Assembly: GCF_017355185.1 (NCBI RefSeq)
Contig: NZ_JADILJ010000026.1
Span: 1-48,851, forward strand
Source: Rathayibacter sp. SD072
GTDB lineage: Bacteria; Actinomycetota; Actinomycetes; Actinomycetales; Microbacteriaceae
Direction: 5' to 3'
DNA: 48,851 nt
The notes beneath the pieces are model-generated. The model searched no databases. It was not told where the DNA came from and saw only the letters and a list, made by a program, of their open reading frames with translations. Both the position numbers and the translations under genes were made by a program. Every line of letters begins with the position of its first letter. The first letter of the stretch is position 1. Shown piece by piece: positions 1 to 48,851 of this stretch.

Positions 1-131
1 GCGGGAGCGGGGTCGACGGGCGGCAGGACCGCGGGCCGGGGAGCGCTCGCGCGGGTGGAACGGCGGGTCGAGCCGCCGGTCGCGGCTGCGCCGTCCGATT
101 CGCCGGTGTGCCGTGCGGATGAGTCGCTCAT
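1..131 (-). CDS. partial CDS, function not recognised (3' end outside window)
   Basis: A minus-strand frame starts at ATG 131-129 and stays open to the window edge, giving the first 43 residues. A good ribosome-binding site (GGGAGG, about 5 nt spacing) precedes the ATG, and third codon positions are strongly G/C as in real genes here. The peptide is Ser/Arg/Pro/Ala rich and looks like a disordered N-terminal tail, so the family cannot be told. It lies downstream of the DUF4395 gene on the same strand and may belong to the same transcript. It could also be a false frame; confidence is moderate to low. Confidence 0.42.
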   Translation of the reverse strand, partial: MSDSSARHTGESDGAAATGGSTRRSTRASAPRPAVLPPVDPAP

Positions 132-188
132 GAGTGCCTCCCGAGGCCTGCTGCGGGCGGCCCGCGAGGCGGATCCCAGCCTAGAGCC

Positions 189-692
189 TCACGCCCGGGA
201 GCCCGCCGAGCGCCCGAGCAGTCCCGCGCGCGCGAGGAGCAGGTAGAGCTCGCAGCCCAGGCAGAGCCCGAACGCCGCGTTGAGGACGGCGGCGAGGAAC
301 GCGAGCGAGCCAGCCGCCGCGACGGCGTAGGGCACACCCGCGAGATGGAGGAGCACCCCGGCGCCCGTCACGACGAGTCCGACCAGCTGCGCGAAGCGGA
401 GCGGGCGAGCGTCCTCCCATTCCCGGGGCGGCGCGAGTCGCGGGCGGACCAGCCGGCGGAACACGACCGCCCACGGACCGGAGCCGACGCCGCGCGCCGC
501 CGACCACGCGAACAGCGCGGCGAGCACGGCGAGCAGGAGGAAGCCCGGCTGCACGAGCCGCTCCGAGAGGTCCGCTCGCGCCGGAGCGGCGAGTGCCAGG
601 CCGACCGTGAGGAGCAGGAGGAGCGCGGTCACGGAGGCGGCGAAGCGCGGACCCCGCGGATCGACGCGGCCGGCGGGGGCGGAAGCGGTCAC
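189..692 (-). CDS. DUF4395 family membrane protein
   Basis: The product has 167 residues. It starts at GTG 692-690, which overlaps the stop of the thioredoxin gene upstream (GTGA), so the two are translationally coupled. Hydrophobic segments are visible near residues 14-32, 42-60 and 100-140. The C-terminal part carries a Cys pair in CLGCELYLLL, as is usual for DUF4395 proteins. The family is integral-membrane and of unknown activity, and it is often beside thioredoxin-like or sulfurtransferase genes. A role in thiol-disulfide exchange at the membrane is inferred from the partner gene only. Confidence 0.8.
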   Translation of the reverse strand: MTASAPAGRVDPRGPRFAASVTALLLLLTVGLALAAPARADLSERLVQPGFLLLAVLAALFAWSAARGVGSGPWAVVFRRLVRPRLAPPREWEDARPLRFAQLVGLVVTGAGVLLHLAGVPYAVAAAGSLAFLAAVLNAAFGLCLGCELYLLLARAGLLGRSAGSRA

Positions 693-1129
693 GGGGTCCT
701 CTCCAGGAGTCGGTCGAGCTCGTCGAGCACCACGGAGCGGGAGGGGGCCCCGCTGAGGCGGCTGCGCGCCACTCCGTCGGCATCGAGGACGAGCAGGGTC
801 GGGGTCTGCAGGACGCGGAAGCGGTCGGCGAGGTCGGCGCGGCGCGTGAGGTCGACCTCGAGGTGCACGACGCCGTCCCGCTCCTGGACGAGTGCGTCGA
901 GCATCCGGTGCACGCCCGGGCAGCGGGAGCAGTATTCCGTCGAGAACTGCACGACCGTCGCCGAGGCGCCCAGAGCGGCCCCCGGGAGGAGCGAGGCGGG
1001 ATCGATCCGGTCGGCGGACGCGACGGGCCGGGCTCGGACACGCCCGCTCGCGCGCCGGTGGGCCAGGCCGAGCGCCGCCGCGAGGGCGACGAGTCCGGCC
1101 AGCAGGGCGGCGATCAGGAGGGGATCCAC
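689..1129 (-). CDS. membrane-anchored thioredoxin family protein
   Basis: The product has 146 residues. An N-terminal hydrophobic segment (about residues 4-22) should anchor it in the membrane. It is followed by a thioredoxin fold with the redox motif CSRC (Cys67, Cys70) in STEYCSRCP and a later cis-proline region QTPTLLVLD. This resembles extracytoplasmic thiol-disulfide proteins of the TlpA/thioredoxin type. The stop codon overlaps the start of the DUF4395 gene. The partner redox protein and the substrate cannot be told from sequence. Confidence 0.82.
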   Translation of the reverse strand: MDPLLIAALLAGLVALAAALGLAHRRASGRVRARPVASADRIDPASLLPGAALGASATVVQFSTEYCSRCPGVHRMLDALVQERDGVVHLEVDLTRRADLADRFRVLQTPTLLVLDADGVARSRLSGAPSRSVVLDELDRLLERTP

Positions 1130-1202
1130 GGGGGAAGGCTAGGCGCGATCCTCGCGCTCGTGCACGTTGTTGCGTCATGAGTCGACCGGCCCCCGAGTGC
1201 TC

Positions 1203-1208
1203 TATCGT
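1203..1208 (+). promoter_or_regulatory. -10 element of thyX (leaderless)
   Basis: TATCGT lies 7 nt before GTG 1216. No Shine-Dalgarno is visible, so transcription probably begins at or next to the start codon. Confidence 0.55.
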
Positions 1209-1215
1209 CGTTCCG

Positions 1216-2004
1216 GTGACCGAGCAGACGAGCGCGACTCCCCCCATGGACTCCGACGGAGAGGGGCACGCCATCGAGTTCCGCTCCGATGTCGTCGTCG
1301 AGCTGGTGCGCTCGAGCGCCCACGACTCCGACGTCCTCTTCGCCGCCCGCGTCTCGACGCAGGGCGAGCAGACCCTCGCCGGCGCGCTCGACGCCGAGGA
1401 GGCCGACGCCGAGATCCAGCGCAAGCGCGACCGCGGCCTCATCAACTACCTGATGCGCGACCGCCACGGCTCGCCGTTCGAGCACAACTCGATGACCTTC
1501 TACGTGCAGGCGCCGATCTTCGTGTTCCGCGAGTTCATGCGGCACCGAATCGCCTCCTACAACGAGGAGTCGGGCCGCTACCGCGAGCTCCGCCCTGTCT
1601 TCTACGTGCCCGGCCCCCAGCGCAACCTCGTGCAGGTCGGCAAGCCCGGCGCCTACTCCTTCGAGCCCGGCACGCCGGAGCAGACCGAGCTCGTCGTCGC
1701 CGAGACCCGCCGCGCGAGCACGCAGGCCTTCGAGGCCTACCAGCGGATGCTCGGCGAGGGAGTGGCCCGCGAGGTCGCGCGCATCGTCCTCCCGCTCAAC
1801 ATCTACTCGTCGATGTACGTGACGCTGAACGCGCGCTCCCTGATGAACTTCCTCTCGCTGCGCACCAAGCGCGAGGACTCGACGTTCCCCTCCTTCCCGC
1901 AGCGCGAGATCGAGATGGCGGCCGAGCAGATGGAGCAGCGCTTCGAGGAGCTCATGCCCCTCACCTACGCCGCGTTCAACGCCAACGGCCGCGTCGCTCC
2001 CTAG
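1216..2004 (+). CDS. thyX: FAD-dependent thymidylate synthase ThyX
   Basis: ThyX makes dTMP from dUMP using methylenetetrahydrofolate, FAD and NADPH. The product has 262 residues. The ThyX signature RHRIASYNEESGRY (RHRxxSxNExSxRY) is present from residue 109, and flanking segments such as SPFEHNSMTFYVQAPIFVFREF and NARSLMNFLSLRT are typical of the flavin-binding tetramer. I chose GTG 1216 because a TANNNT hexamer sits 7 nt upstream and no ribosome-binding site is seen; ATG 1177 and ATG 1246 are in-frame alternatives. The thyX-dapA-rnj order is common in actinobacteria. Confidence 0.95.
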   Translation: MTEQTSATPPMDSDGEGHAIEFRSDVVVELVRSSAHDSDVLFAARVSTQGEQTLAGALDAEEADAEIQRKRDRGLINYLMRDRHGSPFEHNSMTFYVQAPIFVFREFMRHRIASYNEESGRYRELRPVFYVPGPQRNLVQVGKPGAYSFEPGTPEQTELVVAETRRASTQAFEAYQRMLGEGVAREVARIVLPLNIYSSMYVTLNARSLMNFLSLRTKREDSTFPSFPQREIEMAAEQMEQRFEELMPLTYAAFNANGRVAP

Positions 2005-2221
2005 CTCTCGGACGGCCTCCGGGACGTCGGAGTGCCGCGCGCGAGTCGACCCGGACCGGGACGAGCTCCGCGCGCGAGGCCCGCTCCGCGTCGACTCGGG
2101 ACGACGCAGGCGCTCCAGTGGACGCGGGGCGGGCGCTGCTCGTCGAGGACGCCCCGGTCCGCGTCCTCTCAACGAGTCGGCTCCGCCCGACGAAGCCCCC
2201 GGCCACTCGCGTCCGACCCGC
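2005..2221. other. thyX-dapA intergenic region with inverted and direct repeats
   Basis: No convincing gene is seen. CGAGTCGAC (2042-2050) is matched by its reverse complement at 2090-2098, and CCGCGCGCGAG is repeated at 2035-2045 and 2068-2078. The first could form a loose stem-loop. A weak 5-bp hairpin (2017-2032) follows thyX and could be part of a terminator. Confidence 0.35.
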
Positions 2222-2227
2222 TACCCT
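2222..2227 (+). promoter_or_regulatory. -10 element of dapA (leaderless)
   Basis: TACCCT lies 6 nt before GTG 2234, with no Shine-Dalgarno. Confidence 0.55.
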
Positions 2228-2233
2228 GGCCTC

Positions 2234-3211
2234 GTGTCAACTCCGGAGAATCCTTTCGGCCAGGTCCTGGTCGCCCTGGTCACCCCGTTCACCGCCGACG
2301 GCGAGGTCGACTGGCCCGGCGTCGAGAAGCACATCGACGACTGCATCCGCGCGGGCGCCGACGGCATCGTCGTGACCGGCACCACGGGCGAGACCAGCAC
2401 GCTCACCGACCCCGAGAAGATCCGCCTCGTCGAGGTCGGCAAGTCGGTCGCCGCGGGCCGCGCGAAGATCATCACCGGCGGCGGCTCGAACGAGACCGCG
2501 CACGCGATGCAGCTCGCCCGCCAGAGCGAGAAGGCCGGCGCCGACGGCAACATGATCGTGACGCCGTACTACAACAAGCCCACGCAGGCCGGCATCCTCA
2601 CGCACTTCCGGATGATCGCCGACGCGACGGACCTGCCCGTCATCCTCTACGACATCCCGGGGCGCACCGGCGTCCCCATCCGCTACGAGACGATCCTGCG
2701 CGCGGCCAAGCACCCGAACATCCTGGCCGTCAAGGACGCCAAGGGCGATCTGTCCGAGGTGAGCCGCGTCCTCAACCAGACCGACCTGATGTACTTCTGC
2801 GGCGACGACGCGAACGTGCTGCCCGAGCTCGCGATCGGAGCGACGGGCCTCATCGGCGTCACCGCCAACATCGCGTCCTCGCCCTACCGCACCATCGTCG
2901 ACGCGGTGAACGCGGGCGACCTGCGCGCCGCGACCCTCGCCCACCAGCAGCTCGAGCCGCTCGTGCGCGCCGTGATGACGCACGTCCCCGGTACCGTCGC
3001 CGCGAAGTACATCCTCCACGGCCTCGGCCGCATCTCCTCCCCGCGCGTGCGCCTGCCCCTGGTCGGCCCGGAGGAGTCGGAGGCGGCGCTCATCGAGGAC
3101 GAGCTCGGCCTCGTGCGCGACATCCCCGGCGTCGACTTCCGCAACTTCCGCCCCGACCGCAACGCCGCCGCCGGCGGCGCCCTCCCCAAGGTCGCCGGCA
3201 CCACACGCTGA
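2234..3211 (+). CDS. dapA: 4-hydroxy-tetrahydrodipicolinate synthase DapA
   Basis: DapA condenses pyruvate with aspartate semialdehyde, the first step specific to lysine and diaminopimelate synthesis. The product has 325 residues, slightly longer than usual because of a Gly/Ala-rich tail. The pyruvate-binding GTTGE motif lies near residue 48, a catalytic-type Tyr in TPYYNKP near 113, and the Schiff-base Lys is Lys167 in LAVKDAKGD. The GTG start at 2234 is fixed by the -10 hexamer 6 nt upstream. dapF, a later enzyme of the same pathway, is at 15.2 kb. The next gene, rnj, is 49 nt downstream and likely co-transcribed. Confidence 0.96.
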   Translation: MSTPENPFGQVLVALVTPFTADGEVDWPGVEKHIDDCIRAGADGIVVTGTTGETSTLTDPEKIRLVEVGKSVAAGRAKIITGGGSNETAHAMQLARQSEKAGADGNMIVTPYYNKPTQAGILTHFRMIADATDLPVILYDIPGRTGVPIRYETILRAAKHPNILAVKDAKGDLSEVSRVLNQTDLMYFCGDDANVLPELAIGATGLIGVTANIASSPYRTIVDAVNAGDLRAATLAHQQLEPLVRAVMTHVPGTVAAKYILHGLGRISSPRVRLPLVGPEESEAALIEDELGLVRDIPGVDFRNFRPDRNAAAGGALPKVAGTTR

Positions 3212-3260
3212 CGCCGCTCGAGCGGCACCTCCACCGAGAACCGAACGAAGAGGAGGGCGC

Positions 3261-4937
<1,677 letters not shown>

Positions 4938-5005
4938 CCCGGCGGGCGGGGGAGCGCTGCTCCCGAGTCCGCCGCAGCCGAAGAGGGGGCGCACCGCCCG
5001 CCGGG
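4938..5005 (+). terminator. two-level stem-loop after rnj
   Basis: A 12-nt arm at 4938-4949 is perfectly complementary to 4994-5005. Inside it lies a second hairpin, GGGAGC-GCT-GCTCCC (4950-4964). There is no T-tract. It begins right after the rnj stop, so it probably terminates or stabilises that mRNA. Confidence 0.6.
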
Positions 5006-5038
5006 GGAACCACCGACCGAGCAGCCAGGAGGCCGCAC

Positions 5039-5527
5039 GTGGAGTACAGGATCCGCACCGCCCGGCGCGAGGACGCGCCGTTCCTCGCCGACATGCTGGT
5101 CGAGGCCGCCAACTGGAACTGGACGACCGCCAGGACCCGGATCGACGTCCTCGAGGAGGAGTCCACCCGCCGGTACATCGCGGGCTGGCCCCGCCCGGGA
5201 GACCTGGGCTCGATCGCCGAGACAGGTGAGGGAGAGCGGATCGGCGCGTGCTGGTCGCGCCTGTTCACGACCGCCGTGCCGGGACGCGGCTTCGTCGCGC
5301 CGGGCGTCCCCGAGCTCACGCTCGGAGTCCGGCCGGTCTGGCGGGCGCAGGGAGTGGGGCGCGCGCTGCTCAAGGCGGCGCTCGAGCAGGCGCGGTCGGC
5401 CGGCTACGCCCGGGTGTCGCTGAGCGTCGCGACCGACAACTTCGCCCGCCGCCTGTACCGGAGCGAGGGCTTCACGGCCGTCGCCGACCGGGGCGACGCC
5501 GAGACCATGGTCGCGACCCTGCGCTGA
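5039..5527 (+). CDS. GNAT family N-acetyltransferase
   Basis: The product has 162 residues, one GNAT domain. The acetyl-CoA binding loop is seen in [14 protein letters not shown] (about residues 99-112, Q/RxxGxG/A pattern). The end YRSEGFTAV is the usual last strand of the fold. GTG 5039 follows AGGAGG. The gene sits between rnj and ftsK and has its own ribosome-binding site but no clear promoter. The acceptor substrate cannot be predicted. Confidence 0.85.
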
Positions 5528-5573
5528 GCGGGCGGCCTCGGCGCGGGTCCCCGGCGATGACGGGGGCTGCAGG

Positions 5574-5579
5574 TACGGT
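5574..5579 (+). promoter_or_regulatory. -10 element of ftsK (leaderless)
   Basis: TACGGT lies 6 nt before ATG 5586, with no Shine-Dalgarno. Confidence 0.55.
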
Positions 5580-5585
5580 GGCAGC

Positions 5586-8459
5586 ATGGCCACGAGTACC
5601 AAGACGACCTCCCGCGGGCGGGGGAGCTCGCCCGCGCGCTCCGGCGCGCCGCGTTCCGGCCGGGGCTCGGGGCGGGGAGCGGCCGAGACGAAGGCCACCG
5701 TCGCCTTCGACTCCGGTCCGCGCACCAACGTCCTCGTCCGCCTGTGGATGACGCTCGCGCACGTCGTGGGCGGCGCCGCGCGCGCCCTCGGCCCCGAGCG
5801 CCTCGCGAAGGAGGAGCGCCGCGACGGCGTGCCGTTCCTCCTGGTCCTGCTCGGAGTCGCGGGCGCAGTGGTCGAGTGGTTCCTCGCGGGCGATCCCGTC
5901 GCGCAGGTGCTCGACGCGTGGAGCTTCGGCGCCCTCTTCGGACGGGTGGCCTACGTGCTCCCGGTGGTCCTCGTGCTCTTCGCACTGTGGCTCTTCCGGC
6001 ACCCGAGCTCCGTCGACGACAACGGCCGGATCGGCGTGGGCCTGTCGTTCCTGCTGATCGCCTCCGCGGGCATCTGCCACGCCCACCTCGGCACGCCCTA
6101 CCCGGGCGACGGGATCCTCCGCATGGCCGCCGCCGGAGGCGTGCTCGGCTGGCTCGTCGGCGCCCCGCTCGTCGCGATCGCGACCGTGCTCGGCGCGACG
6201 GTGGTGCTCTCGGCAGTCATCCTGCTCTCGCTCTTCATCATCACCAAGACGCCGCCGAACAGGCTCGGCGCGCGGTTCCGCGACCTCTACTCGTACCTCT
6301 TCGGCACTCCCGTCGTCGACGACGAGGAGCGGGCCCGTCTGAAGGCCGAGAAGGCCGCCGCGAAGGCGGCCGCCAAGGCCGAGGCGGAGTCGTCCGACGA
6401 TCAGGAGGAGGGCGGCGAGCTGCCCTGGTGGCGTCGGACCGAGTCCGGGCGCGAGGACGAGCCGACAGTGCAGGCCGAGCTCCCGATCGACTCGCTCACC
6501 GAGATCGTCGACGAGCCGAAGGGCCGTCGCGGCCGGTCCCGCACGAAGGGCTTCGACACCGCCCTCGAGGAGCACGACGAGCCCTCCGATCCGCCCACGC
6601 GCTCCTACGAGACCCAGGTGCTCTCGGACGTCGAGGACGCCGAGGCGGCCCTCGCGCGCTTCGAGCGCTCCGGCGCCGCCACCACTCCCGTCGGGGTCGT
6701 CGACGACGACGCGACCGGAGTCATCCGACTGGACGACCTCGACGTCGCGCCCGCCGTCCCGGTGCCGCCGGTCATCGAGACCGGTCCCATCGCCCCCGTG
6801 CCCGCCGACGACCCGACCGCCGGCTTCGACTCCTCGTTCGAGGACGACACCCCGTACCGGCTCCCGTCGGCCGCGGCGCTGTCCACCGGCACGCCGTCCA
6901 AGGCGCGCTCCGCGGCGAACGACGAGATGGTCCGCGCGATCACCGAGGTGCTGCAGCAGTTCAACGTCGACGCCACGGTCACCGGCTTCTCCCGGGGGCC
7001 CACTGTCACGCGCTACGAGATCGAGCTCGGTCCTGGCGTGAAGGTCGAGCGCGTCACCGCGCTGAGCAAGAACCTCTCCTACGCCGTCGCCAGCAACGAG
7101 GTCCGGATCCTCTCGCCGATCCCCGGCAAGAGCGCCATCGGCGTCGAGATCCCGAACACCGACCGCGAGATCGTGTCGCTGGGCGACGTCCTGCGCTCCT
7201 CGGCCTCCACGACGTCGACACATCCGATGACCATCGGCGTCGGCAAGGACGTCGAGGGCGGCTACGTCGTGGCGAACCTCGCCAAGATGCCGCACCTCCT
7301 GGTCGCCGGCTCCACCGGCTCCGGCAAGTCCAGCTTCGTGAACTCCATGATCACGAGCCTGCTCATGCGCGCGCGGCCGCAGGACGTCCGCATGGTCCTC
7401 ATCGACCCCAAGCGCGTCGAGCTGACGATCTACGGAGGCGTGCCGCACCTCATCACGCCCATCATCACGAACCCCAAGAAGGCGGCCGAAGCGCTGCAGT
7501 GGGTCGTGAAGGAGATGGACATGCGGTACGACGACCTCGCGTCGTTCGGCTACCGCCACATCGACGACTTCAACGCCGCTGTCCGCGGCGGCGAGATCGT
7601 CCTGCCGCCGGGCAGCAACCGCGTGCTGAAGCCGTACCCCTACCTGCTGGTGGTCGTCGACGAGCTGGCCGACCTGATGATGGTCGCCCCGCGCGACGTC
7701 GAGGACTCGATCGTCCGCATCACCCAGCTCGCGCGCGCCTCCGGCATCCACCTGGTGCTCGCGACCCAGCGCCCGAGCGTCGACGTCGTCACCGGCCTGA
7801 TCAAGGCCAACGTGCCGAGCCGTCTCGCGTTCGCGGTCACGAGCGTCACCGACTCCCGGGTGATCCTCGACCAGCCGGGCGCCGACAAGCTGATCGGCCA
7901 GGGCGACGGACTCTTCCTGCCGATGGGCACGAACAAGCCGATGCGCGTGCAGGGCGCGTGGGTCCGCGAGGACGAGATCGCGAAGGTCGTCGAGCACGTC
8001 ACCCGGCAGGCGCAGCCCGAGTACCGCCAGGACATCACCGTCCAGGCGCAGCGCAAGGAGGTCGACTCCGACATCGGGGACGACCTCGAGCTGCTCGTCG
8101 CCGCGGCCGAGCTCGTGGTCAGCACGCAGTTCGGCTCGACGTCCATGCTCCAGCGCAAGCTCCGTGTCGGGTTCGCGAAGGCGGGGCGGTTGATGGACCT
8201 CCTCGAGTCGCGCGAGGTCGTCGGACCCTCCGAGGGGTCCAAGGCCCGCGACGTGCTGGTGACCGCCGAGCAGCTGCCCGGGGTGCTGGCCCGCATGCGC
8301 GGAGAGGAGCCGGGCGAGGCTCCCGTCGCCCCCTCCGCTGTCGCTCCGGACCCCTACGACGACCCGCTGGCCGAGCCGACCGGTCCCGCCGCCGTCGACT
8401 ACCACGACCACGACGAGAGCTCGGACGACGACGCCTGGCACCTCACGGGACGCGACTGA
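5586..8459 (+). CDS. ftsK: DNA translocase FtsK/SpoIIIE
   Basis: FtsK is the septal ATPase that pumps chromosome ends clear of the division site. The product has 957 residues. A basic Ser/Arg/Gly N-terminus is followed by about four membrane segments (residues 80-220), a long acidic Pro/Ala/Asp linker, then the motor domain. The Walker A motif GSTGSGKS begins near residue 575 and Walker B ([11 protein letters not shown]) near 687. The C-terminal gamma domain ([20 protein letters not shown]) reads the chromosome polarity sequence in known FtsK proteins. The start is supported by the -10 hexamer 6 nt upstream. Confidence 0.96.
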
Positions 8460-8509
8460 GCGATGATCCGCGCGGCGCACCGGACGACCACGACGAACGC
8501 AGGAGCACG

Positions 8510-9109
8510 ATGAGCACTCCCACTCACGACAAGGCCTCGCCGGTGAGCAACTGGAACCTGCCGAACGCGATCACCGTGGTGCGGATCCTGCTCGCGCCGG
8601 TGTTCTTCTGGATGCTGCTCGCCGACGGGGGAGACGACGGCGGCCTCCGGATCGCGGCCGCGCTGCTCTTCATCGTCGCCATCGCGACCGACGGCATCGA
8701 CGGGCACATCGCCCGCAGCCGCGGCCTGGTCACCGATCTCGGCAAGCTGCTCGACCCCATCGCCGACAAGGTGCTGACCGGCGCCGCCCTCATCGGGCTC
8801 TCGATCCTCCTCGAGCTGCCGTGGTGGGTGACGATCCTCGTCCTCGTGCGCGAGATCGGCATCACGGTGTTCCGGATGGCCGTGCTGTCCGATCGCGTGA
8901 TCCCCGCCTCGCGCGGGGGCAAACTGAAGACGATCGCGCAGTCCGTGGCCCTCTCGCTCGCGCTGCTGCCGTTCTGGAACGTGCTCGGCGAGTGGGTGCA
9001 CTGGCTCAACGGCGCGACCATGACCGTCGCCGTCGTCCTCACCGTCGCGACGGGCGTCGACTACCTCGCCGACGCCGCCCGCCAGAGTCGAGCGGCACGC
9101 CGGGCGTGA
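8510..9109 (+). CDS. pgsA: CDP-diacylglycerol--glycerol-3-phosphate 3-phosphatidyltransferase
   Basis: The enzyme makes phosphatidylglycerol phosphate at the membrane. The product has 199 residues with several hydrophobic segments. It has the CDP-alcohol phosphotransferase signature: DGIDGHIAR followed by G and two Asp in TDLGKLLDPIADK. ATG 8510 follows AGGAG. The stop overlaps the cinA start (GTGA). The exact head group is assigned from the pgsA-cinA-clgR order as well as from sequence, so a different CDP-alcohol substrate is possible. Confidence 0.92.
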   Translation: MSTPTHDKASPVSNWNLPNAITVVRILLAPVFFWMLLADGGDDGGLRIAAALLFIVAIATDGIDGHIARSRGLVTDLGKLLDPIADKVLTGAALIGLSILLELPWWVTILVLVREIGITVFRMAVLSDRVIPASRGGKLKTIAQSVALSLALLPFWNVLGEWVHWLNGATMTVAVVLTVATGVDYLADAARQSRAARRA

Positions 9110-9600
9110 TCGCCGAGGCGCTCGTCCGCGCGCTGGAGGCCCGCGGACTCGGACTCGCCGTGGCGGAGTCGCTCACCGGCGGAGCACTGAGCTCCGCGAT
9201 CGTGGAGGTGCCCGGCGCCTCGGCGGTGCACCGCGGAGCCGTGGTGAGCTACGCGACCGACCTCAAGCACCGGCTGCTCGGCGTCGACGAGGCGCTCCTG
9301 GAGGCGGAGGGCCCGGTGCACCCCGAGGTCGCGCTGCAGATGGCCCGGGGAGCGGCCGAGCGGCTCGGAGCCGTCGGCGCCCGCACGGTCGGCATCGCGA
9401 CCACCGGAGTCGCGGGGCCGGACCCGCAGGGAGGCCGCGCGGTGGGCACGGTCTTCATCGCCGTGGTGCTCGGAGGTCTCGAGACGGTGCGCGAGCACCG
9501 CTTCGAGGGCGACCGCGCGGGGATCCGGGCGGCGAGCGTCGAGGCGGCCCTGCGCCTGGCCGAGGACACCTTCGCGCACTCCTCCGACGAACCCGCCTGA
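9106..9600 (+). CDS. cinA: CinA family protein (nicotinamide-nucleotide amidase type)
   Basis: The product has 164 residues and matches only the C-terminal CinA/PncC domain, which in characterised members deamidates nicotinamide mononucleotide. Family signatures are AVAESLTGGALSS near the N-terminus, GAVVSYATDLKHRLLGV and TTGVAGPDPQGG. The N-terminal molybdopterin-like domain of two-domain CinA is absent, as in many single-domain PncC proteins. GTG 9106 overlaps the pgsA stop, so translation is coupled. The activity is inferred from the family. Confidence 0.9.
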   Translation: MIAEALVRALEARGLGLAVAESLTGGALSSAIVEVPGASAVHRGAVVSYATDLKHRLLGVDEALLEAEGPVHPEVALQMARGAAERLGAVGARTVGIATTGVAGPDPQGGRAVGTVFIAVVLGGLETVREHRFEGDRAGIRAASVEAALRLAEDTFAHSSDEPA

Positions 9601-9603
9601 GTG

Positions 9604-9625
9604 TTCCGGAATCGCTCCGGAATCG
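9604..9625 (+). repeat. 11-bp phased direct repeat upstream of clgR
   Basis: TCCGGAATCG occurs at 9605-9614 and again at 9616-9625, an 11-bp period. The first copy is part of the palindrome TTCCGGAA. It lies next to a candidate ECF promoter and may be an activator or sigma site. Confidence 0.45.
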
Positions 9626-9626
9626 T

Positions 9627-9652
9627 GGAATGCCCTGGGTTTCGCCCCGGTT
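9627..9652 (+). promoter_or_regulatory. candidate ECF (SigH/SigE-type) promoter of clgR
   Basis: GGAAT (9627-9631) and GTT (9650-9652) are separated by 18 nt, the pattern of SigH/SigE-type stress promoters of actinobacteria. clgR is known to be under such sigma factors in Corynebacterium and Mycobacterium. This would give a 5' untranslated region of about 170 nt. An inverted repeat (CCGGGTAG/CTATCCGG, near 9714-9736) lies within that leader. Confidence 0.5.
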
Positions 9653-9830
9653 ACATCTGACGTCGCTCACACGCAAAGTCCAGTCATCCGGTATTAGAGT
9701 CGACTCACACGAGCCGGGTAGTGAACAGCTATCCGGTTCCTTCGTACACACCCCCCTTCGAATTCATGCTCCGGCATCACTCGACGAGACCGTGGACGAA
9801 GAAGCGGTTGACGTGGAGAAGGAGGGTCCA

Positions 9831-10139
9831 ATGGTTCTAGTTCGTCAGGAGATCGGCGATGTCCTCAGGGACTTCCGCCTGCAGAAAGGTCGCACGCTGC
9901 GCCAGGTGGCCAGCAAGGCGAGTGTCGCTCTGGGCTACCTGAGCGAGGTCGAGCGCGGTCAGAAGGAGGCCTCCTCGGAGATCCTCGCCTCTGTCGCCGA
10001 TGCGCTCGACACCCCCATCTCCGTGATCATGCGCGAAGTCGGAGACCGGCTCGCGGTGATCGAGGGGATCGACACCATTCCCGACACCATCCCGGCCGAC
10101 ATGGTCGCCGGATTCGACGCGGACCTCGTCACGCGGTAG
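9831..10139 (+). CDS. clgR: ClgR-like XRE family transcriptional regulator
   Basis: The product has 102 residues. ClgR activates clp protease and other proteostasis genes in actinobacteria. An XRE helix-turn-helix covers about residues 8-65 (GRTLRQVASKASVALGYLSE, then VERGQKEASSEIL). ATG 9831 follows GGAGGG. An in-frame upstream extension to 9630 is open but lacks a ribosome-binding site and is not expected in ClgR. The position after ftsK-pgsA-cinA and before recA matches clgR elsewhere. The clp targets are not in this window. Confidence 0.88.
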   Translation: MVLVRQEIGDVLRDFRLQKGRTLRQVASKASVALGYLSEVERGQKEASSEILASVADALDTPISVIMREVGDRLAVIEGIDTIPDTIPADMVAGFDADLVTR

Positions 10140-10177
10140 ACGGTCCCGACCGCTTCATCCCCCACCTCCATTCCACG

Positions 10178-10213
10178 CGAAGGGCGCCCCGGCTCCGGCC
10201 CGGGCGCCCTTCG
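10178..10213 (+). terminator. intrinsic-type terminator after clgR
   Basis: A perfect 12-bp stem (10178-10189 with 10202-10213, core GAAGGGCGCCC) encloses a 12-nt loop. It is followed by CGTCGTTCCCGGCC instead of a T-tract, the same 14 nt as after the rplT terminator. Confidence 0.75.
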
Positions 10214-10240
10214 TCGTTCCCGGCCGGCCGCCTCTGCGGT

Positions 10241-10246
10241 TAGCGT
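10241..10246 (+). promoter_or_regulatory. -10 element of DUF3046 gene (leaderless)
   Basis: TAGCGT lies 6 nt before ATG 10253. Confidence 0.55.
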
Positions 10247-10252
10247 GGAGTC

Positions 10253-10477
10253 ATGAGGTTGAGCGAGTTCCGACAGCTGGTCGACGACGAGTTCGGGGCG
10301 TCCTACGCCCGCGTGCTCGTGTCCGATCTCGTGCTGACCGAGCTCGACGGGCGGACGGCGGACCGGGCGCTCCGGGACGGTGCGGAGCCCCGGGAGGTCT
10401 GGCTCGCCCTGTGCCGCGCGAGCGACGTGCCCGAGAGCCGCTGGCACGGGATCGACCCGAAGAGCCGTCGCCGCTGA
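10253..10477 (+). CDS. DUF3046 domain-containing protein
   Basis: The product is a 74-residue soluble protein, MRLSEFRQLVDDEFG at the start and a WHGIDPK motif near the end, which match the DUF3046 family. The family is found next to recA in many actinobacteria but has no known function. The gene has its own -10 hexamer 6 nt upstream and ends about 290 nt before recA, so it is not simply part of the recA transcript. A link to DNA repair is suggested by position only. Confidence 0.85.
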   Translation: MRLSEFRQLVDDEFGASYARVLVSDLVLTELDGRTADRALRDGAEPREVWLALCRASDVPESRWHGIDPKSRRR

Positions 10478-10497
10478 GCCGTCGCTCGCCCTGACTC

Positions 10498-10547
10498 CCG
10501 AAGTCGTGTTCGACACGCCGGGTGCCGATGATCGAAGTCGTGTTCGA
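10498..10547 (+). promoter_or_regulatory. tandem LexA-like (SOS) boxes upstream of recA
   Basis: CGAAGTCGTGTTCGA occurs at 10499-10513 and again, exactly, at 10533-10547. The second is embedded in TCGAAGTCGTGTTCGA, one base from the actinobacterial LexA consensus TCGAAC-N4-GTTCGA. A -10-like TAGGCT lies at 10555-10560, so LexA bound here would block that promoter. Confidence 0.75.
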
Positions 10548-10554
10548 TCGGGTC

Positions 10555-10560
10555 TAGGCT
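10555..10560 (+). promoter_or_regulatory. candidate recA -10 element
   Basis: TAGGCT lies 7 nt downstream of the second LexA-like box and predicts a start near 10567 and a recA leader of about 200 nt. TAGGCT is the commonest -10 form in this window. No gene is convincing within 10561-10769. Confidence 0.5.
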
Positions 10561-10769
10561 CCTCCACAGAAGCAGGAACGCCGCCGTGTCCACGGAGGCG
10601 CTCGCGCCGGGCGCCGATGTCGGTGGTCCGGCATACCGTGATGACAAGTCAACGGACCTGCTTCACCGCCTTGTCGCAGCCGGCCGGCGTCGTGTTCACC
10701 ACGGCGGCATCACCGGCACGACGCGACAGCCTGTAGGCGATACCACCCCGACACGAGAGCGAGACGGCC

Positions 10770-11852
<1,083 letters not shown>

Positions 11853-11857
11853 GCCCG

Positions 11858-12598
11858 GTGCGAGACGCGAACGGGGAGAGGGCCGAGGGTCGTCCCGTGG
11901 CCTTCCTCCCCTGGGTCACGGACGGCGAGCAGGAGACGGAGGCGTCCGCCTCCGCTCCGACGGGCGCGGGCGACGGGCGGACGGATCGGATCGCCGAGCT
12001 GTCGGCCCACGTCGCCCGCCGCTCGCCGGCTGCTCCCGAGGCGGCACTCCCCGAGACCGCGCCTGCCGAGGAGGCCGCCGACGAGGACGACGAGGCGTTC
12101 GAGCTGCCCGAGGAGCCCGATCCCGAGCAGATCGCCGACCGCATCGTCCGGGGCCTCTCGCGCAAGAGCCTGTCGGTCGCCGAGGTCGAGGCGCGCCTCT
12201 ACACCGAGGGCGTCGCCGAGAAGGACGCACTCGAGATCCTCGAGCGGTTCGCCCGCTTCGGCTACCTCGACGACCACCGGATGGCCGGGCAGCTCGTCAC
12301 GCAGCTGCGCGAGCGCAAGAAGCTCGGCAGGTCCTCGATCATGCAGGAGCTCCGCGGGCGCAAGCTCGACCCCGATGCCATCGCCGCGGCGCTCGACGAG
12401 CTCGACGGGGACGACGAGTACCGCACCGCCGTCGAGCTCGCGCGCAAGCGCCTGCCGAGCCTGCGCTCCCTGTCGGACGAGGTGGCGGAGCGGCGCCTCA
12501 CCGGATTCCTGGCGCGCCGCGGTTACTCCGGCGCCCTCGTGCAGCGCGTCGTGCGCGAGACCGTCCGCAAGCCCGGCTCGAGCGTCCGCTTCCGCTGA
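11858..12598 (+). CDS. recX: regulatory protein RecX
   Basis: RecX binds and restrains RecA filaments. With the GTG start at 11858 the product has 246 residues; TTG 11849, overlapping the recA stop, is an equally open alternative giving 249. Residues 1-95 are an acidic, Ala/Glu-rich, probably disordered extension. The RecX three-helix repeats follow, from about [22 protein letters not shown] to the C-terminus ([22 protein letters not shown] is typical). The gene is co-transcribed with recA and ends in a hairpin. The start choice is uncertain. Confidence 0.9.
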
Positions 12599-12602
12599 GC
12601 CG

Positions 12603-12624
12603 CTCGGGGTGCTCCCACCCCGAG
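12603..12624 (+). terminator. hairpin after recX
   Basis: A perfect 9-bp stem, CTCGGGGTG and CACCCCGAG, has a CTCC loop. It lies 5 nt after the recX stop and ends the recA-recX unit. No T-tract follows. Confidence 0.65.
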
Positions 12625-12653
12625 GGCGCGCCGGGAGCGCTCCGACCGGCGCG

Positions 12654-12659
12654 TAGAAT
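12654..12659 (+). promoter_or_regulatory. -10 element of miaB (leaderless)
   Basis: TAGAAT lies 8 nt before ATG 12668. Confidence 0.55.
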
Positions 12660-12667
12660 CCCTGACC

Positions 12668-14233
12668 ATGACCACGCTCATCCCCGCTCCGGTCTCCGCT
12701 GCCGTCGCCCGCCCGAGGACCTACGAGGTCCGCACGTTCGGCTGCCAGATGAACGTCCACGACTCCGAGCGGCTGAGCGGGTCCCTCGAGGCGGCGGGCT
12801 ACGTTCCGGCCGACGGCGCCGAGGCCGACGTGGTCGTCATCAACACCTGCGCGGTGCGCGAGAACGCCGACAACAAGCTCTACGGCAACCTCGGCCACCT
12901 CGCCTCGGTCAAGCGCCGCCACGAGGGCATGCAGATCGCCGTCGGCGGCTGCCTGGCGCAGAAGGACAAGAACGTCATCCTCGACAAGGCCCCGTGGGTC
13001 GATGTGGTATTCGGCACCCACAACATGGGCGCTCTTCCGAGCCTGCTCGAGCGCGCCCGCCACAACGAGGAGGCGCAGCTCGAGATCCTCGAGTCGCTCG
13101 ACGTCTTCCCGTCGACGCTCCCCACCAAGCGCGACTCGACCTACAGCGGGTGGGTGTCCATCTCGGTGGGCTGCAACAACACCTGCACGTTCTGCATCGT
13201 CCCCTCGCTCCGCGGCAAGGAGAAGGACCGCCGTCCCGGCGACGTCCTTGCCGAGATCCAGGCCCTCGTCGACGACGGGGCCATCGAGGTGACCCTCCTC
13301 GGGCAGAACGTGAACTCCTACGGCGTCGAGTTCGGCGACCGCCAGGCGTTCTCGAAGCTGCTGCGCGCCGCAGGCACGATCGACGGGCTCGAGCGGATCC
13401 GCTTCACGAGCCCCCACCCCGCGGCCTTCACCGACGACGTCATCGACGCGATGGCCGAGACTCCGGCCGTCATGCCTCAGCTGCACATGCCCCTGCAGTC
13501 GGGGTCCGACCGGGTGCTCAAGGCGATGCGCCGCTCGTACCGCTCCGAGCGCTTCCTCGGCATCCTCGACCGGGTGCGAGCGAGGATCCCGCACGCCGCC
13601 ATCAGCACCGACATCATCGTCGGGTTCCCCGGCGAGACGGAGGCCGACTTCGCCGAGACGCTGCGCGTCGTCGAGGAGGCGCGCTTCGCCTCGGCCTTCA
13701 CCTTCCAGTACTCGATCAGGCCCGGGACCCCTGCGGCGACGATGCCCGACCAGCTGCCCAAGCGGGTGGTGCAGGAGCGCTACGAGCGCCTCGTCGCCCT
13801 GCAGGACGCGATCAGCGAGCAGGAGAACCGCGCGGTCGTCGGCCGCGAGGTCGAGGTCCTGGTCGCCACGGGGGAGGGTCGCCGCGACGCCGAGACGCAC
13901 CGCCTCAGCGGTCGTGCCGAGGACAGCCGGCTCGTCCACTTCGACGTGCCCGCCGGTTCGGAGCAGCCGCGGCCCGGAGACGTCGTCTCGGTCCTGGTCA
14001 CCCGTGCCGCTCCGTTCTACCTGCTCGCCGATTCCCCGGACGGAGCGCCGCTGCGCATCCGCCGGACCCGCGCGGGCGACGCGTGGGACCGCGCGCAGAC
14101 GGAGTCGTGCGGCGTGCCGTCGACCGGTGGCACCGGCGGCGCGCCGCGGGTCTCCCTCGGCCTGCCGGCGCTCCGCGCGCGGCCGGCGACGCTGACGTCT
14201 CCGATCTACGACGCTCTCGATGGCGAGCGCTGA
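12668..14233 (+). CDS. miaB: tRNA-2-methylthio-N6-dimethylallyladenosine synthase MiaB
   Basis: MiaB adds a methylthio group to i6A37 of tRNAs; MiaA, encoded next, makes the i6A substrate. The product has 521 residues. Cys ligands of the N-terminal cluster lie in [15 protein letters not shown] and GGCLAQKD. The radical-SAM motif is CNNTCTFC, and a TRAM domain follows from about residue 385. A tail of about 60 residues after TRAM ends at the stop. The 3' end overlaps miaA by 14 nt, so the two are coupled. Confidence 0.95.
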
Positions 14234-15176
14234 CGCGGGAGCACCCGAGCTGATCGCGGTCGTCGGGGCGACGGGCACGGGCAAGTCCGAGCTCGCCCTC
14301 GATCTCGCCGAGCGGGTGCGCGCGGCCGGCCGCGGGGCCGAGATCGTCAACGCCGACGCCATGCAGCTCTACCGCGGCATGGACATCGGCACGGCGAAGC
14401 TCCGTCCCGACGAGCGGCGCGGGGTCCCGCACCACCTCCTCGACGTCCTCGACGTCACCGAGGAGGCGTCGGTCGCGCGCTACCAGTCCGAGGCGCGCCG
14501 CGTCGTCGAGGAAGTGCTGGCGCGCGGGGCCCTGCCGATCCTGGTCGGGGGCTCAGGTCTGTACGTCTCGAGCGTCGTCTTCGAGTTCTCCTTCGCGGGG
14601 ACCGACCCGCAGGTGCGTCGGGCGCTCGAGGAGACCGCGGAGCGCGAGGGCGCGGGCGTCCTGTTCGAGCGCCTGCGCGCCGTGGACGAGGTCGTCGCTG
14701 CTCGGATCGGCCCGCACAACGTCCGCCGCATCGTCCGCGCCCTCGAGATCACCGAGCTCACCGGCACCCCGAACAGCGCCCTGATGTCCGACGAGCCGGA
14801 GCTCTGGCGGCCGGCGGAGCTGCTGTTCCTCGAGGCGCCCCGCGACGTCCTGGTGCGCCGGCTCGACGAGCGGGTCGAGCGGATGTGGGCCGACGGCGTG
14901 CTCGACGAGGTGGAGCGGCTGGTGCCCCTCGGGATCGAGCGAGGCGTCACCGCGAGCCGCGCGATCGGCTACGCCCAGGCGCTCGGGCAGCGTGCGGGCG
15001 AGCTCTCGCAGGAGGAGGCGATCGCCTCGACGCAATCGCTCACCCGCCGCTACGCCCGGCGGCAGAACAGCTGGTTCCGCCGCTACCGCGACGCCCACCG
15101 CCTCCCGTCCGGAGCACCGGATCTGGCGGCACGGGCCGCGGTCGCAGCCCAGCTCGACGACTCCGCTCCTCGCTAG
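14220..15176 (+). CDS. miaA: tRNA dimethylallyltransferase MiaA
   Basis: MiaA transfers a dimethylallyl group to A37 of tRNAs reading UNN codons. The product has 318 residues. The P-loop is [12 protein letters not shown] near residue 16, followed by [17 protein letters not shown] and GGSGLYVSS, all family hallmarks; [13 protein letters not shown] near the C-terminus is the usual tRNA-contact segment. ATG 14220 lies inside the end of miaB. Its TAG stop is also the first three bases of the dapF -10 hexamer. Confidence 0.95.
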
Positions 15177-15179
15177 GCT
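15174..15179 (+). promoter_or_regulatory. -10 element of dapF (leaderless), overlapping miaA stop
   Basis: TAGGCT lies 7 nt before ATG 15187, and its TAG is the miaA stop codon. Confidence 0.55.
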
Positions 15180-15186
15180 GTCCGCC

Positions 15187-16068
15187 ATGACGATCGAGCT
15201 GCACTTCACCAAGGGCCAGGGCACCGGGAACGACTTCGTGCTCTTCAGCGACCCCGACGGTGAGGTGGACCTCACGCCCGCGCAGATCGCGATGATCTGC
15301 GACCGGCACTTCGGCGTCGGAGCCGACGGGATCATCCGCGCCGTGCGCTCAAGGGCGATCGCCGAGGGTGCGGCCTCGCTCGCGGAGGAGCCGGAGGCCG
15401 AGTGGTTCATGGACTACCGCAACGCCGACGGATCGATCGCCGAGATGTGCGGCAACGGCGTCCGCGTGTACGCGGCGTTCCTCCTGGCGAGCGGCCTCGC
15501 CGAGCTCGAGCCGGGCGACACCCTGCCGATCGGCACCCGCGCCGGTGTGCGCGACCTCACGCGCAGCGGCTCCGGGTTCCAGGTCGACCTGGGGCGCTGG
15601 GAGCTGGCGGGCGGCGAGCCGCTGGTGCGGGCCAAGGAGCTCAAGGTCGCCCGTCCCGGCCTCGGGATCGATCTCGGCAACCCGCACGTCGTCGTCGCCC
15701 TCAGCAACGACGAGGAGCTCGACTCCGCCGATCTGACCTACATCCCCCAGGTCGAGCCGGAGCCCGTGGACGGTGCGAACATCGAGTTCGTCGTGCCGGG
15801 GGAGCCGCTGATCCACGACGGGATCGGCCGCATCCGGATGCGCGTGCACGAGCGGGGCAGCGGGGAGACCCTCAGCTGCGGCACCGGCGCCGCGGCGGCC
15901 GCCCTCGCGGTGCGCTACTGGGCGGGAGCCCGTGCGCCGCAGTCGTGGCGCGTCGACGTCCCGGGCGGCACGCTCGGAGTCACGATGTTCGCCACCGAGG
16001 AGGGCGAGCACGTGGGCCTGTCCGGTCCGGCCGACCTCGTCTACACCGGCACGATCCGCATCGACTGA
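15187..16068 (+). CDS. dapF: diaminopimelate epimerase DapF
   Basis: DapF converts LL- to meso-diaminopimelate for lysine and peptidoglycan. The product has 293 residues. The two active-site cysteines are in AEMCGNGVR and [10 protein letters not shown], and the start [14 protein letters not shown] is typical. The start is set by the -10 hexamer 7 nt upstream, and no ribosome-binding site is seen. It is convergent with the methyltransferase gene, with only 8 nt between the stops. Confidence 0.96.
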
Positions 16069-16076
16069 CGCGGGAG

Positions 16077-16688
16077 TCAGGCCGAGCGGGTGGTCCGCAG
16101 GACGCGGAAGCCCTTGGCGCTGGCGACCCGTTCGACCTCGAGCCGCTCGTCGAAAGCCTCGACGAGCCACTTCTGCAGCGAGTCGGACCCGAGGTTCCTC
16201 TGCACGACCAGCCACCCGTCGGCTCCGGGAGCCAGTCGGGGGAGCCAGCGCTCGAGCAGCGCGTGCAGCTCCTCCTTGCCGATGCGGATCGGCGGGTTCG
16301 ACCAGATCGCGTCGAACCGCACGTCCGCGGGAACATCCTCCGGCAGGACGGCGTTGACATTGGTGACGCCGAGTTCCTCGCAGTTGCGACGGACCAGCTC
16401 GAGCGCCCGCTGATTGACGTCCACCGCCCACACCCGGGCGTCCGGAGCGCCGAGGGCGAGCGAGAGAGCGATCGGACCCCAGCCGCAGCCGAGGTCCAGC
16501 AGGTCCCCGCTCGCGGGAGGCTCGGGAACCGCGTCCAGCAGGACGCGGGTTCCGAGATCCACATGGCCGGGGCTGAACACGCCTCCGGCGGTGGTCAGCT
16601 CGAGGTCGCGGCCCGCCAGGCGGGCCGTGATCCTGCGGGGCCGGATGTCACCGTCGGGCGTACTCGTGAAGTAGTGCTCGGCGGCCAT
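16077..16688 (-). CDS. class I SAM-dependent methyltransferase (RsmC/RlmG-like small domain)
   Basis: The product has 203 residues. The SAM-binding motif is LLDLGCGWGPIALSLAL, and the catalytic NPP motif of N-methyltransferases is WSNPPIRIG. This is the MTS (PF05175-type) fold of 16S/23S rRNA guanine N2-methyltransferases, at half the length of RsmC, as is common in actinobacteria. The substrate is probably rRNA but is not proven. The start ATG 16688 lies 8 nt after a TAGGTT hexamer on the minus strand. It is divergent from hflX. Confidence 0.85.
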   Translation of the reverse strand: MAAEHYFTSTPDGDIRPRRITARLAGRDLELTTAGGVFSPGHVDLGTRVLLDAVPEPPASGDLLDLGCGWGPIALSLALGAPDARVWAVDVNQRALELVRRNCEELGVTNVNAVLPEDVPADVRFDAIWSNPPIRIGKEELHALLERWLPRLAPGADGWLVVQRNLGSDSLQKWLVEAFDERLEVERVASAKGFRVLRTTRSA

Positions 16689-16696
16689 GAGAAGTG

Positions 16697-16724
16697 AACC
16701 TATCAAGACCTGAGGAGTTAGTGT
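16697..16724. promoter_or_regulatory. overlapping divergent promoters (methyltransferase / hflX)
   Basis: The 43-nt gap between the two start codons holds TAGGTT on the minus strand (plus coordinates 16697-16702) and TAGTGT on the plus strand (16719-16724), 8 and 7 nt from their starts. They are 16 nt apart, so the -35 region of each falls on the -10 of the other. Confidence 0.55.
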
Positions 16725-16731
16725 TATCCGG

Positions 16732-18270
16732 ATGACGGAAGACCTGAACGAGACCGGCACGACCGAGGCCGTGGACGTCGTCTCGAGGGTTCTGGCGAAC
16801 GCGCAGTCGCGGTCGGCGGGATACTCGCGCTTCGTCTCGGGCGGCGCCCAGGCGCTGCAGACGTCGGGCCACGGGGGCGAGGACTCGGACGGCGAGCAGT
16901 TCGACCGCGAGGACCGGCAGGCCCTGCGCCGCGTCGCCGGCCTCTCGACCGAGCTCGAGGACGTCACGGAGGTCGAGTACCGCCAGCTGCGCCTCGAGAA
17001 CGTGGTGCTGATCGGCGTGTACTCGCAGGGCTCGCTCGAGGACGCCGAGAACTCGCTGCACGAGCTCGCCGCTCTCGCCGAGACGGCGGGGGCGACCGTG
17101 CTCGACGGACTGCTGCAGCGCCGACCGCACCCCGACCCGAGCACCTACCTCGGCAAGGGCAAGGCCCAGGAGCTCGCCGGCGTCGTCGCGGCCCTCGGCG
17201 CGGACACCGTCGTGGCCGACACCGAGCTCGCCCCGAGCCAGCGCCGTGCGCTGGAGGACGTGGTGAAGGTGAAGGTGATCGACCGCACCGCGGTGATCCT
17301 CGACATCTTCAGCCAGCACGCCAAGAGCCGGGAGGGCAAGGCGCAGGTCGAGCTCGCCCAGCTCGAGTACCTCCTCCCGCGACTGCGCGGATGGGGCGAG
17401 TCGATGTCCCGCCAGGCCGGTGGCCAGGTGGGCGCGGGTGCCGGCATGGGCTCGCGCGGACCGGGTGAGACGAAGATCGAGCTCGACCGGCGTCGCATCC
17501 ACACCCGCATGGCGCGACTGCGCAAGCAGATCACCGCGATGAAGCCCGCCCGCGAGGCCAAGCGCGCGAACCGCAAGCGCAACGCCGTCCCGTCGGTCGC
17601 GATCGCCGGCTACACCAACGCCGGCAAGTCGAGCCTGCTCAACCGGATGACCCACGCGGGCGTCCTGGTCGAGAACTCGCTGTTCGCCACGCTCGACGCC
17701 ACGGTCCGGAAGGCTCAGACGGCCGACGGCCGCCTGTACACGTTCGCCGACACCGTCGGCTTCGTGCGGGCGCTGCCCCACCAGCTGGTCGAGGCGTTCC
17801 GCTCGACGCTCGAGGAGGTCGCCGACTCCGACATCATCGTCCACGTCGTCGACGCCTCGCACCCCGACCCCGCGGGGCAGATCGCGACCGTCCGCGACGT
17901 GATCGGCGAGGTGGGCGCGCGCAGCATCCCCGAGATCATCGCCTTCAACAAGTCCGACCTGGTCGACGAGGGCGCTCGTCTCGTCCTCCGCGGTCTCGCT
18001 CCGGACGCGGTCTTCGTGTCGGCGAGGACGGGCGAGGGCATCGACGAGCTGCGCTCCCGCATCGCCGAGATCCTGCCCGAGCCGAACGTCGAACTCGATC
18101 TGCTCGTGCCGTACGACCGCGGCGACGTGATCTCGCAGCTGCACCGCAGCGGCAGGATCCTCGCGACCGCCTACGTCGACGGCGGCACCCGCGTGCAGGC
18201 CCTGGTCCACCAGGACCTGGCGGGCCCGCTGGCCGAGTTCACCGCTCCGGCGCCGGCCGTCGAGGCCTAG
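16732..18270 (+). CDS. hflX: GTPase HflX
   Basis: HflX is a ribosome-associated GTPase that splits stalled or stressed ribosomes. The product has 512 residues. The N-terminal HflX domain includes GKGKAQEL and RTAVILDIFSQHAKSREGKAQ, then GSRGPGETKIELDRRRI. The G domain has G1 GYTNAGKSSLLN, G3 DTVGFVRALP and G4 NKSD. The start is supported by the -10 hexamer 7 nt upstream. The miaB-miaA-dapF-hflX order is common in actinobacteria. A strong terminator follows. Confidence 0.96.
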   Translation: MTEDLNETGTTEAVDVVSRVLANAQSRSAGYSRFVSGGAQALQTSGHGGEDSDGEQFDREDRQALRRVAGLSTELEDVTEVEYRQLRLENVVLIGVYSQGSLEDAENSLHELAALAETAGATVLDGLLQRRPHPDPSTYLGKGKAQELAGVVAALGADTVVADTELAPSQRRALEDVVKVKVIDRTAVILDIFSQHAKSREGKAQVELAQLEYLLPRLRGWGESMSRQAGGQVGAGAGMGSRGPGETKIELDRRRIHTRMARLRKQITAMKPAREAKRANRKRNAVPSVAIAGYTNAGKSSLLNRMTHAGVLVENSLFATLDATVRKAQTADGRLYTFADTVGFVRALPHQLVEAFRSTLEEVADSDIIVHVVDASHPDPAGQIATVRDVIGEVGARSIPEIIAFNKSDLVDEGARLVLRGLAPDAVFVSARTGEGIDELRSRIAEILPEPNVELDLLVPYDRGDVISQLHRSGRILATAYVDGGTRVQALVHQDLAGPLAEFTAPAPAVEA

Positions 18271-18281
18271 CAGCACCACCC

Positions 18282-18320
18282 GAGCGCCCGCGGTCCCCGA
18301 GGAGGGGGGCGCGGGCGCTC
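18282..18320 (+). terminator. terminator after hflX
   Basis: An 11-bp perfect stem pairs GAGCGCCCGCG (18282-18292) with its complement at 18310-18320. CGTCGTTCCGGA follows directly, resembling the tails of the clgR and rplT terminators. Confidence 0.75.
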
Positions 18321-18360
18321 CGTCGTTCCGGACACGTCCGACCGCTCTGCACAACGCCCC

Positions 18361-18400
18361 GCGACACACTCCGTCACGCCCGGTCACACCGCGTCACGCG
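18361..18400 (+). promoter_or_regulatory. 10-bp phased GTCAC repeats upstream of metF
   Basis: GTCAC occurs at 18373-18377, 18383-18387 and 18393-18397, exactly one per 10 bp, with a degenerate GACAC at 18363-18367. They lie 30-60 nt upstream of TACTGT (18427-18432), a candidate -10. The placement fits a regulator of the metF-metE operon. Confidence 0.5.
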
Positions 18401-18426
18401 CCTCGACGGCGCGGCGGAGCCGTTCC

Positions 18427-18432
18427 TACTGT
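18427..18432 (+). promoter_or_regulatory. candidate -10 of metF-metE operon
   Basis: TACTGT matches TANNNT and would give a leader of about 80 nt before GTG 18522, which has its own ribosome-binding site. Confidence 0.45.
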
Positions 18433-18521
18433 GGACCCCGGAGCGCCACCCGGCGCCTGGAGCGACAGCCGAGCCCGGCACCCGCCCCACCGATCACACG
18501 CTGTGGAACGGAGGGCCCGCT

Positions 18522-19523
18522 GTGCCGTCGACCCGCTCGGAGACCCCTCCGGACACGCACTGTCCGACTCCGGTCCCCTTCTCCTTCGAGGTCTACCCGC
18601 CTCGCACCGACGCGGCGACAGCGGCTCTCGTGCGCACGGTCGACCGCCTCGCCGCGGCGGGCCCGTCGTTCATCTCCGTCACTTACGGCGCGGGCGGCTC
18701 GTCCCGGCGCGCCTCGCTCGAGCTCCTCCGCCACATCCGGCAGCACACCTCCGTCGAAGCCCTCGCCCACCTGACCTGTGTGGGGTCGACAGCCGCGGAG
18801 GCGGGTCGGCTCGTGCACGAGTTCCTCGAGGCGGGCGTCACCCGGTTCCTGGCGCTGCGCGGCGATCCTCCGGCGGACGCGGCCGACGGCGAGCCGTTCC
18901 TCGGCGAGCTGGGCAGTGCCGCGGAGCTGGTGCAGCTCATCCACCGCGTGCAGGCCGAGCGCGAGCCCTACGCGGCGGTCGCCGTTCCAGGATCGTCGGC
19001 GCTGCGAGTGGATCCGGCGTCGCGCCCGCGCGCCCAGGTGGCGGTCGCGGCGTTCCCCAACGGGCACCCGCGCTCGCGGTCGTCGTCGCAGGACATCGAC
19101 GCGCTCCTCGCGAAGGAGGCGGCGGGAGCGTCGTTCGCGATCACGCAGCTCTTCTTCCATCCCGCCGACTACGTGCGCTTCGTCGAGAGGGCGCGAGCCG
19201 CCGGCGTGCGCATGCCGATCATCCCGGGCGTGATGCCGGTGACCAGCCCCGGCCGCCTCCGCCGGATGCTCGAGCTCAGCGGGGAGGACCTGCCCGCCGA
19301 GCTCACGATCGCGCTCGATGTCGAGCCCGACGACGAGGCGCGCACGCGGATCGGAGTCGAGCACGCGGCGGGCCTCGTCCGCACGCTGGTCGAGTCCGGA
19401 GCGCCCGCCGTCCACCTGTACGCCTTCAACCGGCACGAGGCGGTCCTCGCCGTCCTCGCCGAGAGCGGCCTCCTGGCTGCTCCCGCCCCGACCACGACCC
19501 TCACCACGGAGAGAGCATCATGA
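18522..19523 (+). CDS. metF: methylenetetrahydrofolate reductase MetF
   Basis: MetF reduces 5,10-methylene-THF to 5-methyl-THF, the methyl donor for MetE encoded next. The product has 333 residues with the expected FAD TIM-barrel motifs: FSFEVYPPR near the N-terminus, FISVTYGAGGS, FLALRGDPP, FAITQLFF and MPIIPGVMP. GTG 18522 follows GGAGGG. The stop overlaps the metE start (ATGA), so the pair forms a coupled methionine module. Confidence 0.95.
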   Translation: MPSTRSETPPDTHCPTPVPFSFEVYPPRTDAATAALVRTVDRLAAAGPSFISVTYGAGGSSRRASLELLRHIRQHTSVEALAHLTCVGSTAAEAGRLVHEFLEAGVTRFLALRGDPPADAADGEPFLGELGSAAELVQLIHRVQAEREPYAAVAVPGSSALRVDPASRPRAQVAVAAFPNGHPRSRSSSQDIDALLAKEAAGASFAITQLFFHPADYVRFVERARAAGVRMPIIPGVMPVTSPGRLRRMLELSGEDLPAELTIALDVEPDDEARTRIGVEHAAGLVRTLVESGAPAVHLYAFNRHEAVLAVLAESGLLAAPAPTTTLTTERAS

Positions 19524-21850
19524 CGACGACCGCACCCGACTTCCCGACCGGCACGATCCTGGGGTACCCGAGGATCGGCCGCAGGCGCGAGCTCAAGAAG
19601 GCCGTCGAGGCCTTCTGGAGCGGTGCCGCGACAGCCGACGAGCTCGAGCGCGAGGCCGCCGGCCTGCGCGCGGCGACGCGCGAGCGGCTCGCCGCTCTGG
19701 GACTCGGACGCACCGACTCCTCGATCCCGGAGGCGCACTCCTTCTACGACCAGGTCCTCGACACCACCGTCGCCGTCGGCGCGATCCCCGAGCGCTTCGC
19801 CGATCTCGCAGCCGACGGCTCGCTGGACCTCGCCGGCTACTTCACGCTGGCTCGCGGCGACGGTGAGCGCGCTCCGCTCGAGATGACCAAGTGGTTCGAC
19901 TCCAACTACCACTACCTCGTGCCGGAGATCGGGCCCGAGACGTCGTTCTCGGCCTCGGACGACCGCCGGGTGCGCGAGGTGGGGGAGGCTCGGGACGCCG
20001 GCTTCACCACCCGTCCGGTGCTCGTGGGACCGGTGACCTACCTCCTGCTCGCGAAGCCGACGGACCGGGCCCCCGAGGGGTTCTCCCCCCTCTCCCGTCT
20101 CGCCGATCTCCTCCCGGTCTACGTCGAGCTCCTGGCCCGGCTGCGCGCGGCGGGCGCCGACTGGGTGCAGCTCGACGAGCCCGCGCTGGTCTCGGAGTCG
20201 GTCGATGCGCCGCGAACGGAGGTGCTCGATGCCGTCCGCGAGGCGTACCGCGTGCTCGGCGGTGCGGTCGACCGTCCGGCGCTGTTCGTCGCGGCTCCCT
20301 ACGGCGATCTCCGCGACGCCCTGCCGGTGCTCGCCGCGTCGGCCGTGGAGGCCGTCGGAGTCGATCTCGTCAACGGATCGGCGCCGGCGCCCACCCCGGG
20401 GCTCGAGAGCACGGTGCTGGTCGCCGGCGTCGTCGACGGGCACAACGTGTGGCGGGGCGATCTCGCGGCGGCCCTCGTGACGGCCGAGGGGCTGCGACCG
20501 CTGGCGGGCGGCGTCGCCGTGTCCAGCTCCACGTCCCTCTTTCACGTCCCGCACGACGTGACGGACGAGCCGGATCTGGACCCGCGCCTGGCGTCCTGGC
20601 TCGCGTTCGCCGATCAGAAGGTCGAGCAGATCGCCGTCCTCGCCGAGGGGCTCCTCGCCGGCGCGGCGGCCGTCGAGCGGCCGCTGCGCGAGGCCACCGC
20701 CGCGCTCGAGGACCGTCGCTCCGCTCCCGGAGTGCGCGACGGCGCCGTGCGGCAGCGTGCGGCACGACTCACCGTCGACGATCACCGCCGAGTCCCCTAC
20801 GAGGAGCGCGAGGCGGCGCAGGAGCAGTCGCTCGGCCTCCCGGTGCTCCCCACCACGACGATCGGCTCCTTCCCCCAGACGCGGGGGATCCGCACCGCGC
20901 GGGCCGCTCTGACGCGCGGCGAGCTCTCGCACGAGCAGTACGTCGAGCGCATGCGCGACGAGATCCGGCAGGTGGTGGCGCTCCAGGAGGAGATCGGCCT
21001 CGACGTGCTGGTGCACGGGGAGCCCGAGCGCAACGACATGGTCCAGTACTTCGCCGAGAACCTCGACGGGTTCGCCGTCACGCGCAACGGCTGGGTCCAG
21101 TCCTACGGGAGCCGCTGCACGCGCCCGTCGCTGCTCTGGGGCGACGTCTCGCGGCCCGCGCCGATCACCGTCGAGTGGTCGAGCTTCACCCAGTCGCTCA
21201 CCGAGCGGCCGGTCAAGGGCATGCTCACCGGGCCGGTGACGATCCTGGCCTGGTCCTTCGTCCGCGACGACCAGCCGCTGGCGGACACGGCCGTGCAGGT
21301 GGCGCTGAGCCTCCGCGACGAGATCGCCGACCTCGAGGCCGCGGGCATCCGCATCGTCCAGGTCGACGAGCCCGCCCTCCGCGAACTCCTGCCGCTCGAG
21401 AAGGCGGATCAGCCGGACTACCTCGAGTGGTCCGTCGAGTCCTTCCGGCTCGCGACGGCCGGAGCCCGCGCCGCGACGCAGATCCACACGCACCTCTGCT
21501 ACTCCGAGTTCGGCGTGGTCATCGACGCGATCGACCGGCTCGACGCCGATGTGACGAGCATCGAGGCTGCGCGCTCCCGGATGGAGGTCGTCGTCGACAT
21601 CGAGCGCTCGGGCTTCGCCCGGGGCATCGGCCCGGGCGTCTACGACATCCACTCCCCACGGGTGCCGGGCGTCGAGGAGGTCTCGGACCTCGTCGGAACC
21701 GCGCTCGGCTCCATCCCCGCGCGGCAGGTCTGGATCAACCCGGACTGCGGCCTCAAGACGCGCGGGTACGACGAGACGGTAGCGTCGCTGCGCTCCCTGG
21801 TCGCGGCGGCGGCCGAGGCGCGCCTCGCGCTGACGGAGGCTGTCGTCTAG
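19520..21850 (+). CDS. metE: cobalamin-independent methionine synthase MetE
   Basis: MetE transfers the methyl group of 5-methyl-THF polyglutamate to homocysteine without B12. The product has 776 residues, the normal two-barrel length. The start GYPRIGRRRELKKA is typical. Zinc ligands are visible in HTHLCYSEF (about residues 655-663) and in NPDCGLKTR near residue 742. The second barrel begins with TTTIGSFPQT. ATG 19520 overlaps the metF stop. A 20-bp terminator follows, shared with lexA. Confidence 0.96.
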   Translation: MTTTAPDFPTGTILGYPRIGRRRELKKAVEAFWSGAATADELEREAAGLRAATRERLAALGLGRTDSSIPEAHSFYDQVLDTTVAVGAIPERFADLAADGSLDLAGYFTLARGDGERAPLEMTKWFDSNYHYLVPEIGPETSFSASDDRRVREVGEARDAGFTTRPVLVGPVTYLLLAKPTDRAPEGFSPLSRLADLLPVYVELLARLRAAGADWVQLDEPALVSESVDAPRTEVLDAVREAYRVLGGAVDRPALFVAAPYGDLRDALPVLAASAVEAVGVDLVNGSAPAPTPGLESTVLVAGVVDGHNVWRGDLAAALVTAEGLRPLAGGVAVSSSTSLFHVPHDVTDEPDLDPRLASWLAFADQKVEQIAVLAEGLLAGAAAVERPLREATAALEDRRSAPGVRDGAVRQRAARLTVDDHRRVPYEEREAAQEQSLGLPVLPTTTIGSFPQTRGIRTARAALTRGELSHEQYVERMRDEIRQVVALQEEIGLDVLVHGEPERNDMVQYFAENLDGFAVTRNGWVQSYGSRCTRPSLLWGDVSRPAPITVEWSSFTQSLTERPVKGMLTGPVTILAWSFVRDDQPLADTAVQVALSLRDEIADLEAAGIRIVQVDEPALRELLPLEKADQPDYLEWSVESFRLATAGARAATQIHTHLCYSEFGVVIDAIDRLDADVTSIEAARSRMEVVVDIERSGFARGIGPGVYDIHSPRVPGVEEVSDLVGTALGSIPARQVWINPDCGLKTRGYDETVASLRSLVAAAAEARLALTEAVV

Positions 21851-21860
21851 AAGAGCTCTC

Positions 21861-21907
21861 ACGACGAAGGGGGCGGACGGCGCGCAGCCGTCCGCCCCCT
21901 TCGTCGT
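21861..21907. terminator. bidirectional terminator between metE and lexA
   Basis: A perfect 20-bp inverted repeat (21861-21880 with 21888-21907) surrounds a 7-nt loop. It lies between convergent genes and ends 6 nt before the lexA stop, so it can serve both strands. Confidence 0.85.
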
Positions 21908-21913
21908 CGGCGC

Positions 21914-22603
21914 TCAGACGGAGCGCAGGACCGCGACGATCTTGCCGAGCACCTCGGCCTCGTCGCCGAGGATCGGCTCGAAGTTCGAGTTGCGGGGGAG
22001 CAGCCAGGTGTGCCCGTCTCGCTGGCGCAGGACCTTCACCGTGGCCTCGCCGTCGAGCATCGCCGCGACGATCTCGCCGTTCTCGGCCGTGCGCTGCGAC
22101 CGCACGACGACCCAGTCGCCGTCGCAGATCGCGGCGTCGATCATCGACTCGCCCACGACCTTGAGCATGAAGAGCTCGCCCTTGCCCACCAGCTGGCGGG
22201 GGAGGGGGAACACCTCGTCGATCTGCTGGTCCGCCGTGATGGGGACTCCGGCGGCGATCCGCCCGACCAGCGGCACCATCGCGGCGTCGCCGACCGTCAC
22301 GCTCGACTCGAACGACCCGTCGTCCTCGGTCGAGCTCGGCACGTCGATGAGGATCTCGAGAGCGCGCGGGCGGTTCGGATCGCGGCGGAGGTAGCCGCTG
22401 AGCTCGAGCTGGTTCAGCTGGTGCGTGACGCTCGAGAGCGAGGCGAGGCCGACCGCGTCGCCGATCTCGCGCATGCTCGGCGGGTAGCCCCGGCTCGAGA
22501 CCGAGCGCTGGATCGCGTCGAGGATCGCGAGCTGCTTCGCGCTCAGGTTCTTCCGGCGGCGTCCGGTGCCCTGCTTGGCCTTGGCGGTCTGCGCGTCGCT
22601 CAC
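21914..22603 (-). CDS. lexA: SOS repressor LexA
   Basis: LexA represses DNA-damage genes and cleaves itself when activated by RecA. The product has 229 residues. The winged helix-turn-helix covers residues 20-85 ([13 protein letters not shown]). The cleavage bond is Ala118-Gly119 in RIAAGVPI. The catalytic pair is Ser153 (VGESMIDA) and Lys190 (TVKVLRQ). The gene is divergent from a LysM gene, as lexA is from SOS division inhibitors in Corynebacterium and Mycobacterium. A LexA-like box lies upstream. Confidence 0.97.
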
Positions 22604-22726
22604 GTGATCCTCTCTCGGCGCGCACCCCGCGTGCGCGCCCGCCCGGGTTGCGGTCGATCGCCGATGTCGGTGGTCGCTGCTGTACTACCAGCGGGCTCTC
22701 GAAACTGTATCCGGCAAGGGTGGCCG

Positions 22727-22745
22727 TTCGAAACATTCGTTCGAG
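22727..22745 (-). promoter_or_regulatory. LexA-like box near the lexA promoter
   Basis: Read on the minus strand this is TCGAACGAATGTTTCGAA, which carries TCGAAC-N4-GTT with one extra T before CGA compared with the consensus. A minus-strand TACAGT (-10 like) lies about 17 nt further toward lexA, so the box covers the likely -35 region. Confidence 0.55.
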
Positions 22746-22787
22746 TGTGTCGCGCGTTCTCGACAACGGATACGACGCGTCAGGCTC

Positions 22788-22819
22788 TTGCCTCCCGCTT
22801 TTTTCGAAGATATATTCGG
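22788..22819 (+). promoter_or_regulatory. SOS-type promoter of the LysM gene with LexA box over the -10
   Basis: TTGCCT (22788-22793) and TATATT (22811-22816) are 17 nt apart, the best sigma-70-type promoter in the window. TCGAA-N6-TTCGG (22804-22819), one base from a LexA half-site pair with the correct spacing, covers the -10. Confidence 0.7.
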
Positions 22820-22886
22820 AACAGAGGTTCGGGGCGGCCTCCCGGCCGAGGTCCGCCCCGAATCCCTGCTGAAAGGAGCGATCCCC

Positions 22887-23279
22887 ATGATCGATCAGCA
22901 CACCCACCAGCACAGCACCGCCGCCCTCGACGGTGCCGACGCGAAGCGTCCTGCCGTCGTGCGCACGCGACTCCGGATCACCCGCCGCGGCCGAGCCGCC
23001 CTCTCGGTTCTCGGGGCGCTCCCGCTCATCGCCGGCGCCTTCGCGTTCGGGCTCAACGGTGGAGGAGCGGTCGCCTCGGCCGAGACCTCCGAGGTCGAGT
23101 TCCAGTACGTGACGGTGCGCGCGGGGGAGTCGCTCTGGTCCCTCGCCGAGGAGATCGCACCCGACAGTGACCCGCGCGATGTCGTCTCCGACATCGTCTC
23201 CCTCAACCAGCTCTCGAGCGCCGGCCTCGAGCCCGGGCAGCGCCTCGCCGTCCCCGGCGCCTACGAGCTGGTCCGCTGA
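22887..23279 (+). CDS. LysM protein, probable SOS-induced cell-division inhibitor (ChiZ/DivS/YneA-like)
   Basis: The product has 130 residues: a basic cytoplasmic tail, one membrane segment (about residues 38-57) and an external LysM domain (about 73-124, YVTVRAGESLWSLAEEI to GQRLAVPGAY). ATG 22887 follows GAAAGGAG. Small LysM membrane proteins divergent from lexA are SOS-induced division inhibitors in other Gram-positives (M. tuberculosis Rv2719c/ChiZ, C. glutamicum DivS, B. subtilis YneA). The architecture, location and LexA box all fit. The function is inferred; a plain cell-wall binding protein is the alternative. Confidence 0.85.
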   Translation: MIDQHTHQHSTAALDGADAKRPAVVRTRLRITRRGRAALSVLGALPLIAGAFAFGLNGGGAVASAETSEVEFQYVTVRAGESLWSLAEEIAPDSDPRDVVSDIVSLNQLSSAGLEPGQRLAVPGAYELVR

Positions 23280-23337
23280 GCGGAGCGCCGGCTCGGCTCG
23301 ACTCTGCGGCGGGCCCTGCCTCCTCGACGGGCGCCGC

Positions 23338-23343
23338 TACCAT
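23338..23343 (+). promoter_or_regulatory. -10 element of hisC (leaderless)
   Basis: TACCAT lies 6 nt before GTG 23350. Confidence 0.55.
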
Positions 23344-23349
23344 TCCCTG

Positions 23350-24462
23350 GTGACGACTCTCGACGACCTCCCTCTCCGTGACGACCTCCGCGGCAAGCTG
23401 CCCTACGGCGCTCCGCAGAAGGTCGTCCCCGTCGCCCTCAACGTCAACGAGAACACGCACCCCGTCCCCGACGACGTCATCGCCGACATCGTCGAGCGGG
23501 TGTCGGTCGCTCTGCGGACCGTGAACCGGTACCCCGACCGCGAGTTCCGTGAGCTGCGGGACTCGCTCGCCGGTTACCTCGGTCACGGACTGACCGCCGA
23601 CAACATCTGGGCGGCGAACGGATCGAACGAGGTGCTGCAGCACATCCTGCAGGCCTTCGGCGGACCGGGTCGCTCGCTCCTCGGCTTCGCCCCGACCTAC
23701 TCGATGTACTCGATCCTCGCCTCCGGCAGCGGCACCGAGTGGATCCCCGCGCCCCGGCAGGCCGACTTCGAGGTCGGAGCCGACCACGCGGCGGAGCAGG
23801 TCCGCCGTGCGCAGCCGGACATCGTCTTCCTCTGCGCGCCGAACAACCCGACGGGCACACCCCTGCCGCTCGCGACCATCGAGGCCGTGTACAACGCGAC
23901 CTCCGGGATCGTCGTCGTCGACGAGGCGTACGCCGAGTTCGGCGGCCGAGGCGCCGACACGGCACTGAGCCTGCTCCCCGGCCGCCCCCGACTGCTCGTC
24001 TCGCGCACGATGAGCAAGGCCTTCGCCTTCGCCGGCGTGCGCCTCGGCTACCTGGCCGCCGACCCCGCGGTCGTCGACGCCCTCCGGCTCGTCCGCCTGC
24101 CGTACCACCTCTCCGCCCTCACGCAGGCGGCCGCCACCGCGGCCCTCGCCCACGCCGACGAGATGCTCGCGATGGTCGGCGACATCATCGAGCAGCGCGA
24201 CCGCATGGTCGTCGGCCTCCGCGAGCTCGGCTACACCCCCCACGCGACGGGCAGCAACTTCGTCCTGTTCGGCGGGGTCGCCGACCCCGCCGCGACCTTC
24301 GAGGCGCTGCTGGCTCGAGGCGTCCTGATCCGCGACGTCGGCATCGCCGGGCACCTGCGGGTGAGCGCGGGCACCGAGGAGGAGACGACCGCGTTCCTCG
24401 AGGCGCTGCGCTCGCTGCCGGCACCCGATGCCGACCCGGCGACGGCGCTCGCGCACGAGTAG
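23350..24462 (+). CDS. hisC: histidinol-phosphate aminotransferase HisC
   Basis: HisC is a PLP enzyme converting imidazole-acetol phosphate to histidinol phosphate. The product has 370 residues. The PLP lysine is Lys223 in [17 protein letters not shown], and VNENTHPVP and [10 protein letters not shown] are class II aminotransferase hallmarks. The GTG start is set by the -10 hexamer 6 nt upstream. In many actinobacteria hisD precedes hisC; here the LysM gene does, and hisD is not in the window. Confidence 0.94.
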
Positions 24463-24495
24463 CGCGCACCCGCCGAGGGGTGCGGGGGCGGCGAA

Positions 24496-24501
24496 TAGAC
24501 T
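24496..24501 (+). promoter_or_regulatory. -10 element of hisB (leaderless)
   Basis: TAGACT lies 6 nt before ATG 24508. Confidence 0.55.
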
Positions 24502-24507
24502 GGTCCC

Positions 24508-25128
24508 ATGACCTCCCCGAGCGCCGCACCCGGGCGCACCGCCTCCCTCAGCCGTGCCACCAGCGAGTCGAGCATCGAGCTCTCGATCGACCTCGACGGC
24601 ACCGGTGCCGCGGACCTCGAGACCGGCGTGCCCTTCTTCGACCACCTGCTCACCGCCTTCGCGAAGCACTCGCTCACCGACCTCCGGGTGCGCGCCACGG
24701 GCGACGTCGAGATCGACATCCACCACACGGCCGAGGACATCGGCATCGTGCTGGGCACCGCGATCCGGCAGGCGCTGGGCGACAAGAGCGGCATCTCGCG
24801 GTTCGGCGATGCCCTGGTCCCGCTCGACGAGGCCCTCGTCCAGGCAGTCGTGGACATCTCCGGCCGCCCCTACCTCGTGCACACGGGGGAGCCGGAGGGC
24901 TTCGCCCTGCACCTCATCGGCGGGCACTTCACCGGCTCGATGGTCCGCCACGTCTTCGAGGCCATCGCCTTCAACGCGGGCCTCACCGTGCACGTGACCG
25001 TGCTCGGCGGTCGCGATCCGCACCACATCGCCGAAGCGGAGTTCAAGGCGTTCGCCCGCGCCTTCCGCCAGGCCAAGGCGTTCGACCCGCTCGTCGCTGG
25101 GGTCCCCTCCACGAAGGGCGCGCTGTGA
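24508..25128 (+). CDS. hisB: imidazoleglycerol-phosphate dehydratase HisB
   Basis: HisB dehydrates imidazole glycerol phosphate. The product has 206 residues, a monofunctional dehydratase without the phosphatase domain of enteric HisB. Metal-binding motifs are [33 protein letters not shown] and [16 protein letters not shown]. The stop overlaps the hisH start (GTGA). A TANNNT hexamer before the ATG suggests its own leaderless promoter in addition to any hisC read-through. Confidence 0.96.
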
Positions 25129-25769
25129 GCGCCCGCCCGTCCGTCGTCGTCTACGACTACGGATCCGGCAACGTCCACTCCGCCGTCAAGGCGCTCGAGC
25201 TCGCCGGGGCCGATGTCGAGCTCACCTCCGACCGCCGGAAGGCGCTGGAGGCCGACGGGCTGCTCGTCCCCGGAGTCGGCGCGTTCAGCGCGGTCATGGA
25301 CGCTCTCACGAAGGCGCGGGGCGGCGAGATCATCGACAAGCGGCTCTCGGGGGGCCGCCCGGTCCTGGGGATCTGCGTCGGCATGCAGGTGCTCTTCGAG
25401 CGCGGCGTCGAGCGCGGCGTCGAGAGCGAGGGACTGGGCGAGTGGCCCGGCACGGTCGACCTCCTCCCCGCCGAGGTGGTCCCGCACATGGGCTGGAACA
25501 CCGTTCAGGCGCCCGCGGGCTCGGTCCTCTTCGACGGCATCGCCGACGAGCGCTTCTACTTCGTGCACTCGTACGGCGCCCGGGAGTGGTCGCTCGACGT
25601 CATCCCTCCGTTCCCGGCTCCCGCGGTCACCTGGTCCGATCACGGCGGTCCCTTCATCGCGGCGGTCGAGAACGGTCCTCTCTCGGCGACCCAGTTCCAC
25701 CCCGAGAAGTCGGGCGCCGCGGGCCTGCGGCTCCTCTCCAATTGGCTGGGCGGGCTCCGCACGAACTAG
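25125..25769 (+). CDS. hisH: imidazole glycerol phosphate synthase glutaminase subunit HisH
   Basis: HisH is the glutamine amidotransferase half of the HisHF complex. The product has 214 residues with the class I triad: Cys84 in [11 protein letters not shown], then His192 and Glu194 in QFHPEKSG. The start [13 protein letters not shown] is typical. A short repeat, [12 protein letters not shown], lies after the nucleophile loop. The partner hisF is not in the window. GTG 25125 overlaps the hisB stop, and its TAG stop is part of a -10-like TAGGAT. Confidence 0.95.
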
Positions 25770-25772
25770 GAT
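25767..25772 (+). promoter_or_regulatory. candidate -10 for priA overlapping the hisH stop
   Basis: TAGGAT includes the hisH TAG stop codon and would give a leader of about 64 nt before ATG 25843, which has its own ribosome-binding site. Confidence 0.35.
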
Positions 25773-25842
25773 CGGCCGGTGGTCGGCGCCGCTCCCGGTG
25801 AGCGCCGCCTCTGCACCAGGGCTCCCGAGACTGAGGATGACG

Positions 25843-26589
25843 ATGAGCGAGTTCACCAAGGCCCCGGGCCTTGTCCTTCTCCCCGCGATCGACGTGGCCG
25901 GCGGCAAGGCCGTCCGCCTGACGCAGGGCGAGGCGGGGACCGAGACCAACTACGGTGACCCGATCGACGCGGCCGGCGACTGGGCCGACCAGGGCGCGGA
26001 GTGGATCCACCTCGTCGACCTCGACGCCGCCTTCGGCCGGGGCGACAACCACGGGATCATGAAGAAGGTGATCCGCCAGGTGAAGGGCGTCAACGTCGAG
26101 CTCTCGGGCGGCATCCGCGACGACCGCAGCCTCGAGTCGGCACTCAGCGCCGGAGCGAAGCGCATCAACCTCGGCACCGCCGCTCTCGAGAACCCCGAGT
26201 GGGCCGCGAGCGTCATCGCTCAGTACGGCGACCAGATCGCCGTCGGGCTCGATGTGCGCGGCACCACGCTCGCCGCCCGCGGCTGGACGAAGGAGGGCGG
26301 CGACCTCTGGCAGGTCCTCGACCGTCTCGAGGAGGCCGGCTGCACGCGCTACGTCGTCACCGATGTGACCAAGGACGGGACGCTGAAGGGGCCGAACCTC
26401 GAGCTGCTCGAGCAGGTCATGGCCCGGACCCGCCGTCCGGTCATCGCCTCCGGCGGCATCTCGAACCTCGACGACATCGCCGCCCTGCGCGATCTCGTCC
26501 CGCAGGGCCTCGAGGGAGCGATCGTCGGCAAGGCCCTCTACGCCGGGGCGTTCACGCTCGCGGAGGCGCTGGATGTCGCGTCCGAGTGA
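25843..26589 (+). CDS. priA: phosphoribosyl isomerase PriA/HisA
   Basis: The enzyme isomerises ProFAR in histidine synthesis. In actinobacteria PriA also does the TrpF step of tryptophan synthesis. The product has 248 residues. The catalytic acids are Asp17 (LLPAIDV) and Asp174 (VTDVTKDGT). Arg25 and the RGW motif (Arg146, Trp148) match the residues that give PriA its dual specificity, which plain HisA lacks. GAGG lies 6 nt before ATG 25843; ATG 25837 is too close to it. The gene overlaps sseB by 17 nt. Confidence 0.92.
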
Positions 26590-27361
26590 CGGACGCCCGC
26601 TCCCCTCGCATCTGACGGACTCCGCCGGGACCCCCTGGGCCGGCCGGCACTTCGCGCCGAGCGCGGGGAACGAGGACGACGGCCGTGCGCCGGAGCCCCT
26701 CGCGCGCGCTCTCGCCGACTTCGGCGCCGGCTCGCGCGGTCCGGAGGCCGTGGTCGACGCCCTGCGCGAGTCCCGGCTGCTGATCCCCCTCGTCGCGCAC
26801 CTCGGGGAGGAGGGGGACGAGGTCGGCGGCCTGCGCACCGACAAGACGCAGGAGCTCTCGATCGTCACCGTCGCGGGGCCGGACGGCCGCAGCGTCCTCC
26901 CTGTCTTCAGCAGTGTCGACACGATGCGGCGCTGGGACGCCTCTGCGCGCCCGGTTCCCGTCGACGGCCGTCGAGCGGCGCTGGCCGCGGTGGCGGAGTC
27001 GACCGAGCTCCTGGTGCTCGACGCCGCCTCGGACCACGAGTTCGCCGTGCGCCGACCCGCGGTCTGGGCGATCGCCGAGGGCGCGCCGTGGCGTTCGAGC
27101 GCCGGGGATCCGGAGGTGCTCGCCGCTCTGCGGGCGGCGGCCCGGGACGAGGCGAGCGTCGTCTCGGTCGACGTCCGGCCCGGTGACCCGCGTCAGCGGC
27201 TCCAGGGGCCGGAGATCGTCGTGGTGCTGGCCCTCGTGCCCGGGCTCGACCGCGAGGCGCTCGGCGCCCTCGTGACTCGGCTGGGGGAGAGGTGGTCGGC
27301 CGAGGAGGTCATCGCCTCACGGGTCGACTCGCTCTCGGTGCAGCCGACTCCCGCCCGCTGA
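26573..27361 (+). CDS. SseB family protein
   Basis: The product has 262 residues. An SseB-like core begins near [14 protein letters not shown] and continues through [14 protein letters not shown] and [21 protein letters not shown]. The function of this family in non-pathogens is unknown. It overlaps the end of priA by 17 nt, so it is probably translated from the same mRNA. priA-sseB followed by the DUF1844 and infC genes is a common arrangement in actinobacteria. It is convergent with the DUF1844 gene with a 1-nt gap. Confidence 0.85.
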
Positions 27362-27362
27362 C

Positions 27363-27743
27363 TCAGGTGACCGGGCCGGTCCACTTCTCGCCCGGGCCCT
27401 TGCCGATCGGATCGGGGAGGGGGGACGCCTCGCGGAACGCGAGCTGGAGCGTCCGCAGCCCGTCGCGCAGGCTCCGCGCGTGCATGTCGCTGATGTCGGG
27501 AGCTCCTGCGGTCACGAGCCCGGCCAGCGCGTTGATCAGCTTGCGCGCCTCGTCGAGATCGACCTGGGCGCCCGGCTCGTCGGCGAGTCCGCACTTGACC
27601 GCGGCAGCGCTCATCAGGTGCACGGCGGCGGTGGTGATGATCTCCACCGCGGGGACCTCCGCGATGTCGCGGGCGGCCTCCACGTCGGAGGAGTCGTCGG
27701 CATCGCCGAAGCGGCGGGCGTAGTCGTCGTCGTACTGGGCCAT
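27363..27743 (-). CDS. DUF1844 domain-containing protein
   Basis: The product has 126 residues. The conserved core (PAVEIITTAAVHLMSAAAVKCGL through DLDEARKLINALAGLV) matches DUF1844, a small family with no known activity that sits by infC in many actinobacteria. The N-terminus is acidic. The minus-strand ATG 27743 follows GAAGGA. It is divergent from the infC leader. Confidence 0.85.
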   Translation of the reverse strand: MAQYDDDYARRFGDADDSSDVEAARDIAEVPAVEIITTAAVHLMSAAAVKCGLADEPGAQVDLDEARKLINALAGLVTAGAPDISDMHARSLRDGLRTLQLAFREASPLPDPIGKGPGEKWTGPVT

Positions 27744-27840
27744 GGGTCCTTCGTTCGGTGGATCGGGCCCGTGCCGGGGCCTCGCGGAGGGGCTCCGGGA
27801 GGCGAGCGCATCCGCTCTGTCGCCCGGGCCGGGATTCTGC
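27744..27840. other. divergent intergenic region between the DUF1844 gene and infC
   Basis: No gene is seen. It must hold the DUF1844 promoter on the minus strand, but no clear -10/-35 pair stands out there. The plus-strand infC promoter begins at its right edge. Confidence 0.4.
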
Positions 27841-27846
27841 TAAGGT
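27841..27846 (+). promoter_or_regulatory. candidate -10 of infC-rpmI-rplT operon
   Basis: TAAGGT matches TANNNT, with a weak TGTCGC 17 nt upstream. Transcription from here would give a leader of about 255 nt. Confidence 0.45.
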
Positions 27847-27852
27847 GATGCG

Positions 27853-28107
27853 GGCTCCGAGGCATGTCCTCGGTTCGAAAGTGGAGATTCTCCCACCCGC
27901 GCTTGACCGCTTCACTAGGTTACCGGGTCTGAAGCACTCCGCCCTCGGTGACGAGGGCAGGACTGCGGCACCCGAGCGAAACCTCGGAGGCCGGGTCGCA
28001 GGGTGCGAGCACGTGCACGAGCACGTCAGGAATCTCCTCTCTCGGGATGCGCCGGATCAGAATCCGGCAGCAGAGCAGCTACTCACCGAGATCAGAGGAG
28101 AAACGCA
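27853..28107 (+). promoter_or_regulatory. structured leader of infC with anti-Shine-Dalgarno
   Basis: Five perfect hairpins are visible: CCGAGG/CCTCGG (27857-27873), GCCCTCG-GTGA-CGAGGGC (27941-27958, GNRA loop), CCGAG/CTCGG (27972-27987), ACGTGC-ACGA-GCACGT (28011-28026) and GCCGGAT-CAGA-ATCCGGC (28051-28068). TCTCCTCT (28033-28040) is fully complementary to the infC Shine-Dalgarno AGAGGAGA (28094-28101) and the last hairpin lies between them. This looks like a translational switch of the IF3/L20 autoregulation type. Confidence 0.6.
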
Positions 28108-28707
28108 ATCAGCGATCCCCGTACCAACGACCGAATCCGCGTCCCCGAGGTCCGCCTCGTGGGTCCCGCCGGAGAACAGGTCGGCGTCGTGAAAATCGAG
28201 GTCGCCCTGCGACTCGCGCAGGACGCAGACCTGGATCTGGTCGAGGTTGCTCCCAACTCCAAGCCTCCCGTCGCCAAGATCATGGACTACGGGAAGTTCA
28301 AGTACGAGCAGGCCCAGAAGCTCAAGGAAGCCCGTCGCAACCAGGCGAACACGATCCTCAAGGAGGTCCGTTTCCGCCTGAAGATCGACAAGCACGACTA
28401 CGAGACCAAGCGCAAGCGCGCCGAGGGCTTCCTCAAGGCCGGCGACAAGGTCAAGGCCATGATCCTGTTCCGCGGTCGCGAGCAGTCCCGCCCCGAGATG
28501 GGCGTCCGACTCCTGCAGCGCTTCGCGGAGGACGTGTCCGAGTTCGGCCAGGTCGAGTCCACCCCGACCATCGACGGTCGCAACATGGTGATGGTCATCG
28601 GCCCCCTGAAGAACAAGTCCGAGGCCAAGGCCGAGGCCAACGCGGTTCGCGCGGCTCGCCGCGAGGCCAACACCCCTGAGGAATCGGCCGAGGCCGAATC
28701 CGTCTGA
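28108..28707 (+). CDS. infC: translation initiation factor IF-3 (ATC start codon)
   Basis: IF-3 binds the 30S subunit and checks the start codon-initiator tRNA match. The product has 199 residues. Homology begins at [19 protein letters not shown] and continues through [12 protein letters not shown] and [16 protein letters not shown], with a C-terminal extension rich in Ala/Glu. The start is ATC 28108, 7 nt after AGAGGAG; no ATG or GTG is suitably placed. Non-AUG starts are a known autoregulatory trait of infC. A frame open back to GTG 28003 has no ribosome-binding site and no homology. Confidence 0.93.
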
Positions 28708-28803
28708 TACTTCGCCGCCCCGGTCTCGGGGCCGGTGGACGCCCTGCTCGCGGGGCACCGGTTTCGCCCCGCTGACGTGGGTGCGACGTGACAAGGAGAG
28801 AAC

Positions 28804-28998
28804 ATGCCCAAGATGAAGACCCACTCGGGTGCCAAGAAGCGCTTCAAGGTGACCGGCTCCGGCAAGGTCATGAAGCAGCAGGCCGGTATGCGCCACAACC
28901 TGGAGTCCAAGTCCAGCGTCCGCACCCGCCGCCTGAACCAGGACCAGGTCCTCGCCCCGCAGGACGCCAAGGTCGCCAAGAAGCTTCTCGGTCTGTAG
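28804..28998 (+). CDS. rpmI: 50S ribosomal protein L35
   Basis: The product is a 64-residue basic protein, start [20 protein letters not shown] and RRHNL-type middle ([10 protein letters not shown]), the usual L35 pattern. ATG 28804 follows AAGGAGAG. It is the second gene of infC-rpmI-rplT, 96 nt after infC. Confidence 0.97.
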
Positions 28999-29071
28999 TC
29001 CACTGCCGCGCAGTCCGCTGCGCTGCGTGGTCCGCTGCTGCACCGACCCGGATCGATAGGAAGAAAAAGAA

Positions 29072-29458
29072 ATGGCAAGAGTCAAGAGGGCGGTCAACGC
29101 CCACAAGAAGCGTCGCGTCATCCTCGAGCGCGCGTCGGGCTACCGCGGCCAGCGTTCGCGCCTGTACCGCAAGGCCAAGGAGCAGGTCACCCACTCCCTC
29201 GTCTACTCGTACCGCGACCGCCGCGCGAAGAAGGGCGAGTTCCGCCGCCTCTGGATCCAGCGCATCAACGCGGCCTCGCGTGCGAACGGCCTGACCTACA
29301 ACCGCTTCATCCAGGGCCTCGCCCTGGCCGGCGTCCAGGTCGACCGCCGCATCCTCGCGGACCTCGCGATCACCGAGCCCGCGACCTTCGCCGCCCTCGT
29401 GGCGACCGCGAAGAACGCGCTGCCCGCCGACACGTCGGCGCCCAAGGCCGCCGCGTAG
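29072..29458 (+). CDS. rplT: 50S ribosomal protein L20
   Basis: The product has 128 residues. L20 is an early 23S rRNA-binding assembly protein and represses infC operon translation in several bacteria. The segments [35 protein letters not shown] and [19 protein letters not shown] are family hallmarks. ATG 29072 follows AGGAAGAAAAAG. The C-terminus has a short Ala/Lys tail. The operon ends in a strong hairpin. Confidence 0.97.
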
Positions 29459-29475
29459 TCCGCACGGACGCTCCC

Positions 29476-29510
29476 GGAGGGGGTCCCGACCACTGGTCGG
29501 GGCCCCCTCC
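29476..29510 (+). terminator. terminator after rplT
   Basis: A 16-bp stem (29476-29491 with 29495-29510, one G-U pair) has a 3-nt ACT loop. It is followed by CGTCGTTCCCGGCC, identical to the clgR terminator tail. Confidence 0.85.
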
Positions 29511-29574
29511 GTCGTTCCCGGCCACGGCTTCGGGGACGGCGACGTGTCGCCGGGGCTGCCGACGGCGCCGCCGA

Positions 29575-29580
29575 TAGGCT
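29575..29580 (+). promoter_or_regulatory. -10 element of the SpoU methyltransferase gene (leaderless)
   Basis: TAGGCT lies 6 nt before ATG 29587. Confidence 0.55.
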
Positions 29581-29586
29581 CGCCGC

Positions 29587-30387
29587 ATGCTCGACAACCC
29601 CCGTTCCCCCCGCGTCCGCTCCGTGGCGAAGCTCACCCGGCGCCCCGCGCGGCAGGAGACGGGGCTCTTCCTCCTCGAGGGTCCGCAGGCCATCGCGGAG
29701 GCGCTGCGCTACCGCCCCGAGCTGCTCGTCGAGTCGTTCGCGACCCCGACCGCTCTGGAGCGGCACCCCGAGATCGTCGCGGCCGCCGAGGAGGCGGACG
29801 TCGAGATCGAGTACGTGACCGAGGACGTGCTCGACGCGATGGCCGACACGGTCACGCCGCAGGGCTTCGTCTCCGTCTGCCGCCAGTTCCCCGTGTCGCT
29901 GAAGGACGTCGTCGCCTCCGAGCCTCGACTCGTCGCGGTCCTCGAGGAGGTGCGCGACCCCGGCAACCTCGGCACCATCGTCCGGGCCGCCGACGCCGCG
30001 GGTGCCGACGCCGTCGTCCTGACCGGCCGCTCCGTCGACCTGTACAACCCCAAGGTCGTCCGGTCGACGACCGGGTCCCTCTTCCACCTCCCCGTCGCCG
30101 TCGACGCCGAGCTCGCGGACGTGCTGCAGCGCCTGCGGGCCGTCGGCCTGCGCTCGGTCGCGGCGGACGTGAAGGGGGAGGACCTGCTCGAGGTCCGGGC
30201 CCGCGGCGATCTCGCCCAGCCGACCGTCTGGGTGTTCGGCAACGAGGCTCGCGGTCTCGAGGACGCCTCTCTCGAGCTCGTCGACGGTGTGGTCGCGGTG
30301 CCCATCTACGGCGCGGCGGAGTCGCTCAACCTCGCGACGGCCGCGTCCGTCTGCCTGTACGAGAGCGCCTTCGCGCTCCGTTCCTGA
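29587..30387 (+). CDS. TrmH/SpoU family RNA 2'-O-methyltransferase
   Basis: The product has 266 residues. An N-terminal substrate-binding domain (ETGLFLLEGPQAIAEALRY) precedes the SPOUT knot domain with motif 1 NLGTIVRAADAAGAD, motif 2 VFGNEARGL and motif 3 YGAAESLNLATAASVCLYE. Such enzymes methylate a ribose in 23S rRNA or tRNA; RlmB-like activity is likely but the target base cannot be told. The location between rplT and the next operon is typical of actinobacteria. Confidence 0.9.
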   Translation: MLDNPRSPRVRSVAKLTRRPARQETGLFLLEGPQAIAEALRYRPELLVESFATPTALERHPEIVAAAEEADVEIEYVTEDVLDAMADTVTPQGFVSVCRQFPVSLKDVVASEPRLVAVLEEVRDPGNLGTIVRAADAAGADAVVLTGRSVDLYNPKVVRSTTGSLFHLPVAVDAELADVLQRLRAVGLRSVAADVKGEDLLEVRARGDLAQPTVWVFGNEARGLEDASLELVDGVVAVPIYGAAESLNLATAASVCLYESAFALRS

Positions 30388-30430
30388 GAGCGGGCGTCCA
30401 CCTGCCGGGTCTGAGCGCGCGCACAGAGGG

Positions 30431-30450
30431 CTTATTAACCTCTGATTAAG
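30431..30450 (+). promoter_or_regulatory. AT-rich imperfect palindrome upstream of the ABC operon
   Basis: The AT-rich stretch around CTTATTAACCTCTGATTAAG stands out in this GC-rich region and is an 8-nt inverted repeat with 6 matching pairs. It lies just upstream of a TTGACC -35-like element and could bind a nitrogen or amino-acid regulator. Confidence 0.4.
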
Positions 30451-30464
30451 AAAACGCTCATGAT

Positions 30465-30491
30465 TTGACCCACCCATTCCCGTGTGATTCT
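30465..30491 (+). promoter_or_regulatory. candidate promoter of the glutamate-type ABC operon
   Basis: TTGACC (30465-30470) is followed 15 nt later by GATTCT (30486-30491). The -10 is imperfect and the spacing short. Confidence 0.4.
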
Positions 30492-30499
30492 CTGGCCGA

Positions 30500-31279
30500 A
30501 TGGAAGCAGCTGTGCAGGACGATCGCTCGTCCGCTCCCGTCGGAGCACCCCTCGTCGTCCTGGACGGCGTGCAGAAGCACTACGGGGAGTTCCAGGCCCT
30601 CAAGGACATCGACCTCTCCGTGCACCGCGGTGAGGTCGTCGTGGTCCTCGGCCCGTCCGGTTCCGGCAAGTCGACCCTCTGCCGCACGATCAACCGGCTC
30701 GAGACGATCTCGGGCGGGACGATCTCGATCGACGGCCAGAAGCTGCCGGAGGAGGGCAAGGGCCTCGCGGCGCTCCGTGCCGACGTCGGCATGGTGTTCC
30801 AGTCCTTCAACCTCTTCGCGCACAAGACGATCCTCGAGAACGTGACGCTCGGACCGATCAAGGTCCGCAAGCTCTCGCGCAAGGCCGCGGAGGCGGAGGC
30901 GCAGGCGCTGCTCGACCGGGTCGGCGTCGGCCATCAGGCGGGCAAGACCCCGGCTCAGCTCTCGGGCGGGCAGCAGCAGCGCGTCGCCATCGCCCGGGCG
31001 CTGGCGATGAAGCCCAAGGTCATGCTCTTCGACGAGCCGACCTCGGCGCTCGACCCCGAGATGATCAACGAGGTGCTCGACGTGATGGTCGGCCTCGCCA
31101 AGGACGGCATGACCATGATCGTCGTCACCCACGAGATGGGCTTCGCCCGGAAGGCCGCCGACCGGGTCGTCTTCATGGCCGACGGTGAGATCCTCGAGGA
31201 CACCGATCCCGAGTCGTTCTTCACCGCGCCGCGCACCGACCGCGCCAAGGACTTCCTCTCGAAGCTCATCACCCACTGA
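30500..31279 (+). CDS. amino acid ABC transporter ATP-binding protein (GluA/GlnQ-like)
   Basis: The product has 259 residues. Walker A is GPSGSGKST, the signature LSGGQQQR, Walker B VMLFDEP, and the H-loop VVTHEMGFA, all of the polar amino acid (PAAT) family. ATG 30500 has little ribosome-binding site, so transcription may start close to it; GTG 30512 is an in-frame alternative. It is first in a four-gene operon with a binding protein and two permeases, the gluABCD layout. Glutamate is the likely substrate, by arrangement only. Confidence 0.92.
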
Positions 31280-31284
31280 CTCCT

Positions 31285-31326
31285 CCCGCACCAGGAGGTG
31301 CGAGGGCGTGCGTCCGCACAGCACGC
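31285..31326 (+). other. stem-loops between ATPase and binding-protein genes
   Basis: CGCACC-AGGA-GGTGCG (31287-31302) and GCGTGC/GCACGC (31306-31326) can form two adjacent hairpins just after the ATPase stop. They may stabilise or limit transcription into the next gene. Confidence 0.4.
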
Positions 31327-31433
31327 AGGAGGCACGCCCCGCACAGCATCCATCCGACGGATCGACCCCCACCATCCCGGGGAGCGATCGGACATCGCCC
31401 GCTCCGGCGGGCCACACCCCAGGAAGGACGACC

Positions 31434-32336
31434 ATGCGCACCAAGCTCATGTTCATGACCGCCGGGATCGCAGCAGCGACCCTCGCTCTCGCCGGCTGCT
31501 CCGGCGGCGACTCCGGAACCGGCGACGCCGGAGCCGGCTCCGAGGGAAGCGGAGCGGCCTACGAGGTCGCGACCGACGTCACCCTCGAGGGCAGCCCCAC
31601 CTTCGACGCCATGACCTCGGACGACACGGTCACCATCGGCGTCAAGGAGGACCAGCCCGGACTCGGCTACCTCGACGCAGCGACCGGCGAGCGCTCGGGC
31701 TTCGACATCGAGATCGCCAAGTGGATCGCCGCCTCGCTCGGCTTCTCCGAGGACCAGATCGAGTACACCGCGATCCCGTCGGCCAACCGCGAGGCGTCGA
31801 TCGTGAACGGCGACATCGACTACTACGTCGGCACCTACTCGATCACCGACAAGCGCAAGGAGCAGGTCGGCTTCGCCGGACCCTACTTCGAGACGGGCCA
31901 GCAGCTGCTGGTCGCCGCGGACGACGACACGATCGAGGGTCCGGACGACCTCACCGCCGACACCACCGTGTGCTCGGCGACCGGGTCCACCCCGATCCAG
32001 AACATCCGCACCAACTACCCCGAGGTGAAGACCGAGGAGTTCGACACGTACTCGCAGTGCGTCGACGCTCTGAACGACGGACAGGTCGACGCGGTCACCA
32101 CCGACGGTGCGATCCTCATCGGCTACGCGGCGCAGAGCCCCGACGAGCTCAAGGTCGTCGGCGAGCCCTTCAGCACCGAGCTGTACGGCGTCGGCCTGGC
32201 CAAGGACGACACCGCGCTGCGCGGCTTCATCAACGACATGTTCACCGAGGGCGGTGACACCTGGAGCGCGATCTACGACGAGACCCTCGGCGAGTCCGGC
32301 ACCGAGGTCGAGCAGCCCGCGGTCGACGCGTACTAG
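31434..32336 (+). CDS. amino acid ABC transporter substrate-binding lipoprotein (GluB-like)
   Basis: The product has 300 residues. A lipoprotein signal (basic start, hydrophobic stretch, lipobox LALAGC with Cys21 or nearby) is followed by a Ser/Gly linker and a family 3 periplasmic-binding domain (TIGVKEDQPGLGYLD, SGFDIEIAKWIAASLG, DIDYYVGTYSITDKRKEQVGFAGPY). It should be anchored outside the membrane and deliver a polar amino acid to the permeases. ATG 31434 follows AGGAAGGACG. A strong hairpin after the stop may set its excess over the permeases. Confidence 0.93.
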   Translation: MRTKLMFMTAGIAAATLALAGCSGGDSGTGDAGAGSEGSGAAYEVATDVTLEGSPTFDAMTSDDTVTIGVKEDQPGLGYLDAATGERSGFDIEIAKWIAASLGFSEDQIEYTAIPSANREASIVNGDIDYYVGTYSITDKRKEQVGFAGPYFETGQQLLVAADDDTIEGPDDLTADTTVCSATGSTPIQNIRTNYPEVKTEEFDTYSQCVDALNDGQVDAVTTDGAILIGYAAQSPDELKVVGEPFSTELYGVGLAKDDTALRGFINDMFTEGGDTWSAIYDETLGESGTEVEQPAVDAY

Positions 32337-32342
32337 CAGGCG

Positions 32343-32375
32343 GTCCCGGGCGGCGCTCTGCGCGCCGCCCGGGAC
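32343..32375 (+). terminator. 14-bp hairpin between binding protein and permeases (attenuator)
   Basis: A perfect 14-bp GC-rich stem (32343-32356 with 32362-32375) has a 5-nt loop. It lies inside the operon, 6 nt after the binding-protein stop and 42 nt before the permease start. A partial terminator or 3' protecting structure is likely. Confidence 0.7.
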
Positions 32376-32417
32376 TCCCGCTCCTCCCTCCCACCTCCCG
32401 ATGAAAGGGCTCGCCGC

Positions 32418-33065
32418 ATGGATGTTCTCCTGAACAACCTCGACGTGTTCGTCCCGGCGTTCGGCAACACGCTGTTGCTCTTCGCCGTCTCGCTCGTGTT
32501 CGCCCTCCTCATCGGCACCGTGGTGGGCGCCATGCGCGTCTCGCCCGTCCCGATCGCCCGCGCGGTCGGCACCGTCTACGTGAACACCGTCAGGAACACT
32601 CCGCTCACGCTCCTGATGTTCTTCTTCGCCTTCGGGTACCCGAAGCTCGACCTGCCGGATCTCGACTACACGACGCTCGCGATCTGCGCCCTGAGCCTCT
32701 ACACGGCCACCTACGTCGCCGAGGTGCTGCGCTCGGGCATCAACACCGTGCCGATCGGCCAGGCCGAGGCGGCCCGCGCGGTCGGGCTCGACTTCGGCCT
32801 GACCATGACGCAGGTCGTCCTCCCGCAGGCCTTCCGCTCGGTGATCCCGCCGCTGATGAGCGTCCTCATCGCACTGCTGAAGAACACGACCGTCGCCGCG
32901 GGCTTCTCGGTCGCCGAGGCCGGCACGATCGTCCGCGAGCTCAACGAGCGCGGCGAGAACAGCCTGATCGTCGTGCTGTGGGTCGCCCTCGTGTTCGTCG
33001 TGCTCGTCACCGGCCTCTCGCTCGTCCAACGTCAGCTCGAGAAGAAGTGGAGGGTCGCCCGGTGA
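32418..33065 (+). CDS. amino acid ABC transporter permease (GluC-like)
   Basis: The product has 215 residues with about five membrane segments. The permease signature EAARAVGLDFGLTMTQVVLPQAFR is present (EAA loop contacting the ATPase), as is RNTPLTLLMFF of the polar amino acid family. ATG 32418 follows a GAAAGGG about 10 nt upstream. The stop overlaps the next permease start (GTGA), consistent with a heterodimeric channel. Confidence 0.93.
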   Translation: MDVLLNNLDVFVPAFGNTLLLFAVSLVFALLIGTVVGAMRVSPVPIARAVGTVYVNTVRNTPLTLLMFFFAFGYPKLDLPDLDYTTLAICALSLYTATYVAEVLRSGINTVPIGQAEAARAVGLDFGLTMTQVVLPQAFRSVIPPLMSVLIALLKNTTVAAGFSVAEAGTIVRELNERGENSLIVVLWVALVFVVLVTGLSLVQRQLEKKWRVAR

Positions 33066-33934
33066 GCTCCGTCCTCTTCGACAACCCGGGCCCTCGCGCC
33101 AGGGCGCGCAACCGCGCGATCGGGGCCGTCGTGATCCTGCTGATCGCCGCCTTCCTCGCCTTCGTCCTCTGGCGCTTCGCCGAGTCCGGCCAGTTCTCGG
33201 CCGAGAAGTGGCGCGCTTTCCAGTACCCGCTCGTCTGGCAGAGCATCGGAGCGGCGCTGGGCCAGACCCTCGCCGCCTTCGCGACCGCCGGAGTCGCGAG
33301 CATCGTGCTCGGACTCGTCCTGGCCGTCGGCCGCCTCTCGGACCGCCGGTGGATCAACGTCCCGGTCACGCTCTTCATCGAGCTGTTCCGCGCGATCCCC
33401 GTGCTCATCCTGATGATGCTGATGTACTACGGGCTCCCGTTCGCGGGGCTCAAGCTCAGCCCCTACCTCGCCGTCGTCATCGCGCTGACGCTCTACAACG
33501 GCTCCGTCTTCTCCGAGATCTTCCGGGCCGGCATCGAGGCCCTGCCCCGCGGCCAGAAGGAGGCGGGCTACGCGATCGGCCTCCGTAAGGCGGGCGTCAT
33601 GCGCCTGATCCTGTTCCCGCAGGCCATCCGCTCGATGCTCCCGGTCATCATCGCCCAGCTCGTCGTCGCACTGAAGGACACCGCGCTCGGCTCGATCATC
33701 ACCTACAACGAACTGCTGTACTACGCGAAGTACCTCGGCAACCAGCCGAGCCTGGACAGCCCGATCATCCCGGCGGCCATCGTGATCGGCGCGATCTACA
33801 TCGGCATCTGCCTCGCCCTCTCCGGCCTCGCGAAGTGGGTCGAGATCCGCACGAAGAGCAGCGGACGCCGCGGCACCGGGCACCCCGCCGCCCGCGCCAC
33901 CACCGACACGGCGCTGATCGCGGCGCAGGACTGA
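33062..33934 (+). CDS. amino acid ABC transporter permease (GluD-like)
   Basis: The product has 290 residues with about five to six membrane segments. RAIPVLILMMLMYYGLPF and the EAA loop EAGYAIGLRKAGVMRLILFPQA place it as partner of the preceding permease. The C-terminus is a charged Thr/Arg-rich cytoplasmic tail. GTG 33062 overlaps the previous stop. An 11-bp terminator follows. Confidence 0.93.
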   Translation: MSSVLFDNPGPRARARNRAIGAVVILLIAAFLAFVLWRFAESGQFSAEKWRAFQYPLVWQSIGAALGQTLAAFATAGVASIVLGLVLAVGRLSDRRWINVPVTLFIELFRAIPVLILMMLMYYGLPFAGLKLSPYLAVVIALTLYNGSVFSEIFRAGIEALPRGQKEAGYAIGLRKAGVMRLILFPQAIRSMLPVIIAQLVVALKDTALGSIITYNELLYYAKYLGNQPSLDSPIIPAAIVIGAIYIGICLALSGLAKWVEIRTKSSGRRGTGHPAARATTDTALIAAQD

Positions 33935-33941
33935 GTCGATT

Positions 33942-33968
33942 GCTCGCCTCGCTTTCGGCGAGGCGAGC
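33942..33968 (+). terminator. terminator after the ABC operon
   Basis: A perfect 11-bp stem (GCTCGCCTCGC and its complement) has a 5-nt TTTCG loop and lies 7 nt after the last permease stop. Confidence 0.75.
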
Positions 33969-34086
33969 CGCGGTCGGCGTTCCGGGGTGGTGCGTTCGCG
34001 GGAGCGGGGTGCGTGCGGCTAGGGCGAATCGCTCGCACGCGATCCACGCGTTCGCCTCGTCGAGATCGGCTGGTCGTCCGCTCGAC

Positions 34087-34312
34087 CTGCTGGTCCAGTA
34101 GCCGCGGAGCGGCGTCTCGAGACACGGGTCCGCTCGCAGCCGACGTGACGCACCTGCTGGTCGAGTAGCCGCATGGCGGCGTACCGAGACCCGGATCCGC
34201 CGGCAGTCGTCGTGACGCCTCTGCTGCCCGAGTAGCCGCGAAGCGGCGTATCGAGGCCCGTCCGCCCGCAGTCGTCGTTGTGCGTCTTCCGGTCGAGTGA
34301 CCGCACGCGGCG
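34087..34312 (+). repeat. 67-bp tandem repeat (about 3.4 copies)
   Basis: Units starting at 34087, 34154 and 34221 have an exact 67-bp period; a degenerate fourth starts near 34286 with a 2-nt deletion. Each holds an imperfect palindrome, GGTCGAGTAGCCGC and GCGGCGTATCGAGACC. Similar palindromes are scattered between genes in Microbacteriaceae, from memory. No gene is seen between 33969 and 34338; 34036-34086 may be a decayed copy. Confidence 0.8.
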
Positions 34313-34338
34313 GGGGAGGGGCGGCGCAGGCCCTCGCC

Positions 34339-34344
34339 TACACT
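34339..34344 (+). promoter_or_regulatory. -10 element of pheS (leaderless)
   Basis: TACACT lies 8 nt before GTG 34353. Confidence 0.55.
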
Positions 34345-34352
34345 GGGGGATC

Positions 34353-35393
34353 GTGTCCGACAGCAACCCGATCACCGACGAGGCCGTCTCCGCAGCCGTC
34401 GCCGAGGCGCTCACCGCGATCAGCGCGGCCGGCGACTCCGCTGCGCTGAAGGCGGCCCGCTCCGCCCATCTCGGCGAAGGCTCCGCCCTCGCCCGTCTCA
34501 ACGCGCAGATGCGCTCCGTGCCGCCCGAGTTCAAGGCCGCCTCCGGCAAGCTCGTCGGCTCGGCCCGCAAGCAGGTGGGCGACGCGTACGCCGCGCGGGA
34601 GGCCGAGCTCGTCGCCGCCGAGGACGCGGCCGCCCTCGACGCCGAGCGAGTCGACGTCACCGCCGGCGCGAGCTTCCGCCGCGTCGGCGCCCGCCACCCG
34701 CTCTCGCTCCTCCAGGAGAGCATCGCCGACGTCTTCGTCGGCATGGGCTGGGAGATCGCGGAGGGCCCCGAGCTCGAGAACGAGTGGTTCAACTTCGACG
34801 CCCTGAACTTCGACGAGGACCACCCGGCCCGTGCGATGCAGGACACCTTCTTCGTCGATCCGGTCGACTCGCACCTCGTCCTGCGCACGCACACGTCGCC
34901 GGTGCAGATCCGCTCGATGCTCGAGCGCGACCTGCCCGTCTACGTCATCGCTCCCGGACGCGTGTACCGCACCGACGAGCTCGACGCGACGCACACCCCC
35001 GTCTTCACCCAGTTCGAAGGACTCGCCGTCGACCGGGGTCTCACGATGGCGCACCTGCGGGGCACCCTCGAGCACGTCGCCCGGCTCCTCTTCGGTGACG
35101 AGGCGCGGATCCGCCTGCGTCCGAACTACTTCCCGTTCACCGAGCCCAGCGCCGAGCTCGACGTCTGGCACCCGACCTTCGTCGGCGGCGCGCGATGGAT
35201 CGAGTGGGGCGGCTGCGGGATGATCAACCCGAACGTGCTCCGCGCGGCGGGCATCGACCCGGAGGAGTACTCCGGCTTCGCCTTCGGGATGGGCATCGAG
35301 CGGACGCTGATGTTCCGCAACGACGTGAAGGACATGCGCGACATGGTCGAGGGCGACGTCCGCTTCAGCGAGCAGTACGGGATGGTGATCTGA
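34353..35393 (+). CDS. pheS: phenylalanine--tRNA ligase alpha subunit
   Basis: PheS is the catalytic subunit of the alpha2-beta2 enzyme. The product has 346 residues. An N-terminal coiled coil (about residues 1-90) contacts tRNA. Class II motifs follow: GARHPLSLLQESI, GWEIAEGPELENEWFNFDALN, RTHTSPVQIRSM, the Phe pocket FTQFEGLAVD, and motif 3 FGMGIERTLMFR. The GTG start is set by the -10 hexamer 8 nt upstream. Its stop overlaps the pheT start by one base (TGATG). Confidence 0.97.
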   Translation: MSDSNPITDEAVSAAVAEALTAISAAGDSAALKAARSAHLGEGSALARLNAQMRSVPPEFKAASGKLVGSARKQVGDAYAAREAELVAAEDAAALDAERVDVTAGASFRRVGARHPLSLLQESIADVFVGMGWEIAEGPELENEWFNFDALNFDEDHPARAMQDTFFVDPVDSHLVLRTHTSPVQIRSMLERDLPVYVIAPGRVYRTDELDATHTPVFTQFEGLAVDRGLTMAHLRGTLEHVARLLFGDEARIRLRPNYFPFTEPSAELDVWHPTFVGGARWIEWGGCGMINPNVLRAAGIDPEEYSGFAFGMGIERTLMFRNDVKDMRDMVEGDVRFSEQYGMVI

Positions 35394-37924
35394 TGCGCAT
35401 CCCGCTGAGCTGGCTGGGGGAGTACGTCGACCTCGAGCAGGGAACGAGCACCGAGTCGGTGCACGCCGCCCTCGTCTCCGTGGGTCTCGAGGAGGAGGAC
35501 GTCCACCGCTTCGAGGTCTCCGGACCCGTCGTCGTCGGCCAGGTCCTCGACCTGGTCCCCGAGCCGCAGAAGAACGGCAAGACGATCAACTGGTGCACCG
35601 TGCGGGTCGCTCCCGAGGGGGAGACGGCGGCGGACGGAGGCGGGGACGTCCGAGGCATCGTCTGCGGTGCGCACAACTTCGCCGCGGGCGACAAGGTGGT
35701 CGTGTCCCTGCCGGGCGCGGTCCTGCCCGGGCCGTTCCCCATCTCGGCTCGCAAGACCTACGGCCACGTGTCCGACGGCATGATCGCGTCGAGCCGCGAG
35801 CTGGGCCTGGGTGACGACCACGACGGCATCCTCCGTCTCGCGAGCCTCGGCATCGACCCCGAGGTGGGCACCGACGCGATCGCTCTGCTCGGGCTCGACG
35901 ACGCGGCCGTCGAGGTCAACGTCACGCCCGACCGCGGCTACGCGTTCTCGATCCGCGGCATCGCGCGCGAGTACGCCCACGCGACGGGAGCCGCGTTCCG
36001 CGACCCGGCGCTCTCCGTCGTCGACGCCGGACGCTCGGGAGCGGCACCGGTGTTCCCGGTCGAGATCGAGGACCGTGCGCCGATCCGCGGCCGGCAGGGC
36101 GCCTCCGTCTTCGTCACCCGCGTCGTGCGGGGCGTCGACACCGCCCGACCCACGCCTCCGTGGATGGTGGCGCGCCTGCGCCTCGCGGGCGTCCGCTCGA
36201 TCTCGCTGGTCGTCGACGTCACCAACTACGTCATGTTCGAGCTCGGGCAGCCGCTGCACGGCTACGACCTCGCCACCCTGCAGGGCGGCATCCTCGTGCG
36301 CCGCGCGGAGCCGGGGGAGACCCTCGAGACCCTCGACGGCCAGACGAGGAGGCTCCACCCCGAGGACCTGGTGATCGCCGACGACGGCGGCGCCATCGGC
36401 CTCGCGGGCGTCATGGGCGGTGCTCGCACCGAGATCGGCGGATCCACGCAGGACGTGCTGATCGAGGCGGCGAACTTCGATCCGGTCTCCATCGCGCGCA
36501 CCGCTCGCCGGCACAAGCTGCCGAGCGAGGCCTCCCGCCGGTTCGAGCGCGGAGTCGACCCGCTCGTCGCGCCGGTCGCCGCCGCCCGTGCGGTCCAGCT
36601 GCTCGTCGAGCTCGCCGGCGGCACGGCGGACGAGCTCGGCTCGTCGCTGACCGCCTCCGCCGCGGCACCCGTGATCGAGCTGCCCGACGGCTACGTGTCC
36701 TCGCTCATCGGAGTGGAGTACACGCCCGAGGAGATCCGCGGCTCGCTCGTCGAGATCGGCGCGAGCGTCGAGGCGGGTGGATCGGGTCTCCTGGTCACTC
36801 CGCCGAGCTGGCGACCCGACCTCACCGACAAGGCGACGCTCGCCGAGGAGGTCGCGCGGATCACCGGGTACGACCGCATCCCGGCGATCCTGCCGGTCGC
36901 GCCGCCCGGACGCGGGCTCACGTCCGGCCAGCGCCTGCGCCGCGTCATCGCGCAGACGCTCGCGGCGTCGGGGCTCGTCGAGGTGCTCTCCTACCCGTTC
37001 CTCCCGCGTGCTCTCAACGACCGGCTCGGCTCGCCCACCGGCGAGCCCGTGCAGCAGGTCACCCTGGCGAACCCGCTCGACGCGACGGCCGCGCAGCTGC
37101 GCGTCACGCTGCTCCCGGGCCTCGTGCAGGTCGCCGCGCGCAACCGGTCGCGCGGTCTGACCGACCTCGCGATCTACGAGACGGGCACGGTGTTCCTGCC
37201 CGACGCCTCGGCGCCGTTCGGCTCCGACGTGCTCCCGCGCGGGGCCGAGCGCCCGTCGGCCGAGGTCGAGCGCGCGCTGAACGCGGGCATCCCGCCCCAG
37301 CCGCTGCACGTCGCGGCTCTGCTCATGGGGGCCGCGGTCGAGCGCCAGCCCGGGGTCGCTCAGCGCGACGTCGACTGGCGCGACGCACTCGACGTCGTCC
37401 GGGCGATCGGAGCCGCGGCCGGGGTCGACCTCGTCGTCCGCCAGGGCGCGCACGCCGCGCTGCACCCGGGCCGCACCGCCGAGATCCTCCTGGACGACTC
37501 CGTCGTCGGGTACGCGGGCGAGCTGCTCCCCGCGCTGGCGGAGGAGCTCGACCTGCCCCGCCGGGTCGCCGTCGTCGAGCTCGACCTCGATCCCGTCCTC
37601 GCCCGGGCCGGAGCCGTCGTCGTCGCGCGACCCGTCGGCGCCCTCCCCGCCGCGACGCAGGACCTCTCGCTCGTCGTGCCCGTCGAGGTGGCGGCCGAGG
37701 ACGTCCGATCGGCCGTCGCCGACGGCGCCGGGATGCTGCTCGAGTCGATCCGCCTGGTCGACGACTACCGCGGCGCGGGCCTGGAGGAGGGGACGAAGTC
37801 GCTCACCTTCGCGCTCCGCTTCCGCGCCGCCGATCGCACCCTCACCGCAGCCGAGGCGACCGCGTCGAAGGAGAGCGGAGTCGCGGTCGCGGCCGAGCGC
37901 TTCGGCGCGCGACTGCGCGACTGA
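35393..37924 (+). CDS. pheT: phenylalanine--tRNA ligase beta subunit
   Basis: The product has 843 residues. It starts [14 protein letters not shown], followed by an OB-fold tRNA-binding domain (about residues 40-155, [18 protein letters not shown]), the B3/B4 editing domain, the B5 domain and a C-terminal FDX-ACB anticodon-binding domain ending in FGARLRD. The beta subunit edits mischarged Tyr-tRNA(Phe). ATG 35393 overlaps the pheS stop, so synthesis is coupled. Confidence 0.97.
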
Positions 37925-37985
37925 TCGCCGCGGTCGTCGGCCCGCGAGAGCCGGCGACCGCACCGATCGCGTCCCCTGCACGGAC

Positions 37986-37991
37986 TAGGCT
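37986..37991 (+). promoter_or_regulatory. -10 element of argC (leaderless)
   Basis: TAGGCT lies 7 nt before ATG 37999. No clear ARG-box palindrome was seen in the 75 nt after pheT. Confidence 0.55.
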
Positions 37992-37998
37992 GTCGGGC

Positions 37999-39048
37999 AT
38001 GACTTTTTCCGTGGCGGTCGCCGGTGCGAGCGGGTACGCGGGCGGCGAGCTCCTGCGCCTGCTCGCCGAGCACCCCGGGTTCGAGGTGCGCACCGTCACG
38101 GCGCACGCCAACGCCGGGCAGCCCCTCATCGCCGTGCAGCCCCACCTGCGCTCGCTGCGCCACCTGACGCTCGTCGACACGACGACCGAGAACCTGGCCG
38201 GCCACGACGTGGTCTTCCTCGCCCTCCCGCACGGCAGGTCCGGCGAGATCACGGCGACGCTCCCCGACGACGTCCTCGTCGTCGACTGCGGCGCCGACCA
38301 CCGGCTGACCGACGAGCAGGACTGGGCCGACTACTACGGCGGCGAGTTCGCCGGGGCGTGGCCCTACGGGCTCCCCGAACTCCTCATCGGGGGCGGCGGA
38401 CGCAAGCAGCGCGAGCGGCTCGAGGGCGTGCGGCGCATCGCCGTTCCGGGCTGCAACGTCACCGCTATCACGCTCGGGCTCGCTCCGGGCCTGCACGCGG
38501 GGGTCATCGAGCCGGGCGACCTCGTCTCGGTGCTGGCCGTCGGCCCCTCCGGCGCGGGCAAGAGCCTGCGCACCGATCTGCTCGCGAGCGAGCTGCTCGG
38601 CTCCGCCCACGCCTACGGTCTGGGCGGCACCCACCGGCACAACCCCGAGATCCGGCAGAACCTCGCCCTCGCGGGAGCGGGCCCGGTCTCGATCTCCTTC
38701 ACGCCCGTCCTCGTGCCGATGTCCCGCGGCATCCTCGCCACGTCCACCGCGCGGCTCGCCCCCGGCGTGTCGGCGCACGACGTGCGCGCCGCCTGGGAGT
38801 CCGCGTACGGCGACGAGACCTTCGTGCAGCTGCTGCCCGAGGGCTCGTTCCCCCGGACGGCCGACGTGGTCGGGGCGAACACCGCCCTCGTGGGCGTCGG
38901 CGTCGACGAGCGCGCCCGCCGCGTCGTCGCGGTCACCGCGATCGACAACCTGGTCAAGGGCACCGCGGGCGCCGCGATCCAGTCCGCCAACATCGCTTTG
39001 GGCCTCGACGAGTCCCTCGGCCTGAGCGTGAACGGAGTCGCGCCGTGA
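37999..39048 (+). CDS. argC: N-acetyl-gamma-glutamyl-phosphate reductase ArgC
   Basis: ArgC reduces N-acetylglutamyl phosphate to the semialdehyde with NADPH. The product has 349 residues. The dinucleotide-binding start [18 protein letters not shown] is present, the catalytic Cys is Cys152 in [10 protein letters not shown], and [11 protein letters not shown] holds the active-site His. It heads argCJBDFH. The stop overlaps the argJ start (GTGA). Confidence 0.96.
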
Positions 39049-40211
39049 GCATCACCGCAGCAGCAGGATTCGAGGCGGCCGGCGTCGTCGCCGGCCTGAA
39101 GTCGACCGGCGCGCGCGACATCGCCCTGGTCAAGAATCTCGGCCCGCTGCAGAACGCCGCGGCCGTCTTCACCAGCAACCGCTGCAAGGCGAACCCGGTG
39201 CTCTGGAGCGAGCAGGTGATGCGCGACGGCGTCGTCTCGGCGATCGTCCTGAACTCCGGCGGAGCCAACTGCTACACCGGGGCGCAGGGGTTCCAGGTCA
39301 CGCACCGCACGGCCGAGCTCGTCGGCGAGATGCTCGACGTCGCCGCCGGTGACGTGCTCGTGTGCTCCACGGGGCTGATCGGCGACCAGCTCGACCTCGC
39401 GAAGATCACGCGCGGAGTGACCGACGCGGCGGCCGCACTCCCCGGCGCCACCGGGACGGAGGCCGGCGAGGACGCCGCCCGGGCGATCATGACGACCGAC
39501 ACGGTCCCGAAGCAGGCGACGGTGCGCTCGGACGACGGCTGGAGCATCGGCGGCATGGCCAAGGGCGCGGGAATGCTCGCGCCGGGGCTGGCGACCATGC
39601 TCGTGGTGATCACGACCGATGCGGTCCTCGACTCCGCGGAGCTCGACACCGCACTCCGGTCGGCGACCCGGGTGACCTTCGACCGACTCGACTCCGACGG
39701 CTGCATGTCGACGAACGACACCGTGGCGCTGCTCGCGAGCGGTGCGAGCGGAGTGAGCCCCTCGGTCGACGCCTTCACCGCCGCGCTCACCGAGGTGTGC
39801 CGCGACCTCACCCTCCAGCTGCAGGCCGACGCCGAGGGGGCGGCGCACGACGTCGCGATCCGCGTGCTGAACGCCGCGAGCGAGGACGAGGCCGTGGTCG
39901 TCGCCCGCGCCGTCTCGCGGAGCAACCTGTTCAAGGCCGCGATCTTCGGCAACGATCCCAACTGGGGCCGAGTCCTGGCCGCGGTCGGCACCACCGACGC
40001 CGAGTTCGACCCGTACGGCATCGACGTCGCCATCAACGGCGTGCAAGTCTGCCGCGCCGGCGAGCCGTTCGAGGGCCGGGACCTCGTCGACCTCGCGCCG
40101 AGGTCCGTCTCGGTCGACATCGACCTGCATGCGGGCCCCGCGACGGCGACCGTCTGGACGAACGACCTCACGCACGACTACGTGCACGAGAACTCGGCCT
40201 ACTCGAGCTGA
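39045..40211 (+). CDS. argJ: glutamate N-acetyltransferase / ornithine acetyltransferase ArgJ
   Basis: ArgJ recycles the acetyl group from N-acetylornithine to glutamate. The product has 388 residues and is made as a precursor that cleaves itself before a Thr; the site is AT in [16 protein letters not shown]. The oxyanion segment STGLIG and [10 protein letters not shown] are typical. Whether it also uses acetyl-CoA (bifunctional type) cannot be read from sequence. It follows argC with a GTGA overlap, and argB starts 7 nt later. Confidence 0.95.
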
Positions 40212-40218
40212 GGCGGAC

Positions 40219-44930
<4,712 letters not shown>

Positions 44931-44931
<1 letters not shown>

Positions 44932-45068
44932 TGACGCTCCGGAAGGACGACGACGACGACCGGCGCCCGCTGCGCCCGGTGCAGCAGCGGATCCTGGTGG
45001 CCGTCGCCGTGGTGATCATCGTCGCCGTCGTCGTGGTCACGCTCGTCTCGGGTCAGAGCTTCTTCTAG
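44931..45068 (+). CDS. small single-pass membrane protein, 45 residues
   Basis: ATG 44931 overlaps the argH stop by one base (TGATG), so it is coupled to argH, and the glycosylase gene begins 3 nt after its stop. The peptide starts MTLRKDDDDDRRPLRPVQQR and has one hydrophobic Val/Ile/Ala-rich segment (about residues 21-38), ending in GQSFF. Codon third positions are G/C rich. The charge pattern suggests an N-terminus in the cytoplasm. The family is not recognised; it is easily missed because of its length. Confidence 0.68.
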
Positions 45069-45071
45069 GCC

Positions 45072-45695
45072 GTGACCCGGCCGATCGACCTCCGCCGCTC
45101 GGCGCTCGAGGTGGCGCCGGACCTGCTGGGCTGCGTCCTCGTGCATCGCAGCCCGGAGGGTCCGGTCGCCGTGCGACTCACCGAGGTCGAGGCCTACCTC
45201 GGGGTCGGCGAGGACCCGGGCTCGCACGCCTACCGGCGCCGGACCGACCGCACGGCGCCGATGTTCGGCGAGCCGGGCACGGTGTACGCCTACTTCACGT
45301 ACGGCATGCACACGTGCGTGAACATCGTCTGCGCTCCTGCGGGAACGGCGTCGGCCGTGCTGCTGCGCGCCGGCGAGATCGTGGAGGGCCTGCCCCTCGC
45401 CCGGTCCCGGCGCCCAGCGGTGCCGGATCGGGATCTCGCCCGCGGCCCCGCCCGGCTGACGCGCGCGCTCGGCGTGCTGCTGTCGGAGTCGGGGGATCTA
45501 CTCGAGGAGTCCTTCGAGCTGCGGCCGCGGCGGGAGGCGGTCGCGATCACCGCCACCCCTCGGACCGGAGTCGCCGGACCGGGAGGAGGCGAGGAGTACC
45601 CGTGGCGGTTCGCGATCGCCGGCGAGCCCACGGTGTCGCCGTACCGCCGTGCCGTGCCGCGCCGGCGCGCGGGGGGAGCTCAGCCCGCGAGGTAG
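45072..45695 (+). CDS. DNA-3-methyladenine glycosylase (AAG/MPG type)
   Basis: The product has 207 residues. The enzyme removes alkylated or deaminated purines from [23 protein letters not shown] carries the catalytic-type Glu, and [17 protein letters not shown] is the intercalating-Tyr segment of the AAG fold. GTG 45072 is 3 nt after the small membrane gene, with no separate promoter, so it is likely on the arg transcript. Its end overlaps the convergent membrane gene by 16 nt. Confidence 0.9.
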
Positions 45696-46312
45696 AGGCG
45701 TGCGAGCGTCCCGAGCGCGGCCGACCACGCGAGGCTGGCGAGGGTGCCGATGATGAAGCGCTCACGCGCCTCCGGAGAGGCGAGCTCGCTGAAGCGGCCG
45801 ACGCCCTTGACCGCGACCACCACGGCCACGCCCTCGGGGATCCCGCTCATGAGGGCGCCGGCGGTCGCGATGCGCTCGAGGAGTCCGATGGTCGTGCCGC
45901 CGCGGAGCACCTCGATCGGCTGGCCGATGGCGCTGGGCGACGCGCTCGTGGCCGACGGGGGACGCGGCGCCGCGATCATGATGCCGCCGTGGGCGCCCGC
46001 CCGAGCGTCGGCCGTCGCCAGATCCAGGGTGAGCAGCACCACGGGCCCGCCGCCGAGCACGGCGATCGCGAAGGCCGCCGTCGCGATGAGGAGCGCGACC
46101 GGCACCGGCGCGGAGGATCCGGCGAGCCCTGTGAGGAGGAACGCCGCCGCCACGCCGCCGATCCCGATCCAGGCCAGGACCGGCCGCCGCAGGCGCAGGG
46201 CGAGCACGGTGCCGACGAGAGCCGCGACGAGGACGAGGACGACTCCCGTCCAGGCGACGGACTGCACGGAGGCGGCCACGGCGTCGGGCAGTGCGGTGGG
46301 GAGCATCGTCAT
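45680..46312 (-). CDS. membrane protein coupled to a SatD-like gene
   Basis: The product has 210 residues with about five hydrophobic segments (near residues 15-35, 45-62, 68-100, 135-160 and 190-208). ATG 46312 overlaps the SatD-like stop (ATGA) and follows GAGAGGA. A loop after the third segment is Ala/Ser/Pro rich. I do not recognise the family. The tight pairing suggests it works with, or is regulated by, the upstream protein. It is convergent with the glycosylase gene. Confidence 0.75.
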
Positions 46313-46944
46313 CGCTCGGTCCTCTCGTCGATGGGGTCGAGCGTACGGTCGACCACCGTCAGGAGCCGCGCGAGGGCCGCGGAGGCCGGGGCGTCCACGC
46401 GCGCACTGGCCGCGCGCACCCGCAGACTCACGGCCTGCGGGGTGACGGCGAGCCGCTCCGCGGCGTCCTTCTGGCTGCTCCCGGCGGCGAGGAGGTCGAC
46501 GATCTCCCATCCCGCGTCGGACCGGGAGTCGCGCAGGTGCAGCAGCGGGTCGATCAGCGCCTGTGCGTCGGCGGGGGAGGGGAAGACGGTCGACGCGTCA
46601 TCGGGGTCCGTCGAGAAGCGGCTCGGCCGGGTCTTCGCCGCCTCGACCGCCCGCCGCGCCGCGAAGTGCGCTGACCCGGTGGCCGCACGAGTGGTCCGGG
46701 GGAGGGGGCGCTCCACCGACCCGATGCCCAGCCCGATGCTCCAGTGACCGGTGCGGTGCAGCGCCAGGACGAGGGCGACGACGACCTCGGCGCGGTCGAG
46801 GACGAACTGGAACTCGTCTCCCGCGGTCCGCTCGGGCGGAAGGACGAACCCGTTCGCATGCTCCTGCAGCAGCCGGGCGATGGCGTCGTCGACGCGGTCG
46901 CGATCGCGTCTGCTGTCGCGCTGATCCGCGGTGATGACGAACAC
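46309..46944 (-). CDS. SatD family protein (C-terminal helix-turn-helix)
   Basis: The product has 211 residues. The N-terminal part (VFVITADQRDSRRDRDRVDDAIARL) is typical of SatD proteins, and the C-terminus has a sigma-like or MarR-like helix-turn-helix (SSQKDAAERLAVTPQAVSLRVR), so it probably binds DNA. I chose GTG 46944, which follows GGGAGG; TTG 46962 lies upstream of the likely transcript start. It is first in a two-gene operon with the membrane protein. Its promoter is covered by a CTTGAT palindrome. Confidence 0.75.
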   Translation of the reverse strand: MFVITADQRDSRRDRDRVDDAIARLLQEHANGFVLPPERTAGDEFQFVLDRAEVVVALVLALHRTGHWSIGLGIGSVERPLPRTTRAATGSAHFAARRAVEAAKTRPSRFSTDPDDASTVFPSPADAQALIDPLLHLRDSRSDAGWEIVDLLAAGSSQKDAAERLAVTPQAVSLRVRAASARVDAPASAALARLLTVVDRTLDPIDERTER

Positions 46945-46961
46945 GAGGGCCTCCCAGGACA

Positions 46962-46990
46962 AGTATCCAGGCTTGATCTCACAACATCAA
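46962..46990 (-). promoter_or_regulatory. promoter of the SatD-like operon
   Basis: On the minus strand, TTGATG (plus 46985-46990) and GATACT (46962-46967) are 17 nt apart. This places the transcript start near 46955, with the ribosome-binding site and GTG 46944 just downstream. Confidence 0.6.
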
Positions 46991-47005
46991 GCCCGAGCGC
47001 TTGAT
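46970..47005. promoter_or_regulatory. CTTGAT operator array (candidate)
   Basis: GGCTTGAT (46970-46977) and its exact complement ATCAAGCC (46986-46993) are 8 nt apart, and a third CTTGAT lies at 47000-47005. The three half-sites are spaced exactly 14 bp and cover the -35 and spacer of the SatD-like promoter. Autoregulation is a reasonable guess. Confidence 0.6.
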
Positions 47006-47035
47006 CACCCGCCCGGAGGTCGGGCGTGCGAGCGA

Positions 47036-47041
47036 TACCCT
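47036..47041 (+). promoter_or_regulatory. -10 element of tyrS (leaderless)
   Basis: TACCCT lies 6 nt before GTG 47048. Confidence 0.55.
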
Positions 47042-47047
47042 GGACGC

Positions 47048-48367
47048 GTGATCGATCAGTCTGTCCACGGCTCCTCCGCGCACCCCCTGCTGGACGCGGC
47101 CTTCGAGACCGTGTGGGACGAGATCGTCTGGCGCGGGTCCGTCCACGTCTCGACGGATCGCGACCTGCTCCGGGACCTCCTCGCCGGCGACCCGATCACC
47201 TACTACTGCGGATTCGACCCGACCGCGCCGAGCCTGCACCTGGGCAATCTCGTCCAGCTCATCCTGATGCGCCGGCTCCAGCTGGCCGGCCATCGGCCGC
47301 TCGGTCTCGTCGGGGGCTCGACGGGGCTCATCGGCGACCCGCGGCCCACCGCCGAGCGGACGCTGAACTCGCGCGAGACCGTGACGGAGTGGGTCCAGCG
47401 CCTCCAGGGCCAGGTCTCGAGGTTCCTCTCCACGGAGGGGGAGAACGCGCTGCGCCTGGTGAACAACCTCGACTGGACGGCGCCCCTCTCGGCGATCGAC
47501 TTCCTCCGGGAGATCGGCAAGCACTTCCGAGTGGGCACCATGCTCAAGAAGGACGCCGTGAGCGCGCGGCTGAACTCGGACGCCGGCATCAGCTACACGG
47601 AGTTCAGCTACCAGATCCTCCAGGGACTGGACTTCCTCGAGCTCTACCGCCAGTACGACTGCGTGCTCCAGACCGGGGGCAGCGACCAGTGGGGCAACCT
47701 CACGAGCGGGACCGACCTCATCCACCGCACGGAGGGCGTCTCGGTCCACGCGATCGGCACGCCCCTGGTGATGAACTCCGACGGCACCAAGTTCGGCAAG
47801 AGCGAGGGCAACGCCGTCTGGCTGGACCCGGAGCTCACCAGCCCGTACGCCTTCTACCAGTTCTGGCTCAACGTCGACGACGACGACGTCGTCGATCGAC
47901 TGAAGGTCTTCACCTTCCTGCCCCGGGTCGAGATCGAGCGTCTCGCGGAGGCGACCGCTGCGGCGCCCTTCAAGCGCGAAGCGCAGCGCGCCCTCGCGTG
48001 GGAGGTCACGTCGCTGGTCCACGGAGAGACCGTGACGCGCCAGGTGATGGACGCCGCCTCCGCCCTCTTCGGGCGCGGAACGCTCGACGGCATCGATCCC
48101 TCGATCCTCCGCGGTGCCCTCGAGTCGGTGCGGACCATCGGAGCCGAGCGCTCGATGCCCGTGATCCAGGCGGTCGTCGACACCGGTCTCGCGGGGAGCC
48201 TGGGGGAGGCGCGTCGGGGGATCGCGCAGGGCGGGATCTCGGTGAACAACGTCGTCGTCGCGGACGACGCCGCGGTTCTCGGCGACCTCCCGCTGATCGA
48301 CGGCATCGCCGTGCTGCGCCGAGGCAAGAAGAGCTTCGCCGGCGCGTTCGTCGCCGAGAGCAGCTGA
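47048..48367 (+). CDS. tyrS: tyrosine--tRNA ligase
   Basis: The product has 439 residues, a class I synthetase. The HIGH-type motif is PSLHLGN (about residue 60) and the KMSKS-type motif is KFGKS (about residue 249). YQILQGLDFLELYRQYDCVLQTGGSDQWGN binds tyrosine, here spanning residues about 195-220. A C-terminal S4 domain (LGEARRGIAQGGISVNN) contacts tRNA. GTG 47048 is fixed by the -10 hexamer. It is divergent from the SatD-like operon. The region after it looks like a ribosomal RNA promoter. Confidence 0.97.
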   Translation: MIDQSVHGSSAHPLLDAAFETVWDEIVWRGSVHVSTDRDLLRDLLAGDPITYYCGFDPTAPSLHLGNLVQLILMRRLQLAGHRPLGLVGGSTGLIGDPRPTAERTLNSRETVTEWVQRLQGQVSRFLSTEGENALRLVNNLDWTAPLSAIDFLREIGKHFRVGTMLKKDAVSARLNSDAGISYTEFSYQILQGLDFLELYRQYDCVLQTGGSDQWGNLTSGTDLIHRTEGVSVHAIGTPLVMNSDGTKFGKSEGNAVWLDPELTSPYAFYQFWLNVDDDDVVDRLKVFTFLPRVEIERLAEATAAAPFKREAQRALAWEVTSLVHGETVTRQVMDAASALFGRGTLDGIDPSILRGALESVRTIGAERSMPVIQAVVDTGLAGSLGEARRGIAQGGISVNNVVVADDAAVLGDLPLIDGIAVLRRGKKSFAGAFVAESS

Positions 48368-48397
48368 CGACCGCGACACGCCCGGGTTTCGAGCGAC

Positions 48398-48427
48398 TTG
48401 CGGGCCCCCGAAACATCGACGTAATGT
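48398..48427 (+). promoter_or_regulatory. candidate rrn promoter Pa
   Basis: TTGCGG (48398-48403) and TAATGT (48422-48427) are 18 nt apart, starting 30 nt after tyrS. Confidence 0.45.
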
Positions 48428-48534
48428 AACCCCTCGTCACCCCAAAGGAGCGGCGAGCGAGAGTCGGACGCAGAGCGTCGAGACCCGGTCGTCGGCCTCA
48501 AGCGGGGACCATCCCCTCGCTCCACGGACTGCTT

Positions 48535-48546
48535 GAGATTCGTCTC
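48535..48546 (+). other. UUCG hairpin
   Basis: GAGA-TTCG-TCTC forms a short UUCG tetraloop hairpin just upstream of candidate promoter Pb. Confidence 0.35.
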
Positions 48547-48575
48547 TTGAAGGTCCCGGATCGCGAGCGTAAGAT
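48547..48575 (+). promoter_or_regulatory. candidate rrn promoter Pb
   Basis: TTGAAG (48547-48552) and TAAGAT (48570-48575) are 17 nt apart, a near-consensus pair that stands out in this GC-rich DNA. Confidence 0.6.
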
Positions 48576-48618
48576 GTAAAGCCTCCGCAGGACCTCGGTC
48601 CCGGCTTCGCTGCAACAC

Positions 48619-48638
48619 CGTCATCGGCAACGATGACG
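48619..48638 (+). other. GNRA hairpin in the putative rRNA leader
   Basis: CGTCATCG and CGATGACG form a perfect 8-bp stem closed by a GCAA tetraloop. Confidence 0.55.
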
Positions 48639-48681
48639 ACGAGCGGATGGAGGTGTCGGAAGGCGATCGCGAGATTGTCTC

Positions 48682-48697
48682 GTTCGTGTGAACGAAC
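48682..48697 (+). other. GNRA hairpin in the putative rRNA leader
   Basis: GTTCGT and ACGAAC form a 6-bp stem closed by a GTGA (GNRA) loop. Confidence 0.45.
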
Positions 48698-48726
48698 TCC
48701 GCCGCTGACATCACGAAGACGCCGAT

Positions 48727-48754
48727 TTGACACGGCGAGCGGACGTGCCAAGTT
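48727..48754 (+). promoter_or_regulatory. candidate rrn promoter Pc
   Basis: A perfect TTGACA (48727-48732) is followed 16 nt later by CAAGTT (48749-48754), one base from TANNNT. The following GTCAAGTTGCC resembles rrn leaders of Microbacteriaceae from memory. Confidence 0.5.
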
Positions 48755-48826
48755 AGTCAAGTTGCCACGGGGGCGATCGGAACTGCGGTTCTGATAAGCA
48801 TAACCGGTTCTGGCAGCCATAATCAA

Positions 48827-48849
48827 ATCGAGAGCCTTCGGGCCTCGAT
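48827..48849 (+). other. UUCG hairpin at window end
   Basis: ATCGAG and GCC pair with GGC and CTCGAT (one bulged A) around a TTCG loop. It is probably part of the 5' leader of a 16S rRNA precursor. No gene is seen between 48368 and the end. Confidence 0.5.
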
Positions 48850-48851
48850 CG

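Follow-up and report, generated by a model that had tools for sequence, protein, structure and literature searches.

A conserved RNA core in the infC leader of Rathayibacter and other Actinomycetes, a candidate autogenous attenuator of the infC-rpmI-rplT operon

The infC locus and its leader

The window analysed here, a stretch of 48,851 nucleotides from Rathayibacter sp. SD072 (contig NZ_JADILJ010000026.1), carries on its forward strand the gene for initiation factor IF3 (infC, 28108..28707), followed by open reading frames for the ribosomal proteins L35 (rpmI, 28804..28998) and L20 (rplT, 29072..29458), the last being a candidate ligand of the RNA element described below. Relatives of infC showed 65-94% identity across the best segment, and rplT was located at most 1.2 kb past infC in 79/80 related loci, 59/60 loci sampled from the class and 29/30 loci from other classes; in the three loci where it was absent, the sequence ends shortly past infC. 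Membership of an operon with the L20 gene, a trait of L20 leaders, is shared by the infC leader.

An extended -10 promoter element (TGCTAAGGT, 27838..27846, forward strand) lies immediately upstream of the leader, from which we infer a transcript start near 27852. A TGnTA-type motif was found in 46/53 Microbacteriaceae leaders (a raw count, without shuffle control), at a distance of 33-41 nt upstream of the conserved core in 45/46 and of 55 nt in one. The infC promoter lies about 100 bases away from the start of a divergent, minus-strand open reading frame of 126 amino acids (27363-27743), and DNA resembling this region was noticed by eye upstream of infC in several relatives.

Autoregulation by IF3 acts through a rare start codon of infC, which is a non-AUG codon, and this feature is common to that system and the window, in which infC begins with ATC (28108-28110). 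The sequence-only reading had raised this codon as a possible layer of control; the codon is indeed present, but it is ordinary, as the infC start is ATT in 23/81 and ATC in 58/81 leaders (L078 and L079 being counted after a one-codon correction) and ATC in 60/60 loci of the class sample. Unlike in IF3 start-codon autoregulation, the ATC or ATT start is therefore a class-wide property in the present samples, separate from the RNA element.

The leader upstream of infC is structured, as had been proposed, with a whole-leader fold z of -3.8 (0/200 shuffles were equally stable) and a z of -4.5 for the Shine-Dalgarno (SD) domain. All of its features are on the forward strand. Its 5' end forms hairpin P0 (CCGAGG/CCTCGG, 27857..27873), in which a compensatory change from A-T to G-C has occurred within the genus (CCGGGG/CCCCGG in L209, L215 and L216). 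This is followed by the conserved core or putative aptamer (27876..27930), defined by matches to two models (R1 and R2) and by covariation, and comprising an AAG (27879-27881), hairpin A (27881-27894), stem B (27895-27899/27924-27928) and an inner stem (27906-27908/27918-27920). Next is P3, a junction domain read from the sequence (27934..28006), in which GCACTC (27934-27939) and GGGTGC (28001-28006) enclose two inner hairpins. The P3 strands GCACTCC..AGGGTGC were recognised by eye in many Microbacteriaceae leaders among those listed and are present in 15 genus members with one T-to-C in L212 as the sole change; P3 has a probability of 0 in unconstrained folds.

The 3' end of the leader consists of CCGAG, an ATC bulge and the SD sequence AGAGGAGA (28086..28101), which are invariant in 15/15 genus members. 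The anti-SD 8-mer of the sequence-only reading was confirmed in its letters and coordinates, AGAGGAGA (28094-28101) being the exact complement of TCTCCTCT (28033-28040), and so was the 7-bp hairpin between the 8-mers (GCCGGAT-CAGA-ATCCGGC, 28051..28068), which is variable within the genus. The pairing is longer than had been described, as CTCGG (28041-28045) and CCGAG (28086-28090) extend it across a 3-nt bulge to 13 bp, and both 8-mers probably lie within the transcript. In dinucleotide shuffles, TCTCCTCT arose by chance in 0.4% of cases for 28005-28090, 0.7% for 27931-28090 and 1.6% for 27853-28090, and any 8-mer complementary to the SD and its flanks in 0.8% (28005-28090) and 3.9% (27853-28090).

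In the predicted fold the SD of the window is sequestered, with a mean unpaired probability of 0.09. In the comparison of leaders, the window was one of ten with strong hiding of the SD (unpaired probability at most 0.06), the others being nine relatives; such hiding was absent in part of Microbacterium, and the median predicted accessibility was 0.286 in Microbacteriaceae (n=53) and 0.344 elsewhere (n=105; P 0.049). In three leaders of Microbacterium type (L020, L021 and L083) the SD was predicted to be about 90% open; a terminator was not found in these leaders and their A*-like site (see below) is weak. Strong sequestration of the SD, as originally suggested, is thus patchy rather than family-wide, although complementarity between the SD and its upstream platform exceeds that of swapped leaders. 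The structured infC leader, with its sequestered SD, is probably regulatory.

A core shared by infC leaders of the class

Model R1 was derived from a MAFFT alignment (A1) of 29 hand-chosen seed leaders and model R2 from 94 matches of a second alignment (A2). The core consensus, read from the listed leaders of the 80 related loci, has a loop between AAG-N-GGA and UCCCACC and a variable stem-loop between UCCCACC and CGGGU; the marked conservation of these leaders lies here, upstream, and not at the SD. In a third alignment (A3; 61 rows, including 2 side matches outside infC leaders), 98% of cells were paired and both sides had changed in 8/12 pairs, amounting to 43 cells where shuffles gave 7.8, and in A2 both sides had changed in 6/12 pairs, with 49 cells against 6.7; these values exceeded all 500 shuffles, in alignments that were fitted to the model structure and are biased toward it. 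Alignment A1, which was not fitted to a model, contained 20 cells with both-side changes against 8.3 in shuffles, distributed over only 3 pairs, a number of pairs reached by 98/500 shuffles.

Among 80 related loci, 28 of which are seeds, 76 have an R1 match before infC at E<=0.05; the match is weak in L048, L068 and L077 and absent in L081. The class sample, 60 genomes hand-picked from 246 to cover 40 family labels and searched over 600 bases upstream of infC, contained the R2 core before infC in 59/60 genomes at E<=1 and in 57 at E<=0.005, the exceptions being L141 and L143, with weak matches (E of about 0.08), and L167, without a core; one of these genomes (G038) had also fed R2, and further overlap with the loci of the first set is possible. 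Among 30 hand-picked genomes from other classes of the phylum, in which the operon order is kept in 29/30 and the remaining locus ends past infC, a clear core was present in two (L186 and L190, the latter genome also being represented by L099, a contributor to R2) and a doubtful one in L183 (E 0.27). A draw of 296 genomes across the phylum gave 30 R1 matches kept as loci, of which 18, including that of the window, adjoin IF3 by tblastn. The 12 matches without IF3 nearby (E 4.7e-4 to 2.2e-3, a range shared by 4 of the 18) are probably due to chance. The core is therefore a typical feature of infC leaders in Actinomycetes, with rare occurrences outside this class.

Several individual loci depart from this distribution. 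The clear cores outside Actinomycetes (L190/L099 and L186) are isolated, and L081 and L167 have no detectable core despite core-bearing relatives, which may reflect losses or differences in assembly. L016, in a record titled Stenotrophomonas maltophilia P13, has a Microbacterium-like infC and leader, and the contig is probably foreign to the assembly. L053, in a record titled Curtobacterium sp. S6, has an ATT start and, by eye, a terminator-type leader like that of L065 (Rothia) and unlike those of other Curtobacterium, so its label may be wrong.

The window has no match in Rfam at gathering and nothing relevant at E<=10 in 27740-28260, and the Rfam L20 leader families were not matched at gathering in the window or in 40 other loci. 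RF02830 (Scr1601) was matched at gathering in 7/7 leaders of family f5 (L090-L093, L119, L120 and L123), taken, partly from this match, to be Streptomycetaceae, and in 0/33 other loci. In L091 (minus strand) the core (1501-1554) lies inside the Scr1601 match (1374-1599), IF3 adjoins, and the Scr1601 alignment ends at the U-tract of the leader terminator (GGGGCAUUUUUU), as expected of a terminated leader. Scr1601 resembles the present element in preceding infC, in having the same core and in its end at the terminator U-tract, but it is filed as a Streptomyces sRNA and its model gives no match to the leader of the window with the cut-off relaxed to E<=10. The earlier remark that no described actinobacterial element of this form was known to the reader needs amending in this respect, since Scr1601 is a Streptomyces-type version, although one filed as an sRNA only. 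Its Rfam type, 'Gene; sRNA', would agree with an independent small RNA gene that precedes infC incidentally. This is very improbable given the presence of the core before infC in 59/60 genomes, the co-evolution of its 5' strand with the platform upstream of infC (see below) and the end of the sRNA model at the leader terminator in L091; Scr1601 is probably a terminated infC leader and not a free-standing sRNA.

Element A* and its competing partners

The conserved unit of the leader is not the 8-mer but the core (27876-27930), which also contains a second, co-evolving partner of the anti-SD. Element A* (GAATCTCCTCTCTCGG, 28030..28045, forward strand), supported by swap tests, could pair with either the core or the SD. 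Its partner in the core, GGAGATTC (27883-27890), is the exact complement of GAATCTCC (28030-28037), giving 8 bp. This pairing and the 13-bp pairing of A* with CCGAG (28086-28090) and the SD (28094-28101) are mutually exclusive, GAATCTCC overlapping the anti-SD.

Shuffling of the core strand in 97 leaders gave a mean z of -0.94, with 24% below 0.05 and many near z 0, and in this weak test the best partner was often located on the 5' arm of a terminator (for example, 13 bp in L045). As the shuffles were thought to retain the G-rich make-up of the strand, the test was replaced by a swap test, in which duplex energies were calculated for each core strand against the platform of its own leader and against those of other leaders, and were compared after removal of row and column means. 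In 59 dereplicated leaders of the first set, the native mean was -12.56 kcal/mol and the swapped mean -10.86 kcal/mol (z -6.8, 0/20000 permutations), and the effect was present both in Microbacteriaceae (n=28, z -3.75) and in the others (n=31, z -3.85); controls gave z -0.45 for the reversed strand, 0.03 for the core 3' end and -1.78 (P 0.04) for the 5' flank. The class sample, with 55 dereplicated leaders, gave z -4.94 (0/20000 permutations), with controls at -1.68 (reversed strand, P 0.05), 0.76 (core 3' end) and -0.48 (5' flank). The 5' flank control of the first set and the reversed-strand control of the class sample are borderline, and shared ancestry was handled in these tests by dereplication only and not by a tree. 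The results support a core and a downstream element A* that appears to have co-evolved with the core 5' strand.

Both partners of the platform were detected within Microbacteriaceae, in which 32 dereplicated leaders gave z -2.56 (P 0.006) for SD:platform pairing and a stronger z of -4.0 for core strand:platform pairing, and in 28/50 leaders the sites that pair best with the core and with the SD have at least 4 nt in common. In the 15 genus members the SD and the core strand are invariant and A* is variable. Pairing of A* with the SD comprises 8/8 Watson-Crick pairs in 3 genomes; a further 2 have 8/8 pairs of which one is G.U, and in the other 10 an A.A mismatch leaves 7/8. The 8-mer is thus only loosely kept in the genus, with at least 7/8 positions in 15/15 members but an exact Watson-Crick 8-mer in only 3/15. 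Pairing of A* with the core comprises 8/8 in 3, 7/8 in 6, 8/8 with G.U in 2, 6/8 in 1 and 6/8 counting G.U in 3; four members have just 5 or 6 of the 8 positions in Watson-Crick pairs. Within the genus, A*:core pairing is thus less well kept than A*:SD pairing, which favours SD pairing and argues against strict core pairing.

Outside Microbacteriaceae, a terminator-like hairpin precedes infC in 40/47 leaders of L042-L110, against 7-15 in four rounds of shuffles. The class sample contained such a hairpin in 27/56 leaders (shuffles 7-11), with none found by the rule applied in 29/56, and Microbacteriaceae in 11/53 (shuffles 6-8); an intrinsic terminator before infC was not found in the leader of the window. 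The site that pairs best with the core strand lies in the terminator 5' arm in 28/47 leaders of the first set and in 19/56 of the class sample, all 19 belonging to the 27 leaders that have a terminator. These results support two putative kinds of output, in which A* would be the terminator 5' arm in many lineages and the anti-SD in Rathayibacter.

A simpler arrangement would be a static hairpin that sequesters the SD and sets a low, constant level of IF3 translation, with the upstream core serving as a stability or processing element. Such a hairpin would agree with a free fold that already hides the SD, with an SD:platform pairing better than swapped and with the better preservation of A*:SD within the genus. 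It would not account for the platform co-evolving more strongly with the core strand than with the SD across Microbacteriaceae (z -4.0 against -2.56), or for the frequent location of the partner site on a terminator arm outside this family (28/47; 19/56), and it is considered unlikely.

A candidate switch and its possible ligand

The preferred reading, to which we assign a probability of roughly 0.57 from comparative and folding evidence, is an autogenous attenuator of infC-rpmI-rplT, probably sensing L20 and acting in Rathayibacter by hiding the SD. During transcription, A* would pair first with the core strand, leaving the SD (here) or the terminator (in other lineages) open and the operon expressed. 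An operon product, most likely L20, would then bind and stabilise the core, and the A* thereby freed would cover the SD or, elsewhere, close the terminator, reducing the synthesis of IF3, L35 and L20. Repression by an operon product, with L20 as first candidate, and the direction of switching are both inferred.

Folding of truncated transcripts gave an A*:core probability of 0.99 at the four ends tried (28046 to 28095) and an A*:SD probability of 0.89 once the end was 28110, at which point hairpin A had a probability of 0.44, stem B of 0.28 and P3 of 0. In the full-length molecule without ligand, the SD is hidden in the minimum-energy fold, which is favoured over the A*:core state by 7.7 kcal/mol. 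As the SD is already hidden in this modelled fold, the ON state would need kinetics or an early ribosome, and ligand binding to the core would abolish the ON path provided by A*:core pairing.

Comparable control has been described elsewhere. The available text of PMC6097659 describes the B. subtilis L20-interacting RNA as an attenuator in the infC leader, whose terminator is stabilised upon L20 binding, with a narrow distribution in Firmicutes. It resembles the present element in operon, leader position and attenuation, but in the window the output would be hiding of the SD and not a terminator, and the Rfam L20 leader was unmatched here. In E. coli, according to the portion of PMC10931766 available, L20 represses the translation of rpmI-rplT through a pseudoknot and a hairpin, infC itself being outside its control; L20 thus acts on translation of its own operon, but the operator is a pseudoknot plus hairpin that excludes infC. 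L20 leaders are named from Gammaproteobacteria, Firmicutes and Deltaproteobacteria in excerpts of PMC7247131. The infC 5' UTR of M. tuberculosis is 326 nt long, with a UTR/CDS ratio of 2.6, rising to 4.9 in stationary phase, and excerpts of PMC3207917 mention the B. subtilis L20 case and propose homology to the infA 5' UTR. This UTR is long and abundant, with reads exceeding those of the gene, and a core or switch is not described in those excerpts. Sharing of an element between infA and infC was considered for the present genome and rejected, as R1 gave a single match at E<=0.1, located at infC. No leader motif for L20 or infC in actinobacteria was described in the accessible text of the open-access literature searched, and the available parts of PMC8388888, PMC11109978, PMC11133741, PMC4137082, PMC7160235, PMC5146858 and PMC3765725 contained nothing on an actinobacterial infC leader.

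The identity of the ligand was approached through possible mimicry of ribosomal RNA. The core at first seemed to resemble positions 971-992 of E. coli 23S rRNA, the L20 site presumably lying in H40-H41. Mimicry of H40 was dropped after E. coli 23S rRNA and a stretch of A. oris 23S rRNA had been scanned for the plain motif, as the best scores, 10/13, were at shuffle level and not at H40. Two sequence patterns for the organisms' own 23S rRNA gave 0 hits, in 7 and 4 genomes. With the scan at chance level, mimicry rests on the loose criterion for L20 leaders of an AA dimer and two consecutive G-C pairs, as given in the available part of PMC7247131; AAG and GG/CC are invariant in A1 and the G-C pairs are almost invariant in A3, although features of this kind occur commonly. 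A switch of the proposed kind that senses L35, IF3, a metabolite or ribosome traffic in place of L20 would agree with the failure to find plain 23S mimicry and with the indirect case for L20, and 21/53 Microbacteriaceae leaders contain some SD-preceded open reading frame of at least 8 codons. A shared upstream open reading frame was not noticed by eye among the leaders listed, and the sensor of the B. subtilis operon is L20 (PMC6097659, available text), which makes sensing of another signal doubtful, if less so than a static hairpin.

The broader proposal extends the L20-sensing attenuator to a new class of leaders in most Actinomycetes, in which the ligand strand, the terminator 3' arm and, here, the SD would be near-copies in competition for a single partner strand, and in which Scr1601 is a terminated infC leader; we regard it as having an even chance of being correct. 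Near-copy strands that share one partner would allow the output to change from a terminator to hiding of the SD.

The 8-mer first observed in this leader is real, and the element is larger than was described, the 8-mer being one arm of a larger device. If the proposal is correct, it would define a feedback element of a ribosome-assembly operon in Actinomycetes, including antibiotic producers, and would account for an Rfam sRNA as well as for an infC 5' UTR that is both long and abundant. The question of the ligand is now directly testable. The leader would also represent a natural case in which a sensor keeps its competing strand as the output moves from transcription termination to the blocking of translation.
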